This document shows positions 1 to 64,000 of a stretch of DNA of 64,000 nt, one piece after another. Positions within the stretch are counted from its first letter, which is position 1. Every line of letters starts with the position of its first letter. This DNA comes from Alteromonadaceae bacterium XY-R5. GTDB lineage: Bacteria > Pseudomonadota > Gammaproteobacteria > Enterobacterales > Alteromonadaceae. A model generated the notes under the pieces. It did no database searches. It had not been told where the DNA came from and was given only the letters and a program-made list of their open reading frames with translations. The position numbers were made by a program, and so were the translations under genes. Location of the stretch: NCBI GenBank assembly GCA_001660395.1, contig LXWE01000001.1, forward strand, positions 186,001 through 250,000. The letters are read 5' to 3'.

Positions 1-463
1 AACTGGAATCTTTAAGCCAGCCCATGCGAATGGCGACATCTATGCCCTCAGCCACCATATCGGTGATTTTGTCGCCACTGCGGATCTCAATCCCCAGTGC
101 CGGATGCATATTTGCAAATTCCGCCAAAGCCGGTGCCAGCCTGTGTGCGGCGTGATCAACGGGCGCTGAAATACGCAAAGTACCCGTCAGTTGCTGGGCA
201 TCGGTACTGGCATCGCTAATGCTTTCATCTAAACGGCTCAGCAACGGCTTACATTGCTGGTAAAACAGCTCGCCCGCCTGAGTCAGCGACACTTTGCGGG
301 TGGTGCGGTTAAACAAGACGGTGCCTAAGCGTAGCTCCAGCGAACGGATATTCAGGCTGATCTTGGTTTTGGTACAGCCCAGTTTATCCGCTGCCGCGGT
401 AAAGGAGCCCGCTTCTGCCGTAGCGATAAATAATGGCAGGCTGTTTAAATCCAGGCTTTCCAC
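1..463 (-). CDS. LysR-family transcriptional regulator (partial, C-terminus outside window)
   Basis: Reading leftwards from a GTG at 463, the translation begins VESLDLNSLPLFIATAEAG and continues with a typical LysR winged helix-turn-helix (SFTAAADKLGCTKTKIS, residues about 18-35), then the start of the substrate-binding domain. The GTG is preceded by a good ribosome site (AAAGGTGG). Only about 154 residues are inside the window. The gene is divergent from the NAD(P)-binding protein at 587, the usual layout for a LysR regulator and its target. A 25-bp inverted repeat lies just upstream of the start and is a likely binding site. The effector is unknown. Confidence 0.85.
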   Translation of the reverse strand, partial: MESLDLNSLPLFIATAEAGSFTAAADKLGCTKTKISLNIRSLELRLGTVLFNRTTRKVSLTQAGELFYQQCKPLLSRLDESISDASTDAQQLTGTLRISAPVDHAAHRLAPALAEFANMHPALGIEIRSGDKITDMVAEGIDVAIRMGWLKDSS

Positions 464-476
464 TTAATCCACCTTT

Positions 477-501
477 CATTGTTTTAAATTTAGAAACAAT
501 G
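477..501. promoter_or_regulatory. Inverted repeat, candidate LysR operator
   Basis: CATTGTTT and AAACAATG form a perfect 8-bp inverted repeat around a 9-nt AT-rich spacer. It lies 14 bp upstream of the LysR start and 86 bp upstream of the divergent oxidoreductase. The symmetry and position fit a LysR-type site serving both genes. Binding is inferred from layout only. Confidence 0.5.
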
Positions 502-586
502 AATTATTAAACGCGCTATTTTTCAAATCAATCGCTTTCGTCAGAATAGCCTCCGTTGACCACTTACCAAATATCCAGAGGAAAAA

Positions 587-1231
587 ATGATGAATATAGC
601 CATTATCGGTGCCAGCGGTTTTATCGGTTCGGCTCTGCGTGAAGAAGCCTTAGCCCGCGGCTTTGCGGTCACCGCATTGGTGTCACGTCCAGAGCGTTTA
701 GACGATCAGGCGGGCCTGAGCAAAGTAAAAGTCGATGTGCAGGATACCCCTGCATTAACAGCGCAACTGGCCGGGTTTGATGCGGTGATCAGTGCCTTTT
801 CCGGCCACGCGCAAGCTGATGTCGCAGGGTATTATCAGCAAGGTTTCGACAGCATAATGGCGGCCGCTAAAGCTGCAGAAGTAAAGCGTCTGTTAGTCGT
901 AGGTGGTGCCGGCTCGCTGGAAATCGCGCCGGGTGCACTGTTGATTGATACACCGGAATTTCCGGCCGAGTATAAAGCCTCTGCTGAAGGTGCCCGTTAC
1001 GCCCTTAACGCCTTAAGAGCGCATCAGGATGTCAACTGGACCATGCTCTCACCTGCCGCCATGATTGGTCCGGGTGAACGCACAGGCTCGTATCAGTTAG
1101 GTAAAGATCAGCTGCTGACAAATGCCACAGGCGAAAGCTTTATTTCTGTGCAGGATTACGCCAAAGCCATGCTGGATGAGGTGCAAACACCCGCCCACAT
1201 TAATCAGCGTTTCACTCTGGCGTACGCCTAA
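587..1231 (+). CDS. NAD(P)-binding Rossmann-fold oxidoreductase (atypical SDR / NmrA-like)
   Basis: A 214-residue protein with an N-terminal dinucleotide-binding motif GASGFIG (residues 8-14) followed by a helix and the acidic/basic strand typical of NAD(P)H-binding proteins of the YwnB/NmrA type. VVGGAGSLE at about residues 104-112 and the absence of a clear YxxxK catalytic pair fit the short atypical SDR families. A second ATG directly follows the first, so either may be used; GAGG lies 5 nt upstream. It is probably cytosolic. It is divergent from the LysR gene at 463 and may be its target. The substrate cannot be read from the sequence. Confidence 0.85.
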   Translation: MMNIAIIGASGFIGSALREEALARGFAVTALVSRPERLDDQAGLSKVKVDVQDTPALTAQLAGFDAVISAFSGHAQADVAGYYQQGFDSIMAAAKAAEVKRLLVVGGAGSLEIAPGALLIDTPEFPAEYKASAEGARYALNALRAHQDVNWTMLSPAAMIGPGERTGSYQLGKDQLLTNATGESFISVQDYAKAMLDEVQTPAHINQRFTLAYA

Positions 1232-1269
1232 GCTTCCGCCATGGATTACCTAAGCGCCATATAGGCTGC

Positions 1270-3027
1270 TTAGGCAATCAGCTGCAACTGAGCCAGTTCA
1301 CGGTACAGGGCATTTTCCGTCAGTAATTGCTGATGGGTACCCACCGCCTGAATCTGGCCTTTGTCCATCACCACAATGCGATCCGCATTGGTCACGGTCG
1401 CCAGGCGGTGGGCGATGATCAGGGTGGTTTTACCTTGCATCAGCTCATCCAGCGCCTGTTTTACCTTGATCTCATTAGCCGCATCTAGCGCACTGGTGGC
1501 TTCATCCAAAAGCAAAATAGGTCGATTCGCCAAAATCGCCCGGGCAATGGCAATACGCTGTTTCTGCCCACCGGATAAGCGCACGCCGCGCTCACCTAAC
1601 TGGGTGTGATACCCTTCAGGCAATTCCGCGATAAATTCATCGGCCCGGGCCGCTTTGGCCGCTGCTTCAATCTCGGCCTGTGAGGCATCCGGCCGCCCAT
1701 AAGCAATGTTTTCCCGCACCGAGTCGGCAAAGATCACCGATTCCTGCGACACCATAGCAAACTGCTGACGTAACTCACGCAAACCCACAGAGGTTATCGG
1801 CACGCCATCCAGAGTGATTTGGCCGCGCTGCATATCGTAAAAACGCAGCAGACACTGAAACAAGGTCGATTTACCTGCCCCACTCGGGCCAACCAAGGCT
1901 ACCCGCTCGCCGGGCTGAATATGCAGGTTAAGATCTTTGAGTACCCATTCCTGCTCCAGATCCTGACTCTCTGCGTAAGAAAAGCCTGCATTGGCCAGCA
2001 CCAGCTCGCCACGAACAGGTTGTGGTAATGGCTGCGGCATTGGTGCGTCTTTGATCTGACTGACGGTATCCAGTAATTCCATCATCCGCTCGCTGGCACC
2101 GGCAGCCTTTTGAATCTCACCAATCACTTCACTGATGGTGGCCACACTGCCGCCTGCCATCACCGCATAAAACATAAAGGCCGTCAGTTCACCGGCACTT
2201 AATTCACCGCTTAACACCTGATTGGCACCCAGCCAGGCCACCAGCGTAATTGCCAGTAAACTGATGGCTATTATCGACGCTATCATCAGCGCGCGAAAAC
2301 GAATACGCTGACGCGCCGCGCCCATTACCCCTTCTATGCGCTGACTGAAATGTTCGCGATCCAGATGTTCGTGGGTATAAGCCTGCACCGTTTGTATCTC
2401 ATGCAGGCTTTCATCAATGTAGGCACCGACATCGGCGACTCTGTCCTGACTGTTCCGGGCGTAAGTACGTACGCGAGCGCCAAATATGCGAATGGGCAGC
2501 AACACAATGGGCACCGCAATCAGCACACATAAGGTCAGCACATGGCTGGTAAACAACATCAGCAATAACGCGCCGATAAAAGTCACGGTTGAGCGCAGCG
2601 CCATCGACAGGCCCGAGCCCACCACGGTTTGCAGCACTGTAGTATCTGAGGTAAAACGGGAAATCACTTCGCCGGTACGGGTTTTGGCATAAAATTCCGG
2701 CGACAAGGTCAGCAAATGGGAATAGACCTGCTGACGAATATCGGCACTGACCCGCTCCCCCAGCCAGACCATATAAAAGAAGCGAAAATAGGTGGCGATA
2801 CTGCCCACCACACCAATGGCCAGTACCAGCGCCACCATCTGGGTCAGGCGCTGGGCGTTGTTAGCTAAAAAGCCCTGATCAACGGCGGCTTTCACGCCCT
2901 GCCCCAGCAATAACCAAGCGCCGGCACCGATAAACAGCGCAATTAAGGCGTACACCACCTGACGTTTATAAGGCTTCAGCTGGCCAAAAATCCAGCCCAT
3001 CAGGGCGCGGGTAGTATGGGTTTTCAC
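1270..3027 (-). CDS. ABC transporter, fused permease and ATP-binding protein (MsbA-like half-transporter)
   Basis: 585 residues, the normal size of an exporter half-transporter. Residues about 20-310 hold six membrane helices (ABC exporter type-1 fold), and residues about 340-580 hold the nucleotide-binding domain. Walker A GPSGAGKST (near 380), signature LSGGQKQR (near 485), Walker B ILLLDEATSALD and the H-loop IIAHRLAT are all intact, so the ATPase should be active. It should work as a homodimer in the inner membrane exporting lipids or drugs; the substrate is unknown. It converges on the SDR gene and stands alone. Confidence 0.9.
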   Translation of the reverse strand: MKTHTTRALMGWIFGQLKPYKRQVVYALIALFIGAGAWLLLGQGVKAAVDQGFLANNAQRLTQMVALVLAIGVVGSIATYFRFFYMVWLGERVSADIRQQVYSHLLTLSPEFYAKTRTGEVISRFTSDTTVLQTVVGSGLSMALRSTVTFIGALLLMLFTSHVLTLCVLIAVPIVLLPIRIFGARVRTYARNSQDRVADVGAYIDESLHEIQTVQAYTHEHLDREHFSQRIEGVMGAARQRIRFRALMIASIIAISLLAITLVAWLGANQVLSGELSAGELTAFMFYAVMAGGSVATISEVIGEIQKAAGASERMMELLDTVSQIKDAPMPQPLPQPVRGELVLANAGFSYAESQDLEQEWVLKDLNLHIQPGERVALVGPSGAGKSTLFQCLLRFYDMQRGQITLDGVPITSVGLRELRQQFAMVSQESVIFADSVRENIAYGRPDASQAEIEAAAKAARADEFIAELPEGYHTQLGERGVRLSGGQKQRIAIARAILANRPILLLDEATSALDAANEIKVKQALDELMQGKTTLIIAHRLATVTNADRIVVMDKGQIQAVGTHQQLLTENALYRELAQLQLIA

Positions 3028-3183
3028 AACAAATTAATTCTTAAAGCAATCCAAACTAAAACCATACCTTTCCACGGACATAAGTGCGAGTAACAAATTG
3101 TCACACCTGATGTCTGACTTTAGTAATCGCCCTCTTTCCCGTATCCTTGGCCGCGAAATACAGCAAAGACAAAGACACAAATC

Positions 3184-4026
3184 ATGACAACAAGCTATCA
3201 AGGCAATATCCGCAAAATGCGGGTAAGCGCCGATGCCGAGCATAAAGTGCACTATCAGTTACCCATAGGCGAACACCTGATAGAAATGAATTCCCTGATT
3301 GGCACACATCTGGAGGTGGTTTATCAGGGCCAGATCCACTGCGTGCATTGCGGACGCAAAACCAAAAAAAGTTTTAATCAGGGTTATTGCTACCCCTGTG
3401 TGACCAAGCTGGCTCAGTGCGACACCTGCATCATTAAGCCGGAACTTTGCCATTATGATGCAGGGACCTGTCGCGAACCTGCATGGGGCGAAGAAAACTG
3501 CCTGACCGACCATTTTGTGTATCTGTCGAATACCGGCAATATCAAAGTGGGTATCACCCGCCATGTGACAGAGGGCATTTCCAGTCGTTGGATAGATCAG
3601 GGCGCCACCCAGGCCATGGCGATTATGCGGGTACAGAATCGACTCATTAGTGGTTTGGTGGAATCGGCGTTTAAGAGCCATATTGGCGATAAGACCAACT
3701 GGCGCACCATGCTCAAAGGCGAAGCAGAGCACGTCGATTTACAGACATTAAAGGAAACTCTGCTGGCGCAGGTGCAAGACGACTTAGATGCTATTACCGA
3801 AGAGCATGGTTTTCAGGCCATCAGTCAGTTAGACACACCAGCCCATCAGATTCACTATCCGGTCCAACAGTATCCAGTCAAAATCAAATCTATCAATCTG
3901 GATAAAGAACTGGTGTTCAGCGGCACCCTTGAGGGGATGAAAGGCCAGTATTGGCTGTTAGATGGTGACAGAGTGATCAATATGCGTAAATACGCGGGTT
4001 ACCACCTGACCCTGACCACTGCATAA
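3184..4026 (+). CDS. DUF2797 family protein
   Basis: 280 residues, matching by eye the DUF2797 family of uncharacterised proteobacterial proteins. The N-terminal third carries paired cysteines (HCVHCG, YCYPC, QCDTC, then CHYDAGTC, residues about 54-100), suggesting one or two zinc sites. The middle (about residues 112-170) reads FVYLSNTGNIKVGIT, then RWIDQGA, then GLVESAFK. This resembles the core of GIY-YIG endonucleases, with a Y/G strand, an Arg and a Glu. No signal peptide or membrane segment is visible. The ribosome site is weak. No function is experimentally known to me; the nuclease resemblance is my inference. Confidence 0.8.
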   Translation: MTTSYQGNIRKMRVSADAEHKVHYQLPIGEHLIEMNSLIGTHLEVVYQGQIHCVHCGRKTKKSFNQGYCYPCVTKLAQCDTCIIKPELCHYDAGTCREPAWGEENCLTDHFVYLSNTGNIKVGITRHVTEGISSRWIDQGATQAMAIMRVQNRLISGLVESAFKSHIGDKTNWRTMLKGEAEHVDLQTLKETLLAQVQDDLDAITEEHGFQAISQLDTPAHQIHYPVQQYPVKIKSINLDKELVFSGTLEGMKGQYWLLDGDRVINMRKYAGYHLTLTTA

Positions 4027-4034
4027 TCCCAATT

Positions 4035-4091
4035 AGGTAAAACGAAACATAGGCGCAGCGTAACTGGCTGCGCTGATATTTCGTTTTACCT
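4035..4091. terminator. Long two-tier hairpin between convergent genes
   Basis: A perfect 13-bp outer stem (AGGTAAAACGAAA with TTTCGTTTTACCT) encloses a 7-bp GC-rich inner stem (GCGCAGC with GCTGCGC). It sits between the DUF2797 stop and the stop of the hydrolase on the other strand, and TTTT follows on the plus strand. It is probably a bidirectional terminator, but the length and nested symmetry are also compatible with a small repeated extragenic element. Confidence 0.6.
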
Positions 4092-4092
4092 T

Positions 4093-5244
4093 TTAGTCGG
4101 CAACTAATTGCTCAGAACCCGCAAAGCGCTCAACTGCGCCTGCTGGCATCAGCGGACGCCACCAGTATTGCTTCGCTGCTAAGCCGTTTGATAGTTGTGC
4201 TAGCGCCATCTTTTCGCCAAAGGCGGGCGTCAGCAGGTTCACATCATGCTGCTGGGCCGCCTGTACCACACGTTCCAGTGGCTCATACCAAGCGTGAAAG
4301 GCCAAATCAAAGGTGCCGTTGTGCACTGGGATCATGGTATTAGCCTGCAAATCCAGGCTTGCCTGGACACTTTGTTCCGGTGTCATATGCACATCGGCCC
4401 AATCCCTGTCGTATGCTCCCGTTTCAATCAACGCAAGATCAAAGGGTCCGTAGCGTTTGCCTATTTCGGCAAAGCCGTCGAAATAACCTGAATCGCCGCT
4501 GAAATAGACAGATTTGCCCTGCTGTTTGATCACCCATGAACCCCACAAGGTCGTATTGCCATCACTCATCCCCCGGCCAGAAAAATGCTGGGTTGGGGTA
4601 AACGCAATCACGCCCTGATGGGTTTGATATTCCTGCCACCAATCAAAACGCACAATTTTTTCCGGCGCAACGCCCCACTTTTCCAAATCGGCTTCCACCC
4701 CCAGCGGCACCAAAAACTGCGCCGTTTTCGAGGCTAACTTTTTAATGCAAGCCTTATCCAGGTGATCATAATGATTGTGTGAGATCAGCACCTTATCTAT
4801 GGCCGGCAAATCTTTTAGGGCAATGGGCGGCTGATGAAAACGTTTAGGCCCGGCAAAGCGAAAAGGCGATGCCCGTTCTGAAAACACCGGGTCTAACAAC
4901 CAGAATTCGCCAAATACTTTTAATAGCACCGATGAGTGCCCCAGTTTAATCACGTGAATATCGTTATTGCTCAGCGCAGCCAGTTCATCTGATGTCACTG
5001 CAGCAACCGGGATCGCTTTTGTCGGTGCTTTATCCACACTCTTTTCGGTAAAGTAACGCTTCGAAATTTCGAGCATTTTTTTCAGGCCTGGCTGCTCGAT
5101 AGGTGTCGTGTTATGAAATTTTTCGCCGTCAAAATGCGGACCGGCTACCGCTTCAAGCTCAGCTGACGTTGCATTAATGGTGTTTAACATGATTCCTCCT
5201 AACAAGAATACCCCAAGCATAAGAACACAGCTTTTCAGCAACAT
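4093..5244 (-). CDS. Exported metallo-beta-lactamase-fold hydrolase (UlaG / NAPE-PLD-like)
   Basis: 383 residues starting with a hydrophobic segment (residues about 3-24) that should act as signal peptide or membrane anchor. The core has the zinc motif SHNHYDHLD (near residue 153), then YFSGDSGYF and the downstream metal ligands in HMTPEQ and IPVHNGTFDL. The order and spacing fit the lactonase/NAPE-phospholipase D branch, so the substrate may be a phospholipid or a lactone. The start at 5244 has GAGGA upstream. A perfect palindrome lies about 23 bp upstream, next to the divergent tetR, so repression by that regulator is likely. Confidence 0.85.
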   Translation of the reverse strand: MLLKSCVLMLGVFLLGGIMLNTINATSAELEAVAGPHFDGEKFHNTTPIEQPGLKKMLEISKRYFTEKSVDKAPTKAIPVAAVTSDELAALSNNDIHVIKLGHSSVLLKVFGEFWLLDPVFSERASPFRFAGPKRFHQPPIALKDLPAIDKVLISHNHYDHLDKACIKKLASKTAQFLVPLGVEADLEKWGVAPEKIVRFDWWQEYQTHQGVIAFTPTQHFSGRGMSDGNTTLWGSWVIKQQGKSVYFSGDSGYFDGFAEIGKRYGPFDLALIETGAYDRDWADVHMTPEQSVQASLDLQANTMIPVHNGTFDLAFHAWYEPLERVVQAAQQHDVNLLTPAFGEKMALAQLSNGLAAKQYWWRPLMPAGAVERFAGSEQLVAD

Positions 5245-5266
5245 ATTGTCCTCGCCACAAAATTAC

Positions 5267-5281
5267 ACTACACGGTGTAGT
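5267..5281. promoter_or_regulatory. Palindromic operator, candidate TetR site
   Basis: ACTACAC-G-GTGTAGT is a perfect 7-bp inverted repeat around one base. It lies in the space between the hydrolase (minus) and the tetR-type gene (plus). Size and symmetry are typical of TetR operators. It is likely to control at least the hydrolase promoter. Confidence 0.6.
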
Positions 5282-5366
5282 TTACAGAATTAGAGCAAAA
5301 AGTAAACTGAGTAGTGCAATTTATTTTGAGATGGTTACAATAGCGGGGGTGAGAAAAGGTGTGACT

Positions 5367-5963
5367 ATGAAGCTAAGTGACAAAAAGCGATTACAAATAT
5401 TAGATACGGCGGAAGATTTGTTTCATCGTCAGGGCGTTGAGCATACCAGTATGGACCAACTCGCCATTGAAGCGAATGTGTCTAAACGTACCGTCTACAA
5501 CCACTTTGCGACTAAAGAAGTGTTATTTAAGGCCATCACAGATCGCATGATTACCCGTCTGACGGAAGGACGCTCATTGCAGTTCGATCCCTCCCAGACC
5601 GTTGCCGAACAGTTACAAAAGATCGCTGAAGATGAAGTGGCTATGCTCAGCTCCGACACCTTTTTGCGCATGGCACGAATTGCCATGTTACAAATGCTCA
5701 AAGAGCCAGAGCTGGCGCAAACCATGAATAATTCCCCCATGGGCTGTAAACGCTACCTTGAAGCCTTTTTGACAGACGCCACCAGCGCCGGTGCACTGAA
5801 GGTCGACGATGTTGAATTTGCCAGTCACCAGTTTATCTACCATCTCAAAGCCTTCGCTTTCTATCCGGCCCTGTTTGGGTTGCACCAGCCCAGCGCTGAC
5901 GAGCTGAAAAAAATCGTATCAGAAAGCGTTAAGATGTTTTTAGCCCGTTATCAGGCTAAATAA
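5367..5963 (+). CDS. TetR/AcrR-family transcriptional regulator
   Basis: 198 residues from the ATG at 5367, which has AAAGGTG upstream; an in-frame ATG at 5331 would add 12 residues but lacks a clear ribosome site. The N-terminus holds the TetR helix-turn-helix (TSMDQLAIEANVSKRTVYNH, about residues 28-47). The C-terminal domain is the ligand-binding, dimerising part (AefR/TetR_C type). It is divergent from the metallo-beta-lactamase-fold hydrolase and shares the palindrome at 5267, so it probably represses that gene and itself. The ligand is unknown. Confidence 0.88.
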   Translation: MKLSDKKRLQILDTAEDLFHRQGVEHTSMDQLAIEANVSKRTVYNHFATKEVLFKAITDRMITRLTEGRSLQFDPSQTVAEQLQKIAEDEVAMLSSDTFLRMARIAMLQMLKEPELAQTMNNSPMGCKRYLEAFLTDATSAGALKVDDVEFASHQFIYHLKAFAFYPALFGLHQPSADELKKIVSESVKMFLARYQAK

Positions 5964-5984
5964 AAGCACCTAAAAAAACAGGTA

Positions 5985-6641
5985 CTATTCGACGGGTATT
6001 GGCGCATTGCTCAGCAAAAATACCCCAACGCCCACCGTAAATAAAAACATTCCCCACAGGCTGTGTTCTATAACCACCACAAGTGTCGAGCGGGTCTGAA
6101 TATAGCGATAACCAAATAACGCGCCGCCTGCGGCAGAAACGGCTACTGCGATCCAATTCCCATACACAGCATGTACAGAGGCAAAACTCAGGGTGCTTAG
6201 CAGCCAGCGCCAGATTTTCGATGGCAGAATGCGTTTATAACGATGAAAAAAGAAGGTGCGGAAAATCACCTCCTGCGGGATCACCGAAATCAACGGATAA
6301 ATCAGCAGGGTCAGCAACCACAAAGAGGGATGCTCGCCTGGTAAATAGAACAGTAACTTGGGCATATACACAGCCACTAGCACACAGGCCAGACTGGCGA
6401 AAGGAAGAAATAGCCATAGTGTTTTGCGCATATGCTGATAGAAAGCATCCACATGCCAGAGGCGAAAGCGTTTAAAACTGGGATCAGCGAGCAATAAATA
6501 CAAACACCCTGCGCCGGTGAGTAGCAGTAACGGCATTAACCAGGTAGCTAAATCACCAATAAAACAAACCACTAAGGCCGGAATTAGCGCGAATAGCACG
6601 ACTAATTCCACCCAACGTTTTACCTCTGACACTATCGACAT
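5985..6641 (-). CDS. CPBP-family intramembrane metalloprotease
   Basis: 218 residues with about six hydrophobic segments. The CPBP (CAAX protease / bacteriocin-processing) motifs are present: QEVIFR (motif 1, with Gln in place of the first Glu of the usual EExxxR), FASVHA (motif 2, conserved His) and EHSLWGM (motif 3). It is an inner-membrane protein. The single-residue change in motif 1 may alter or abolish catalysis, although the second Glu and both His remain. It stands alone between the tetR and DUF2167 genes. Confidence 0.8.
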   Translation of the reverse strand: MSIVSEVKRWVELVVLFALIPALVVCFIGDLATWLMPLLLLTGAGCLYLLLADPSFKRFRLWHVDAFYQHMRKTLWLFLPFASLACVLVAVYMPKLLFYLPGEHPSLWLLTLLIYPLISVIPQEVIFRTFFFHRYKRILPSKIWRWLLSTLSFASVHAVYGNWIAVAVSAAGGALFGYRYIQTRSTLVVVIEHSLWGMFLFTVGVGVFLLSNAPIPVE

Positions 6642-6848
6642 CTTTGTTCCCCCCTACACAAAGTCTAGAAAGGTTTTCATTAAAGTGTCATCTGACTGCA
6701 ATAAAAGTTTTTAGGTCATTTCCATTAGCATAATGGTGCGTCCATATATGACCATTTGGTAATTATTTTTCTGCTCCAGATAAATTTAGTGTATAACCCG
6801 GTTAATGCCGGGATGCGGCATTGAGGAAATCATAAAAATAAGGACAAC

Positions 6849-7799
6849 ATGATGAAAAATTACCTTAAATGGCTGGGAATTAGCAGCCTGATGGTGATGG
6901 CGCAATTCGCCACCGCTCAGCAACAGGATGACACTCAGCCTGAGCCGACAGAGCAAGCACAAGTCACCGAATCTCAAACCGACGAACAGCAAGCTTACAT
7001 CGAATGGGCCCAGTCTGTCTGGAGCCAAATGTCTCCGCAAACGGGCAGTATTGCCCTTGCCAATGACGTAGCAACTCTTGAAGTACCCGAAGATTTCTAT
7101 TACCTGAACAGTGACGATGCCAAGCGTGTACTTACAGAGATTTGGGGCAACCCGCCAGAAGTGGCCGAAGGTATTCTGGGCATGCTGTTTCCTGCCGACC
7201 AAACTCCCTTTGATGGTGACTCATGGGGTGTAACCATTGAATATGAACAGGATGGTTATGTCTCTGATGAAGACACTGCTGACATCGATTACGCCGAGAT
7301 GTTAGAAGACATGCAGGCCGATGTCAGAGAATCGAGTAAAGCGCGTGTTGAGCAGGGTTATGAGGCCATTGAGCTCGTTGGCTGGGCATCACAACCCTAT
7401 TACGATGCCGAGGCGCACAAACTACACTGGGCCAAAGAACTGATGTTTGGTGACAACTCCAACCACACCCTGAATTACAATATTCGCGTATTAGGCCGTC
7501 AGGGTGTTCTGGTCATGAATTTTATTGCTGGCATGGCGCAATTTGAGGAAATAAAACCACAGGTACCAACCGTGCTGGCCATGGCGGATTTTAATCAGGG
7601 TTCGCGCTACAGTGATTTTAACCCGGACATCGACGAAGTGGCGGCATATGGTATCGGTGCCCTCGTTGCTGGCAAAGTGGCGGCGAAATTAGGCATTCTG
7701 GCGGGTGCTCTGCTGTTGCTGAAAAAGTTCTGGTTCCTACTGGTACTGGGCGGCGGTGCCATTTTGAAATGGTTTAAACGCACGCCAAAAGCACAATAA
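6849..7799 (+). CDS. DUF2167 domain membrane-anchored protein
   Basis: 316 residues. A cleavable signal peptide is likely (residues 1-23, ending ATAQQQ). After a low-complexity acidic Gln/Glu/Thr stretch comes the DUF2167 domain (about residues 60-250; VPEDFYYL, WGNPP, DSWGVTIEYEQDGYV), then two hydrophobic segments near the C-terminus (about 264-305) and a basic tail. The topology suggests a periplasmic domain anchored at its C-terminus. The function of the family is unknown. The start has AAGGAC upstream. Confidence 0.82.
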   Translation: MMKNYLKWLGISSLMVMAQFATAQQQDDTQPEPTEQAQVTESQTDEQQAYIEWAQSVWSQMSPQTGSIALANDVATLEVPEDFYYLNSDDAKRVLTEIWGNPPEVAEGILGMLFPADQTPFDGDSWGVTIEYEQDGYVSDEDTADIDYAEMLEDMQADVRESSKARVEQGYEAIELVGWASQPYYDAEAHKLHWAKELMFGDNSNHTLNYNIRVLGRQGVLVMNFIAGMAQFEEIKPQVPTVLAMADFNQGSRYSDFNPDIDEVAAYGIGALVAGKVAAKLGILAGALLLLKKFWFLLVLGGGAILKWFKRTPKAQ

Positions 7800-8172
7800 A
7801 CCCTCCTGAACACCTTAGCTGACGTCGTCATCTCGTTATAGACGGCGTTAGCTTACATCACTCAACAGCTTATCGACTGCATGTCTCTGGTAGCGACTTA
7901 CTGCGGGGTATCGTTTTCTCATTTGCCTGTTTTATACAACTGAACATTTAGGTAAATATAACTACCAAAATATCGATCGCTATAGAATCCAATCACTTTC
8001 TCACTTCTATATTCAATCGCGGAATATCGCCACCGAATAATCAGAATCTTTTGCAATATCTCTCATTTTCAAAAAATTGATCCAGTTAAAGTTCCCGCTC
8101 TGAAATACGGGCTACACTCCGACGCGAAAATACCCATCCCATGCTATTTATTGCTGTACAAAGAGGGAGTGC
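7800..8172. other. Intergenic region with one hairpin
   Basis: 373 bp without a convincing reading frame. A 13-bp imperfect stem (7817-7829 with 7841-7853, two G-T pairs) follows the DUF2167 gene by 17 bp; it lacks a T-run, so it may be a weak terminator or an mRNA-end stabiliser. The rest is AT-rich and presumably carries the promoter of the GGDEF-EAL gene. Confidence 0.5.
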
Positions 8173-10284
8173 ATGACCGTAACGCCAGGGCCATTACTCA
8201 GGGAAGGCCGCCTTTACCAACACCTTTATGACAAATCTCCCTGCCCCACCTTACTATTGTGGGAGCATAGATTTGTCGATTGCAATCCGGCCTGTGCCAG
8301 CCTGTTTGGTCTTACGGATAAAAAAGATATTTTACTCTCTCACCCCTGGGAACTATCGCCTCCCACTCAGCCTTGTGGCGGTTGTTCCGAAGACCTGGCC
8401 AAAGCACAATTCGATCAACTCTCTACATTGCCATGTGCCACCTTCGAATGGATGCACCAAACCCTGGCCGGCGTTGCCCGCCCGGTAGAGGTCAAATTAT
8501 TCAAACTGCTGGACGATGAACCTCGGCTATTGGTGGCTGAATTAACGGATATTCGCCAACGCTATGAATTTTTGCGCCAGTTACAAATCAGCGGTCATGT
8601 GTATCAGCACACCAGCGATGGCGTCATGATCACCGATGCCAATAACCGCATTATTGACGTAAACCCCACCTTTACCCGGATTACCGGCTATAGTCGCCAG
8701 GATGCAGTGGGACAGCCCGCTGGCTTTATGAAATCGGGCTTACATAGTCGAACCTTCTACCAGTGCATGTGGAATGCGATCCTTAAGCAGGGCCACTGGC
8801 AGGGGGAAATTTGGGACAAAAGCAAAGAAGGAAAACTGTTACCTAAGCTGGTAAATATCAAGGCCATCCGCCAGCAGCACACCTGCGTGGATAATTTTGT
8901 TGCAGTATTCAGCGATGCCACCTCTAAATACAAGCACCGAAAAGAACTTGAATTCCTGGCCTATCATGACCCCCTCACCCACTTGGCTAACCGCACTATG
9001 CTGCTGCGAAAACTCACCCAGCTCACGCAAGACCGCCAAACCAAAGCAGTAGCGGAACCTTTTAGCCTGGCCTTTATCGATTTAGACAATTTCAAGCTGA
9101 TCAACGACACCAAAGGTCATATTGTAGGTGATCAGGTCATCAAGGCTGCGGTCGAAAAAATGCTTAAACATGTGCAAAAAACCGATTTTATCGGCCGTTT
9201 AAGTGGCGATGAATTTTTAATAATCTTCGACCAATCCCCGCAGCCCAATTACGTAGCGACCACCCTCGACAAGATACTGAATGAATTCAATCAACCCATT
9301 CAACTGGCTGCAGAAGATTACTATGCATCGCTGAGTATCGGTGTTAGCCGCTATCCCAAGGATGGATTGGAGCCCAATAGCCTGATTGCGGCCGCCGATA
9401 TGGCCATGTATCAGGCCAAAACTGCCGGCGGCAATCGTTGGCTATACTACGAGAATGCCCACGGTGAGCAATTTCGCCAACAAAAAGACATTGAAATTCA
9501 GCTTCCTGGGGCGATTAAAGAACAGCGCCTGCGGCCTTACTTTCAACCCATGGCTGACCTGCGCAGCGGCAGACTTTACGGATGCGAGATCCTGGCACGC
9601 TGGCAACAGGATGATGGCAGCTTTATTCCCCCCGCGGTGTTTATTCCCATCGCCGAGCGCAAAGGTCTGATGCCTGCGCTGTCCGCCAGTTTATTTAAAC
9701 AGGCCTGTGAATGGATTGGTCAGTCCCAGGTCGACGATAACTTCCAACTCTCCTTTAATGTGTCTGCCAAAGAATTACACTCTGCCGATTTTGGCCAGCA
9801 TATTCTTACCAGCTTAGCGGCAAATGGGATTGCACCACATCGTCTGACCCTGGAAATTACAGAATCCTGTTTAATCGAACACTTTGAGCAGTCTATGTTC
9901 GCTCTGGAAACGTTACGTCAGCAGGGCATAACCCTGGCCATTGACGACTTTGGCACTGGCTTTTCCTCGTTTAACTATCTGAAAAAACTGGCGCCGGATT
10001 GCATTAAAATCGACAAATCCTTCATTGATGATTTAGACAGCGGCAATCGGGTAAATCGGTTGATCGTCAAATCGCTGATTGATTTGGCCCATGACATTGG
10101 TTTAAGGGTGGTGGCAGAAGGTGTTGAACAGGCCGAACAGCTCAATATGCTGCACACGCTGGAATGCGATATCGTGCAGGGGTTTTATCTGTCTCGCCCA
10201 CTCAATGCGTCTGATTTTCGCCAGTTAATGCAACACCCGGAACCGCCCGGTAAACCTAGGCCAAATAAACCGATGCTGCAATAG
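8173..10284 (+). CDS. PAS-PAS-GGDEF-EAL cyclic-di-GMP signalling protein
   Basis: 703 residues, no membrane segment. An N-terminal PAS-like segment (about 14-115) and a canonical PAS (about 135-245, GVMITDANNRIIDVN) precede GGDEF (about 255-425) and EAL (about 440-695) domains. The GGDEF signature reads SGDEF and the product-inhibition RxxD site is absent (QKTD). The EAL motif reads EIL, but the other catalytic elements are intact: FNVSAKEL, LEITES, IDDFGTG, KIDKSF and VAEGVE. Phosphodiesterase activity is therefore likely and cyclase activity doubtful. The start has GAGGGAG upstream. Confidence 0.9.
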   Translation: MTVTPGPLLREGRLYQHLYDKSPCPTLLLWEHRFVDCNPACASLFGLTDKKDILLSHPWELSPPTQPCGGCSEDLAKAQFDQLSTLPCATFEWMHQTLAGVARPVEVKLFKLLDDEPRLLVAELTDIRQRYEFLRQLQISGHVYQHTSDGVMITDANNRIIDVNPTFTRITGYSRQDAVGQPAGFMKSGLHSRTFYQCMWNAILKQGHWQGEIWDKSKEGKLLPKLVNIKAIRQQHTCVDNFVAVFSDATSKYKHRKELEFLAYHDPLTHLANRTMLLRKLTQLTQDRQTKAVAEPFSLAFIDLDNFKLINDTKGHIVGDQVIKAAVEKMLKHVQKTDFIGRLSGDEFLIIFDQSPQPNYVATTLDKILNEFNQPIQLAAEDYYASLSIGVSRYPKDGLEPNSLIAAADMAMYQAKTAGGNRWLYYENAHGEQFRQQKDIEIQLPGAIKEQRLRPYFQPMADLRSGRLYGCEILARWQQDDGSFIPPAVFIPIAERKGLMPALSASLFKQACEWIGQSQVDDNFQLSFNVSAKELHSADFGQHILTSLAANGIAPHRLTLEITESCLIEHFEQSMFALETLRQQGITLAIDDFGTGFSSFNYLKKLAPDCIKIDKSFIDDLDSGNRVNRLIVKSLIDLAHDIGLRVVAEGVEQAEQLNMLHTLECDIVQGFYLSRPLNASDFRQLMQHPEPPGKPRPNKPMLQ

Positions 10285-10290
10285 CTGGTG

Positions 10291-10983
10291 TTAATCGGCA
10301 TCAATTACAAAGGCTTCCCCTGCGCACTGATGCAGACTCGGCTTATCTATCGGCTGTGCAATTAATGTCTGCGGCAAATTCGGTGCTAACAGAGGCGTGA
10401 ATTGCGTTACATCCTGTTGTGACTCATCCAGCCAGTGAGAAATAAGCGCTGGCTGTTTGGGTAAGATTAATGGCATAGCTTTAGTATGCACATCTGCCAG
10501 TTTGGGATGAGGGGGCAAGGTGATCACTGAGCATGACATCAGCGTATTGCCCGAGGCGGGATGATGCCACTCACGGTAGAGGCCCCCTAAAAGCATTGCA
10601 CCATCTTCGGCGTATAAATCGTGATAGTGCAGCGGCTTTTTGCCCGCAAATTCGGTTTCACCAAAGCCTGACACCGGGATCACGCAACGGGACTGTCTAA
10701 ACGCCTTGTACCCTGCACTGCCTGGCACATTGAGCTTGTCATAGCGAGTATTAAAGGAGGTATAGCGCGAGGGGCTAAAGCCACTGGCAGTGGGTTCCAG
10801 CAGCAACCACCAAATGGCATTGTCCATGCGTCTGATGCCATGATGCTGACGCACCAGACTGACCTGATCCGTAGCGCGAATAAAGCGCTTGTATATCGGC
10901 GCTCCGTGCCACAGGCTAATTTCCAGTTGTTCACATAAGGCGCCCAGAGCCGGGCTGTCGGTTACATTTAATCTGCCACACAT
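10291..10983 (-). CDS. SRAP-family (YedK/HMCES-like) abasic-site processing protein
   Basis: 230 residues beginning MCGR, which places the nucleophilic Cys2 at the mature N-terminus. The other residues of the YedK/HMCES active site are recognisable: Asn in FNTRYDKL, Glu in SGFGETEF and His in VHTKAMPL. The family forms a thiazolidine crosslink with abasic sites in single-stranded DNA. The usual NxAPT segment is replaced by FIRATD, a divergence from typical members. It converges on the GGDEF-EAL gene with 6 bp between stops. No LexA box was identified upstream. Confidence 0.85.
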   Translation of the reverse strand: MCGRLNVTDSPALGALCEQLEISLWHGAPIYKRFIRATDQVSLVRQHHGIRRMDNAIWWLLLEPTASGFSPSRYTSFNTRYDKLNVPGSAGYKAFRQSRCVIPVSGFGETEFAGKKPLHYHDLYAEDGAMLLGGLYREWHHPASGNTLMSCSVITLPPHPKLADVHTKAMPLILPKQPALISHWLDESQQDVTQFTPLLAPNLPQTLIAQPIDKPSLHQCAGEAFVIDAD

Positions 10984-11049
10984 GGCGCTATCATCCGATG
11001 ACCTGGAGAATCACCTTACCATAGCGCCTTTTGTGTATTTTATCAGCCG

Positions 11050-12597
11050 TTAATGTCCCGCAGCCCCGGCTCTGTTGCCTTTGCGCATAAAGAGTAACAA
11101 GGGTAATGAGCAAATGTAGATTGCTCCAAGCCCCAAAAACAAATCGTTAAATGACAGCACCTGCGCTTGCACCAACACCCGGTTATAAATACCAGATACG
11201 GCCTGCGCCAGCGGATCAGACACGATCCCCGCAAACTGCTTCTGATCCTGAATCAGCTGCATCTCTACCACTTCTCGACCTTCGTTAACGGAGCTGATTA
11301 GCTGGTTCCAGTGATAATCTAAACGGTAATCACGAATGGTATCCATCACTGCCAGGCCCACTGCTCCCCCCAAATTTCGCATTACGTTGTACAAACCTGA
11401 CGCATTGCTAATATCCTTCGGCGCCAGGGTGCCCATAGCAATATTGGTCGCGGTGATAATGCACAGCAGCATGCCTGCACCGCGGACTAGCTGTGGTAGC
11501 AAAAACTGCATAAAGTCAGATTCACTGGTGAGGTTGGCATTTAGAAGCGCCCCACAGCCCACCAGCAGCAAGCCAATCCCCAGCATCAATCGGTTATCCA
11601 CTTTGCCCGAAAGCCGTCCAATAATGGGGGCGCTGAAGAACATAGTGGCCCCGGTGACAAACATGGTTTCACCGATTTGCAGACTATTGAACTGACGAAC
11701 TGTTCCCAAATACAGGGGCACCAGATACACCAGGCCGTATAAGGCAATTCCGATAATAAAGCCAAGGAAAGTACCAATCAGGAAATTCAGGTTCTTAAAG
11801 ATGCGTATATCCACAATCGGCATCTCGACCCGCAGCGCACGCCGGAAAAACAATGCAGCACTGGCGAAACAGAGTACGCTCAGACTCAGAATTTCATGAC
11901 TATCGAACCAGTCATCGCCTGGCCCTTCTTCAAGGATAAATTCCAGCGGCCCCAAAAACAGTGCCAGAAACATCAGTCCAAGAAAATCGATTTTCTTGAA
12001 CAATGAAAAATCCGGTTTATCGATACGCAGGTTAAACCACACCCCCAGCGCAGCCAGTGTGCCGGGTAACACGTTCATCAAAAATAACCAGTGCCAGCTG
12101 GCATTCTGAGTAATGTAACCACCCAAAGTTGGGCCAATTGAGGGCGCCAGTGTTGCGACCATACCTATGAGGGCCTGAACGCCGCCCATGGCTCGTTGTG
12201 GGAACAACTTAAAGCTCATGGCGTACGCAATGGGGATCATGGCACCGCCGACAAAGCCCTGAATTGCACGCAAAACAATCAGCTGTTCAATGGTTTGTGC
12301 CATTGCACAACCAATACTGGCCAGGGTAAAGGCCACACAGGAAATCACAAAGGTTAAGTGCGTAGATAACCAGCGTGTCAGCATCCCGGATAGGGGGATC
12401 ATGATCACTTCTGCAATCAAATATGCAGTTTGAACCCAGGAAATTTCATCTGGAGTGGCAGAAACACCTGCCTGAATTTCATTTAACGAACTGGCGACAA
12501 TCTGGATATCCAGAATCGCCATAAACATGCCAATAATTGCCGCCAGAAACCCAAGTTTCTGACGAGCATTTGGCATTTCCTGCGGCAATTGCGTCAT
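11050..12597 (-). CDS. DHA2-family MFS drug efflux permease (EmrB/QacA-like)
   Basis: 515 residues with about 14 hydrophobic segments, as in the 14-helix DHA2 drug/H+ antiporters. Motif C-like GPTLGGYI (after APSI) and the N-terminal D-x-Q-I-V-A segment (ILDIQIVASSLNEI) match EmrB. The inner-membrane permease should couple with the adaptor encoded just upstream (12-bp gap) and an outer-membrane TolC-type channel not present here. The operon is probably repressed by the divergent TetR at 13837. Confidence 0.9.
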   Translation of the reverse strand: MTQLPQEMPNARQKLGFLAAIIGMFMAILDIQIVASSLNEIQAGVSATPDEISWVQTAYLIAEVIMIPLSGMLTRWLSTHLTFVISCVAFTLASIGCAMAQTIEQLIVLRAIQGFVGGAMIPIAYAMSFKLFPQRAMGGVQALIGMVATLAPSIGPTLGGYITQNASWHWLFLMNVLPGTLAALGVWFNLRIDKPDFSLFKKIDFLGLMFLALFLGPLEFILEEGPGDDWFDSHEILSLSVLCFASAALFFRRALRVEMPIVDIRIFKNLNFLIGTFLGFIIGIALYGLVYLVPLYLGTVRQFNSLQIGETMFVTGATMFFSAPIIGRLSGKVDNRLMLGIGLLLVGCGALLNANLTSESDFMQFLLPQLVRGAGMLLCIITATNIAMGTLAPKDISNASGLYNVMRNLGGAVGLAVMDTIRDYRLDYHWNQLISSVNEGREVVEMQLIQDQKQFAGIVSDPLAQAVSGIYNRVLVQAQVLSFNDLFLGLGAIYICSLPLLLFMRKGNRAGAAGH

Positions 12598-12609
12598 AAC
12601 AGAACCGTC

Positions 12610-13704
12610 TTAGTTTGCGGCTAAATCAGCGTTATCACCACGCTTGGTATTCTGTAAATAAGCCTGTTGAGTTTTAAATTCACGGGTGTCCACTTGCGGG
12701 ATCACTGACAGGCCAGGACGCAACAATGGCAGAGCATTGGCAGGGCCGGTCACACGAATACGCACAGGCACACGCTGCACAATTTTATTAAAGTTACCCG
12801 TGGCATTATCTTTGGGTAACAGGCTGAATTCATTCCCCGTGGCAGGGGCAATTGACTCCACCACACCTTCAAAGGCAATAGCCTCTTCAGCATCAACTCG
12901 AATCGCAACTGGCTGACCAATGCTCATATGGCCAATTTGTGTTTCTTTAAAGTTAGCCACCACATATACATCAGGTAACGGTACCAGATGCAGTAATGTC
13001 AGTGTTGGTTGCACTAAACCACCATCACGGGCACTCAAACTACCGATCACACCATCTTTCGGTGCCAAAATGCGGGTTTTATCCAATTGGTGCTGAGCAT
13101 ACTGCACGCTGGCAAGGGCAGATTCTACCTGGGCATCTGCACTTTGTTGCTGTGCTTCAAGCACTGCCAACGTTTGCACCGCTGCAGCTTTGCTCGCCTG
13201 CGCCTGCGCCAGTTGAGCCTTAGCAATTTTTACATCGGCCTGGGTGTTTTGCAGTTGTTGCTTTGAATCAAACGACTGCCGTTGCAGCACTTTAAAACGT
13301 TCTAAGTTCAGTTTCGTTTTTGTCAGGGTCGCTTCGGCAGCATCGATACTCGCCGTCGCTTCATCCAGCTTTTTATGCTGCAGTAAAATTTGCTCACCTG
13401 CGTCTACACGAGCGGCTTTGGCGACGGCAAGCTGGGCTTTCGCTTCAGCCAACTTCGCTAAATAGTCTTCCGCATCCAACTCAACCAACACCTGACCTTT
13501 ACTCACGTGCTGGTTTTCTTCGACCCAAACCTTGTCAATTCGACCCGATAATTCAGCACGAATTGCAACCGAGTCGGCTTTCACATAAGCATTGTCGGTT
13601 TCCTCAATAAAACGCCCCAGCTGATACCAGTGGTAACCTTTTTGCGCGCCTAATCCGGCCAGGCCCAGGAAAATTAAACTCATTACGATTTTTTTGGCTG
13701 ACAT
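12610..13704 (-). CDS. HlyD/EmrA-family membrane fusion protein
   Basis: 364 residues from the ATG at 13704; an upstream in-frame ATG at 13773 would add 23 residues across the operator, so the shorter form is preferred. One N-terminal membrane helix (residues about 5-25) is followed by a lipoyl-like half (TDNAYVKADSVAIRAELSG), a long Ala/Gln-rich coiled coil (about 85-200), the second lipoyl half (GVIGSLSARDGGLV) and a beta-barrel region. It is the periplasmic adaptor of the EmrAB-type efflux pump with the permease at 11050. Confidence 0.9.
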   Translation of the reverse strand: MSAKKIVMSLIFLGLAGLGAQKGYHWYQLGRFIEETDNAYVKADSVAIRAELSGRIDKVWVEENQHVSKGQVLVELDAEDYLAKLAEAKAQLAVAKAARVDAGEQILLQHKKLDEATASIDAAEATLTKTKLNLERFKVLQRQSFDSKQQLQNTQADVKIAKAQLAQAQASKAAAVQTLAVLEAQQQSADAQVESALASVQYAQHQLDKTRILAPKDGVIGSLSARDGGLVQPTLTLLHLVPLPDVYVVANFKETQIGHMSIGQPVAIRVDAEEAIAFEGVVESIAPATGNEFSLLPKDNATGNFNKIVQRVPVRIRVTGPANALPLLRPGLSVIPQVDTREFKTQQAYLQNTKRGDNADLAAN

Positions 13705-13736
13705 ACGCGTTTCCAGAATGAATGTGCTGACACAAT

Positions 13737-13754
13737 GTGTAATGAATATTACAC
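13737..13754. promoter_or_regulatory. Inverted repeat, candidate operator of the efflux operon
   Basis: GTGTAAT-GAAT-ATTACAC is a perfect 7-bp inverted repeat with a 4-bp centre. It sits 33 bp upstream of the adaptor start and 83 bp upstream of the divergent tetR-type gene, where a TetR repressor would block both promoters. Confidence 0.55.
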
Positions 13755-13836
13755 TACATATCAATAATCGCAACCTCGATCCTGTTTCTTATGCGTTATT
13801 TTGTTACTATCGGGTCAGTTTGATGGAAAGAAGCTT

Positions 13837-14481
13837 ATGACAGACACCCTTACCGCCGATTACACCCCCAGAGAGCGAGGCTTGCTGCGCCGACAAAAAT
13901 TTATTGATGCAGCAACGACCGTTTTCATGCAGTCAGGATATGAGGCGGCCAGTTTGCAGGACATTGTTGCTCAGGCAGGCGGTTCGCTGGCGACCCTTTA
14001 CCGCTTATTTGGTAATAAAGAAGGCTTGTTTAAAGCTGTAATCGAGCAAAAATGCAGTGATATCCAGGACAGATTGTCAGCCCCTACCCTGACCAGCAAA
14101 GATCCTGAATACGTACTTAAACAAATGGGTATGCATTTCCTTGAACTGATGATCTCCCCTGAAGCAGGTGCTGTGCATCGTCTGCTTATTGCTGAGTCAG
14201 GCCGTTATAGCAAGCTACGCGAATTCTTTCTGACCATGGCACCAGAGCGCAGTATTATGACAGTAACTGACTACCTCAAGTCTCTCGTTAATAATGGCTA
14301 TCTCACATTAGCACCAGAGGATTGCAAACTTGCTGCCATGCAGTTTATCGGTATGTTTAAGAGTGATTACCACATGCGCAATGTATTTGGTGAAAAGATA
14401 AACCTAAGCAAAGAAGACAAAGAACGTTTTGTCAGTCACGCAGTGAAACTCTTTTTACACGGCTGTAGCCCCTGTAAATAA
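13837..14481 (+). CDS. TetR-family repressor of the adjacent efflux operon
   Basis: 214 residues from the ATG at 13837 with GGAAAG upstream; an in-frame start at 13801 is possible. The helix-turn-helix is clear (YEAASLQDIVAQAGGSLATL, near residues 35-54), with the following YRLFGNKEGLF segment typical of the family. The C-terminal part resembles the AefR-like ligand domain. Being divergent from the EmrAB-like operon, with a shared palindrome between, it is most likely its drug-responsive repressor. Confidence 0.88.
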   Translation: MTDTLTADYTPRERGLLRRQKFIDAATTVFMQSGYEAASLQDIVAQAGGSLATLYRLFGNKEGLFKAVIEQKCSDIQDRLSAPTLTSKDPEYVLKQMGMHFLELMISPEAGAVHRLLIAESGRYSKLREFFLTMAPERSIMTVTDYLKSLVNNGYLTLAPEDCKLAAMQFIGMFKSDYHMRNVFGEKINLSKEDKERFVSHAVKLFLHGCSPCK

Positions 14482-14613
14482 ACAGCTTCCTGACACACTC
14501 CTTTACCATTTCCCAGTTGCGCCTTGGCGGATTCACGCTAAGGTGTTGGCATGGGGCATTGTATCCAACCAGCCCCACTGAACTCAGAACAAAAACAGAT
14601 AAAAGGAATCCGT

Positions 14614-17187
14614 ATGAAACACCTATTCGGATGGGTCGCAGGGACACTGGCACTGACCAGTCTACACCTTCAAGCCAAAGACGTAGATTATCGTCTGCCA
14701 GGCTATGTTAAACCCAGCTTTCAACAAATCCACTTAACCATCGATCCAGATAAACCTGATTATACAGGTACGACTCTGATTGATATCGATATCACCAAAT
14801 CCACTGACAAAGTCGGGTTTTATCAGCTTGGTCTGAGTATCGATAAAGCAGAGCTGTTAACCCCTAGCGGCAGCATTCCGCTGAACATCAGTGAAGGGAC
14901 ATACGACATTAACTGGGGAACCGCTGCCAGTGACCTAAAACCTGATCATTATCAGCTGGCCATCAGCTTCCACGGTAAGGTAAACACCTCCTCCGACGGT
15001 ATGTATCTGTCCAACTTTGAAGGTCGTAATTATCTGTTCACGCAGTTCGAAGACATGCATGCCCGTCGTGCTTTCCCTAGCTTCGATGAACCAGGCTTTA
15101 AAATTCCGTATCAGCTGACCATTACTGCACCAGAAGGCCAGACGGTTGCGTCAAACACGCCCGTTGAGTCGTCTTCAGTCGCAGATGGCCAACAAACCGT
15201 GGCCTTTATGAAAACCAAACCGATGCCAACGTATCTGGTTGCATACACGGTGGGGCCATTAGACAGCGCAGACATCACAGGTTTGTCGGTGCCCGGAAAA
15301 ATCTATGTACCAAAAGGCTACGCAGATAAAACCAAATTCGTGGTGGCCAACACCCCGCAAATCCTAAAAGCGCTGGAAAGTTTCTTCGGTATAGATTATC
15401 CCTATCGCAAACTGGATTTCGTTGCCGTGCCAAACTTTACGCATGGTGCAATGGAAAATGCCGGATTAGTCACATTCCGCAGCAGCCTGTTACTGCTTGA
15501 AGATGAGCCAGATTTAGCTGAACGCGGCGGCCCGCTTAATGTTGTTGCTCACGAGCTTGCACATATGTGGTATGGCGACCTGGTCACTATGGCCTGGTGG
15601 GACGATTTATGGCTGAACGAAGCCTTTGCCTCCTGGATGGCCAGCCATGTAATGATGCAGCTGTATCCTGAGCTGAACTACAAAGAACGTATCATTCAGG
15701 AAGGTGCCTTTGGCGCCGATGCCAGTCCCACCACTAAGCCGGTGAAAAAGGTGGTACGCAGCCAGTCAGACGTAATGGATGGACTCGGCCTGAACTACAG
15801 TAAGGGCGAGTCGATTTTGCAGATGATTGAATCGCTGATGGGCACCGAAAAATTCCGCCAGGGCATTCAGGCGTACATGAAGAAGCATGCATGGCGCAAT
15901 ACTCAGGCCGATGATTTGTGGCAGGCGTTAGATAACGTGGCTGATTTTAACCTTAGCAAAATGATGAAGGCCTACCTGGAACAGCCTGGCTACCCGCTGG
16001 TAAGTTTTGGCGAAAATGGCAGTGTCACGCAAAGCCGCTTCCACCTGGCCGGAGCCGATGTAAAAGCACAGACCTGGGCGGTACCATTGAACCTGAGCTA
16101 TAAAAAGCAGGGCAAAATTAGCCGTAAGCTGGTGTTTATCGATCAGCAGCAAACCACGATACCTGAAATTGCTGAAGCTGACTGGGTATTTCCTAATGAC
16201 AACGCCACAGGTTACTTCCGCTGGCAGTTACCAGCTCGCCAGATGCAAAACTTGTTAAAGGACATTAACGCCCTTAATGCCCGTGAGAAGAAAAACCTGC
16301 TGTACAACATCAATGCCCTACTGACCGCAGGTAAAGTCTCGATTGCTGATGTAATGTCGGCACTGAATACTCTGGCGGTGGATCAGGATCAAACGGTAGT
16401 ACGCGCAGCTGTGGCGACCCTGAATGATTTTCTGTATCTGGTAAATGACGACAATAAAGCGGCATTTGCAAAACTCATTAATGCCCGCTTTGCGCCAACG
16501 CTAGATGCCTTAACGCTGAGCGAAGGTAAAGACGAAGACGAGAAGCAAATCCGTCTACGCCAGGCACTATATTCACTGTTAGGCTTACATGGCGAAAATG
16601 CGGTATTACAAGCCAAAAGTGAGGCACTGGCAGAGCAGTATTTAGCCGATACCACCAGCGTCCCTTCAGGCCTGGCCAGAACTGCCATCGCAATCTCAAC
16701 TATCCATGGTGACAGCGCTTGGTTTGACAAGCTGCTGACAGCATACCGTCAGAGTGACATTCCGAATGTGAAAAACACGCTCCTGTTTTCCATGAGCTTT
16801 GAAAGTGATGCTATGGTTGGCAAGATGCTGGATTTAGCCTTAACGGATGACGTGACGCCTGCCAACACGATATATATGGTAATGGTAGCCGCTCATGCAC
16901 AGGACAAACAAAATCTGCTTTACCAGTGGCTGGGTGCCAATATGGATAAACTGGCCGCTAAAATGCCAGCATATCATATTGCCCGTATGCCAGAGTTTGT
17001 ATCAAACACCTGTGATCAGGACAACCTGGATAAAGCAGATGCTTTCTATGCACCTTTAAAAGAGAAATATGAAGGTATGGCCCGCAGCCTGGAAGTGATG
17101 CAGGACGAATCCAAACAGTGTATTTCTCTGAAAAACACTTATCAGGATAAGTTTGATAAGTACCTGAGCACAGCCTTACCTATGTAA
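14614..17187 (+). CDS. Secreted M1-family zinc aminopeptidase
   Basis: 857 residues from the ATG at 14614 (AAAAGGAA upstream; an ATG at 14551 lies in frame but would bury the signal peptide). A signal peptide covers residues 1-21 or so (LTSLHLQAKD). The M1 exopeptidase motif GAMENAG precedes the zinc site HELAHMW (about residue 313) with the third ligand in NEAFASW. The C-terminal 350 residues form an ERAP1-like helical domain. It should trim N-terminal residues from peptides in the periplasm. It ends with a good terminator. Confidence 0.92.
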   Translation: MKHLFGWVAGTLALTSLHLQAKDVDYRLPGYVKPSFQQIHLTIDPDKPDYTGTTLIDIDITKSTDKVGFYQLGLSIDKAELLTPSGSIPLNISEGTYDINWGTAASDLKPDHYQLAISFHGKVNTSSDGMYLSNFEGRNYLFTQFEDMHARRAFPSFDEPGFKIPYQLTITAPEGQTVASNTPVESSSVADGQQTVAFMKTKPMPTYLVAYTVGPLDSADITGLSVPGKIYVPKGYADKTKFVVANTPQILKALESFFGIDYPYRKLDFVAVPNFTHGAMENAGLVTFRSSLLLLEDEPDLAERGGPLNVVAHELAHMWYGDLVTMAWWDDLWLNEAFASWMASHVMMQLYPELNYKERIIQEGAFGADASPTTKPVKKVVRSQSDVMDGLGLNYSKGESILQMIESLMGTEKFRQGIQAYMKKHAWRNTQADDLWQALDNVADFNLSKMMKAYLEQPGYPLVSFGENGSVTQSRFHLAGADVKAQTWAVPLNLSYKKQGKISRKLVFIDQQQTTIPEIAEADWVFPNDNATGYFRWQLPARQMQNLLKDINALNAREKKNLLYNINALLTAGKVSIADVMSALNTLAVDQDQTVVRAAVATLNDFLYLVNDDNKAAFAKLINARFAPTLDALTLSEGKDEDEKQIRLRQALYSLLGLHGENAVLQAKSEALAEQYLADTTSVPSGLARTAIAISTIHGDSAWFDKLLTAYRQSDIPNVKNTLLFSMSFESDAMVGKMLDLALTDDVTPANTIYMVMVAAHAQDKQNLLYQWLGANMDKLAAKMPAYHIARMPEFVSNTCDQDNLDKADAFYAPLKEKYEGMARSLEVMQDESKQCISLKNTYQDKFDKYLSTALPM

Positions 17188-17206
17188 TCAGCGACTAAGC
17201 AAGTCT

Positions 17207-17234
17207 CAAAAGCCGCCAGAAGGCGGCTTTTTTA
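17207..17234 (+). terminator. Rho-independent terminator of the aminopeptidase gene
   Basis: AGCCGCC-agaa-GGCGGCT followed by six T. It lies 23 bp after the aminopeptidase stop codon. Confidence 0.9.
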
Positions 17235-17292
17235 TTGCCTGACGACTGCGATTACTGCTAGCGTAGATGTAAATGGACCACTGAAGAACACA

Positions 17293-18813
17293 ATGGAAGC
17301 ACAGCGTACTTCTGATCATTCAGCATCAACTGATTTTGATTACACCCAATATGATGCTCTGGGTTTAGCTGAGTGTGTCGCCAATAGTATCATCAGTAGC
17401 GAAGCCTTGCTTGAGCAGGCCATTATCCGCGCAACGCAGGTTAACCCAGCGATTAACGCCATTGTCACACCTTTATATGATTTTGGCCGACAACAACTGG
17501 CCAACGGTTTACCCAACGGCCCGTTTACCGGCGTCCCTTTTTTAGTTAAGGACTTGATCTGTGGTTTTACCGGTACGCCTTTAAGCAATGGCAGTCAGGC
17601 TCTCAAGCGCTATATTTCTCCCCAGGATACTGAATTGGCAAAGCGCTTCAAACAGGCCGGAGTTGTCATGTTTGGTAAAACCAACACTCCTGAATTGGGC
17701 TTAATGGGAATTACCGAACCTGAAGCCTTTGGCCCCTGCCGCAATCCCTGGGATTTAAGTCGCACACCAGGGGGCTCCAGTGGAGGCTCCGCCGCTGCGA
17801 TCGCCGCCGGCATTGTACCTATGGCGTCTGGTGGTGACGGTGGGGGCTCTATTCGCATCCCGGCATCCTGTTGTGGGTTATTTGGATTTAAACCCAGCCG
17901 CGGCCTGGTACCCACCGGCCCTTACGCCAATGAATTTTGGGATGGTGCGGCCAATGAGCATGTGATCACCCGAAGCGTACGCGACAGCGCTACTATGCTG
18001 GATGCCACCGCAGGTATCGATGGGTCGTCGCCGTATCCGGTGAGCCCGAGTGGTTATGCCGCGGCACTAACCACTCCAGTCAGGAAACTGCGTATTGGCT
18101 ACACTTGCCGTTCATTTTATAACGGCAAAGTGGATGCCGCCGCCCTCAAAGCCGTCGCCCATACAGTGGTGTTACTGCGGGATCTAGGTCATGAGGTTGA
18201 AGAAATAGACTTGAGCATAAGCGCCGATGCCCTGCTGGAAAGCTACATGACCATGTATCTTGGCCATGTGGCAACAGATGTCGACTTGTTGGCCGAAGCA
18301 TTGAATCAGCCCATCAAGAAACTAGCGATCGAAGAATCGACCCGGGTGCTGGCGGGGTTGGGCAATATGATCAGCGCCAAACAATTTGTCAAAGCCAAAC
18401 GTCAGTGGAATCAGTTTTCACGTCTGATGCATGATTTTCATCAACAGTACGATATGCTGCTGACGCCCACTGTGGCCAAAGAACCCATAGAAGTGGGCTC
18501 CCTCGCTCCGCCGTTATGGCAAAGCATCGGCATGAAACTGGTGAATCAGGTGAGTTTACACAACATATTATTCAAGTCTGGTGTGGTTCAGCAGATGTTT
18601 CTGGATAATCTGGCTCCGACGCCTTTTACCCAACTGGCCAATTTTACCGGTCAGCCTGCCATGTCCGTGCCTCTGTACCTCAGCGAAAAAGGTCTGCCTA
18701 TGGGCAGCCAGTTTGTCGCCCCTATGGGTCAGGACAGCCTGTTACTGCAATTAGCTCATCAGTTGGAACAGGCCCAGCCCTGGTTTGGACAACGGCCAAG
18801 CCTGTTCCCCTAA
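17293..18813 (+). CDS. Amidase-signature family hydrolase
   Basis: 506 residues, normal size. The amidase signature is complete: catalytic Lys in FLVKDL (near residue 86), the Gly/Ser-rich GGSSGGSAAAIAAG (near 160) and the nucleophile region GGDGGGSIRIPAS (near 182), which together give the Ser-cisSer-Lys triad. No signal peptide is seen, so it is probably cytosolic. It may be a broad-specificity amidase; it is unlikely to be GatA because no gatB or gatC is nearby. Confidence 0.88.
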   Translation: MEAQRTSDHSASTDFDYTQYDALGLAECVANSIISSEALLEQAIIRATQVNPAINAIVTPLYDFGRQQLANGLPNGPFTGVPFLVKDLICGFTGTPLSNGSQALKRYISPQDTELAKRFKQAGVVMFGKTNTPELGLMGITEPEAFGPCRNPWDLSRTPGGSSGGSAAAIAAGIVPMASGGDGGGSIRIPASCCGLFGFKPSRGLVPTGPYANEFWDGAANEHVITRSVRDSATMLDATAGIDGSSPYPVSPSGYAAALTTPVRKLRIGYTCRSFYNGKVDAAALKAVAHTVVLLRDLGHEVEEIDLSISADALLESYMTMYLGHVATDVDLLAEALNQPIKKLAIEESTRVLAGLGNMISAKQFVKAKRQWNQFSRLMHDFHQQYDMLLTPTVAKEPIEVGSLAPPLWQSIGMKLVNQVSLHNILFKSGVVQQMFLDNLAPTPFTQLANFTGQPAMSVPLYLSEKGLPMGSQFVAPMGQDSLLLQLAHQLEQAQPWFGQRPSLFP

Positions 18814-18827
18814 TGGCCAGATAGAAA

Positions 18828-18855
18828 AGAAAAAGCCCGCGATAAGCGGGCTTTT
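18828..18855. terminator. Bidirectional terminator
   Basis: AAAAGCCCGC-gataa-GCGGGCTTTT lies between the convergent amidase and amidohydrolase genes, with A-run on the left and T-run on the right, so it can stop transcription from both sides. Confidence 0.88.
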
Positions 18856-18879
18856 GCATAATATGATTAGGCTGATACG

Positions 18880-20154
18880 CTACTGATAGCGAGCGGGAGT
18901 CGCCCGTTCTTTAGCATTTTTCAGATAACGATCACGGAGTTTCGTCTGGCGGGATTCCATCGAGATAAACTTGCCGTCAATCATTACCTTTTCAGCGGCT
19001 TCAGTCACTTCCAGCGGGTCGCCTGACCAAATCACTAAATCGGCACGCTTGCCGGCTTCCAGACTACCAATTTGCTTATCCACGCCATAAAGTTTGGCTG
19101 GATTAATGGTTAACGCTGCCATAGCATTATCCCATGGCATGCCGTTAGCGACGGCATTACCAGCATTCTGAGTAGCTAAACGGATATTATGGGTTTCCAT
19201 GCCAATCGATACTTCAACCCCCGCTTTAGCCAAACGTCCGGCATTGGCCAGAGTCGCTCCGAGCTCATCAAACTGATAAGGCAGGTTTGACTCGGGGTCC
19301 AAAATCACAGGAATATTAGCCGCAGCTAATTCCTCCGCAACGCGCCAGGCTTCAATCCCCTTTAACACCACTAACTTTAATTTAGGGTGACGCTTTTTCA
19401 GGGCGATCACCTGACGAATATCGGCAGCACGACGAGCATCCACCAACAACGGTTCTTTACCTGCAATAACATCCTGCAGGGCGGCAATATCCGCCTTAGT
19501 CAAACTGCCATGCCATTCGGTGTTAGGTGTAATGGTTTTGCCCTTGGCATATTCCGCCTCATTTAAGGCTTGCTCCAAGGCTACCCATAGCACCGCTCGA
19601 CTGCCGCCAGTATGATCGGCTCCCGCATTGCCCACTTCCGTGGCAATAAATGCGTGGGCTTTTAGTACTGGATCGGAGCTATCTCCCATCGAAATCACAC
19701 TGCCCTGCCCTTTAAACAACTGGCCGGTATAGGAAAAGCTGGTTGCAGCAGAAGTAATCCCTTCAATGCGGTTCACTGGGATCAGCGTAGAGTCCATATT
19801 AATCGCATAAGCACTGTCATAGGCTGCACCAACAGTAGACAGAGGTAACTTATCTGCGGTGCTGTCTACCGTACCTGCCCATGAATCCACTTCTACGAGT
19901 CCTAAGGAAGTGTAAACGCCCATCAAACCTGGCGTTACCACTTTGCCTTTGGCATCGATAACGTCATAGCCCGCCGGGATCTTATCTGATGTTGTGACCT
20001 TTTCAATTTTGCCGTTCTTGACGAGTATAGTGGCATTTTCGACACTGCCCTGTTTTCCCATGGTATGCACGGTACCGTGCACAATTGCGATATTTTGCGC
20101 AAACGCTGAGGCACTTAACAGACTAGCGGCAATAGCGGTTAAAATAGTTTTCAT
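18880..20154 (-). CDS. Exported amidohydrolase-family protein with degenerate metal site
   Basis: 424 residues with a signal peptide (cleavage likely after SASAFA, residue about 19). The fold is that of imidazolonepropionase-like amidohydrolases, with the closing beta-sandwich segment LGSLEAGKRADLVIWSGDPL type near the C-terminus. The normal metal-binding HxH after VTPGL is replaced by GVYTSLGL, so the metal centre is probably lost or remodelled. Its start overlaps the stop of the upstream amidohydrolase by 4 bp, so the two are translated together and may form a heteromeric periplasmic enzyme. Confidence 0.85.
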   Translation of the reverse strand: MKTILTAIAASLLSASAFAQNIAIVHGTVHTMGKQGSVENATILVKNGKIEKVTTSDKIPAGYDVIDAKGKVVTPGLMGVYTSLGLVEVDSWAGTVDSTADKLPLSTVGAAYDSAYAINMDSTLIPVNRIEGITSAATSFSYTGQLFKGQGSVISMGDSSDPVLKAHAFIATEVGNAGADHTGGSRAVLWVALEQALNEAEYAKGKTITPNTEWHGSLTKADIAALQDVIAGKEPLLVDARRAADIRQVIALKKRHPKLKLVVLKGIEAWRVAEELAAANIPVILDPESNLPYQFDELGATLANAGRLAKAGVEVSIGMETHNIRLATQNAGNAVANGMPWDNAMAALTINPAKLYGVDKQIGSLEAGKRADLVIWSGDPLEVTEAAEKVMIDGKFISMESRQTKLRDRYLKNAKERATPARYQ

Positions 20155-21569
20155 TTGCTGTCTCCTTCACCTGGCTGGCCCAATTCAAAATCACTCACCG
20201 GCCAGGAATCCGGACTTGTCAGGTCATACACCACGGCGCCATCAATAAAGACTTTTTCCGCCTGGGCATAGGTAGAAAATGGATTGGCTGTCCATAGTAC
20301 CACATCGGCATTTTTACCCGCTTCCAGTGAACCTGTTTGCTTAAAGATACCCAGGGCCTTAGCCGGATTAGAGGATAACCAGGTCCAGGCGGTGGCTTCA
20401 TCAATATCAATCCCTGCACGCTTACCATCAGCCCAGGCCTTAGCGGCTTCCTGATTCAGGCGCTGAATGCCACGATCGCTGTCAGAGTGAACAATGGCGC
20501 AGGCGCCAGCCTGATGGACCATAGGTACATTTTCACGAATGCCATCGTAGGCTTCCATCTTAAAGCCCCACCAGTCAGCCCACATGGACGAACAAACACC
20601 GTTTTCTGCCAGCTTGTCACCAATCTTATAGGCTTCTACGGCATGCTCGAAAGTCGTGATTTGGTAGTTAAACTCCTTCATCATATCCATCATGGTGCCC
20701 ATATCATCAGCGCGATAACAATGCATATGCACCAGAATGTCGCCACTTAACACACCTGCCAGAGTTTCCAGCTTCAAGTCACGCTTAGGTGCTGCTGGGT
20801 TTTTACCTGCCTCATATTCCGCATAGTACTTATCCCACTTACGCTGATAGTCTTGTGCATCGGCCCAGGCCTGACGGTAACCAGCCACGTTGCCCATACG
20901 GGTAGATGGACCGCCTTTTTTGCCATAAACGCGTTTGGGGTTTTCACCACATGCCATCTTCAGTCCATAGGGTGCATCAGGGAATTTCATTTCCTGCACC
21001 GTGCGATTTGGCACGTTCTTCACCACCACACTGCGTCCACCGACTAAATTGGCAGACCCTGGTAGCAACTGCAGACTAGTTACTCCACCAGCAAGAGCTC
21101 GGCCAAACCCAGGGTCCTGTGGCCAGACGGAGTGCTCTGCCCAGACTTCTGCTGTGACCGGTTTGGTCATTTCGTTACCATCGGAGTGAGAATTGGTTTC
21201 AGGTGTTGGGTACACACCTAAGTGGCTATGAACATCGATAATGCCAGGGGTTACCCATTTCCCCTTCCCATCGATAACTGTGGCGCCAGTGGGCGCATCC
21301 AGGCTTTTCCCAAGCGCGACGACTTTACCATCCTGCAACAGAATACTGGCGTCATCCAGCTGCTGCCCAAGACCATCCAAAATCGTCACATGGTTTATCA
21401 ACGTCGGGACGCTGGCCAGGGGTTTATAGGTGCTTGGAAATGGATTCGGATCGATTTTCACCAAAGGGGCCTGAGGCTCCTTGGCCTTATCAGTTGCTGC
21501 ACACCCTGAAAGTAGTGCAGAACTGGCCACTAACAGCGTAGCAGCACAAGTAAGTTTGCTAATAGTCAT
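20151..21569 (-). CDS. Amidohydrolase-family lipoprotein
   Basis: 472 residues from the ATG at 21569 (AGGGA upstream; a longer in-frame start at 21656 would run through a 32-bp palindrome). Residues 1-22 form a lipoprotein signal with lipobox LLSGC, so the mature protein is lipid-anchored. Metal-ligand motifs are intact: DVHSHLGV, LVHMHCYRADD, TFEHAVEA and IVHSDSDRG. Substrates of related exported amidohydrolases are peptides or cyclic amides; the specific one is unknown. It is co-translated with the degenerate paralogue at 18880. Confidence 0.87.
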   Translation of the reverse strand: MTISKLTCAATLLVASSALLSGCAATDKAKEPQAPLVKIDPNPFPSTYKPLASVPTLINHVTILDGLGQQLDDASILLQDGKVVALGKSLDAPTGATVIDGKGKWVTPGIIDVHSHLGVYPTPETNSHSDGNEMTKPVTAEVWAEHSVWPQDPGFGRALAGGVTSLQLLPGSANLVGGRSVVVKNVPNRTVQEMKFPDAPYGLKMACGENPKRVYGKKGGPSTRMGNVAGYRQAWADAQDYQRKWDKYYAEYEAGKNPAAPKRDLKLETLAGVLSGDILVHMHCYRADDMGTMMDMMKEFNYQITTFEHAVEAYKIGDKLAENGVCSSMWADWWGFKMEAYDGIRENVPMVHQAGACAIVHSDSDRGIQRLNQEAAKAWADGKRAGIDIDEATAWTWLSSNPAKALGIFKQTGSLEAGKNADVVLWTANPFSTYAQAEKVFIDGAVVYDLTSPDSWPVSDFELGQPGEGDSK

Positions 21570-21615
21570 AATATCCCTGAAAGGTATTGTAATTATTTTG
21601 GTGCCTTTGACGCAC

Positions 21616-21647
21616 CTTAATGTTCCGCTCTTTGACGGAACATTAAG
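21616..21647. promoter_or_regulatory. Perfect 12-bp inverted repeat upstream of the amidohydrolase operon
   Basis: CTTAATGTTCCG and CGGAACATTAAG are exact inverse complements around 8 nt. They lie 46 bp upstream of the lipoprotein start, in the leader or promoter. The element could be a repressor site or an mRNA hairpin; it has no T-run in the operon direction. No regulator gene is adjacent. Confidence 0.5.
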
Positions 21648-21733
21648 ATTAATCAAGGTGTTAGAAATATGCGAATGAGATGCGATAAAGGGGAAAAGAT
21701 TTATGTTCGTTAACTATTAGATGACTAAATTAC

Positions 21734-22657
21734 CTACTTCAGCTCAGCCACGATCTCTGCGGCAACCCGCAAATGACGGATGCGGGCAAACAGCTCGTCA
21801 GCCTGCACGTATTGTTTACGCAAAAAGCCTAGCCACTGTTTAATCCGGTTTGGGTAATACTGACCTTTATCACCATAAATTTCATAGCCAGAATACTTCA
21901 CCAACAGCGATAACACTTCCTCCCAGGTCATCACAGCCTGATTTCCGCGAATGACTTGTGCCAGATTCGGCATAGCCAGCGCACCACGTCCAATCATAAT
22001 ATTTTGACACTGGGACTGTTGCTGACACAAATAAGCATCCTCGGCCTGCCAGATTTCACCGTTAGCCACCAAAGGAACGTCTACCTGTTGCTTAATTTTC
22101 GCAATCCAGTCCCAGTAAGCAGGTGGCTTATAACCCTCCACTTTCGTACGGGCATGAATCACAATTTGGTCGGCACCAGCTTCGGCAAGGGCCTTAGCAT
22201 TATCAATGGCGAGTGTTTTGTCTTCAAACCCCAGACGCATTTTTGCCGTCACTGGCACATGTGCAGGTACCGCTTTGCGAACTGTCGATACAATTTGATA
22301 AAGGGTGTCAGTTTCTTTTAGCAGTACTGCTCCACCTTTGCTCTTGTTTACGGTTTTTGCTGGACAACCAAAGTTAAGATCTACCCCATGACTGCCCATC
22401 TCAGCCGCACGCACTGCATTTTCAGCCAGCCATTCGGGAGATTGACCTAGTAGTTGCACTCTCACAGGTGTGCCAGCTGGGGTTAAGCCGCCCTGTTCCA
22501 ATTCGGGGCAGAAACGCCTAAACACTTTCTTGGGTAACAGTTGATCCACTACCCGTACAAATTCCGTCACACAAAGATCAAAACCACCAATTTGGGTCAA
22601 CATATCCCGCATCAGGTGATCAACTACCCCTTCCATCGGTGCTAAATGGATTTGCAT
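21734..22657 (-). CDS. dusC: tRNA-dihydrouridine(16) synthase
   Basis: 307 residues closely following E. coli DusC: LAPMEGVVDHLMRDML at the N-terminus, CVTEFVRVVDQLLP, VQLLGQSPEWLAENA, the FMN-barrel catalytic Cys in LNFGCPAKTVNKSKGG, VIHARTK and VANGEIW / MIGRGALAMPNL. It reduces U16 in the D-loop of tRNAs using NADPH and FMN in the cytosol. It is followed upstream by the DUF1289 gene (25 bp away), with which it may be co-transcribed. Confidence 0.93.
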   Translation of the reverse strand: MQIHLAPMEGVVDHLMRDMLTQIGGFDLCVTEFVRVVDQLLPKKVFRRFCPELEQGGLTPAGTPVRVQLLGQSPEWLAENAVRAAEMGSHGVDLNFGCPAKTVNKSKGGAVLLKETDTLYQIVSTVRKAVPAHVPVTAKMRLGFEDKTLAIDNAKALAEAGADQIVIHARTKVEGYKPPAYWDWIAKIKQQVDVPLVANGEIWQAEDAYLCQQQSQCQNIMIGRGALAMPNLAQVIRGNQAVMTWEEVLSLLVKYSGYEIYGDKGQYYPNRIKQWLGFLRKQYVQADELFARIRHLRVAAEIVAELK

Positions 22658-22682
22658 TCAATACTACTCGCAGTAAGTGGAT

Positions 22683-22883
22683 TTAACGGCTGTTGCCGAA
22701 TTTGGCCTGTCGTTTCGCTTTACGTACCTGACATCGCTGCAGGATAGCTTGCTTCTCAATAGGGCTGGCTGTCACCCACCCTGTAATTTCTGTTAATAGC
22801 CGGCCGCAACCCAAACAGACGTCTTGCTCATCCAGGCAACATTGACCTATGCAGGGAGATACAATTTTACTGTTTGTTGTCAT
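22683..22883 (-). CDS. DUF1289 small cysteine-rich protein
   Basis: 66 residues with the DUF1289 core SPCIGQCCLDEQDVCLGCGR (residues about 8-27), five cysteines able to bind metal, followed by a basic C-terminal half. Members often sit next to tRNA-modification or Fe-S genes; here the neighbour is dusC. Its biochemical role is unknown. Confidence 0.85.
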   Translation of the reverse strand: MTTNSKIVSPCIGQCCLDEQDVCLGCGRLLTEITGWVTASPIEKQAILQRCQVRKAKRQAKFGNSR

Positions 22884-22952
22884 AGTAAATCTGTGTGTTG
22901 TAGACGCAGGTCTTATTAAATATGAATTCGCATTTTACCAGATATCAGACGC

Positions 22953-22980
22953 AAAAAAGCCTGCACAAGGCAGGCTTTTT
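22953..22980 (-). terminator. Terminator of the tRNA-Glu/Ala cluster
   Basis: AAAAAGCCTGC-acaag-GCAGGCTTTTT, symmetrical with A and T runs, directly after the last tRNA-Glu in the leftward direction. It may also stop rightward transcripts. Confidence 0.88.
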
Positions 22981-22984
22981 AATG

Positions 22985-23060
22985 TGGCGTCCCCTAGGGG
23001 ATTCGAACCCCTGTTACCGCCGTGAAAGGGCGGTGTCCTAGGCCTCTAGACGAAGGGGAC
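22985..23060 (-). tRNA. tRNA-Glu (UUC)
   Basis: 76-nt cloverleaf with encoded CCA, acceptor GTCCCCT/AGGGGAC and anticodon TTC in loop CTTTCAC. Last gene of the leftward cluster. Confidence 0.96.
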
Positions 23061-23128
23061 TGAAATCGTTGTTAAAAAATATTTTTTAACTTTCAGCCGT
23101 GCAAACTAGGCTTTGCACTAGATAACTT

Positions 23129-23204
<76 letters not shown>

Positions 23205-23227
23205 GAAATTATCTTAAAAAGTGAAGA

Positions 23228-23303
23228 TGGCGTCCCCTAGGGGATTCGAACCCCTGTTACCGCCGTGAAAGGGCGGTGTCCTAGGCCTCTAGACGAAGGG
23301 GAC
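23228..23303 (-). tRNA. tRNA-Glu (UUC)
   Basis: Identical to the copy at 22985. First of three copies spaced exactly 205 bp apart. Confidence 0.96.
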
Positions 23304-23432
23304 TAAAATCTTCATCGAAAGCTATGCTTTCGAGATTTTCAGCAAGCATATTAGCCACCGAAGATCTTAAGTCCTGAGAGTTTTACAGCTCCCGGCCTAT
23401 TTCACAGTTACGGACTGTGACACCGTTAAAGA

Positions 23433-23508
23433 TGGCGTCCCCTAGGGGATTCGAACCCCTGTTACCGCCGTGAAAGGGCGGTGTCCTAGGCCTCTAGACG
23501 AAGGGGAC
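23433..23508 (-). tRNA. tRNA-Glu (UUC)
   Basis: Same 76-nt gene as the other Glu copies, middle unit of the 205-bp array. Confidence 0.96.
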
Positions 23509-23637
23509 TAAAATCTTCATCGAAAGCAGTGCTTTCGAGATTTTCAGTAAGCATATTAGCTACTGAAGATCTTAAGTCCTGAGAGTTTTACAGCTCCCGG
23601 CCTATCTCACAGTTACGGACTGTGACACCGTAGAATA

Positions 23638-23713
23638 TGGCGTCCCCTAGGGGATTCGAACCCCTGTTACCGCCGTGAAAGGGCGGTGTCCTAGGCCTCT
23701 AGACGAAGGGGAC
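23638..23713 (-). tRNA. tRNA-Glu (UUC)
   Basis: Same 76-nt gene, third unit of the 205-bp array, next to tRNA-Ala. Confidence 0.96.
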
Positions 23714-23777
23714 TGAATATATTGTCAAAAATACTTTTGACTTCAGCCGTGCAAACTAGGCTTTGCACTAAGGAACT

Positions 23778-23853
<76 letters not shown>

Positions 23854-23914
23854 AAGCCATTGCCACAAAACCCACTTGGTTTTTTTGTGACGCTGTTCCC
23901 TGACAGCGGGGCGC

Positions 23915-23943
23915 ATTCTAGGCACCCCCCCCTTTTATGTCAA
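23915..23943 (-). promoter_or_regulatory. Sigma70 promoter of the tRNA-Glu/Ala cluster
   Basis: On the minus strand a perfect TTGACA (-35) is followed by a 17-bp spacer and TAGAAT (-10), then a GC-rich stretch GCGCCCC. That discriminator is the hallmark of stringently controlled stable-RNA promoters. The spacer contains a run of eight G. It lies between the gltX stop and tRNA-Ala. Confidence 0.85.
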
Positions 23944-23952
23944 CGCTTTTTT

Positions 23953-25362
23953 TTAAGAAGCTTGTCTGTTTGCTATATATTTGAGCGCCTTGTCGATACG
24001 TTGTTCAATTTGCTCAGGTTTTAGCAGATTTAAGGTGATATCCAGGGATGGAGAGTTGCCAGATCCTGTCGCCGCAACACGCAGTGGCATGCCCACTTTT
24101 CCCATACCCACTTCTAATTCTTCAGCCGCTGCATTAATTGCCTGATGAATTGTTTCTGGATTCCAATCTGTAATGGCAGCTAATTTTGCTTTAACGGCTA
24201 AAAGAGGTTGTTCGGCAACGGGACGCAAATGCTTTTTCGCCGCGTCGGCATCAAACTCTTCATATTCTTCATAGAAGTATCGGCTAACTTCAGCTAACTC
24301 TTTTAGGGTTTTAACGCGATCGGCCTGTACTTTGATCACGTCTTCTAAAGCCGGACCATTGGTCAGATCGATGTCCTGTTGGTCAAAATGCCATTTCGCG
24401 TGTTCTGCCACTTCGCTGGCAGGCAGGGTTTTAATATAGTGCTGATTTAACCAAATAAGCTTATCTGTATTAAACGCCGATGCAGACTGACCAATGTTAT
24501 CCAGGCTGAAATATTCAATCATCTCATCAATAGAGAAGATTTCCTGGTCACCGTGAGACCACCCCATGCGCACCAGGTAATTCAACAAGGCTTTTGGCAG
24601 ATAACCTTCGTCTCGATATTGCATTACGCTCACGGCACCGTGACGTTTCGACAGCTTTTTACCATCGTCGCCCAAAATCATGGATACGTGGGCATATTCA
24701 GGAATCGGTGCTCCAAGTGCTTCAAGGATGTTAATTTGACGTGGGGTGTTGTTGATATGGTCTTCACCACGCACAACATGGGTAATACCCATATCCCAGT
24801 CGTCAATCACCACACAGAAGTTATATGTCGGTGTGCCGTCGCTACGCAGAATCACCAGATCATCCAGCTCGCTGTTGGCAATTTCAATTTTGCCACGAAT
24901 GTGATCATTGATGACCACCTTACCTTCCTGTGGGTTCTTAAAGCGTACAGCATATGGCTGGCCTTCAGGATGATCTGTACGATCACGCCAGGTGCCAGGA
25001 TAACGAGGCTTTTCGCCGCGCGCCATTTGGCCTTCACGAATAGCATCCAGCTCTTCTGAGCTCATAAAGCACTTATAAGCTTTACCCTGTTCAAGTAACA
25101 CCTGAACCAGCTCTTTATAACGGTCGAAACGTTTGGTTTGATAATATGGACCATCATCCCAGTCCAAACCTAACCATTGCATACCTTCTAGAATGGCATC
25201 AATGGCTTCCTGAGTAGAACGTTCAATGTCGGTGTCTTCGATACGCAGCACGAATTTTCCGCCCTGACTTTTCGCATAAAGCCAGGAATATAATGCTGTG
25301 CGAGCTCCGCCTACATGCAGATAACCGGTTGGGCTGGGAGCAAAACGAGTGACCACTGTCAT
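23953..25362 (-). CDS. gltX: Glutamyl-tRNA synthetase
   Basis: 469 residues, class I synthetase. The HIGH-type motif reads GYLHVGGAR (after FAPSPT) and the KMSKS-type motif KLSKRHG (near residue 240). The anticodon-binding helical domain fills the C-terminal third. It charges tRNA-Glu in the cytosol, and four tRNA-Glu genes lie immediately downstream on the same strand, although these have their own strong promoter. Confidence 0.96.
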
Positions 25363-25545
25363 AACTAATAAAATCCTGTTTCAACAAAGTGGGCGCATTT
25401 TAGCAGCCTCAAGCTTGTTTTAAAAAGGATTGCACATAGTTGAAGGTGGTTTTATCTCAGTTTCCCCAAAATTCAGAAATAATTCTGGAGCGCGGGACCA
25501 TATACCTTTATAAGAAGTTCACTTTTTTTGGCATGACGAGCTTAA

Positions 25546-26286
25546 ATGTTACCTATATCTAATGCGCCTTATCGAGACGGCGCCAAAGACACTCTGCCTC
25601 TTGTCTTCGCGGCCATGCCATTTGGTTTAGTCTTTGGGGCCCTTTGTCAGGCTCAGGGACTCCCCGACTGGTTTACCCTGTGTTTATCGCTTTTCGTTTA
25701 TGCCGGCGCCTCTCAATTTATTGCCGCGACCATGCTGGCGGCCGGAGCTCCTGTATTTATCATTACGATTACGGTTTTTATCGTGAATCTTCGACACCTC
25801 TTATATGGTATTACCCTAATTCCTCTGGTTAAGCAGTTACCGCTAAAGACAAGAGCATGGATGGCCTTTTTTATTACCGATGAAACCTTTGCGGTGACGG
25901 CCCGGCATTTACCTGGTTTAAGTCAAAACGACGAAAAGTATGCTAAGTGGCTGCAACAGTATTACTGGGGCTCTTCCACTTTTATGTATGTAAATTGGGT
26001 TTTGTGCACCGCTGTTGGCGTCTTGCTCGGTAATCAAATACCTGAATTAAGTCACTATGGGCTGGAAGTGGCTATGGTGGTGGCCTTTATCGGCATTGTC
26101 GTCCCTGCCCTGCAACTGCCTTCTCACTGGATATGTGCCTTAGTTGCCGGTATCAGTGCTTGTCTTACCTACGCCTGGCCACACAAAACCGGATTATTAT
26201 TCTCTACCTTTATGGCTATTGCCGCAGGTATGTGGAGCCAGCATACGTTGTTTACTCAATTACCGAACAAGGATCCACAGTCATGA
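25546..26286 (+). CDS. azlC: AzlC-family amino-acid exporter subunit
   Basis: 246 residues with about seven hydrophobic segments and the AzlC pattern PLVFAAMPFGLVFGAL near the N-terminus, FVYAGASQF, then VNLRHLLYG. With AzlD (next gene, 4-bp overlap ATGA) it forms a membrane exporter of branched-chain amino acids or analogues. Confidence 0.9.
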   Translation: MLPISNAPYRDGAKDTLPLVFAAMPFGLVFGALCQAQGLPDWFTLCLSLFVYAGASQFIAATMLAAGAPVFIITITVFIVNLRHLLYGITLIPLVKQLPLKTRAWMAFFITDETFAVTARHLPGLSQNDEKYAKWLQQYYWGSSTFMYVNWVLCTAVGVLLGNQIPELSHYGLEVAMVVAFIGIVVPALQLPSHWICALVAGISACLTYAWPHKTGLLFSTFMAIAAGMWSQHTLFTQLPNKDPQS

Positions 26287-26600
26287 GCATTGAAATCATA
26301 CTAATTGTGGCGATGCTGGCAGTTACATATCTTCCCCGCATGTTACCTTTTGCTTTGGCAAGTCGAATCCGTTTGCCCATGTGGATGCAGGAAGCCATGA
26401 GTTATGTGCCGATTGCGGTGTTGACGGTGATCATTGTGCAAACCAGTTTATTTAAACAAGACCAGCTGCAGTTAACCTTGACCAATCCCTATATTTGGGC
26501 TGCCTTCGCGGCGTTTGTGGTAGCGAGAATCCAGGCAAAACTTTTTATTACTGTGCTGAGCGGATTAATCGTGTTCTTTATCGCCAAATTGATGCTTTAA
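26283..26600 (+). CDS. azlD: AzlD-family exporter subunit
   Basis: 105 residues starting at the ATG inside the azlC stop region (MSIEIILIVAMLAVTYLPR). Four hydrophobic segments and the conserved TYLPRMLPF motif match the small AzlD partner. A longer reading frame from 26133 lies in azlC and is not the real start. Confidence 0.9.
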   Translation: MSIEIILIVAMLAVTYLPRMLPFALASRIRLPMWMQEAMSYVPIAVLTVIIVQTSLFKQDQLQLTLTNPYIWAAFAAFVVARIQAKLFITVLSGLIVFFIAKLML

Positions 26601-26745
26601 GGACTCAATGGTATCAAAGAGTAAAAATTCACTTTTGGGGCATGGATTATTGTTAAAGATCAGCTGATTATTCAGACAAAATGTCGTCTTCAAAAGCAAG
26701 TTGGTTGTTATCTGGGCACTCGGCAGATAATTTAATAATTTAATG

Positions 26746-26773
26746 TTGACACTAAAATGTTGCTACCTATAAT
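26746..26773 (+). promoter_or_regulatory. Sigma70 promoter of the tRNA-Val array
   Basis: Consensus TTGACA, 16-bp spacer, consensus TATAAT, then AGCGCCCC, a GC-rich discriminator typical of growth-rate- and ppGpp-controlled tRNA operons. About 40 bp upstream of the first tRNA-Val. Confidence 0.85.
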
Positions 26774-26814
26774 AGCGCCCCACTTACCGAGGAGACTCGG
26801 CGAAGCAATAAAGT

Positions 26815-26890
26815 GGGTGGTTAGCTCAGTTGGGAGAGCATCGCCCTTACAAGGCGAGGGTCACTGGTTCAAGTCCAGTACCACCCACCA
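26815..26890 (+). tRNA. tRNA-Val (UAC), acceptor type A
   Basis: 76 nt with encoded CCA, acceptor GGGTGGT/ACCACCC, anticodon TAC in CTTACAA. Confidence 0.96.
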
Positions 26891-26924
26891 CTTTTATTCT
26901 TCGCAGTGTGATATCGATTTCGTG

Positions 26925-27000
26925 GGGTGGTTAGCTCAGTTGGGAGAGCATCGCCCTTACAAGGCGAGGGTCACTGGTTCAAGTCCAGTACCACCCACCA
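26925..27000 (+). tRNA. tRNA-Val (UAC), acceptor type A
   Basis: Identical to the copy at 26815. Begins the first of two 200-bp units, each with one type A and one type B gene. Confidence 0.96.
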
Positions 27001-27019
27001 CTTAATCGAATATATCTTT

Positions 27020-27095
27020 GGACGCTTAGCTCAGTTGGGAGAGCATCGCCCTTACAAGGCGAGGGTCACTGGTTCAAGTCCAGTAGCGTCCACCA
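27020..27095 (+). tRNA. tRNA-Val (UAC), acceptor type B
   Basis: Same body and anticodon as type A, but the acceptor stem is GGACGCT/AGCGTCC. Base pairs 3-70, 4-69 and 6-67 are changed on both strands, keeping perfect pairing. Confidence 0.95.
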
Positions 27096-27124
27096 TCTAC
27101 TCTTCTCGAAGTACAGATTTCGTG

Positions 27125-27200
27125 GGGTGGTTAGCTCAGTTGGGAGAGCATCGCCCTTACAAGGCGAGGGTCACTGGTTCAAGTCCAGTACCACCCACCA
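27125..27200 (+). tRNA. tRNA-Val (UAC), acceptor type A
   Basis: Exact copy of the type A gene, 200 bp after the copy at 26925. Confidence 0.96.
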
Positions 27201-27219
27201 CTTAATCGAACAATTCTTT

Positions 27220-27295
27220 GGACGCTTAGCTCAGTTGGGAGAGCATCGCCCTTACAAGGCGAGGGTCACTGGTTCAAGTCCAGTAGCGTCCACCA
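27220..27295 (+). tRNA. tRNA-Val (UAC), acceptor type B
   Basis: Exact copy of the type B gene, 200 bp after the copy at 27020. Last intact tRNA of the array. Confidence 0.95.
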
Positions 27296-27496
27296 CTCTA
27301 TCTCTTTTTTAATACCTTGAATCGGCCGATGTTCCATCGCCAACTCTTTCAACGCCCGAACCGATCACTGAAGCAAAGTCCAGTAGCGTCCACCACTCTA
27401 TCTCTTTTTTAATACCTTGAATCGGTCGATGTTCCATCGCCTGCTCTTTCAACCCCCCAAACCGATCACTGAACCAAAGTCCAGCAGCATCCACTA
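27276..27496 (+). repeat. About 100-bp tandem repeats each beginning with a tRNA-Val 3'-end remnant
   Basis: The last 20 nt of tRNA-Val type B (aagtccagtagcgtccacca) together with the following 80 bp are repeated at 27376, and a decayed third tRNA end follows at 27477-27496. The units are 100 and 101 bp and differ at about ten positions. Each unit holds a CGATG-ttc-CATCG hairpin and a longer-range ATCGG/CCGAT pairing. No intact tRNA is encoded. The arrangement resembles the repeats after tyrT in E. coli. Confidence 0.85.
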
Positions 27497-27918
27497 CTAC
27501 TTTTTCAATTTAAAATCATATTGATACAGCCGATACATTATCGTCTGATTTATCCCCTTTAATATAAATCGATACTCCAGCACATAGTCATATTAATGGA
27601 TAATCGTCGTTAATATTCGAATCCTATTTCTATCAACATACAGATATTTATTCCGTCCCTTTCACTGCTATTATCAGCCTAATCAATTTCTGAAGTGCCC
27701 TTCAAAGGCTACGATAAGCTAATACAGCTGAAATGAATTAAGACCACCGGCTGCATTTCCTATTGCCCGCTGATTATTCTGTGATTTCATGTTTAATAAA
27801 GTCTGCTTTTGAAGGACTGCAACGAAATTCGCCCTTAAACCGTTCTGTTGCTAAATTAAACTAATATTAGTCTCAAACTGTACGATAAGTTATTTATACA
27901 GGACGAAAATATCGGGAC
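27497..27918. other. AT-rich intergenic region
   Basis: About 420 bp between the tRNA-Val repeats and the receiver-TPR gene. No reading frame, hairpin terminator or clear promoter could be supported beyond AT-richness. Confidence 0.5.
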
Positions 27919-29541
27919 ATGAATCCACAACTCGCCGCCGAAGCAAAAGTATTAATTATCGACGATCAGGTGCTGGCCAAAGGCTATATGAAATATTCCC
28001 TAGAAGAACTAGGGTTTACCAATATTACCTATGTCGACAAAATCAATAATGCCCTTCAGAAAATTCGGATGGAGCGATTCGATCTCGTAATTTGCTCATA
28101 CAACCTGAAACACGAGCATGATGGTTACTTTCTATATGAGCAGCTCAAACATAGCCACGAATTACCGCCCAGTACGGCCTTTATCTTTATCAGTGCGGAT
28201 ACCACTTCTGATCTGGTTCACAGTATCGTGGAATTGCAGCCCGATGACTTTATCGCTAAGCCATTTACGGTAAACGATTTAGACAAAAGGGTAAGCCGGG
28301 TATTGGCGAGAAAGCGGGCCATGCGTAAGGTCTATAACTATATCGAGCGAAAGCAATTTTCTCGAGCTCTGACCGAAGTAGAATTATTCCTGGCCGATCC
28401 TGATAATGCGGAGTTTTACCCGTTAGCATTAAAAACTAAAGGTGAACTGCTGTTTGCCTGCGGTTTGTATCAGCAGGCTAAAGAATTCTATCAAGCCATT
28501 CTTAACGTCCAGACCTTTACCTGGGCGCAATTAGGCCTGGTAAATGCCTATATCCATCTGAATGAAGATGAAAAGGCAGAGAAGCTGGTGATCCGGCTGG
28601 CCTTTAAAGTGGATTCTCAACTCGCGGCCTACGACCTCCTCTCAGCCCTGCAAATTAAGCAGCAGGATTTCGATGCAGCCCTCGAATGCGTGATGATGAC
28701 CACTGAAATTTCGCCCCGAAATCTGCGGCGGCATAAAAAGGTCCTCGATCTTTCCCGTCTTACCCATGACTATCAGGTGCAGTTTGAAGCGGCGAAAAAA
28801 ATCGTAAAATTTGCCAAAGATTCCATTCATGATGTGCCGGAAAACTATCTGAATGTGGCCAGAGCAGGCATAGACTACGCTATGACTGCCGAAGATGAAG
28901 AAACCGATCGGCTGATCAGGCAAACGCAGGAATATTTAAAGCAGCTCAAAGCAACCTTTCCCAAAGCCGATATGCAGGACCAGCTCACCATCATTAATGC
29001 ACGGTTACTGTATTTACAGGATGAAAAATCCAATGCCAGAACCCTGCTGGAACAACTGCAACCGCAAAGCTGGGAGAATGAAAGCCTGGATAGTCTGATG
29101 GATAAGGCGAAAGCCTTTCACGAATTAGGATTATTTGAGCGCGCGCTTTCGATTATTCATTTAGTCGAACAACGCTGTCTGGCAGACAGTGGCCAGGGCG
29201 AACTATTTTTACAGTACGTAAAACAACAAAAAACCGAAAAAGCCAATATCCATTTGAGTCCGAAAGAACTCAATAATACGGCAGTGAACCACTACCAGCA
29301 TGGAGATCTTAAAAATGCGATCAATTTTTTTGGTCAGGCCTTTTCCATTATGCCCAAGAACCCATCTATCGCTCTAAACCTGCTTCAATCTATCGTGATG
29401 GATTCGAGGCTAGATGGCCTGGATCAAACGCAATCCCACCTGATTCAATCCTGCATAAAAACAATCGAAAACAGTTTGTTGAATGAAGAACAAGAGGAAC
29501 GTTATCACAAAGTCAGAAACTTTCTGAACGAGGCGGTTTAA
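27919..29541 (+). CDS. Receiver-domain protein with C-terminal TPR repeats (atypical response regulator)
   Basis: 540 residues. Residues about 10-130 are a CheY-like receiver: acidic pair IDD at the N-terminus, ISAD and AKPF (conserved Lys) at the C-terminus. At the phospho-acceptor position the sequence is DLVICSYNLK, where the normal Asp of CDYNL is Ser, so classical phosphorylation is unlikely. Residues about 145-540 contain several TPR-type helical repeats for protein binding. No DNA-binding domain is present. It is probably a cytosolic scaffold or signalling adaptor; the partner is unknown. Confidence 0.87.
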   Translation: MNPQLAAEAKVLIIDDQVLAKGYMKYSLEELGFTNITYVDKINNALQKIRMERFDLVICSYNLKHEHDGYFLYEQLKHSHELPPSTAFIFISADTTSDLVHSIVELQPDDFIAKPFTVNDLDKRVSRVLARKRAMRKVYNYIERKQFSRALTEVELFLADPDNAEFYPLALKTKGELLFACGLYQQAKEFYQAILNVQTFTWAQLGLVNAYIHLNEDEKAEKLVIRLAFKVDSQLAAYDLLSALQIKQQDFDAALECVMMTTEISPRNLRRHKKVLDLSRLTHDYQVQFEAAKKIVKFAKDSIHDVPENYLNVARAGIDYAMTAEDEETDRLIRQTQEYLKQLKATFPKADMQDQLTIINARLLYLQDEKSNARTLLEQLQPQSWENESLDSLMDKAKAFHELGLFERALSIIHLVEQRCLADSGQGELFLQYVKQQKTEKANIHLSPKELNNTAVNHYQHGDLKNAINFFGQAFSIMPKNPSIALNLLQSIVMDSRLDGLDQTQSHLIQSCIKTIENSLLNEEQEERYHKVRNFLNEAV

Positions 29542-29693
29542 GTAAACCCTTTATCATTCAACGCATTGACCACCCAGCATAACGTATTATTTAAAATACC
29601 TGAGTATCAACGAAAGGGGTTTAAGCCTCGCACTGTTCACGATTTAATCAACTTGCTCAAATAAAAAACACTAACAATTCTGAGGAATTAACC

Positions 29694-30092
29694 ATGTTGA
29701 AAATCGTTAAAACTTCAATCGTAGCAACTGCACTTCCACTTTGCTTACTTGCAACCAAAGCCAGCGCAGGCATTGAAGATGATTTACAAAACATCTGCAA
29801 CATCGTTGTTGCGGATGATAAAAATGAATTGCGTAAAAAGATGCGCAAAGTTCAATCCGATTACCGTTTACGTCTGCAAGATTATTACTCAGGGATCACA
29901 TGTGGCGGTCAAAGCCTAATTCGCACTGCCATGCTCAATAACGCTGTAGAAGCAGGTACCCTGCTGGTTAAGAAGATGCCAAAAGAAGAGTTAATTTCAC
30001 CAGAGCAAGATGGCAAAACCATTGCAACATGGGCATCAGAAGCTGGCTTGCAAACGAGTCCATTGATGGATGTATTGCAGGAAAGAATTTAA
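29694..30092 (+). CDS. DUF3718 small exported protein
   Basis: 132 residues with a signal peptide (residues 1-25, ending TKASAG). The mature part matches DUF3718 by eye (LQNICNIVVADDKNELRKKM, ITCGGQSLIR), with two Cys that may form a disulfide in the periplasm. The family is common in Alteromonadales and has no assigned function. AGGA lies 8 nt before the ATG. It ends at a strong terminator. Confidence 0.75.
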   Translation: MLKIVKTSIVATALPLCLLATKASAGIEDDLQNICNIVVADDKNELRKKMRKVQSDYRLRLQDYYSGITCGGQSLIRTAMLNNAVEAGTLLVKKMPKEELISPEQDGKTIATWASEAGLQTSPLMDVLQERI

Positions 30093-30140
30093 AAGAGAGA
30101 GCCAGATAACCAGTCATTTGCCGGCTGAGTTACTGAAAGT

Positions 30141-30167
30141 AAAAAGCCTCCATTGGAGGCTTTTTTA
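30141..30167. terminator. Terminator between convergent genes
   Basis: AAAAAGCCTCC-att-GGAGGCTTTTTT, 48 bp after the DUF3718 stop and 10 bp before the dehydrogenase stop. A and T runs on both sides allow two-way use. Confidence 0.9.
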
Positions 30168-30177
30168 TTGCTTACTA

Positions 30178-31179
30178 CTATCGGGTTAGCACAACACGAT
30201 AGTGCGCATTACCTTCGCGTAAATGTTTGATAGCATCATTGATTTGTTCAAATGCAAAGGTTTCTACCTGCGGTTCAATATTATGCAATCGGGCAAATTC
30301 CAGCATGTCTGCTATGACTGCTGGGCTGCCCACAGGAGACGCTGAAACAGTTCGCTGACTGAGCAGCATGGAAAACAGATTGATATCCAGCGGCTCAAGT
30401 GTCGCGCCCACAAAATGTAAACGTCCTTTCGGCGCCAGTGTCGATAAATACAGATTCCAGTCTAGTTTTACATTTACCGTTGAAATGATCAGATCGAATC
30501 GCCCTGCCGCAGACGCAATTTCGTCTTCATCACGGGAATTCAGCGTGTGGTGAGCGCCCAAGCGTAAGGCTTCCTCACGTTTCGCATCGCTACTAGTAAA
30601 AGCAGTTACTTCACATCCCCACGCATTCAGAAATTTCAATGCCAGATGTCCCAGACCGCCGATCCCAATTACCGCTACCTTATCAGTAGGTTTAATATCG
30701 TATTGGACCAGAGGATTAAATACGGTAATACCACCACAAAAAAGTGGGCCGGCTTTGATTGGATCCATTCCCTCAGGGATGACAACAACACTATTAGCAG
30801 CCGCTCTTACTTTATCGGCGAAGCCACCATAGTGGCCCACAATGGTAGGCTGTGCTGTCTGACACAGGTTATGCTCACCGTTGTGACACTGTTTACAACT
30901 ATTACAATAACCAGAATGCCAACCTAGCCCGACAGTATCTCCAACGTTTAAATGTTTAACATTTTTACCGATCTGGCTAATTTTTCCGACGACCTCATGG
31001 CCAGCAACAACTGGATAGTGGCTGATACCCCACTCATTATCGATAATGCTTAAGTCACTGTGGCAAATTCCACAAGCCAACACATCAAGTTCAACCTGAT
31101 CATCGGCTAGCTCACCAGGATCATACTGATAGGGTTTCAATTCACCTTTTGCTTCAAAGGCGGCATAGGCGTTAATCAT
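30178..31179 (-). CDS. Zinc-dependent NAD(P) alcohol dehydrogenase (YahK/CAD-like)
   Basis: 333 residues from the ATG at 31179 (AGGAC upstream; an ATG at 31203 adds eight residues). Catalytic zinc site CGICHSDL and GHEVVG, structural zinc cysteines in YCNSCKQCHNGEHNLC (near residues 92-107), and the cofactor motif GIGGLGHLALKF (near 175). This pattern is that of the NADP-linked cinnamyl-alcohol-dehydrogenase group, which reduces a range of aldehydes. Confidence 0.9.
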   Translation of the reverse strand: MINAYAAFEAKGELKPYQYDPGELADDQVELDVLACGICHSDLSIIDNEWGISHYPVVAGHEVVGKISQIGKNVKHLNVGDTVGLGWHSGYCNSCKQCHNGEHNLCQTAQPTIVGHYGGFADKVRAAANSVVVIPEGMDPIKAGPLFCGGITVFNPLVQYDIKPTDKVAVIGIGGLGHLALKFLNAWGCEVTAFTSSDAKREEALRLGAHHTLNSRDEDEIASAAGRFDLIISTVNVKLDWNLYLSTLAPKGRLHFVGATLEPLDINLFSMLLSQRTVSASPVGSPAVIADMLEFARLHNIEPQVETFAFEQINDAIKHLREGNAHYRVVLTR

Positions 31180-31288
31180 AAAACATGTCCTATTTACATA
31201 CACAAAGGAATCTAAGCTGTTGCTAGCTATGTGTGGATGGTTATCTTGGTTTCAAGAGGAAAAGTAACAAAATAGACGATGATTCAAC

Positions 31289-31316
31289 AAAAAATGCCGA
31301 CCTCAGGCCGGCATTA
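31289..31316 (-). terminator. Terminator of the small gene at 31324
   Basis: AATGCCG and CGGCATT stem with an inner CC/GG pair; on the minus strand it is followed by TTTTTT. It lies 8 bp downstream of the small gene stop. Confidence 0.8.
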
Positions 31317-31323
31317 AAGCAAA

Positions 31324-31497
31324 CTACTCGTACGATTCTATAAAATCCCGTGCCTCGGTGATGGAATTGAACTGCTGGATAAGATTATCGGTGCCCTGAT
31401 CTATCAGGCTCGGATCATCCGACTCTGTTACCATCCAAACCCAGGTCTTCAATAGTGAAACGGGTACATCACATATTGTGTCCTGCTTATCTTGCAT
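31324..31497 (-). CDS. 57-residue conserved-looking small protein, unknown
   Basis: An open frame of 58 codons on the minus strand beginning MQDKQDTICDVPVSLL and ending FIESYE. Support for a real gene: a near-perfect ribosome site (AGGAGG, 9 nt before the ATG) and a dedicated terminator directly downstream. The protein is acidic, with a Trp pair (KTWVWMV) and no signal or membrane segment. I do not recognise a family. Confidence 0.65.
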   Translation of the reverse strand: MQDKQDTICDVPVSLLKTWVWMVTESDDPSLIDQGTDNLIQQFNSITEARDFIESYE

Positions 31498-31814
31498 AAG
31501 CCTTTCCTCCTGAATGCTGTATAACGGAAGAAGCCTTCACTAATGTCAGATACAGCCATCAGTCCATTACCTCTCCTTAGAAATACCACACCGTTTTTCA
31601 CCAAAGGTTAACGGCTAACATTAGCCTATAAACTCTAGACAAATCCCGCCATTTTCGCGAATTTGATAGAAATAAAGTTACCAATCACCTGCAACAATTG
31701 TTTACACCGGGTCACCACGTTGGCTTTACTTTATGTTTACCCGCTGATGACCCACTCATGACTCAAAACAAGGTCTAATAAGGCTTTGCATAATCACTTT
31801 CGGAAAGCTAGCAA
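31498..31814. other. Intergenic region between divergent genes
   Basis: 317 bp between the small gene and the sulfotransferase. GGGTCA and TGACCC (around 31713 and 31749) could pair over about 30 nt. No other element is supported. Confidence 0.4.
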
Positions 31815-32633
31815 ATGTCCCTATTAAAAAGGCTGAGCGGATGGTGCCGGCCAACAACATTTTACGTAATATCCTACCCTAAGTCTGGACGCACCTGGCT
31901 CAGGGCCATGCTGGCTCAATACTTTTCCAAACGCTATGGTCATGACATTAATACCCTTTTAAAAGGGCAGAAAATGTATCCCGCAAAGCATCTTCCACGA
32001 TTTGCCTTTACCCACGATGGCTCCGCCATGGTATCGAGGATCAGTTTTCGGGATATGGATCCTGACAAATCCAAGTACTCGAAACACAAAGTGCTTTTAA
32101 TCGGAAGGGAATACAAAGACACCTTGGTATCAGCGTATTTTCAGGCAACTAAGCGCAAGGGGCTTTTCGAAGGTAACATCAATGAGTTTATTCGAAGTCC
32201 GGAATTTGGAATTGATAAACTGTTAAGGTTTTATCAAAACTGGGCAAAGGCAAAGCATATACCCAATGCCTTTATGATGACGAGCTACGAGGCGTTACAC
32301 CGCTGCCCCCATGATTCTTTACGGCAAATCCTTGAGATGAGTGGAGAAACGGACGTCGATCCTGGATTAGTGGCAGAAGCCGTTGAAGCTTGTCGCTTTG
32401 AACGACTGCGTGCAATGGAGTCAAAAGGTGAATTTAACAGCCACATCCTTACGGCCGCCAATGTAAATGATCCCGAAAGCTTTAAAGTACGCAAGGGTAA
32501 GGTCGGGGGATTTAAAGAATATTTAAGTGCCGAAGACATCCGCTTTATCGATGAAAAAATTCATCGCCTGGGTATTTCTTCAAGTCCGGCTTACATTCCG
32601 CCCGCCAATTCAACATCCTTCATCGCATCTTAA
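31815..32633 (+). CDS. Sulfotransferase-domain protein
   Basis: 272 residues. The PAPS 5'-phosphosulfate loop YPKSGRTWLRAML (near residues 21-33) and the 3'-phosphate site LIGREYKDTLVSAYFQ (near 95-110, conserved Arg and Ser) are both present, as is a C-terminal KVRKGKVGGFKEYLS-type loop close to the RxGxxGxWK motif. It should transfer sulfate from PAPS to a hydroxyl or amine of an unknown acceptor. No signal peptide. It stands alone, with no polysaccharide or PAPS genes nearby, suggesting acquisition as a single gene. The ribosome site is weak. Confidence 0.83.
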   Translation: MSLLKRLSGWCRPTTFYVISYPKSGRTWLRAMLAQYFSKRYGHDINTLLKGQKMYPAKHLPRFAFTHDGSAMVSRISFRDMDPDKSKYSKHKVLLIGREYKDTLVSAYFQATKRKGLFEGNINEFIRSPEFGIDKLLRFYQNWAKAKHIPNAFMMTSYEALHRCPHDSLRQILEMSGETDVDPGLVAEAVEACRFERLRAMESKGEFNSHILTAANVNDPESFKVRKGKVGGFKEYLSAEDIRFIDEKIHRLGISSSPAYIPPANSTSFIAS

Positions 32634-32645
32634 CGAGATAAATAG

Positions 32646-32664
32646 GAGGGCCAAAAGGCCCTCT
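32646..32664. terminator. Terminator between convergent genes
   Basis: GAGGGCC-aaaa-GGCCCTC followed by a T-rich stretch, 12 bp after the sulfotransferase stop and next to the PepSY gene stop. Confidence 0.75.
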
Positions 32665-32665
32665 T

Positions 32666-34111
32666 CTACTTTAATGCAACTGGAGTAGCCTTGATAATGT
32701 CATTTGATGAGCGCCAGCCTAACCACCCCATAAAAGCAGCTGCCGCAAGACCAGCAATATTCACGCCCAGGCTCACTCCCCGAATCGCATCTGCTCCAAA
32801 GTGTGCAACATGTGCAATCGAAGTAGCGACTAAAACCAACCCAGTTGTAAAACAAAATATCGACTTTATTTTGCTGTCGTTATTTATTGCAATTGCGCAA
32901 ACCGTTGCCGCCAAAATAATTAACCAACATTCAGCTACGCTAATCCAATTAAACGCAATTTGAGTAAAGGCACAGCTCGCGATAGCCAAAGGCGCCCCCC
33001 ACAAAATACCTTCCCAGGCAGGATTAATCACATCTCTGTATTTGCGCTTGTTTAACCAGATATTAATACCGCTAGCGGAAATAACAGTAAGTGCTAACCC
33101 AAACCCCAGATAAATAAACTGAATCGCCAGGCCATCAAACCATCCGAAATGGATTTGGTAAGTTGAAAAGATGACCTGTCGTCCAGGTTCACCATCTGAA
33201 AACCCTGCTTTATCCAGATAACTACCGTCTGGAGCGAAGCGATATTGTTCAGCATATATCAGGCGATTCTCATGGCTCGCGCCAACAATGACATATTGTT
33301 TCGGGGTATTAATATCTTCAATGGTGATATAAAACGGTGTTGCCTTTGGTGCGATTGCTGGCATCGCTTCAAGAATTTTACTAATGGCAACTGGCTCCCC
33401 TATACCTTCGAGTAAAGGAGCAGATGCATAAACCTCCTCTACAACGGCAGAACGATCACCATCGTACAGTGTTTCAGCCAAGATCCAGTTAAACCAGGCG
33501 GCTAATCCAAAAAATGCTCCTGTCACCGCGATCACAAGATAAAATGGAGTGCCCCAAACACTTAAACGATTGTGAATATCTGCAGTTCGCTGCGAACTAT
33601 TTAGCCGCAGAGCAAATGCATCCTTTCTGATTCGACGATGAGCGACAAAACCTGAAATTATCAAACCGCACATGATCGCCCCGCAAATACTCACCAAAAT
33701 CATGCCGAAGCTTTTGGGTAAATGAAGATATAAATGCAGGTTCACCAACAATTCACTGAAGGGATGGTTTGCCAGTGAACTAACGCTGCCGTCCTGATTG
33801 ATATAGTGTGTTCCATCCTGAAGATACATAGTCGCTCTGGGCTTATCTGAAGTAGGTAAGCGAATCACCATGTCATGTCCGAGTTGCTCGGGCTTGCTCA
33901 GGGCAGTCAGATAAGCCTTCTCTATATTATCAGCAGAATAGCTCAGATATTCTGGAATATCTGGCTGCTCCCAGCGTTCAAATTGAGGCAGGAACACCGC
34001 CAGCGCTCCGGATAGACAAATGAAATACAGCGCTGCACCAGTGAGCAAGCCCAACCAACCATGGGCATGAAGTGCTTTTTTAGAAGCCGAAACAGAAGGT
34101 AATAAAGACAT
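32666..34111 (-). CDS. PepSY-associated TM helix protein (putative siderophore-iron reductase)
   Basis: 481 residues from the ATG at 34111, which lies 2 nt after the stop of the upstream gene; the ATG at 34135 would overlap it by 22 nt. N-terminal helix with HAHGWLGLLTGAALYFICLSG, a second pair of helices with HLPKSFGMI and HRRIRKDAF, a large periplasmic PepSY-like loop, IQFIYLGFGLALTVISASG and several C-terminal helices. This is the PiuB/FoxB-like family linked to reduction of ferric siderophores at the inner membrane. Confidence 0.85.
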   Translation of the reverse strand: MSLLPSVSASKKALHAHGWLGLLTGAALYFICLSGALAVFLPQFERWEQPDIPEYLSYSADNIEKAYLTALSKPEQLGHDMVIRLPTSDKPRATMYLQDGTHYINQDGSVSSLANHPFSELLVNLHLYLHLPKSFGMILVSICGAIMCGLIISGFVAHRRIRKDAFALRLNSSQRTADIHNRLSVWGTPFYLVIAVTGAFFGLAAWFNWILAETLYDGDRSAVVEEVYASAPLLEGIGEPVAISKILEAMPAIAPKATPFYITIEDINTPKQYVIVGASHENRLIYAEQYRFAPDGSYLDKAGFSDGEPGRQVIFSTYQIHFGWFDGLAIQFIYLGFGLALTVISASGINIWLNKRKYRDVINPAWEGILWGAPLAIASCAFTQIAFNWISVAECWLIILAATVCAIAINNDSKIKSIFCFTTGLVLVATSIAHVAHFGADAIRGVSLGVNIAGLAAAAFMGWLGWRSSNDIIKATPVALK

Positions 34112-34113
34112 GA

Positions 34114-34671
34114 TCAAATACCGTGAAGAATACATGCGCTAACTGCGCCAGTTGTTGTAATCGCCGCCGCTGCGATCCATGTGCGTTCTGCTGCACATAC
34201 CCAGTAAGCAAGAGATCCCCATAACACAGGCATCAGCATCACCGCGAAGACCATCTGATTGACTCTGAGCCAAGGAAATATCAGTGTGACCAGTATTGAA
34301 AGATATGTCGCGGCAACACCACATACAACAAGAGTAAACAGAATCAGCGCCAGATTACGCAGTAATACGACCCCATTGAAGCCGGTAAACAGTGGTTGCT
34401 GCTCTTGAGCAACAGACCTGGAGGCTTTATCTGAGCGATAACTCCAGATATTGAGCATTGCACACGCTCCTCCCACACAACACGCAAATATGGCGCCGAA
34501 CTCAATTCCTTTGGCCATCGTCCATGGTATGAGCGACAAACCGGCAAATAACCAGCCCAAAATGACGACAAAAGACGAATTTACCCACCCTTTCCAACAA
34601 GAAAACAGACAGAAAATCGCCCCAAATGACATAAGCAGGGCAAGCGTTAAAATCACTGATGTATTCTCCAC
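34114..34671 (-). CDS. Small multi-spanning membrane protein, partner of the PepSY protein
   Basis: 185 residues with about five hydrophobic segments, no clear enzyme motif. The C-terminal part (LWGSLAYWVCAAERTWIAA) resembles the short membrane proteins (DUF3649-like) that accompany PepSY-helix iron-uptake proteins. It ends 2 nt before the start of the PepSY gene, so the two form an operon. The name is uncertain; its role in iron uptake is inferred only from the neighbour. Confidence 0.6.
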   Translation of the reverse strand: MENTSVILTLALLMSFGAIFCLFSCWKGWVNSSFVVILGWLFAGLSLIPWTMAKGIEFGAIFACCVGGACAMLNIWSYRSDKASRSVAQEQQPLFTGFNGVVLLRNLALILFTLVVCGVAATYLSILVTLIFPWLRVNQMVFAVMLMPVLWGSLAYWVCAAERTWIAAAAITTTGAVSACILHGI

Positions 34672-34797
34672 ATGCCGCTAAACGCTTGCCAATGGCATTT
34701 GGCAACGTAATCAGCAATATTTCAGCGTAAAAAGTTAGCGGATATGGTAATGAGAACACTTTCTATTTTCAATGAATACTGAGCGTTTGCCTGACCT

Positions 34798-35688
34798 TTA
34801 TGACTGTTTAGTATTGCGCTGGGCATGTTCGAGCAAGAAATTTAAAAAAGCTTGATTGGCTTTTGAAAGATAGCCGTCTTTTCGCCAGGCGATATTCAGG
34901 TCAAGCCAGATTCCCGGTGAAAATGGGCGGGTAACCAATTGATCATGCGGTTCGATGACCATAGACAGCAAAGTACTGATACCAAATCCGTTACGCACAA
35001 TCGACTTAATTAGGGCAATAAGATTGGTCTCAAAGCCGACATTTGGCTTGGCACCATGCGCACGTGCAAGGTTATCTACCGTTTTACGATGAAAATACCC
35101 TTCCCGAAACAGTACCAATTCTTCCTGAAAAAACTGCTGCGCTGTGATCGCTTCAAACGCCGTAAATGGGTGTTCCTTATTAACAGTGACAAGCATTTGT
35201 TCACGAATGAGTGGAAAGGACTCAAGGCTATCCGGCACTCTATCCGCTACGATCACACTTAGATCTAAATCGCCCTGTTCCAGCATGTTTTGCAGCATTC
35301 CCGTGCCACCTTCAATAACTTTTAGCGTCAAATTGGGATACGCATGTCTAAACGCCATCAAAATGGGAGGAAAATAATATGAGCCCATCATGCCAGGTAC
35401 GCCTACCCTGACCTCGCCTTTTTCTAAGCCCACCAATTCAGCGATTTCTAAATGGGCTTCATCCAGATCCGACAATATTCGTTGGGCATGTCGGTAAAGT
35501 ACCTCGCCCTCATCGGTTAAATGCACCTTTCTTTCACTTCTATGAAATAACTTCACCGCCAGTTCGTGCTCAAGCTTACGTATCGCCATACTTATAGCTG
35601 GCTGGGCTACATGCAGCTTTTCAGCTGCGGCTGTAAAGCTGCCAGACCTAACGATTTCAGTAAAATAGCGAAGCGGCTTCACATCCAT
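34798..35688 (-). CDS. LysR-family transcriptional regulator
   Basis: 296 residues. N-terminal winged helix-turn-helix (SFTAAAEKLHVAQPAISMAI, residues about 17-36) and a periplasmic-binding-protein-like effector domain from about residue 90. The group resembles CysB/CbbR-like activators of small metabolite responses. It is divergent from the MFS transporter at 35781 across a very AT-rich spacer, so the transporter is the probable target. Confidence 0.9.
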   Translation of the reverse strand: MDVKPLRYFTEIVRSGSFTAAAEKLHVAQPAISMAIRKLEHELAVKLFHRSERKVHLTDEGEVLYRHAQRILSDLDEAHLEIAELVGLEKGEVRVGVPGMMGSYYFPPILMAFRHAYPNLTLKVIEGGTGMLQNMLEQGDLDLSVIVADRVPDSLESFPLIREQMLVTVNKEHPFTAFEAITAQQFFQEELVLFREGYFHRKTVDNLARAHGAKPNVGFETNLIALIKSIVRNGFGISTLLSMVIEPHDQLVTRPFSPGIWLDLNIAWRKDGYLSKANQAFLNFLLEHAQRNTKQS

Positions 35689-35780
35689 AAGATAAACTTA
35701 TTAAATCAAAAAATTTTATATATTTTATTGATTAAATATTGGCAGGTATAGTGCGCGAGTTCAAGCATGTTAGGTGTAGT

Positions 35781-36989
35781 ATGAAAATCGCTCACGGTAC
35801 CGCAAAATTTTGGCAAGCAACGCTGGCATTATGTCTGGGCTCATTCATGGTATTTGCCAATCTTTATGTGACCCAGCCTTTACTCCCCAGCATTGCGAAT
35901 ACTTTTCACCTTTCCCCAGCGGTTGCAGGTGCCAGCTTTACCATCGCGACCCTTACATTAAGTATTTCATTACTCATATATGGTCCCCTGTCCGATGCAA
36001 TGGGACGCCGTAAGCTGATGATTGGCAGCCTGTTAGGCATAGCAATAATTACCCTGGCATTAAGCTTCACCAGCGATTACCACATGCTTCTCGTGCTGAG
36101 AGCATTCCAAGGTTTCTTTTTGGCTGGTTTGCCAGCCATCGCAGTTGCGTATATGAGTGATGAATTCGATACTGATGCACTTATGATTGCAGTCGGTATT
36201 TACATAAGTGGTAATTCGTTAGGTGGTATCGCAGGCCGACTTTTTGGCGGTATATTGGGTGAGTCGGTAGGTTTATCCAATACCTTTGCTACGCTCGCTG
36301 CTTTCAGCCTGCTAATGGTTGCCTTATTCGCCTGGCTGCTTCCAAAATCAGAAAATTTTTCGGCCCAGCCACTTCATCCCAGGGCCATGTTAAAGCAATT
36401 AGGTAATCACCTAAGAAACCCTAATCTATCCCTTGCTTATCTGATTGGTGGGCTTAGCTTTTTTATTTTTGTGAATCAATACAGCTACATTACTTTTGTA
36501 CTCGAGAAGGCCCCATATTCTTTGTCTCCAAAGTTGTTAGGGTTACTCTTCCTGACATATTTAACTGGTACCTATGGTTCTGCAATTTCGGGGAAACTTG
36601 CGCGACGATGGGGACAACCCGAATGCATGATGCTGGGGACAGCTATATTGGCATTTGGATCCGCCATCACCCTGCTCGGTAACATCTGGGCGATTTTGCT
36701 AGGATTATTAATTAACAGCTTTGGTTTCTTCCTTACCCATTCAACAGCAAGCAGCTGGGTAAGCAGAAATGCTCAATCAGCAAAAGCCAGTGCTTCATCG
36801 CTATATCTCACCTTTTATTACCTGGGCGCTAGCCTGGGAGGCTTTTATCTGGCCCCCTTCTGGCACTGGGCAGGGTGGGCTGGTGTTGTAATTGGCTCTT
36901 GGTTTGTATTATTCATTATTTATATAGCTGGAACTCTTCTAAATAGGCTATATCCACTCAATAGCTCAGTCACACCGGTAAATAAATGA
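35781..36989 (+). CDS. MFS transporter (YnfM-like)
   Basis: 402 residues from the ATG at 35781 with AGGTG 6 nt upstream; an in-frame ATG at 35739 is less likely. Twelve hydrophobic segments, motif A YGPLSDAMGRRKLM between helices 2 and 3, and the N-terminal NLYVTQPLLPSIA pattern of the YnfM/AraJ-type efflux group. The substrate is unknown. Regulation by the divergent LysR is likely; the 80-bp spacer contains an imperfect AT-rich inverted repeat around ATTAAATC / GATTAAAT. Confidence 0.88.
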   Translation: MKIAHGTAKFWQATLALCLGSFMVFANLYVTQPLLPSIANTFHLSPAVAGASFTIATLTLSISLLIYGPLSDAMGRRKLMIGSLLGIAIITLALSFTSDYHMLLVLRAFQGFFLAGLPAIAVAYMSDEFDTDALMIAVGIYISGNSLGGIAGRLFGGILGESVGLSNTFATLAAFSLLMVALFAWLLPKSENFSAQPLHPRAMLKQLGNHLRNPNLSLAYLIGGLSFFIFVNQYSYITFVLEKAPYSLSPKLLGLLFLTYLTGTYGSAISGKLARRWGQPECMMLGTAILAFGSAITLLGNIWAILLGLLINSFGFFLTHSTASSWVSRNAQSAKASASSLYLTFYYLGASLGGFYLAPFWHWAGWAGVVIGSWFVLFIIYIAGTLLNRLYPLNSSVTPVNK

Positions 36990-37097
36990 CACTTTTTGTT
37001 GTTTTTAGCATTTCAATAAACTAGGGTAAAGATGACAATTAAAAATCGCGCAGAACAATAACTTTCAGCCAAATATCATGCTTTAAAGGAGTAACAA

Positions 37098-37379
37098 GTG
37101 AGTAAAAATCTCATAGTCATGTCACTGGTAGGAACGTTTCTAACTGTTGGCTGCACATCGATTGATGTCGCAAGGAATTCATACGAACCTAAAGAACCTT
37201 TTCCACAGCAAAAATCACAAGACTGGTGTTTCGATAACTATTCATCGGCCGCCGCAACAAGCAAGCAGCGTGGACAAAATGCTAAATTTTGTGATTCTCA
37301 AGCACAAAGACAATACAATGAATATAGTCGCAAGGTGAAGGGAAACAATGACCCTGAACGACAAGAAGCAAGTCGATAA
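37098..37379 (+). CDS. Small putative lipoprotein
   Basis: 93 residues from a GTG start with a strong AAAGGAG ribosome site. A signal with lipobox TVGC (Cys at about 19) indicates lipid anchoring. The mature part is hydrophilic, with two further Cys (DWCFDNY and AKFCDSQAQRQY) and a basic C-terminal tail. No known family is recognised. Confidence 0.65.
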   Translation: MSKNLIVMSLVGTFLTVGCTSIDVARNSYEPKEPFPQQKSQDWCFDNYSSAAATSKQRGQNAKFCDSQAQRQYNEYSRKVKGNNDPERQEASR

Positions 37380-37742
37380 CTTACCTTAAACAAGCTGAGT
37401 TAGAGACTTATAATTCGATTATTAAGGTTCTTTTTAATTGTAATTAAAGACTCTAATTCAGTTTTCCACTCTTTAAAAAACTAATCGCTCACATTCACGT
37501 GAAACAGATTCAACTCTAATTAAATACCCCATTATTATTGTATTTCTACAGGGCTGACAATTATGGCCTCATCAATATTTATAACTTGGCTTAGACGAAT
37601 TAATCAGTCTAATCCTTACCCGCTTCGGTAACCTCCTAAACACAGGCGAAAAGAAAATTTTCAATATCTAATTATGAAGCATGCAAAAAAAAGCCCCGTC
37701 ATAAACGGGGCTTTAACAAACTCAAACTAATTAGAGACCAAA
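37380..37742. other. Intergenic region between convergent genes
   Basis: 363 bp, AT-rich, no credible reading frame. Its right end holds the terminator of the Oar-type receptor gene (37684-37714). Confidence 0.5.
37684..37714 (-). terminator. Terminator of the TonB-dependent receptor gene
   Basis: AAAGCCCCGT-cataa-ACGGGGCTTT; on the minus strand the stem is followed by a run of eight T. Confidence 0.9.
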
Positions 37743-40718
37743 TTAGAATCTCATAGACGCGCTGAAGCGAACATATCGAGGAGTTTGGAAGTTCTCAGAC
37801 AATCCATAATATGGATCGGCTGGATGTGTACCAACACCCTCAAATTCACCTGAATCTTCTGAATCAGCAATTTCATAAATCTGACGTACTGTATCGTTAT
37901 TAAATACGTTAAATATATCGATACCGAATGTCACATCTGCGCCATTGATTTCAGTCATATATTTAGCAGTCAGATCCAAAGACCAGAAGCTTGGCAGGTT
38001 GCCTAAACTTCCACGAGGCACTAATTGACCATTCTGATAGAAAGACTCTGAACCATAAGCTTGAGCATACAGATCAGTTGGGTGGTATCCAAACGCATTC
38101 TTAGGACGACCAGACTGCCAGCTGAAATTTGCACCTACAGTAATATCTTCAGTGACTGCATAACCACCATACAACTTAACCATATGGCGACGGTCATTTG
38201 GAAGATTACCATATGCACCATCAGTCAATCCTGGTTGGTCAAAGTTGGTTGTCAAACCTGCGTCGTCCTGGCCATTATCTGAACGTACTGCACCTTCTGA
38301 GTTACCCCAGCTATGTGACCAAGTATATGAACCTGCTAACATCCAAACGCCATCCCATGCACGTTCAAATGTAAAATCTACTGATCCGTATTGACGCTTA
38401 GCTTCTGGATATCCTAATTGCTCTGCAGTTAATGTAATGTGATCTAACTCGCCATCACCATCAGCATCAACCCAAATATCCATGTCGTTACCAGGGTTAG
38501 TCAGAACGTAATAATCAAAACCACCCAACTCTAGGTCTACACCTGAGTTTTCATCAGCATAACGCTGAAGACCAGCGTCAATCGCGATATCTTCAATTGA
38601 AGTGGCAAGATCACGATAAGTTGCGCGAACACCAACTTTCCAATCGTCAGTCAACTGATGTTCAAAACCTAGGATGTATTCCTCTTGGTACATAGGTTTG
38701 ATATTGCCATCTACTAGTGATCTGGTATCGCCGGCAACACCATCGTCATATACTGTAGTAGCACTTAATTGGTCTGGATTATCAGTAGTTGTTCCAGTGA
38801 TTGCACCGTAGTAGTCGTTAGTTGGAAGACCATCAGCTGTAACGCCATCCAACAAGAAATATCTACGAGTGTACAATTCTGCGCCCGCCAAACGTAAATT
38901 CGTGTTAGCGGCTACAGGTAAATAATATCTACCGTAGTGACCGAATACTTTCGTAGTTCCATCACCATTGATATCCCAGCTTGCACCAATACGCGGAGCC
39001 CATTGGTCTTTAACTTTAATAAACGACTCACCATCGATGTTTTTATTATCAAAGGTCTCATTACGTACGCCTAAAGTCAGCACCAAGTTATCTGTGGCTT
39101 GCCAAGTATCTTCTAAATAATAGGCTGAAGTCTTGGTTTCAAAAGAACCATTACTGGTGCGTTCAATTAGTCGATAGTACTCATCACCGGCACTCAACAA
39201 TCCACCAAAGGCACCTTCTTCAGCTGTGTAATAGCGATAGTAACGTCCACCTGAATATTGCTCAATGTTGTTGATTTTATTCTTCTCAACGTCATAACCA
39301 AATTTCAGCGAGTGATCACCAATTACATAATCGAAATCGGCGCGGAATGCTTTACGCTCATCGTCAGCTGTAACAGCATTCGCAGTTGCCCAACAACCCA
39401 ATTTCTCAGTTGTGGAACCACGATCATCATAAATCAATGGACATGTTGAATCGAATTCACTTGAATCAGTTCTATCAGCTTTGTTAATACCTGCTAACAG
39501 GCTGAATTGGAAGTCGTCAGTAACAATTGACGTATATTTTAACGCGCCATTAATACCACCACGACTCAATTTAGACGGTGATGGGTTGGAAGCTGTTTCT
39601 GCGCTTGAGTCCCAAGAATAGGTCACTAAGTCTGTATCACGTTCATCACTGAATGCTGTCAGCTCTAGGATATTGTTATCATTGATATACCAGTCAATGT
39701 TAACACCCCAGAATAATGACTCTTCATCACGTGTATAGTAGTTACCACCACCTAGTGCCGATGAGTTATAAGCTGACTTTTCTTTACGAGGGTTCAATAA
39801 CACGTAATAGAAAAGCTTATCTTTAATTAACGCACCTGATGCATATACGTTAAAGTCATAAGAATCCATCTCGTCATGGTCATTTACCAGGACCAACTCA
39901 CCATCGTCAGTGTGTACATTTGGTTTGTCCGCACGTAATGAATCTGGCTCATAGAACGCAGAAATACCAAACTTGGTTTCATTACCACCTGATTTAGTAA
40001 CAGCTGTGATTACACCACCAGTAGAACGACCATACTCTGCACCATAACCGCCGCTCTTAACTTCAAACTGCTCATAGAATTCGAAAGGAACTTGTGAGCC
40101 ACCCAAACCATTTCGGAAGTTAGTGGTGTTCAAGCCATTGATGTAATAAGCATTTTCACCTACGGATGAACCACTAAATGAAGCAAGCTTACCATCACCT
40201 TCAAAAGCTGAATCGCCTTGTGTTACGCCCGGAGCTAAAAGTGCAACAGAGGTAATGTCACGTGCAACCGGCAGACGTTCAATAGTAGAGCTATCGATCA
40301 TCAATACAGATTCAGAACTCGTAGGGTCAATCATAGAGATTGAACTGCCAGTAATTTGAATTACTTCTACACCAGCATTTGCGATTGGAAGATCAACACT
40401 TGCATTTTTACCGATATAGATACTTACCGTAACTTTATCTGAAGAACCCATACCAGATTTTTCAGCGGAAACTTCATAAGTTCCTGGTGGTAACAGAGGA
40501 AAGCGGTAATTCCCTTCAGAATCGGATTCAACCGAACGGGTTAAACCTGTCTCTACGTTTTTAATAGTGATTGTGGCGTTAGTGATCGCAACACCTGATT
40601 GGTCAACCGCCTGACCAACCAATCCACCTTGAGTATTAGATGCAGCGATAGCCGGCACCGACAAGCCAAGCGTACAGGCAACAGCAATAGCTGTCACACT
40701 CTTACGAAATGTTAACAT
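37743..40718 (-). CDS. Oar-type TonB-dependent outer-membrane receptor
   Basis: 991 residues. Signal peptide 1-25 (ending AIAAS), then a carboxypeptidase-regulatory-like beta domain (about 28-110, GLVGQAVDQSGVAITNATIT), a plug domain (about 125-245, ending EYGRSTGGVITAVTKSGG) and a 22-strand barrel ending in the outer-membrane signature RYVRFSASMRF with terminal Phe. This architecture is that of Oar/OmpA-related SusC-like receptors importing large substrates. No exbBD or substrate enzyme is adjacent. A triple PhoB-box-like repeat about 265 bp upstream suggests induction by phosphate shortage. Confidence 0.92.
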   Translation of the reverse strand: MLTFRKSVTAIAVACTLGLSVPAIAASNTQGGLVGQAVDQSGVAITNATITIKNVETGLTRSVESDSEGNYRFPLLPPGTYEVSAEKSGMGSSDKVTVSIYIGKNASVDLPIANAGVEVIQITGSSISMIDPTSSESVLMIDSSTIERLPVARDITSVALLAPGVTQGDSAFEGDGKLASFSGSSVGENAYYINGLNTTNFRNGLGGSQVPFEFYEQFEVKSGGYGAEYGRSTGGVITAVTKSGGNETKFGISAFYEPDSLRADKPNVHTDDGELVLVNDHDEMDSYDFNVYASGALIKDKLFYYVLLNPRKEKSAYNSSALGGGNYYTRDEESLFWGVNIDWYINDNNILELTAFSDERDTDLVTYSWDSSAETASNPSPSKLSRGGINGALKYTSIVTDDFQFSLLAGINKADRTDSSEFDSTCPLIYDDRGSTTEKLGCWATANAVTADDERKAFRADFDYVIGDHSLKFGYDVEKNKINNIEQYSGGRYYRYYTAEEGAFGGLLSAGDEYYRLIERTSNGSFETKTSAYYLEDTWQATDNLVLTLGVRNETFDNKNIDGESFIKVKDQWAPRIGASWDINGDGTTKVFGHYGRYYLPVAANTNLRLAGAELYTRRYFLLDGVTADGLPTNDYYGAITGTTTDNPDQLSATTVYDDGVAGDTRSLVDGNIKPMYQEEYILGFEHQLTDDWKVGVRATYRDLATSIEDIAIDAGLQRYADENSGVDLELGGFDYYVLTNPGNDMDIWVDADGDGELDHITLTAEQLGYPEAKRQYGSVDFTFERAWDGVWMLAGSYTWSHSWGNSEGAVRSDNGQDDAGLTTNFDQPGLTDGAYGNLPNDRRHMVKLYGGYAVTEDITVGANFSWQSGRPKNAFGYHPTDLYAQAYGSESFYQNGQLVPRGSLGNLPSFWSLDLTAKYMTEINGADVTFGIDIFNVFNNDTVRQIYEIADSEDSGEFEGVGTHPADPYYGLSENFQTPRYVRFSASMRF

Positions 40719-41271
40719 GTATGTCTCCCTGGACCACTTATACCTTTTTCTTATAAAAGTACTTGTGCTTCATTGTTTAGAATTTTTATTCGCCGTTTTA
40801 CCGGCATTTGGAATATTTTCTAATCGAGGTAGTGAGCCTCAACCTAAATATTAACCATAGATAAAAATTCTCTTCAATAACCTGAAGACATAAAGGCTGT
40901 ACCCAATGGTACCAACAACCCCAAAAAGCCAAGCTCTTTGTAATTATAAATTTACAATAAAGGGGGTAATTTGAGCTAGCACTGACAAAAACCTGACACT
41001 AAACTGACATTTGAAAACAACCCCCACCCTTATTAAACGCGGGCTACAAAGAGGAAGACTAAAGAAATCATTTATCAAATTGAACTTTCTCTAGAAAGTT
41101 TACCCATGAGATCGATTTATACTCGCCTGAGATGTCAAAACATCTCCAAATGTCGACGCGATGAAAGGTTCCAAGAATAATTTTCTTCGATAAACGTCGA
41201 ATAATAGCGCTATCTTGCACTTATAAATATGCCAGCTAAGCTACTGTAAACTGGATAAATTAGGAGCCGTG
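40719..41271. other. Long regulatory region between receptor and ComFB genes
   Basis: 553 bp without a reading frame. It contains the PhoB-like repeats at 40983-41009. The stretch next to the receptor start is AT-rich and would be a long leader if the Pho-like element marks the promoter. Confidence 0.5.
40983..41009 (-). promoter_or_regulatory. Triple PhoB-box-like direct repeat
   Basis: On the minus strand TGTCA occurs three times with exactly 11-bp spacing (plus-strand TGACA at 40983, 40994 and 41005). PhoB boxes are TGTCA-type direct repeats with an 11-bp period, oriented towards the regulated gene. Here they point to the Oar receptor. The -10 element downstream is not obvious. Confidence 0.6.
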
Positions 41272-41559
41272 ATGAAACTAGATGATGATATCCACAACTA
41301 TTATGAACATCTTATTCTGGAAAGGATTGACCAGCTCAAACTTGCAGAGGCGTACGATGGTGACTTTATCGCTGATTTATGTTGCCTTGCATTAAATCAG
41401 GTTCCGCCGCGCTACATCCGCTACGAAGTTGATATGGCATTTTATTTACCGCAAAGCGAACGTAATCAGATGGAAATGAACGCCACTAATGCCATAGAGA
41501 AAGCTCTAAAGTATCTCAAAGATAATTACGAGAAAAATGCTCAGCCAAAAACGGCGTAA
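41272..41559 (+). CDS. ComFB-family (late competence development) protein
   Basis: 95 residues; the ATG at 41272 has TAGGAG at a 5-nt spacing (a GTG directly before it is in frame). The fold matches ComFB: short helical protein with DFIADLCCLALNQVPPRYIRY and DMAFYLP. Family members are soluble and of unclear function; some bind cyclic nucleotides. No competence genes are adjacent. Confidence 0.8.
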   Translation: MKLDDDIHNYYEHLILERIDQLKLAEAYDGDFIADLCCLALNQVPPRYIRYEVDMAFYLPQSERNQMEMNATNAIEKALKYLKDNYEKNAQPKTA

Positions 41560-41584
41560 ATATGCATTAGACAATTAAAGGTGA

Positions 41585-41695
41585 GGTGGCGGTTTCCCAG
41601 CAACATTCCGGCACATGAGTCGTCTGCTGCGGCTGCTCCCTTCCGGGCCTGACCGGGTTCACAGAGTATCATTGCGGAGGCACCAGGAAACCACC
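41585..41695 (-). ncRNA. ffs: 4.5S signal recognition particle RNA
   Basis: The minus strand contains the conserved SRP domain IV: GGTCAGGCCCGGAAGGGAGCA, with the GGAA tetraloop and the symmetric and asymmetric internal loops. Flanking arms GGTGGTTTCC and GGGAAACCGCC pair to close the long hairpin. Ends are estimated from the closing stem. The RNA binds Ffh to target membrane proteins. Confidence 0.93.
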
Positions 41696-41778
41696 ATAGA
41701 AAAGCTTCAGAGTGTCTGAAGCGGGCGCATTATTACTAAAGCAGCCAGACAATGCAAGCCAAGCTGACTACTAAAGGG

Positions 41779-42837
41779 TTAGTTTGCTGCCTTTTTAAAC
41801 GTTTCTTCTGCCATCAAGTTTGCCACAAGGTTTGTTGGCAATGATTCGGCCTCTGAACGAGCATAAATGTCTTTCAATGTTTGTCCGATCTGCTCGATGT
41901 GCAAACGCAGTCTTTCAGCTGTGCTGTCACCCTGCTGATGGTAAATATCGATAATACCGCCTGCATTGATGACGTAATCCGGTGCGTACAACACCCCTTT
42001 CTCGCGCAGCAGTTCCCCTACACTTTCAGTTGCCAACTGATTGTTTGCAGCACCTGCAACCACTTTCGCTTTCATGGAGTTAACAGAATCGATTGTTAGA
42101 ATCGCTCCCATGGCACATGGTGCAACAACATCGACGTCTAACGATAGGATTTCATCCGTAGTTACGACGGTAGCGCCAAATTCTTCTGCTGCTTTCGCTG
42201 GACCTTCAGGAAAGATATCTGCAACAAACAGTTCAGCCCCCTGTTCATGGAGATGGCGCGCCAGTCGGTAACCAACATGTCCCATGCCTTGTATCGCCAC
42301 TTTCACACCTTTCAGGTCACGATTTAGGGCATACTCAACGCTCGCTTTTAATCCAACAAAAACACCGTATGCCGTGCCAGGTGCAGGATTTCCATCATTT
42401 GGACTCCCATCAAAGCAGAATTTACCTGATGTGCCACTGATATAGTCTGAGAATTCAGCCATTTTCTGTAGGTCTGTAACCGAAATACCTGAATCTTCAG
42501 CCGTAATATATTTACCGCCAAGTGTATTAACAAACTTCCCCATGGCTTCCATCAGTTCTGGGGATTTGTCTTTGCGTGGATCACCAATGATCACCGCCTT
42601 GCCGCCTCCCTGGGGCAATCCAGCTAACGCAGCTTTGTAGGTCATCCCTTTAGACAAACGTAACACGTCTGTCAGTGCTTCCTCACCGCTGGCATAGGGC
42701 CACATACGACAGCCGCCTAAAGATGGACCCAGGTTGGTATTATGCACCGCAATAATGGCCTTTAGGCCCGAAGCCTGGTCATGACAAAATGCTACCTGTT
42801 CATGCTGATCAAATTCAGAATGTTCAAAAACGGACAT
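41779..42837 (-). CDS. Leucine (branched-chain amino acid) dehydrogenase
   Basis: 352 residues of the Glu/Leu/Phe/Val dehydrogenase family. N-terminal substrate domain with GPSLGGCRMWPY, catalytic Lys region MTYKAALAGLPQGGGKAVI (near residues 66-84) and TAEDSGI. The NAD domain has IQGMGHVGYRLA (near 182). The length and the GGCR motif fit leucine dehydrogenase, which deaminates Leu, Ile and Val to keto acids. It is divergent from an Lrp-type regulator, a meaningful pairing because Lrp proteins sense leucine. Confidence 0.92.
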   Translation of the reverse strand: MSVFEHSEFDQHEQVAFCHDQASGLKAIIAVHNTNLGPSLGGCRMWPYASGEEALTDVLRLSKGMTYKAALAGLPQGGGKAVIIGDPRKDKSPELMEAMGKFVNTLGGKYITAEDSGISVTDLQKMAEFSDYISGTSGKFCFDGSPNDGNPAPGTAYGVFVGLKASVEYALNRDLKGVKVAIQGMGHVGYRLARHLHEQGAELFVADIFPEGPAKAAEEFGATVVTTDEILSLDVDVVAPCAMGAILTIDSVNSMKAKVVAGAANNQLATESVGELLREKGVLYAPDYVINAGGIIDIYHQQGDSTAERLRLHIEQIGQTLKDIYARSEAESLPTNLVANLMAEETFKKAAN

Positions 42838-43061
42838 AATACTCTCAGTTAATTCAATAAATTAGGGTGGCGATAATAGCGCAGAGCAACGAGGATATGC
42901 GTTGCTTGTTGAGCTGATGGAAATGTTCCAAACAAAACAGATGTATCAAAAATATTACAAATCATAGGACGATTATCCTACATTTCCATCTTGAAAAAGA
43001 TAGAGATTTTAATCATGCTAGCGACCTCAACATTATTGTCTCTGGTTTTTGTTCAACCTTT

Positions 43062-43529
43062 ATGAAATTAGACAAATTCGATCGCGAAATTCTGCGTGTT
43101 CTGCAAAAAGATGCCACAGTTTCTATGGCTGAACTTAGTCAACAAGTGGGATTATCTCACACTCCTTGCTGGCGCAGGGTAAAGCGCATGGAAGCAGACG
43201 GCATTATAAAACAAAAAGTCACTCTGCTAGATAATAAAAAGCTTAATTTGGGTGTTTCGGTCTTTATTTATGTGACTTTGAAGAACCATGATGGTGAATC
43301 CCTGAACAATTTCGAGAAGGCGGTTCAAAATATCGTTGAAATCGTTGAGTGTCACACCACCAGTGGAGAAAAGGATTATTTATTGAAGGTCATGGTTGAA
43401 AGTATTGAAGAATACGAGCAGCTGTTAAAAACCAAGCTGACTCATCTGCCTCTGGTAGACCATCTAAGTTCTACGTTTGCGCTTAAACAGGTTAAGAACA
43501 CAACTGAATTGCCGATCAAAAATATCTGA
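43062..43529 (+). CDS. Lrp/AsnC-family transcriptional regulator
   Basis: 155 residues: N-terminal helix-turn-helix (MAELSQQVGLSHTPCWRRVK, about 22-41) and a C-terminal RAM effector-binding domain (about 65-145, ending HLPLVDHLSSTFALKQVK). Divergent from leucine dehydrogenase, so it probably responds to branched-chain amino acids and controls that gene. The start at 43062 lacks a strong ribosome site, but the downstream frame is typical. Confidence 0.9.
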   Translation: MKLDKFDREILRVLQKDATVSMAELSQQVGLSHTPCWRRVKRMEADGIIKQKVTLLDNKKLNLGVSVFIYVTLKNHDGESLNNFEKAVQNIVEIVECHTTSGEKDYLLKVMVESIEEYEQLLKTKLTHLPLVDHLSSTFALKQVKNTTELPIKNI

Positions 43530-43539
43530 TCGGCAATTC
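43506..43539. terminator. 13-bp perfect hairpin overlapping the end of the Lrp gene
   Basis: GAATTGCCGATCA and TGATCGGCAATTC pair perfectly around an 8-nt AT-rich loop. The left arm is still in the Lrp coding region and the stop codon is in the right arm. No T-run follows, so it may be a terminator of both convergent genes or an mRNA-end stabiliser. Confidence 0.55.
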
Positions 43540-43553
43540 CGCCCGGTAACACA

Positions 43554-44207
43554 TTACTGGGCATCTACCTGATATTCTGGCGACGCTTTTACAAAGCTGT
43601 CCAATTCCATGCAATTGTTAACAATACGGTTTATCACCGGATAAGGCGTCATATCTAACCCAACACGCTTAGCATTATAAACCTGGGGTACCAGACAAAT
43701 ATCCGCCAGTGTCACGTCGAAACCAAAACAATAATCCGCAGCAGTAGTTTGAAGCCGCTTTTCAATTCCCTTCAAACCTAACCCAATCCAATGACGGATC
43801 CAAACCTGCTTTTGTTCTTCGGTAATATCCCAGCGTTCAGCCATATAATTAACAACACGCAAATTTCCCAACGGCTGAATATCACACGCAATGTCATCCG
43901 CTATCATCCGCACTCTGGCACGATCTAACGCGTGTACGGGCATCAATGAACATTCTCCAGGAAAACGCTCATCCAAATACTCAATGATCGCAAGTGACTG
44001 GTTTAAAATTATGTCCTCGTCATCATCCACCAGCGTAGGAATTAGTTCACTCGGATTCAAATTGATGTAATCAGGCTTATGCTGCTGACCGCCATCTGCG
44101 GTTAAATGCACAGGAATATATTCATATTCCAAACCTTTTAAATTCAGCGCGATTCGCACCCGATAGCTCGCTGACGAACGCCAATAGCCATATAGTTTTA
44201 AACTCAT
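43554..44207 (-). CDS. maiA: Maleylacetoacetate isomerase (zeta-class GST)
   Basis: 217 residues from the ATG at 44207, five bases after TAGGAG; a GTG two codons upstream is in frame. The zeta-class motif SSASYRVRIALNLKGL (residues about 12-27) and LIPTLVDDDE, INQSLAIIEYL-like NQSLAIIEYLDE segments are typical. The enzyme isomerises maleylacetoacetate to fumarylacetoacetate using glutathione, in tyrosine breakdown. Directly upstream lies a broken hpd gene, so its original operon has decayed; the isomerase itself looks intact. Confidence 0.9.
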   Translation of the reverse strand: MSLKLYGYWRSSASYRVRIALNLKGLEYEYIPVHLTADGGQQHKPDYINLNPSELIPTLVDDDEDIILNQSLAIIEYLDERFPGECSLMPVHALDRARVRMIADDIACDIQPLGNLRVVNYMAERWDITEEQKQVWIRHWIGLGLKGIEKRLQTTAADYCFGFDVTLADICLVPQVYNAKRVGLDMTPYPVINRIVNNCMELDSFVKASPEYQVDAQ

Positions 44208-44215
44208 ATCCACTC

Positions 44216-44690
44216 CTAATTTTCATCGGGTGCCTGCAACACCCCAAGGCGAACTTGCTCCAACTCGATAGACTTAATTAAGACTTGAAAGATCTCCTCA
44301 ACTAAGCGCTGATTGCCTTTACGCTGGATCCGTTCGAAGAAGATTGCCCCACCAGATTTCCAGTAAAAATCTGTAAAAGTATCCCGTCTTTTCCGGAGCC
44401 CCATCTATCAGAATACCTAGACTTTGCAGGAGTTCAATATTTTCGCCTTGGCCGTTTATAACTGCATTTGCGCTGCACAGACGCAGGGAGGTAAGTATGC
44501 TTTCTTCACAATTACAACAAAATGAGTCTGATATTATTGAAATAGCCAAACCTGTTTGGATGAATGTTTTGTAACCTCGGTAACGCCCAAATTTGTAAAC
44601 AATACTTCTAATGTGGCGGTCTGTTCCGCTTTTGACGCACAGAATCCAGAGTACCTTCTCCTGTGATAGCATATCACCCAAAAAGTTTAT
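44216..44690 (-). pseudogene. hpd: Remnant of 4-hydroxyphenylpyruvate dioxygenase
   Basis: Three frames on the minus strand together spell pieces of HPPD. Near 44638-44534: LEVLFTNLGVTEVTKH then SKQVWLFQ (N-terminal domain), ending at TAA. Near 44438-44381, in another frame: IELLQSLGILIDGAPE. From 44382 to 44216, in a third frame: GAIFFERIQRKGN then IKSIELEQVRLGVL (C-terminus). HPPD is normally about 350 residues; here the central roughly 200 residues, carrying both iron-binding His, are missing, and only the Glu of FFE remains. The order is collinear, and maiA follows. Confidence 0.85.
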
Positions 44691-44820
44691 CAATGGCAAA
44701 CAAAGCTGCTATTCAATGAGCTAAACAGAAGTGAAATACGCGTAACGAAAGAATGGACACAGAAATTGAGAAAAAAGCAGTGTTACTGACACTGCTGATC
44801 AAAAACGTCATGCCAAGCGA

Positions 44821-45202
44821 TTAATGCCTGGATTGAAGGCCTTTGACATATGTGCCTGCCATTGCAACAGATACCCCTACGACCACGGTCACTGCGAGCA
44901 TACTCCAGCTAATGTGGTCGGCACCTAACTTAAAAACGTTATCATTCCACATTCCCCGGACTGGCACAGTGGGACGCCATAAATGCACCTCAACGAACGA
45001 CGCTGCAATCAGCAAGCCACTTATCGAAGTTACAACCGCTGCCGCTTGACGCTTGACGCTTGGTTAGCGTTAATCCTAAAGCGATTAGGCTAGGAAAAAA
45101 TACACTAATATTCACCAGCCAAAGTTTCAGACTAATAGGATACAGCCAGTTATGGGCTTGTCTTAGATGATCAACATCATGAAAAACAATCATCATTATC
45201 AT
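44821..45202 (-). pseudogene. Small membrane-protein gene split by a 7-bp tandem repeat frameshift
   Basis: Two overlapping minus-strand frames, 45202-44990 (begins MIMMIVFHDVDHLRQAHNW) and the region 45060-44821 (SISGLLIAASFVEVH ... YVKGLQSRH), join exactly if one 7-bp unit is removed from the repeat at 45043-45063. The restored protein, about 124 residues, has four hydrophobic segments. I do not recognise the family. It is either a recent pseudogene or switched by slippage. Confidence 0.7.
45043..45063. repeat. 7-bp tandem repeat (CGCTTGA)2 CGCTTGG
   Basis: Three consecutive 7-mers, the third with one substitution. Because 7 is not a multiple of 3, gain or loss of a unit shifts the frame of the membrane-protein gene that spans it. 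Confidence 0.9.
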
Positions 45203-45314
45203 CAGAATATTTGCCCAAAGTAATACCTAGATCCCTTTTTGCTGTTTAAAACTCTCCATATCGCCACCCATATTCATAACAGATGTCATAATAATTCGAT
45301 ATTTTCTTTAACCA

Positions 45315-45348
45315 ACAAAAAGGCCTGAGCGTTTGCACGTTCAGGCCT
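45315..45348 (-). terminator. Terminator of tyrR
   Basis: AGGCCTGA and TCAGGCCT stem, followed on the minus strand by TTTTTG; it lies 30 bp after the tyrR stop. Confidence 0.88.
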
Positions 45349-45377
45349 GATGACTAACTGCAAGCTAGCGCAGGGGT

Positions 45378-46940
45378 CTATATTTTTACTGTCTTCTTAT
45401 TAATACCATATTCGCGCAGCTTGTTGGCAATAGCGGTATGGCTTAAACCAAGCTTCTTCGCTAACTGGCGAGTACTCGGATAAGCAGGATACAAACGACG
45501 TAACAGATTCTTTTCGAAACGTTTTACTTCGTCGTCTAAGGTGCCTTCAATTTCGTCCGGGCTAAAGGTTTCAACAATCGCATTCGAAGGTAACTGGATG
45601 TGTTCTTTACTTAACTCGTTGCCATCGTTCAAAGACAAGGCTCGGTAAAGGGTATTTTCAAGCTGACGCACATTGCCTGGCCAAGGGTATCCCTGCAGGT
45701 ATTCCACGCAGGATTTACTCAGTTTCACCGGATGACGACCCAGTCTCGCACAATGCTGACGAATAATCGTATCTGCTAGCGGCACAATGTCGGTGCGACG
45801 TTCACGCAGCGGTGGAATAAAGATGTTCAGTACATTCAGACGGTAATACAAATCCTCACGGAACTTTCCATCCATCACTAACTGATTCAAATCTTTCTGG
45901 GTGGCACAGATAAAGCGCACATCGACCTTCATCTCTTTAGCATCACCAATACGGCGATAGGTTCCGTCTTGCAACACCCTAAGTAACTTGGTCTGTAGCT
46001 GGGAAGACATTTCACCAACTTCATCCAAAAATAGCGTACCGCCCTGCGCTAACTCTAAAAGGCCAGCTTTAGGTTCACCATTGGAGAAGATACCTGGCCC
46101 TGCTCCAAATAATTCGGTTTCAGCCACTTCGTCAGGCAATGACGCACAGTTCAATGCCAGAAAATCATTTCCGGCACGACGGCTGGCGTCATGGCAAGCC
46201 TTGGCCAGACGCTCTTTGCCTGTTCCGGTTTCGCCATAAAGCAGAATATGACCATCCAGTGCAGCCATCTTTTTCGCTTCTTTGACCACCTTTTTCATCA
46301 TACTACTGTTAGCCTGAATGGCAGCAAAGCTATCTGGATTACCCTGATTAAAAACAGTTAATTGCTGACCTAGCCGGAATTCAGACTTCAGCATTAACAA
46401 AGCCCCGGCAAGGATATTTTTCCCTTCGCCTTCATGACCAGGCACCACCACAGGTAAAATATCTGCAAGGAAATCCTGCTCGATAAATTTCACTTTATGG
46501 GCCTGAGGCTCAACTTTATTGGCATCAATCCAACGGCCAAAGTTAAAACCTTTTACATACTCATTGATTTCTGTTCCCAGAATGTCATCAACGGGCATTT
46601 CTAAACTCAGTGAAACGGCACCATTCACCAGTAAAATGCGCCCGCGCGGATCCACAGAAAACACTGGATCAGGTAAGGTTTCCAGCAAAGCGCGTAACTG
46701 ATTTTGCTCTCGTTCCATTGGCATAAAAGGCGTCGTTTTAACGTCTTCAATACCCTTAATGCGGCGAATTTCCGGCATTAAATGTTGAAAGCCAGAAAAC
46801 TCGATATTGGGGAAATTTAGGAAGATTTTTCCAACCGGGTCAATTTCTATGCCACGCAGATCAATTTGATGCCTGACTAATATATCCAGAATATCTTGCG
46901 TAATCCCTAAACGATCCTGACAACTTATTTCCAGTCTCAT
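45378..46940 (-). CDS. tyrR: Aromatic amino-acid regulator TyrR
   Basis: 520 residues. ACT domain (1-70, MRLEISCQDRLGITQDIL), PAS domain (about 78-140), AAA+ domain (about 205-430) with Walker A GETGTGKE and Walker B GGTLFLDEV, and a C-terminal helix-turn-helix (STRQLAKKLGLSHTAIANKL, about 490-509). The sigma54-contact GAFTGA loop is replaced by GAGPGIF, as in E. coli TyrR, which regulates sigma70 promoters. It senses Tyr, Phe and Trp. Its neighbours phhA and maiA are aromatic catabolism genes, so it probably controls them. Confidence 0.94.
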   Translation of the reverse strand: MRLEISCQDRLGITQDILDILVRHQIDLRGIEIDPVGKIFLNFPNIEFSGFQHLMPEIRRIKGIEDVKTTPFMPMEREQNQLRALLETLPDPVFSVDPRGRILLVNGAVSLSLEMPVDDILGTEINEYVKGFNFGRWIDANKVEPQAHKVKFIEQDFLADILPVVVPGHEGEGKNILAGALLMLKSEFRLGQQLTVFNQGNPDSFAAIQANSSMMKKVVKEAKKMAALDGHILLYGETGTGKERLAKACHDASRRAGNDFLALNCASLPDEVAETELFGAGPGIFSNGEPKAGLLELAQGGTLFLDEVGEMSSQLQTKLLRVLQDGTYRRIGDAKEMKVDVRFICATQKDLNQLVMDGKFREDLYYRLNVLNIFIPPLRERRTDIVPLADTIIRQHCARLGRHPVKLSKSCVEYLQGYPWPGNVRQLENTLYRALSLNDGNELSKEHIQLPSNAIVETFSPDEIEGTLDDEVKRFEKNLLRRLYPAYPSTRQLAKKLGLSHTAIANKLREYGINKKTVKI

Positions 46941-47098
46941 ACCAACTCACGGTAAATTACTCGGTAAAACCGTAAAGATCTTATTACAAGAGTATAAGAA
47001 ATAACAATAGGAAATAAGTTGTTAAACAAATGTCATCACACTAGCACGCCAGTGATAATACAAAAAAGCGCTATTATTCATATAGCTACACCAAATAA

Positions 47099-47872
47099 TT
47101 AATTTTGTAAGGGAATTTGTTTTAACCCAATTGCTTGATTAACTGCCGCCAGCAAATCCTGTTTTGTTAACTGATACAACTCTTTGAGGTCATGGATCAC
47201 ATAATAAATTGGTTGTAGATGGTCAATACGGTAAGGCGTCGTAAGCACCGTCATCAGCTCAAAGGGTGCACGCCGACAGTCCTGCGAATCCAGCGCATGT
47301 AAAGTCTCTCTGGGCGAAGATAAAATCCCGCCACCATAAATGCGTAATCCCACAGGTGTCTGCAGCAATCCAAATTCCACCGTAAACCAGTACAACCTGG
47401 CAAGGTAAACCCTCTGTTGATGATTAGCGTGTAAACCTAGTTGTCCGTACGTGTGGGTAAACGCGGCAAAGTCAGGGTCGGTAAGCATGGGACAATGGCC
47501 AAATATTTCATGAAAAATATCCGGTTCCTGCAGATATTCCATGTCCTCCAGGCGGCGAATAAAGGTTGCCACTGGAAATTGACGATTCGCAAGTAAAGCA
47601 AAAAAGCGATCAAAGTTAATTAACGCAGGTACGGTGGCAATTTGCCAACCAGAACATTGCTGAAGCTTTTGATTCAACGTCGCAAGCGAAGGAATTTGCT
47701 CACGACTTAATCCTAGTGTTTCAATTCCGCTTAAGTAGGCATCACATGCCCTTTGCGGCAATAGCGCGTTTTGGCTATCAATTAACTGTCGCCAAGTATC
47801 ATGTTCTGTTGCGGTCCAGGCGATTGAACCGTCTGCTTCTACCTGACGAGATTGATATTCATATGCACGCAT
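47099..47872 (-). CDS. phhA: Phenylalanine-4-hydroxylase
   Basis: 257 residues, the usual size of bacterial enzymes. The iron site is intact: HEIFGHCP (two His, near residue 120) and the Glu in WFTVEFGL (near 165). It converts Phe to Tyr using a pterin cofactor and oxygen in the cytosol. No pterin-carbinolamine dehydratase (phhB) is adjacent. With hpd broken in this window, the Tyr formed may not be degraded by the homogentisate route unless a second hpd exists. Confidence 0.94.
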   Translation of the reverse strand: MRAYEYQSRQVEADGSIAWTATEHDTWRQLIDSQNALLPQRACDAYLSGIETLGLSREQIPSLATLNQKLQQCSGWQIATVPALINFDRFFALLANRQFPVATFIRRLEDMEYLQEPDIFHEIFGHCPMLTDPDFAAFTHTYGQLGLHANHQQRVYLARLYWFTVEFGLLQTPVGLRIYGGGILSSPRETLHALDSQDCRRAPFELMTVLTTPYRIDHLQPIYYVIHDLKELYQLTKQDLLAAVNQAIGLKQIPLQN

Positions 47873-47993
47873 ACATTACCCCTTATTCCTTTAGAGGCAG
47901 TGTAGTCAGTGCCGTTCCAATCTTCCTGTCAGTACGCTGTGCAATCGTTCAGATAAAGTGGCGATAGGTTTACACTTGGTGTTGACAGTAAAC

Positions 47994-49040
47994 TTAACGC
48001 GACTGAGTTGACTCCGATGCTTTTAGCGACGTTAAGATGGTCATAGAAATATCCGCGAGTTTTGGTTTTGACTCCGTCAACCATGGCAAGGGACGGCTGG
48101 CATTAATACAGCGCAAACCCAATCTGGCTGTTAATACGCCCGCACCCAAGCCTTGTGCCAGCGAGGCGGATAATTTACCTGTTATTCCCATTCCCAGGGC
48201 ATAAGTCGAGGTATCCGTGACAATTTCCGCAGCCCCCGCATACACCATGGTTTTAAATAATTCACGAATAAGTTGTACCCGCCCTGCGTAGCCCAGTTGC
48301 AGGCCGTATAGGCGACTAATCTGCTGCAACATACGCAGATTTCGCCACAAGACAATCCCCATATCCAAAGCAGCAAAAGGACTAACCGCAATCAGCGCAG
48401 CACAGGCTTTGGCATGATGACTGACCAACTGCAAAGCTTGTCGGTCAATTGGCGCCAGTACCTGCTGTTCAAACAACTGCAATACTTCTTTGTCGTTATG
48501 AAACTCCGCCAATTGTGACTGCCAGTGAGCCTCATATTGTGTAATCTGCGGGTTAAAAACGGCCATTTGTTGCGCCAGGTTTTGGCATAATCCACGCCCC
48601 TGACCAATGGTTGGACTCGTCGCCAATTCCTCACTCAGTTGCATTTGTTGCTGCCGTTTCTTTAACCGTTTTAATCCCCGCCATTCACTGACCAGAGTGC
48701 GTATAGCCAACGCCGCAACCATGCCAATTGGTAGCAACCACAGTCCACTAAGCCAGTCATCTTCAGCCACAACCTGCTGAATAAAGCGCACCAGTTCTGC
48801 AGTCCCTAATGCAGCCGTAAGCAGAACAGTCCAAAACAACCAGCGTTTAGTATTCCCGGACGTTTGCTCAACCGAAGCCTCTACTGCTTCCATGTCGTTA
48901 TCATCTAATTGGTGGGTAGGAGACAGCGTTGCATCCAAGTCAAATGATGGCGAAATGACCGTGGGTTTGGCATTCACATCCAAAGATTCTAATACCACCC
49001 CGGCTTTAATTTTTGCCTGCACGGACTGTTCCTCGGTCAT
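47994..49040 (-). CDS. ycjF: YcjF (TIGR01620/DUF697) membrane protein
   Basis: 348 residues. Soluble N-terminus, two membrane helices around residues 67-110, and a C-terminal DUF697 domain (LQQISRLYGLQLGYAGRVQL, ARLGLRCINASRPLPW). It overlaps ycjX by 4 bp (ATGA), the conserved ycjX-ycjF pair of the Psp regulon. Function in envelope stress is inferred from this pairing. Confidence 0.92.
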   Translation of the reverse strand: MTEEQSVQAKIKAGVVLESLDVNAKPTVISPSFDLDATLSPTHQLDDNDMEAVEASVEQTSGNTKRWLFWTVLLTAALGTAELVRFIQQVVAEDDWLSGLWLLPIGMVAALAIRTLVSEWRGLKRLKKRQQQMQLSEELATSPTIGQGRGLCQNLAQQMAVFNPQITQYEAHWQSQLAEFHNDKEVLQLFEQQVLAPIDRQALQLVSHHAKACAALIAVSPFAALDMGIVLWRNLRMLQQISRLYGLQLGYAGRVQLIRELFKTMVYAGAAEIVTDTSTYALGMGITGKLSASLAQGLGAGVLTARLGLRCINASRPLPWLTESKPKLADISMTILTSLKASESTQSR

Positions 49041-50458
49041 AGCAGTTTATCTCCCAATAAATATTCCAGCAGCTGGTCTATTCGCATATGTTGCAGCGCT
49101 TTTTTGCCCGAACCTGCCGGTGGCATAAAAGCAGGAAAGTTAAATCCCTGCTGCTGCCAGAATAAGTCTGGCGGGCACTGGCTTGGTACTTCTCCCGGAT
49201 AAACCAGACTTTGCTTTCCATCTGACGTGTTTCCACGCAATACTTGCAACTTCTGGCCCTGATAGTCTGTGCTTTCAACGGCAGAACAATTCACCGACGC
49301 AATTGCCGTCGATTCGGTTTCTACCCCTTCGTACTGAATATGCTGCCGCGCCTGATGAATTAATGATTCCATCAGCTTCACGAGATTGTCCTGTTGATCC
49401 GGCGTAATATGATCAGCCTTAGTGGCAGCAAACACTAACTTATCAATCCGTGGTGAAAACAACCGCTTAAGCCAAGAAGAGCGGCCATAATGAAAACTCG
49501 CCAATAACCAATCCAGCGTTTGCTGCAAATCCTGAACACTATGGCGTCCCTGATTCAATGCTGTTAGACAATCCACCAGCACTACCTGTCGGTCGAAACC
49601 TTTGAAGTATTGCTGATAGAAAGGCTGCACCACTTTTTGTTTGTAATGCTCGAAGCGCTGTTTTAACAGGGCCAGATTTGAGCCGTCCTGAATGGTCAAC
49701 TCCGTTTCAAACCGAGCAGGATCGACCGGAAAAAACTGCAAAACAGGCGCGCCTTCCAGCTCGCCCGGTAACACAAAACGTCCGGGTTGGATCAGGTGAT
49801 AACCTTGCTGACGAATATCCGCCAAATACGCCCGATAATCCGATGCCAGTTGTGCAAGCATTAATTCATCGGCTTCCTCTTCTAACCCTAAAGTCGCCAA
49901 CGCCTGTTGAAAGCCCTGAGATTGCGAATGCTGTATGCACTGTTGCCAGCTTTGCTTACACCAACTGGCAAAATCCATCTCTAATAAAGGTAAATCGAGC
50001 AACCATTCGCCAGGATAATCAGTAATATCCAGGGTTAAGGTGGTGTCATCGGCCAAATACTTGCGCAAGCTTTGTGATGGACGGTATTTAATCGCCAATC
50101 GAATCTGACTGATACCGTCGGTAGATGCGGGCCACACAGAAGGTGATGCTAACAAACAGGACAGGTTGTGCTCATAAGAAAAACGTCCGGCTCGCACGTC
50201 AGGCTGGCTTTCGCGACGCACCCCAATCAATCGTTTGTCACGGGCGACCGCAAAGAACTGCAAACTGGCATCGCCGCGGGCCTCCAGCAGTTGATTGACC
50301 AGAGAAGTAATAAACACCGTTTTGCCACTGCGGCTCAGGCCGGTGACAGCCAAATGCAAATGCCTGTCGGCCAGGCGCTGGCCAGCTTTTTTTGCTTGTT
50401 GCTTGATCTCTTCAACGTGAGAACTGGAAACTAACTTCTGCCAGGTTTCGCTAATCAA
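49037..50458 (-). CDS. ycjX: YcjX P-loop NTPase
   Basis: 473 residues. Walker A GLSRSGKT (near residue 42), a DITDYPGEWLLDLP switch/Walker B-like segment (near 145) and FAATKADHI for nucleotide-base contact. The family (DUF463) is a dynamin/Ras-like GTPase-fold protein in the psp stress regulon. It forms an operon with ycjF. A terminator separates it from pspC upstream, so it needs readthrough or its own promoter. Confidence 0.93.
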   Translation of the reverse strand: MISETWQKLVSSSHVEEIKQQAKKAGQRLADRHLHLAVTGLSRSGKTVFITSLVNQLLEARGDASLQFFAVARDKRLIGVRRESQPDVRAGRFSYEHNLSCLLASPSVWPASTDGISQIRLAIKYRPSQSLRKYLADDTTLTLDITDYPGEWLLDLPLLEMDFASWCKQSWQQCIQHSQSQGFQQALATLGLEEEADELMLAQLASDYRAYLADIRQQGYHLIQPGRFVLPGELEGAPVLQFFPVDPARFETELTIQDGSNLALLKQRFEHYKQKVVQPFYQQYFKGFDRQVVLVDCLTALNQGRHSVQDLQQTLDWLLASFHYGRSSWLKRLFSPRIDKLVFAATKADHITPDQQDNLVKLMESLIHQARQHIQYEGVETESTAIASVNCSAVESTDYQGQKLQVLRGNTSDGKQSLVYPGEVPSQCPPDLFWQQQGFNFPAFMPPAGSGKKALQHMRIDQLLEYLLGDKLL

Positions 50459-50476
50459 ACTGCCAACTCCATGGAA

Positions 50477-50516
50477 TAAAAAAACAAGGCGGTCTTAGCA
50501 TATCGCTAAGCCGCCT
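50477..50516 (-). terminator. Terminator after pspABC
   Basis: GGCGG-t-CTTAGC / GCTAAG-CCGCC stem with a one-base bulge; on the minus strand it ends in TTGTTTTTTT. It lies between pspC and ycjX. Confidence 0.85.
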
Positions 50517-50590
50517 ACCTTGCCATCAGTCCAGGGTGTGATGGCTAACCTCCACGCTAATGAAGAAAATGGTGACGTCACCCGACAGGG

Positions 50591-51028
50591 TTATAGTCGG
50601 TTAATTTCACGATTTAGTTGGAATTCTGATGAAGTTACGTAACTTTCCAGCCGACGTAAGCGAGTTTCCAACTTATGAAATCGTACACTGATATCATTAA
50701 ATGCCTGTTTTGGCGGCTCGCCTGCCTGCCATACTTTGGCTTTCACTGCGACTTTAGGTTCCTCTTCGTCGCTACGATTCTGCCATCCCTTTCCACCATA
50801 CTGGTAGTCATTCGCCCCACGCTTAGGCTGAGTTGGCTTTTTTTCCAGAATAAACCAGGCTGCCACATAGGCGACTAACACAAAAGGACCCCCCAACAGG
50901 AAAAAAGCAGATAACACCAGAATCCTCACCAGCCATAACTCAATACCAAAGTATTCAGCTACTCCGGCACAGACACCGGCAATTTTGCCGCGCTCTGCAT
51001 CTCGATATAAGGTTCGGTTTATGTTCAT
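50591..51028 (-). CDS. pspC: Phage shock protein C
   Basis: 145 residues. The PspC domain occupies 1-65 (LYRDAERGKIAGVCAGVAEY, with one hydrophobic segment LVRILVLSAFFLLGGPFVLV and a second at about 50-62), followed by a hydrophilic linker and a helical C-terminus (KLETRLRRLESYVTS). It is the inner-membrane sensor that recruits PspA with PspB. It overlaps pspB by 4 bp. Confidence 0.95.
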   Translation of the reverse strand: MNINRTLYRDAERGKIAGVCAGVAEYFGIELWLVRILVLSAFFLLGGPFVLVAYVAAWFILEKKPTQPKRGANDYQYGGKGWQNRSDEEEPKVAVKAKVWQAGEPPKQAFNDISVRFHKLETRLRRLESYVTSSEFQLNREINRL

Positions 51029-51264
51029 ACTTTATCCCGCCATTTCGGCGCTTCCGCATCCAGGATGGCTTCCAGGGTGTGGATACGCTCAGACATTTTT
51101 TCGGCCTGCTCAGCTAACATGCGCATTGTCTGGTACTGCTCCTCGGTCAGCCCCTGTTCAACAGAACGCTTACTACGGTAATGCAATATCAGCCAGATAG
51201 GTGCCACTATCGTCATAAAGATAATCGTCGGCACACCAATCAATACAATAAACACATCTTCCAC
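51025..51264 (-). CDS. pspB: Phage shock protein B
   Basis: 79 residues from a GTG at 51264 (VEDVFIVLIGVPTI), which has AGGAG 7 nt upstream; the longer frame from 51306 lacks such a site. One membrane helix (about 4-26) and a short coiled coil (EEQYQTMRMLAEQAEKMSER). Adaptor between PspC and PspA. Confidence 0.93.
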   Translation of the reverse strand: MEDVFIVLIGVPTIIFMTIVAPIWLILHYRSKRSVEQGLTEEQYQTMRMLAEQAEKMSERIHTLEAILDAEAPKWRDKV

Positions 51265-51325
51265 AATACTTCTCCTCTGCCAGCACTGGTACGTCCTTGT
51301 GCTCACCTGTCTCTAATTATTCGGG

Positions 51326-52000
51326 TTATTCTTTTTCTGTTTGTTTTGCCTGAACTTTTTGCTTCAGTGCAGCCAATTCGTCTTCAACTGCCCCATCAGA
51401 TTCCAGTTCCGCGAATTCATCGGCCAGGGTCTTTTTACCTAAATCATAGGATTCAACCTGGGCTTCCAAATCATCAATCTTACGCTCATATTGTTCGAAA
51501 CGGCCCATCGCAGCATCCACTTTGCCAGTATCCAGTGTACGCTTCACTTCCAGTCTCGTGCTGACTGTCTTCTGACGCAGTAAGATAGCTTTCTGACGAT
51601 TTTTGGCATCCGCCAGTTTATCCTGTAATTGACCAATTTCACTTTGTAACTTGCTTAATTGTTCTTCAACTATGGCAAGTTCTTTTTCCAAGGCTTCCGC
51701 CTGTTCTTCGCACTTTTTCTTTTCCTTCAGTGCAGCTTTCGCCAGATCATCCCGTCCTTTACTGATGGCCAATTCTGCTTTGGCGTACCAATCTTCGGCT
51801 TCTGCACGAATCTTAGTAATCTGATGACTGATCTCTTTTTTCGCTGCCAACGTTTTGGCGGATGTCGAACGCACTTCGACCAGCGTATCTTCCATTTCCT
51901 GTATAATCAGGCGTACCATCTTTTGCGGGTCTTCCGCTTTGTCCAGTAACGCATTAATATTTGAATTCACTATGTCAGTGAAACGCGAGAAAATACCCAT
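51326..52000 (-). CDS. pspA: Phage shock protein A
   Basis: 224 residues, nearly all alpha-helical coiled coil, with the PspA/IM30 N-terminus MGIFSRFTDIVNSNINALLD and EDPQKMVRLIIQEMEDTL. It binds stressed inner membrane and, when unstressed, inhibits PspF. First gene of the leftward pspABC operon, behind a sigma54-type promoter. pspD and pspE are absent. Confidence 0.96.
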   Translation of the reverse strand: MGIFSRFTDIVNSNINALLDKAEDPQKMVRLIIQEMEDTLVEVRSTSAKTLAAKKEISHQITKIRAEAEDWYAKAELAISKGRDDLAKAALKEKKKCEEQAEALEKELAIVEEQLSKLQSEIGQLQDKLADAKNRQKAILLRQKTVSTRLEVKRTLDTGKVDAAMGRFEQYERKIDDLEAQVESYDLGKKTLADEFAELESDGAVEDELAALKQKVQAKQTEKE

Positions 52001-52064
52001 AGCTGATTCCCCTCTGTTGCGGAATTTATTTTCAAAAGGACGAATGTCTCTCGTAATATGGACT

Positions 52065-52082
52065 ATACAATTAGCGGGCCAA
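52065..52082 (-). promoter_or_regulatory. Sigma54-type promoter of pspABC
   Basis: On the minus strand TTGGCCC-GCTAA-TTGTAT matches the -24/-12 consensus TTGGCAC-N5-TTGCT at most conserved positions, including GG and TTG at the correct spacing. It lies about 65 bp upstream of pspA, as expected for a PspF-activated promoter. Confidence 0.75.
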
Positions 52083-52166
52083 CATCAAAAACTAGCGTAA
52101 CGCATTGATATAAAACAAAATAAAATTTTACATGCGATCTACTGACGACTAGAATAATAAAAATTA

Positions 52167-52181
52167 CGCCATTTAGTGGCG
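52167..52181. promoter_or_regulatory. Inverted repeat, candidate PspF activator site
   Basis: CGCCA-tttag-TGGCG is a perfect 5-bp inverted repeat, about 95 bp upstream of the sigma54 promoter and 25 bp upstream of the pspF start. Both distances fit an enhancer site that also autoregulates pspF. Confidence 0.5.
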
Positions 52182-52206
52182 AAATAGACCACTTCAGAGG
52201 GGTACA

Positions 52207-53322
52207 ATGAGCCGATTTCGCCAACAGGACAATTTGATTGGACAGTCCAACAGCTTTCTTGAAGTCCTGGAACAAACCTCCCAAATCGCGCCGTTAAATA
52301 AACCCGTGCTGATCATTGGTGAACGAGGTACAGGTAAAGAACTTATCGCAGCCCGCTTGCACTTTCTATCCAAGCGCTGGGACCAGAGCTATCTCAAGCT
52401 AAACTGCGCAGCCTTAAATGAGAACTTGCTGGAAAGTGAATTGTTTGGCTACGAAGCCGGAGCCTTTACCGGCGCCTCTAAGCGTCACGAAGGGCGTTTC
52501 GAAAGCGCCCATAACGGCACGTTATTTTTAGATGAACTGGCCAACACATCTGGTCTTATCCAGGAAAAATTACTGCGCGTAATTGAATATGGCGAATTTG
52601 AACGTGTAGGTGGATCTCGCACAATCAAAGTGGATGTGCGTCTCATTGCAGCTACCAACGAAGATTTACCCTCACTGGCCGACGCCGGTGAATTTCGCGC
52701 GGATTTGCTCGACCGACTGGCATTTGATGTTATCACCCTGCCCCCTTTGCGTGAGCGCCGAGAAGACATCATGATGTTAGCCGAACACTACGCCATCAGT
52801 ATGGCCAGAGAGCTGGACATGGAATTGTTCTCCGGATTCAGCGAAAAGGCGCGTAGAACACTACTCGACTACGACTGGCCAGGTAACATCCGTGAACTGA
52901 AAAACGTGGTAGAACGCGCAGTTTATCGAAACAACAATCCTCATGTACCGGTACATAGCATTATCCTGGATCCATTTGAATCTAAGTTCCGGCCTTCGGG
53001 CAGAATTAAAACCCGGGATCGTCTACCAGCACAAAGCGCGCAATCGGTACCCGTTTCTCAGCCAAATGAAGCGCTTTCAGCTCCTGTGGCTCAGCCTCTT
53101 CAGGCCGTCAGCATGTTCAAAGAAAGCGACTATCCTTTAGATTTAAAGAGCTTATCTCAACAATATGAGATAGATTTGATCCAACAGGCGCTGGCAGACA
53201 GCCAGTTTAATCAAAAGAAAACGGCCGAAAAATTGTCCCTGACCTATCATCAGCTACGCGGTTATCTGAAAAAGTACAACTTGCTCGATAGCAGTGATGA
53301 GCGGGAGGATACCGATGCCTAA
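52207..53322 (+). CDS. pspF: Psp operon activator PspF
   Basis: 371 residues. AAA+ enhancer-binding domain without a receiver: Walker A GERGTGKE (near residue 38), sigma54-contact loop GAFTGA (near 86), Walker B NGTLFLDE, and a C-terminal Fis-type helix-turn-helix (NQKKTAEKLSLTYHQLRGYL, about 337-356). Residues about 265-310 are a Pro/Gln-rich linker. It activates pspABC with sigma54 and is held inactive by PspA. The end overlaps sapA by 8 bp. Confidence 0.95.
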   Translation: MSRFRQQDNLIGQSNSFLEVLEQTSQIAPLNKPVLIIGERGTGKELIAARLHFLSKRWDQSYLKLNCAALNENLLESELFGYEAGAFTGASKRHEGRFESAHNGTLFLDELANTSGLIQEKLLRVIEYGEFERVGGSRTIKVDVRLIAATNEDLPSLADAGEFRADLLDRLAFDVITLPPLRERREDIMMLAEHYAISMARELDMELFSGFSEKARRTLLDYDWPGNIRELKNVVERAVYRNNNPHVPVHSIILDPFESKFRPSGRIKTRDRLPAQSAQSVPVSQPNEALSAPVAQPLQAVSMFKESDYPLDLKSLSQQYEIDLIQQALADSQFNQKKTAEKLSLTYHQLRGYLKKYNLLDSSDEREDTDA

Positions 53323-54952
53323 GCTGGCACATCTATGTTCCTTGCCGAGTTGGTTAACCCTTGGTCTACTCATCACATTGGCAGGATGTCACAAAAACAT
53401 CGATACCAAAGTTTATCAATCGGGTTTGGTGTATTGCTCTGAAGGCAGTCCGGTGAGCTTTAACCCACAGCTCGATACCTCGGGTACTACCACTGACGCT
53501 ACGTCTCACCAGTTATATGACAGATTACTCGATTTCGATCCGGTCAGCGGAAAAATCATTCCCGCGTTGGCAACCCACTGGGAAATTAGCGAAGACGGCT
53601 TAACCTATACTTTTCATCTGCACGCAGACGTACATTTTCACTCCACCAGTTATTTCACCCCGACACGTCTTTTCAATGCCGACGATGTATTATTCAGTAT
53701 TAATCGCTGGCGACTACCCGAACATCCGTACCATCTGGTATCTGGTGGTAACTATCCCTACTTCCAGAGCCTGGGCTTAAACAATGCGATTGCCACCGTA
53801 GATAAAGTCGATGATTTAACCGTAAAAATCGCACTTAAGCGTCCAGACAGCTCGTTTCTGGCAAACCTTGCCACCGACTTTGCAGTCATATTATCAAAAG
53901 AATATGCAGACACCTTGCTCAAACAAGACCAGGCCTTTTTAATTGATGAGTTACCCATAGGCACGGGCCCGTTTCAGTTTGTCAGCTACCGTAAAGACGC
54001 CTATATCCGCTACAAGCGAAATGACGAGTACTGGAAATCGATGCCGATTGCCGAAAATCTGGTCTTTGATATCACCCCCTCCGGCTCCCTTCGTCTGGCG
54101 AAACTGATGACAGGTGAATGCGACATCATTGCGTTTCCCTCTCACAGTGAGTTGGGTATCATCGAACAACGAGATGATCTGCGATTAGATGAAAAGCCCA
54201 GTCTGAATGTCGGGTTTTGGGCTTTTAATACGCAAAAGCCGCCATTCGATAACCCTCAGGTCAGGCGCGCACTGGCCTTAGCGGTAGATAATCAGGCGCT
54301 GATTGATGCTGTCTATTTCGATGGTGCCATTCCTGCGAAAGGCATAATCCCGCCGTCATCCTGGGCCTATGAAGAAGGTTCCCGGGATCAAGGCTACAAC
54401 CCTGTGTTGGCCAGAAAGATTTTACGCGAAAACGGTGTTGAGCCGGGCTTTACCATGAACATTTGGGCGATGCCGGTGCAGCGTGCCTATAACCCAAATG
54501 CAATGAAGATGGCCGAGCTAATTCAAAGCTTTTTGCAACAGGTAGAAATTAACGTCAATATTGTCAGCTACGACTGGTCTATCTTCCGGCAAAGACTGAC
54601 CTTGGGCATGCACGATTCGGTGCTGATTGGCTGGAGTGCCGATAACGGCGATCCTGATAACTTTTACCGGCCTTTACTCAGTTGTGATGCTATTGACTCT
54701 GGCACTAACCGTTCAAACTGGTGTTCACAAGAATTTGATCGCCTGATAGGTGAGGCACTCACACAAACCGATTTAGACGCACGCAAAGCGTACTATCATC
54801 AGGCCAATTTACTACTACGCGAACAAATGCCCCTCGTCCCCATCGCGCATGCCTATCGCTACCAGGCATATCGCAGAAATCTGCATGGCATTACTCTCAA
54901 TCCATTTGGCGGTATTATCCTCGCCGGTGTTGAAAAGGCGGAGGGATTCTAA
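53315..54952 (+). CDS. sapA: SapA-like peptide-binding lipoprotein
   Basis: 545 residues from the ATG at 53315 (GGGAGGA upstream, overlapping pspF). Lipobox LAGC gives a lipid anchor. The rest is a family-5 extracellular solute-binding protein (GTTTDATSHQLYDRLLDFDP, GTGPFQFVSYRKDAYIRYKR, NVGFWAFNTQKPPF). It is the binding component of the SapABCDF transporter for peptides or putrescine-type substrates. Confidence 0.92.
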   Translation: MPKLAHLCSLPSWLTLGLLITLAGCHKNIDTKVYQSGLVYCSEGSPVSFNPQLDTSGTTTDATSHQLYDRLLDFDPVSGKIIPALATHWEISEDGLTYTFHLHADVHFHSTSYFTPTRLFNADDVLFSINRWRLPEHPYHLVSGGNYPYFQSLGLNNAIATVDKVDDLTVKIALKRPDSSFLANLATDFAVILSKEYADTLLKQDQAFLIDELPIGTGPFQFVSYRKDAYIRYKRNDEYWKSMPIAENLVFDITPSGSLRLAKLMTGECDIIAFPSHSELGIIEQRDDLRLDEKPSLNVGFWAFNTQKPPFDNPQVRRALALAVDNQALIDAVYFDGAIPAKGIIPPSSWAYEEGSRDQGYNPVLARKILRENGVEPGFTMNIWAMPVQRAYNPNAMKMAELIQSFLQQVEINVNIVSYDWSIFRQRLTLGMHDSVLIGWSADNGDPDNFYRPLLSCDAIDSGTNRSNWCSQEFDRLIGEALTQTDLDARKAYYHQANLLLREQMPLVPIAHAYRYQAYRRNLHGITLNPFGGIILAGVEKAEGF

Positions 54953-55983
54953 TGCTGTTATTTTTACTGCGCCAGTTCAACCTGCTAGTGATGACCGTCT
55001 TTGTCCTGGTACTTTTCTCCTTTTGCCTGGCCTTTTTGTTTCCTGGTGATGCCCTGACCAATCTCTCTGGCATTCACATTCAGACTGATGCCCAGGCGGC
55101 TGCGCTGGCAGACAAGTATCAAACTCAAGCTGGTTACTTACAGCAATATTTCACTTACTTTAAACTGCTGCTCCAGGGAGACTGGGGCCTGAGTTTTCGA
55201 TCTGGTCTGCCTCTGCATTTAGAAATCCTGCAAGCACTGCCCGCCAGCATTGAACTCTGTATTTACGCTTTCAGTATTGCCCTTGCCGCAGGGATCCCAT
55301 TAGGCCTGATTGCCGCGCTTAAACACCACAGATTGACAGACTATAGTTTGCTGACCATGAGCGTGGTGGGCTATTCGATTCCGGTATTTTGGCTGGCGCT
55401 TATTCTTATTCTGGTATTTTCGCTGCAATTTGGCTGGCTGCCCCTCTCCGGACGCACCAGTTTGCTCTACGACATTCCCTACCATACAGGATTTATCCTG
55501 ATTGATATCTTGCTGTCTGATCTTCCCGATAAGCATGATGCCCTGATTAACGCGCTACGTCATTTGATGCTCCCTACCCTGTCCATTGCGGTAGTTACCA
55601 TGACCATAGTGATTCGCCAAACCCGACGCTCAATGATCGATGTATTGAAAAGCGATTATATTCTGGCGGCCAAAGCCCGTGGGCTGAAAACCTATAAAGT
55701 TATTTATCGCCACGGATTACGAAACGCGGTACTGCCAATTTTACCGATTCTGGCCACCCAGACGACGGTATTACTGACCAATGCGATGATAGTAGAAACT
55801 ATCTTTTCCTGGCCGGGTATTGGTCATTGGCTTATCCAGGCGATTGAACAACGAGATTATCCAGCCATCCGCGCAGGAATGCTGGCTGTCTCATTATTAG
55901 TGGTCTTTATGAATGTGATGATGGGTGTCAGTATTCGCCTGCTCAATGCCGCCAGAAACAGGAGCGAAAGTGTCACGATTTAA
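54952..55983 (+). CDS. sapB: SapB permease
   Basis: 343 residues, six hydrophobic segments, binding-protein-dependent permease fold with the EAA loop (AAKARGLKTYKVIYRHGLRN, about 232-251). Its ATG overlaps the sapA stop by one base. It forms the membrane channel with SapC. Confidence 0.93.
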   Translation: MLLFLLRQFNLLVMTVFVLVLFSFCLAFLFPGDALTNLSGIHIQTDAQAAALADKYQTQAGYLQQYFTYFKLLLQGDWGLSFRSGLPLHLEILQALPASIELCIYAFSIALAAGIPLGLIAALKHHRLTDYSLLTMSVVGYSIPVFWLALILILVFSLQFGWLPLSGRTSLLYDIPYHTGFILIDILLSDLPDKHDALINALRHLMLPTLSIAVVTMTIVIRQTRRSMIDVLKSDYILAAKARGLKTYKVIYRHGLRNAVLPILPILATQTTVLLTNAMIVETIFSWPGIGHWLIQAIEQRDYPAIRAGMLAVSLLVVFMNVMMGVSIRLLNAARNRSESVTI

Positions 55984-56863
55984 CCTGTATCAGGAGGAGT
56001 TTCATCCGTCTCCTCTGCAACATACCTGGCTCGAGTTCAAGCAAAGCCACATCGCTCTGATGGGATTATGGTGTCTGGGCATGTTTGTCTTTCTGATGAT
56101 ATTCGGTCCGTTAATCGCCCCATTTGATCCACTCGAACAGAACCTGAATATTCTGCTGGCACCTCCTGCCTGGTCTTCCACGGGCACCATTGAGCACGTA
56201 TTTGGTACCGACAGTTTGGGCCGGGATATTTTGTCTCGACTGATCCACGGCTGTCAGATCACCTTTGGTATCAGCCTATTGCTGGTATTAGTCGCCATGT
56301 TGCTTGGCGTGGCAATCGGCACCGCTGCGGGCATGAGTTATGGCATACGTTCAAGCGTACTAAACCATTTAATGGACTCGTTGATGGCAATTCCAACCTT
56401 GTTGATTGCCATCATCATTGTTGCCATCTTAGGCACAGGTCTGGTCAACAGTATGTGGGCTATCAGTTTGGCATTGACCCCCATTTTTATCCATAACACC
56501 CGAGACTTTGTGCGCAAGGAATTACAAAAGGACTACGTCATTGCAGCCCAGCTTGATGGTGCCAGCAAAATCCAAATCTTCTTTCATTCCATCCTGCCGA
56601 ACATGGTCGAACTTCTGGTGATGCGTGGTACGCTCGCCCTTTCAACGGCTGTACTCGATATTACAGCACTTGGCTTTTTAAATTTAGGTGCCCAGGCTCC
56701 TAGCCCTGAGTTAGGTACCATGCTGTCTGAAAGCATTGAAGTGGCGTATATGGCCCCCTGGACCATGGCATTACCCGGTGGAACCATCTTCTTAATGATT
56801 ATGTCCATAAACTTAGTAGGCGACGGTTTACGTTCTGCCCTGCGCAACCGGTTGATCCGCTGA
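55970..56863 (+). CDS. sapC: SapC permease
   Basis: 297 residues from a GTG at 55970 (VSRFNLYQEEF) with AGGAG upstream; a longer frame from 55925 lies inside sapB. DppC-type permease: N-terminal helix, GTDSLGRDILSRLIHG, EAA loop AAQLDGASKIQIFFHSILPN. It overlaps sapB by 14 bp. Confidence 0.92.
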   Translation: MSRFNLYQEEFHPSPLQHTWLEFKQSHIALMGLWCLGMFVFLMIFGPLIAPFDPLEQNLNILLAPPAWSSTGTIEHVFGTDSLGRDILSRLIHGCQITFGISLLLVLVAMLLGVAIGTAAGMSYGIRSSVLNHLMDSLMAIPTLLIAIIIVAILGTGLVNSMWAISLALTPIFIHNTRDFVRKELQKDYVIAAQLDGASKIQIFFHSILPNMVELLVMRGTLALSTAVLDITALGFLNLGAQAPSPELGTMLSESIEVAYMAPWTMALPGGTIFLMIMSINLVGDGLRSALRNRLIR

Positions 56864-57861
56864 TGAGCTTACTGGATATTAAAAATCTGACTCTGGAAAT
56901 CGATTCGGCCTCAGGCTGGATTAAAGCGCTGGATAAAGCCAGCTTTACTCTGGCAGATGGCGAAATTCGTGCGTTAGTCGGCGAGTCTGGCTCGGGAAAA
57001 AGCCTGATTGTTCGCGCCATCGTGGGCGCATTACCGGATAACTGGCGCATTACTGCAGACCGCATGACCTGGAAAGGACAGGATTTGCTCAGTCTCGACC
57101 AGCAGGAAAGACGGGAAATTTTGCGTAACGATATCGCCGTTATTTTCCAAAATCCCAAGCAGTCACTGGATCCTTCCTGCCCACTGGGAGAACAGCTTGA
57201 AGAAGTCATTGCCGACAACAATGTCGAGGGGCGCTTCTTCTGGCAAAAGCGGCAAAGTCGCCAGCGTATCGCCGCCAATTTGTTGCACAAGGTAGGAATT
57301 AAAGATCATCGCCTGTGCATGCAAAGCTATCCACATCAACTGGCCGATGACATATGTCAGAAGTTTATGATTGCCATGGCACTTGCCTCCGAACCCAAAC
57401 TGTTGATTGCTGATGACCCAACCCGCGGCATGGAAGTCACAACCAAGGTACAGATCCTTAAACTGTTAACACGTTTAAACCAAATTCGCCAGTTAAGCAT
57501 CCTGTTTGTGAGCCACGACTTACTTGCCATCTCAAGCATGGCACATACAATGACGGTACTTTATTGCGGGCAGACGGTTGAAACCGGTCCCATGGAACAA
57601 CTTAAACGTCGTCCTTTCCATCCCTATACCAAGGCTCTGATGGACAGCGCCCCGAGTTTCCGCAAAGACTTACCGCCAAAATCGCCACTGCTGGCGATGG
57701 ACGGCACTATCCCAACGTTACAACACCTGCCAATTGGCTGCCGATTAGGTCCACGCTGTCCTAGGGCACAGCGCGAATGTGTAAAGATGCCGGAAGTCAG
57801 ACGCGTGCACAGCCACTATTACAGCTGCCACTTTCCACTGCACAGGAGTAATAAAGCATGA
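56863..57861 (+). CDS. sapD: SapD ATP-binding protein
   Basis: 332 residues of oligopeptide ABC ATPase type with the C-terminal Cys-rich OppD/F extension. Walker A GESGSGKS is intact. The signature LSGGQ is replaced by QLADDICQK, as commonly seen in SapD, and the Walker B Glu is Asp (LLIADDPTRGME). It may therefore have weak ATPase activity, with SapF as the main engine. It overlaps sapC by one base. Confidence 0.92.
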   Translation: MSLLDIKNLTLEIDSASGWIKALDKASFTLADGEIRALVGESGSGKSLIVRAIVGALPDNWRITADRMTWKGQDLLSLDQQERREILRNDIAVIFQNPKQSLDPSCPLGEQLEEVIADNNVEGRFFWQKRQSRQRIAANLLHKVGIKDHRLCMQSYPHQLADDICQKFMIAMALASEPKLLIADDPTRGMEVTTKVQILKLLTRLNQIRQLSILFVSHDLLAISSMAHTMTVLYCGQTVETGPMEQLKRRPFHPYTKALMDSAPSFRKDLPPKSPLLAMDGTIPTLQHLPIGCRLGPRCPRAQRECVKMPEVRRVHSHYYSCHFPLHRSNKA

Positions 57862-58637
57862 TCCCATTACTTGCAGTGGAAGACCTGAGCTATCAGCAAG
57901 GACGATCTCGCCGTTGGATGCGCGGCCGCAGCCAGTTTCATTTGGGACCTATTAATTTCGAACTTAGAGCTGGGGAAACCCTGGCCATAGTCGGTGAAAA
58001 CGGCTCAGGTAAATCGTTACTGGCAAAGCTTCTGGTGGGCGTGGAAACACCGAGTTCTGGCGACATTTACTTAAACGGCCAGCGCCTGACCATGCATAAC
58101 ATCAAACAACGCTGTTTGAATATCCGCATGATCTTCCAGCAATCGAATGAATCGCTTAATCCGGGTATTACCATAGGTTCTATCCTGGACGAACCGTTGC
58201 GTCTTAATACACAAATGAATGCGTATGAGCGTAATGAAAAGATTGTCGAAACCCTCAAGCAGGTAGGGTTATTACCTGATCACCGTTATTTCTATCGACA
58301 TATGCTCTCTGATGGCCAGCGTCAACGTGTCGCCCTGGCCAGAGCGCTGATTTTAAATCCGCAGGTCATAGTGGCAGATGAGCCCTTTGCCGCCCTCGAT
58401 CCATCAGTGCGTTCACAAATCGTGAATCTGTTAATGAAGCTACAGCGAGAACTGGGACTAGGCTTTATTTTTATTTCTCACAACCTCGGGATCGTTCGCC
58501 ATATCAGCGATAAAATTCTGATCATGCAGCGTGGTATGGCTGTGGAAGCAGGGAAAACCGATACCATCTTCAACTGGCCCAAAAACGAATACACGCAAAA
58601 ACTGGTAAACTCACACCAGGCTCTGGTAGGCAGGTAG
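57858..58637 (+). CDS. sapF: SapF ATP-binding protein
   Basis: 259 residues. Walker A GENGSGKS (near residue 53), signature MLSDGQRQRVALARAL, Walker B VIVADEPFAALD and H-loop FISHNLG are all intact. It pairs with SapD. It overlaps sapD by 4 bp and ends the pspF-sapABCDF block, followed by a terminator. Confidence 0.93.
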   Translation: MIPLLAVEDLSYQQGRSRRWMRGRSQFHLGPINFELRAGETLAIVGENGSGKSLLAKLLVGVETPSSGDIYLNGQRLTMHNIKQRCLNIRMIFQQSNESLNPGITIGSILDEPLRLNTQMNAYERNEKIVETLKQVGLLPDHRYFYRHMLSDGQRQRVALARALILNPQVIVADEPFAALDPSVRSQIVNLLMKLQRELGLGFIFISHNLGIVRHISDKILIMQRGMAVEAGKTDTIFNWPKNEYTQKLVNSHQALVGR

Positions 58638-58655
58638 GTCCACCATATCTCAATG

Positions 58656-58682
58656 AAAAAGCCAGCGTGACGCTGGCTTTTG
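58656..58682. terminator. Bidirectional terminator after sapF
   Basis: AAAAAGCCAGCG-tga-CGCTGGCTTTTGT between the convergent sapF and oadB genes. Confidence 0.9.
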
Positions 58683-58705
58683 TCTTTCTATTTGTATCAA
58701 ATGAC

Positions 58706-59839
58706 TTAAGGACCAACCAGGGCCAGCAAAATACCCGCTGCCACCGCAGATCCTAACACCCCGGCCACATTCGGCCCCATCGCATGCATTAATAAAAAGT
58801 TGTGTGGATTTGCTTCCAGACCAACCTTGTTTGCAACGCGTGCCGCCATGGGCACGGCCGATACCCCTGCCGCACCGATAAGCGGGTTAACTTTAGTATG
58901 GCTAAGTTTATTCATTGCCTTGGCCATCAGCACTCCGGCCGCCGTTCCAATTGCAAAGGCAATCGCCCCCAATGCCAAAATACCAAGCGTTTCTACTTTC
59001 AGAAATTTTTCGGCTGAAAGTTTAGAGCCAACCGCCAACCCCAGAAAAATCGTCACAATATTAATAAGCTCATTTTGTGCCGTATTACTTAATCGGTCGA
59101 CTACCCCACACTCTCGCATTAAATTCCCCAAACAGAACATACCGACTAGGGGTGTGGCTGAAGGTAAAAACAAAATAGTGGCAAGCAAAACAGCTAAAGG
59201 AAACAGGATCTTTTCTCGTCGGCTAACGATCCGCAGTTGCGCCATTTCAATTTTACGTTCGTCTTCAGTGGTCAGAAGCTTCATGATCGGTGGTTGAATA
59301 ATGGGTACCAGCGCCATATACGAATAAGCAGCAACGGCAATGGCTCCAAGTAACTCAGGTGCTAATCGCGATGCCAGGAAAATAGCGGTAGGACCATCCG
59401 CTCCACCGATAATTGCGATTGCCGAAGCATCTTTAAGGCTAAATTCAAAACCAGGGATCAAGTTCAGCAAAATTGCGCCAAACAGGGTAGCAAAGATACC
59501 AAACTGCGCAGCAGCGCCTAATAGCAACATCCGAGGATTGGCTATCAGGGCACCAAAGTCGGTCATTGCGCCAACTCCCATAAAGATCAGCAGTGGAAAC
59601 ACCCCTGAATGAATTCCGACTTCATAGATGTAATAAAGAATCCCTCCTGGCTGGTCAAAGCCTGCTAACGGGATATTTGTAAGCAAGGCCCCAAAACCGA
59701 TAGGCAATAACAGCAGTGGCTCAAACTTTTTCACTATTGCCAGATAGAGTAATAACAAGCCGACCGCCATCATAATGATTTGGCCCAATTCAAAATGCGC
59801 CAGCGCTGTGCTATCCCAAAGAACGTTTAGCTTATCCAT
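58706..59839 (-). CDS. oadB: Oxaloacetate decarboxylase beta subunit (Na+ pump)
   Basis: 377 residues with about nine to eleven hydrophobic segments. The family motifs [37 protein letters not shown] and the C-terminal [21 protein letters not shown] are present. This inner-membrane subunit decarboxylates carboxybiotin and exports Na+. It begins 4 bp after the oadA stop. Confidence 0.95.
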
Positions 59840-59843
59840 GCTG

Positions 59844-61631
59844 TTATCCTAAAACCAACAGCGGCTGCCCCGCCTGAACGGCATCGCCTTCTGAAATTTC
59901 AATAGTGGTGATGACACCACTGGCTGCGGCACGCACTTCGGTTTCCATTTTCATGGCTTCCATAATGATCACCACATCGCCCTTCTCGACCAGCTCTCCT
60001 TCATGAACCAATACTTTAAAAATGTTGCCAGCTAAAGGGGCATTAAGGGTTTCTGTCGCGGTTAATGATGCGGTTTGCGGCACATTCTCAGCGTGAGCCG
60101 CCTTAATATTGGTAAGACTTCCACTTTCCGCTACTTCTACTTCATACACCTTACCATCCACCCGAACGGAATAAGTGCTCGGTGCGTTACTTTTGGATGG
60201 CGTCACAGCATTTGCCGATGAACTTGCGACATGCTCGACTGGACCTGGAGCAGGCTCAAACGCACTGCTATCTCCACGATATTGCAAAAACTTAAGCCCT
60301 ATTTGCGGAAATAAGGCATAGGTCAGTACATCATCAATGCTATCCGTCGCCAACTTGATGCCTTTTTCTTTAGCCAAATGAGAAAGTTCCTGTTCCAAAC
60401 TATCGAGCTCTGCGCTCAATAAGTCTGCAGGACGGCAGGTAATGGCCGAAGCCCCTTCTAACACCCGTTGCTGTAACTCTGCATTTACTGGAGCTGCAGT
60501 GGCACCATACTCACCTTTAAGTACCCCTGCCGTTTCTTTGGTAATCGATTTATACCGCTCACCTGTTAGCACGTTCAATACTGCCTGCGTTCCCACAATT
60601 TGCGATGTGGGAGTTACCAAAGGAATAAAACCCAGGTCCTGTCGTACTTTTGGAATTTCAACTAATACTTCATCTAGCCTGTCACTGGCGCCCTGCTCTT
60701 TCAACTGACTCTCCATATTGGTCAACATGCCTCCTGGCACCTGAGCAATCAGGATCCTTGCATCAACCCCTTTCAATGAGCCTTCAAACTTAGCGTATTT
60801 TTTTCTCACATCACGAAAGTAAGCGGCAATATCTTCCAGCTCGGCCAACGGCAGGCCGGTGTCTCGGGGTGTACCTTCAACAATCGACACCAGAGTTTCG
60901 GTGGCCGAATGCCCGTAGGTTTGGCTCATAGACGATATGGCTGTGTCCAGAATATCAATGCCTGCATCGATGGCTTTTTGGTAAGTCGCTGTACTTAACC
61001 CTGTAGTGGCGTGGCATTGCATAGCGATTGGCACGGCAATGGATTCTTTTAGACGGGTGACCAGTTCTTCACATTCATACGGCTTAAGCAAACCCGCCAT
61101 ATCTTTGATACAAATAGAATGCACTCCCATGTCTTCGAGTGCTCGGGCCATATCTAACCAAAGTTGCAGCGAATGTACTGGGCTCACGGTATAAGACATG
61201 GTGCCCTGTGCATGGGCACCTACCTTGATAGCCGCTTTAATGGCGGTTTGTAGATTACGCATATCGTTCATGGCATCAAAAATGCGGAACACATCTACAC
61301 CATTCACGTGCGCCCGTTCGACAAATTTCTCAACGACGTCGTCGGCATAATGACGATAGCCAAGCAGATTTTGTCCCCGCAACAACATTTGCTGTTTCGT
61401 TTTGGGCATCGCTTGTTTTAATAGGCGAATACGCTCCCACGGATCTTCCCCCAGGTAGCGAATGCAGGCATCAAAGGTCGCACCACCCCAGGATTCAATT
61501 GACCAATAGCCCATTTCATCCAACTTACTGGCAATAGGCAGCATGTCTTCTATGCGCATGCGCGTGGCAAGTAGTGATTGATGGGCATCGCGCAGAACCA
61601 GTTCGGTAATACCAAGGGGATTTTGTGACAT
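59844..61631 (-). CDS. oadA: Oxaloacetate decarboxylase alpha subunit
   Basis: 595 residues from the ATG at 61631 (AAGGAA upstream; an earlier start at 61694 is within oadG). Carboxyltransferase TIM barrel with [15 protein letters not shown] at the N-terminus and the metal site MQCHATTG, then a linker and a biotinyl domain with MEAMKMETE (Lys target near residue 560). It transfers CO2 from oxaloacetate to biotin. Confidence 0.95.
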
Positions 61632-61659
61632 CGTAAGTTCCTTCTCTTTGTGTTCTGGT

Positions 61660-61920
61660 TTATTTCGATTGTCGGTGCTGATGAATAGCTGCACCTATGG
61701 CAGCTACTGTTGCGGGTGAGACATCATCTGACTTGGATACTGGCTGACGCTTCTTGCGCACATGAGTGGGTTGCTCTATTTGCCCTGGATACTTTCGACA
61801 AAACCTGGCAATTAAATTAACCACTATGATCAGCAGACTAAGAAACAAATACACGAATACCATGCCAACGACTAATAAACCGGCAGCTTCGAGTAGTAAT
61901 TCAGAGACATGTGCAGACAT
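61660..61920 (-). CDS. oadG: Oxaloacetate decarboxylase gamma subunit
   Basis: 86 residues: one membrane helix (about 13-37, [20 protein letters not shown]), then a basic/proline stretch and a His-containing C-terminus ([10 protein letters not shown]) typical of zinc-binding gamma subunits. It assembles the alpha and beta subunits. First gene of the oadGAB operon. Confidence 0.9.
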
Positions 61921-62757
61921 AACCCTTCCCTCTGTTAACTATTTTGCTTAAATAAGTATCATGGCAGCTGGGTGAAGACAAATCGTCTTAGAACTGATTT
62001 ATGAATATTTAATCATCACTGAGCTATAAAGCGATTAGAAGCGTTGCCATTTGCATATTCAGTCAAAATACCGAATAAAAATCCACTTCTGCGTGATATT
62101 TATTTAAACCATATCAGTTATAAATCAAAGTGATAAAATCAGTACTAACAGCAAGATCATACCGACACGCTCAATACGTGCTTTCTTTATCATTAAAGTA
62201 TGGTTGATGAATGAGCTAACATGCTGAACTACGAGAATAAATATTCAATTAACCCCTGAATATCAGCAGTAAATGTCACCTTAGGGAAGTGAATGCAGGT
62301 TAGAGATGACTCGCAAGAACAGACGATGTCAGTAAATCCGACCAATTGAAACCTAATGACGACACCATCTCATCCGCCCACCGCTCCCAAGCCTGTCGAC
62401 AATCGGGAATGACAGTGGAGAAAGGATCATATTTCTCAACAAAGCAGGCTTACCGAATGATGAACACCCAGGAAGGTGCTAGCTTGATAGAAGAACGCAA
62501 ACCGTTTTATCGACAAAAAACCAAACACCTGAGACTTCCCTTGAGCCTGAGAATTCGATATTTGTAGCAAGCAAGAAACCACCCGTCAGTGTTAGTTCCA
62601 TAGAGAGGCTGGCACGTGTAGAAGAGCGACGCGAGAACGAGTAAGCAAACCGCTTTGCTTACGCAAGCCAAACTCCCAAGACTCTGGCGAGGGCCGGCAA
62701 TCCGATACAAAGCCTAAAAAGCAAAAACCCATCACAAGGATGGGTTTTTAGAAAGAA
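61921..62757. other. Long intergenic region upstream of oadG, mostly unexplained
   Basis: About 840 bp. Next to oadG it is AT-rich and presumably carries the oad promoter. The right half (about 62290-62720) has a clearly higher GC content, a perfect 9-bp hairpin GTAAGCAAA-ccgc-TTTGCTTAC at 62641-62662, and short open frames on both strands that look unlike real genes. No RNA family was recognised. The terminator of the tRNA cluster lies at the far right. Confidence 0.5.
62723..62749 (-). terminator. Terminator of the tRNA-Arg/Ser cluster
   Basis: AAAAACCCATC-acaag-GATGGGTTTTT directly after the last tRNA-Arg on the minus strand. Confidence 0.88.
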
Positions 62758-62834
62758 TGGCGCGTGTGGAAGGATTCGAACCTCCGACCGCCTGGTTCGT
62801 AGCCAGGTACTCTATCCAGCTGAGCTACACACGC
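62758..62834 (-). tRNA. tRNA-Arg (ACG)
   Basis: 77 nt with encoded CCA, acceptor GCGTGTG/CACACGC, anticodon ACG in loop CTACGAA. Presumably A34 is edited to inosine. Confidence 0.96.
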
Positions 62835-62849
62835 GTCGTAATAAAATAA

Positions 62850-62940
62850 TGGCGGAGAAGGAGGGATTCGAACCCTCGATACCAGTAATAGGTATGGTTC
62901 CTTAGCAGGGAACTGGTTTCAGCCACTCACCCACCTCTCC
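62850..62940 (-). tRNA. tRNA-Ser (GCU)
   Basis: 91 nt with a long variable arm and encoded CCA, anticodon GCT. The T-arm is GGAGGG / CCCTCC type, different from the copy at 63361. Confidence 0.96.
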
Positions 62941-63000
62941 GTGTTAGGTTATTTCAAGGTCATCCCTGAACTACCGCTAACTTGTATTTCATCTAGATAA

Positions 63001-63077
63001 TGGCGCGTGTGGAAGGATTCGAACCTCCGACCGCCTGGTTCGTAGCCAGGTACTCTATCCAGCTGAGCTACACACGC
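63001..63077 (-). tRNA. tRNA-Arg (ACG)
   Basis: Identical to the copy at 62758. Confidence 0.96.
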
Positions 63078-63129
63078 GCTGAAACCGTTTCTAGATGAAA
63101 AAGCCCAGTTTTCACTGGGCTTGAAAATA

Positions 63130-63206
63130 TGGCGCGTGTGGAAGGATTCGAACCTCCGACCGCCTGGTTCGTAGCCAGGTACTCTATCCAGCTGAGCTAC
63201 ACACGC
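63130..63206 (-). tRNA. tRNA-Arg (ACG)
   Basis: Identical to the copy at 62758. Confidence 0.96.
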
Positions 63207-63266
63207 TTAATGGTATTTTATACCTAACCTGAAATAATATCAGGTAACTTAATCTGAACATTTGAA

Positions 63267-63343
63267 TGGCGCGTGTGGAAGGATTCGAACCTCCGACCGC
63301 CTGGTTCGTAGCCAGGTACTCTATCCAGCTGAGCTACACACGC
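63267..63343 (-). tRNA. tRNA-Arg (ACG)
   Basis: Identical to the copy at 62758. Confidence 0.96.
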
Positions 63344-63360
63344 GTCGACTTCAAAATAAA

Positions 63361-63451
63361 TGGCGGAGAAGGGGGGATTCGAACCCCCGATACCAGTAAT
63401 AGGTATGGTTCCTTAGCAGGGAACTGGTTTCAGCCACTCACCCACCTCTCC
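63361..63451 (-). tRNA. tRNA-Ser (GCU)
   Basis: 91 nt, first gene of the cluster in transcription order. Same as 62850 except for a compensated T-arm pair (GGGGGG/CCCCCC type). Confidence 0.96.
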
Positions 63452-63465
63452 TTAAGTTGGTGCGA

Positions 63466-63493
63466 ATTTTAAGGATTACCTGACATAAGTCAA
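63466..63493 (-). promoter_or_regulatory. Promoter of the tRNA-Ser/Arg cluster
   Basis: On the minus strand TTGACT, 16-bp spacer, TAAAAT, then a start region about 10 bp before tRNA-Ser. A single promoter could serve all six tRNAs. Confidence 0.7.
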
Positions 63494-63896
63494 ACCTTTT
63501 TTCGCAATAAGAATGCCGCCTGCAGGGTTTTTAAACAGTTAGTCTAATTTTTACCAAAAACGTTGTTTTTTAAGTCAAAAATCACTTACTGAATGGCTTA
63601 ACATTCTGCTGAATTTACACCCAAGAGTAAAAAATCAGCCTCAACATACTGACATAATTCATCAGGTCGAAAAATAATTATTTCCCCTCCTTGGTTCGGA
63701 TGCTGCTTTTTTAAACAAATTTAAGTTCGGGAGGTTTTCAAGAGTAAACAGAAAACGAGGAAGAAGAATTAAGATACAACTTTTTCGATGCAGAAAATGG
63801 ACAGGAATCAAATAACTGGAAGACGAAAGGAAAAGAAATAACGACTTCCTTTCCTTTTCACACAAAAAAGGCTGGAAGAACCAGCCTTATTGATGA
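63494..63896. other. Intergenic region between csrA and the tRNA cluster
   Basis: About 400 bp, AT-rich. A minus-strand open frame at 63662-63865 is low-complexity and purine/pyrimidine biased, and is not accepted as a gene. The csrA terminator is at the right end. Confidence 0.5.
63864..63888 (-). terminator. Terminator of csrA
   Basis: AAGGCTGG-aaga-A / CCAGCCTT stem; on the minus strand followed by TTTTGTG, 8 bp after the csrA stop. Confidence 0.8.
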
Positions 63897-64000
63897 TCAA
63901 TCATCGTTGTGATTGCCATGTTCGTGCGACCCATGCTGAGCATTTTTTTCAGCCTGAATACGCATATAGATTTCTTCTCTGTGTACCGACACCTCTTTTG
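63897..64000 (-). CDS. csrA: Carbon storage regulator CsrA (partial, N-terminus outside window)
   Basis: The visible 33 codons read KEVSVHREEIYMRIQAEK followed by a His/Asn-rich tail NAQHGSHEHGNHNDD. The first part is the conserved C-terminal strand and helix of CsrA, including the VHREEI RNA-binding residues. The tail is longer and richer in His than in E. coli CsrA. Position supports the call: csrA followed by tRNA-Ser and tRNA-Arg genes is also the E. coli order. CsrA binds GGA motifs in mRNA leaders to control translation. Confidence 0.92.
   Translation of the reverse strand, partial: KEVSVHREEIYMRIQAEKNAQHGSHEHGNHNDD

Follow-up and report, generated by a model that had tools for sequence, protein, structure and literature searches.

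A decayed hpd beside intact maiA in Alteromonadaceae bacterium XY-R5, and a VOC-fold protein as candidate stand-in for the homogentisate dioxygenase HmgA

Among the described systems closest to the locus considered here are the homogentisate genes of Alteromonadales and of Acinetobacter baumannii. According to an excerpt of PMC5343134, hmgAB of several Alteromonadales and Pseudoalteromonadales are predicted targets of a MarR-family regulator, HmgS. For A. baumannii AB4353, the accessible part of PMC7646211 reports that a homologue of hmgA is absent and that a gene lying between hmgC and hmgR encodes a "type I ring-cleaving dioxygenase" domain. The authors considered dioxygenase activity of the encoded protein to be probably absent. 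Judging from its place, we infer that this gene is the VOC gene discussed below. According to sections of PMC9431530, a transposon lay in a gene labeled "hmgA" in a pigmented A. baumannii, and plasmid-borne "hmgA" abolished the pigment. The "hmgA" reference in an extract of PMC11945678 is 633 bp long and overlaps hmgB by 14 bp. In an A. baumannii record, maiA (L113:6339-6971) has this layout and the VOC gene does not, and the label in that extract may be wrong.

The window, a stretch of 64,000 nucleotides from Alteromonadaceae bacterium XY-R5 (contig LXWE01000001.1, positions 186,001 to 250,000), contains a deleted, frameshifted hpd pseudogene. A sequence-only reading had described fragments of 4-hydroxyphenylpyruvate dioxygenase (HPPD), in the correct order and in three reading frames, within about 475 bp, and tblastn with HPPD proteins reproduced these pieces and their positions. 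The queries were 40 distinct HPPD proteins, comprising those from the hpd loci of relatives and the intact copy of the host genome. Four pieces follow one another on the minus strand from 44644 to 44219, in three frames. The N-terminal piece (44513..44644, minus strand; HPPD residues ~20-65) holds an in-frame stop and scored 41.6 bits (E 5e-10), the best among the matches listed. Next comes the site of an internal deletion (44469..44512, minus strand), defined as the gap between the flanking matches, at which 44 bp replace ~215 codons; some HPPD queries extend a few residues inward here. A piece in a second frame (44382..44468, minus strand; residues ~280-312) reached 35.0 bits, again the best among the matches listed, and one in a third frame (KDGILLQIFTGNLVG; 44347..44391, minus strand; residues ~306-325) matched with at most 73% identity over 15 residues. 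The C-terminal piece (44216..44350, minus strand; residues ~320-365) is in the frame of the N-terminal piece. At 46.6 bits it was the top single piece, far above the maximum of 25.4 bits and the median best score of 19.6 bits obtained from 200 dinucleotide shuffles of 44200-44800 with the same 40 queries; the similarity to HPPD that had been claimed is accordingly real. Among the matches listed, the highest-scoring single query gave 40.4 + 33.5 + 26.9 + 46.2 = 147.0 bits over the four pieces, and the lowest E values were 2e-16 for the three C-terminal pieces jointly and 5e-10 for the N-terminal piece.

The lesions are the ~215-codon deletion, two frame changes and the stop in the N-terminal piece, and a search for a start codon of the remnant found none. 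Because HPPD residues ~65-280 are absent, both His-ligand segments have been lost, in agreement with the earlier claim that the middle of the enzyme is gone. The Glu-ligand segment FFERIQRKG is still present in the C-terminal piece. The iron of HPPD is bound by two His and one Glu. The profile TIGR01263 matched the C-terminal piece alone (21 bits in the genome search and 24.3 bits with the 62-residue piece), whereas its full-length cut-off is 277. The old hpd stop, TAG at 44218-44216, overlaps an AGGAG that is the likely ribosome-binding sequence of maiA.

Directly downstream, maiA (43554..44207, minus strand) is intact, as the sequence-only reading had stated; its product scored 281.3 bits against TIGR01262 (cut-off 171.05), and the other 10 of the 11 matches in the genome stayed below that cut-off. 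The start is ATG at 44207, with GTG at 44213 also possible. Upstream of the remnant, tyrR (45378..46940, minus strand; NF008085, 654.7 bits, cut-off 576) and phhA, encoding phenylalanine 4-monooxygenase (47099..47872, minus strand; TIGR01267, 320.6 bits, cut-off 264.75), are both intact. An Lrp-family regulator gene (43062..43529, plus strand; NF008370, 129.3 bits, under the cut-off of 233) faces maiA, and a gene of the Glu/Leu dehydrogenase family (41779..42837, minus strand; family matches under cut-off) adjoins it; synteny in several relatives accompanies both assignments. Between tyrR and the remnant lies a second broken reading frame, hydrophobic in character (44821..45202, minus strand), recognized from its open reading frames, its frames and a repeat. 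A 7-bp tandem repeat near 45045-45066 marks its frameshift, and it had no Pfam match at E 0.01; by tblastx, the tyrR-to-remnant stretch had no relative among selected loci of related genomes (best E 0.86). No traces of hmgA or fah were found in 44000-45400 at E 0.05.

The sequence-only reading held that tyrosine degradation is broken at hpd and homogentisate left unformed, unless another copy of hpd exists. The proviso proved decisive. A full-length hpd lies on a 1.44-Mb contig of the same genome (G000:C112:463091-464116) and scored 392.6 bits against TIGR01263 (cut-off 277), covering positions 2-352 of 353 without a stop. Homogentisate can therefore still be formed, and a break of the pathway at hpd is ruled out. 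The C112 HPPD shares 73-85% identity with those of eight further genomes in the family. The assembly comprises 5.12 Mb in 415 contigs and is rated 100% complete and 3.21% contaminated, which leaves little room for a foreign origin of a contig of this size. In tetranucleotide composition, 30 kb of C112 correlated with the window at 0.93, parts of the window of 16 kb, a control included in its own reference, at 0.91-0.96, and seven stretches of relatives at 0.71-0.84. The same contig encodes a 628-residue protein (L053:173-2059) with an HPPD-like C-terminal half, which is presumably a dehydroshikimate dehydratase fusion. The second HPPD-like match on C112 falls within this protein, at 162.2 bits, below the cut-off, and we did not count it toward tyrosine catabolism.

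That reading had also named hmgA and fahA, with hpd, as genes to be sought elsewhere in the genome. A fahA of the long type is present on another contig (C223:347813-349078; 502.3 bits, cut-off 375.3), so that two of the three genes were located. The third was not: neither TIGR01015, Pfam HgmA_C nor the HmgA protein of a related operon retrieved a cupin hmgA from the genome. Positive controls came from the other genomes compared, in which TIGR01015 and the related HmgA protein did recover hmgA.

The hpd stretches of 23 of 30 other genomes with hpd above the cut-off were compared. Complete hpd-hmgA-fah-maiA genes, in the same order and on the same strand, occurred in 8 of the 23; tyrR lies immediately upstream in 7 of these 8, and phhA is upstream in 5. 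The order phhA-tyrR-remnant-maiA in the window is that of the relatives' operons, and Lrp-type and dehydrogenase neighbors are common to several of them. Because relatives carry tyrR-hpd-hmgA-fah-maiA at this locus, the remnant corresponds to the dead operon copy of hpd. A comparison with relatives, which the sequence-only reading had proposed, also revealed what that reading left unremarked, namely, that hmgA and fah have gone from the window as well. Sequence identity agrees with this assignment. The remnant is 46-52% identical to 14 operon-type HPPDs, which fill ranks 1-14 of 40, and at most 44% identical to the other 26; identity to the intact C112 HPPD of the host is 40%. Judged by sequence, the C112 hpd is of a different lineage from the operon copy. 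A tree on the remnant's own columns placed it within the operon-type set (support of ~0.2), whereas a tree on the full alignment placed it next to a divergent HPPD that is not part of the set (support of 0.70), which may be a long-branch effect. We took synteny as stronger evidence of operon origin than the weak tree placement. The remnant, then, is a tyrR-linked hpd pseudogene in that it lies between tyrR and maiA and is closest to operon-type HPPDs, with weak tree support.

The loss of hpd at this locus does not look recent, contrary to the earlier view that it was fairly recent. Over the same columns, the remnant has a mean identity of 48% to 14 live orthologues, which are on average 81% identical among themselves (range, 75-97%), and its reading frame is disrupted by a stop, a large deletion and two frame changes, all of which speak against a young age. 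Similar losses have occurred elsewhere. Used as a query, the window MaiA retrieved loci from named genomes, eleven in all, of which one has no tyrR within reach; hpd is kept in 7 of 10 other tyrR-maiA loci and lost in 3. In Alteromonas ponticola (L085) and A. aquimaris (L087), the tyrR locus is without hpd and hmgA and only fah-maiA is left. TIGR01015 detected no hmgA in these two genomes, for which we predict a second hpd and a VOC protein elsewhere. In an uncultured Alteromonadaceae, maiA directly follows tyrR; this genome appears to be the one labeled G009 in our set, as the place and score of its hmgA are identical.

A gene for a 181-residue VOC-fold protein starts 2 bp after fahA on C223 (L095:7100-7645). 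Its possible relation to the missing hmgA was examined in 25 genomes: the host, 23 others of the family and one of the order. VOC proteins were counted at E ≤2e-76 and at least 66% identity, and the matches excluded had E 9e-29 or worse and at most 36% identity; hmgA was searched with TIGR01015. The VOC protein was found in 14 of the 25 genomes and hmgA in 11. Among the 24 genomes with hpd, 13 had the VOC protein alone, 10 had hmgA alone, one had both (G009) and none had neither; the 25th (G006) is without hpd, VOC protein and hmgA. This distribution gave a value of 5.6e-6 in Fisher's exact test, in which kinship is ignored. Each of the 13 hpd genomes in which TIGR01015 found no hmgA thus has the VOC protein, and several have its gene next to hpd or fah. 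A VOC protein of ~180 residues follows the second-type hpd in 7 of 8 genomes, and the eighth (G023) has the cupin hmgA there; another copy of the VOC gene lies at L043:5637-6185. In six VOC genomes whose hpd is of a third type (G001, G007, G008, G012, G013 and G020), the VOC gene is away from hpd and fah in the stretches compared, so the link to the pathway is weaker there.

The C223 protein belongs to the VOC superfamily (PF00903, 52.9 bits, cut-off 20.6). For the orthologue in G014, the best PDB match was 9u42, "Glyoxalase" (248.5 bits), an entry for which we found no literature, and the best NCBIfam match was catechol 2,3-dioxygenase (48.4 bits versus a cut-off of 320.2). Three elements are invariant in 20 of 20 aligned VOC sequences, namely, a His pair around residue 7, a QH around residue 84 and, within a GHRxE motif, the Glu; these His, His and Glu could be metal ligands. 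In type I extradiol-like dioxygenases, the metal is bound by two His and one Glu, and PcpA and LinE are VOC enzymes that cleave para-diols. In the literature, judged by titles and the openings of abstracts, we found no description of a VOC-type homogentisate dioxygenase.

Related genes also occur on plasmids. At E 1e-5, a tblastn search of 72,556 plasmid records with the G014 VOC protein gave matches in 113, and identity was under 60% in 98 of these. Nine of the fourteen best-matching records were inspected, including two from A. baumannii that are much alike. A fumarylacetoacetate hydrolase gene was nearby in 8 of the 9 loci, maiA in 5 and hpd in 4, and hmgA of either type accompanied the VOC gene in none of the nine within the stretch inspected. 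The ninth locus, from Acidovorax, has none of fah, maiA, hpd and hmgA. On one Acinetobacter plasmid, fahA-maiA-VOC is followed by CoA transferase and thiolase genes, which would match the needs of acetoacetate use. The idea that the VOC protein replaces maiA and not hmgA was ruled out, as the two occur together in 5 of the 9 plasmid loci (L113, L114, L117, L120 and L121); the host genome, which has both, is further evidence against it.

Taken together, we consider it very probable that the window holds a dead hpd orthologue in a partly dismantled phhA-tyrR-hpd-hmgA-fah-maiA operon and that the hpd on C112 and the fahA-VOC pair on C223 now carry the pathway. The second hpd and the fahA-VOC pair would have taken over tyrosine degradation, and with the pathway so carried, the hpd, hmgA and fah of the old operon would have become dispensable and then decayed or been deleted. 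Retention of maiA, with no second copy detected, would fit this course, and phhA and tyrR would likewise have stayed intact. The VOC protein would cleave homogentisate and so keep the pathway running; we propose that it replaces HmgA in the host genome. We infer the order of the gene losses, this cleavage and a running pathway, and the VOC protein is a candidate homogentisate dioxygenase on the evidence of profiles and gene neighborhoods. With moderate confidence, we extend the proposal beyond the host: this ~180-residue protein may be another homogentisate dioxygenase, not homologous to cupin HmgA, that substitutes for it in many Proteobacteria and whose presence enabled the dismantling of operons such as that of the window around maiA.

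The principal alternative is that homogentisate is formed by the second hpd and, after the loss of hmgA, remains uncleaved and gives rise to pyomelanin, the VOC protein having another role. Three different queries failed to find hmgA, HmgA loss leads to pyomelanin in other bacteria according to the excerpt of PMC7646211, whose authors doubted the activity of the presumed A. baumannii VOC protein, and the VOC gene stands away from hpd and fah in six VOC genomes, at least in the stretches compared. Set against this, maiA and fahA, which act past the proposed block, remain intact, only 2 bp separate fahA from the VOC gene, and none of the 24 hpd genomes is without both the VOC protein and hmgA. 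A block at the same step in 13 genera seems unlikely as well, and on balance we regard a blocked pathway as improbable, albeit the most serious competitor of VOC-dependent cleavage.

Other readings concern the remnant itself. That its frameshifts and deletion are errors of sequencing or assembly might be suspected in a draft of 415 contigs, and yet the 48% mean identity of the pieces to live orthologues means that changes are spread over the whole remnant. Error would also have to coincide with the absence of hmgA and fah from the same locus and with three other relatives that are without hpd at the same place; moreover, the remnant resembles another HPPD type more closely than it does the intact copy and hence is not a chimera of that copy. 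We give artifact almost no credence. It is also very doubtful that the 62-codon C-terminal frame encodes a new small protein or that the old 3' end was kept for translation of maiA. The C-terminal piece is the highest-scoring one and the old stop does overlap the AGGAG before maiA, but that overlap accounts for the last few bases at most, and the frame comprises only 62 residues, has no Pfam match at E 0.01 and is ~50-58% identical to live HPPDs among the matches listed. Decay of a redundant operon gene remains our preferred reading of the remnant.

As a pseudogene, the hpd remnant reflects ordinary gene loss with a replacement elsewhere in the genome. Its value lies in pointing to an unrecognized enzyme for the step after hpd, where substitution of HmgA by the VOC protein is the main lead. 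Cleavage of homogentisate by this protein, if real, would fill a gap in tyrosine catabolism, and genomes without hmgA, such as the A. baumannii strain described in the available portion of PMC7646211, would need a different reading.

Compared with known systems, the window shares gene order and neighbors with the tyrR-linked hpd-hmgA-fah-maiA operon of Alteromonadaceae and relatives, part of the TyrR/PhhR regulon as outlined in the excerpt of PMC5343134, and differs from it in that hpd is dead and hmgA and fah are missing. The replacement genes resemble the hpd-VOC-fah clusters found in six further members of the family, in which hpd is 83-85% identical to the intact hpd of the host; the VOC protein of G014 is 68% identical to that of the host, and in G018, one of the six, the neighboring regulator is of the Lrp type and shares 67% identity with its counterpart beside the host hpd. 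The other five have a MarR-type neighbor, which may be the HmgS of PMC5343134, as far as the excerpt describes it. In contrast to these clusters, the host hpd lies apart from fah and the VOC gene, and the latter pairs with a long-type fahA on another contig. In the Acinetobacter homogentisate cluster (fahA-maiA-VOC, with iclR and hppD in A. baumannii), the VOC gene occupies the place expected of hmgA, as it does in the host; there, however, all the genes, maiA included, form one cluster, whereas those of the host are scattered.
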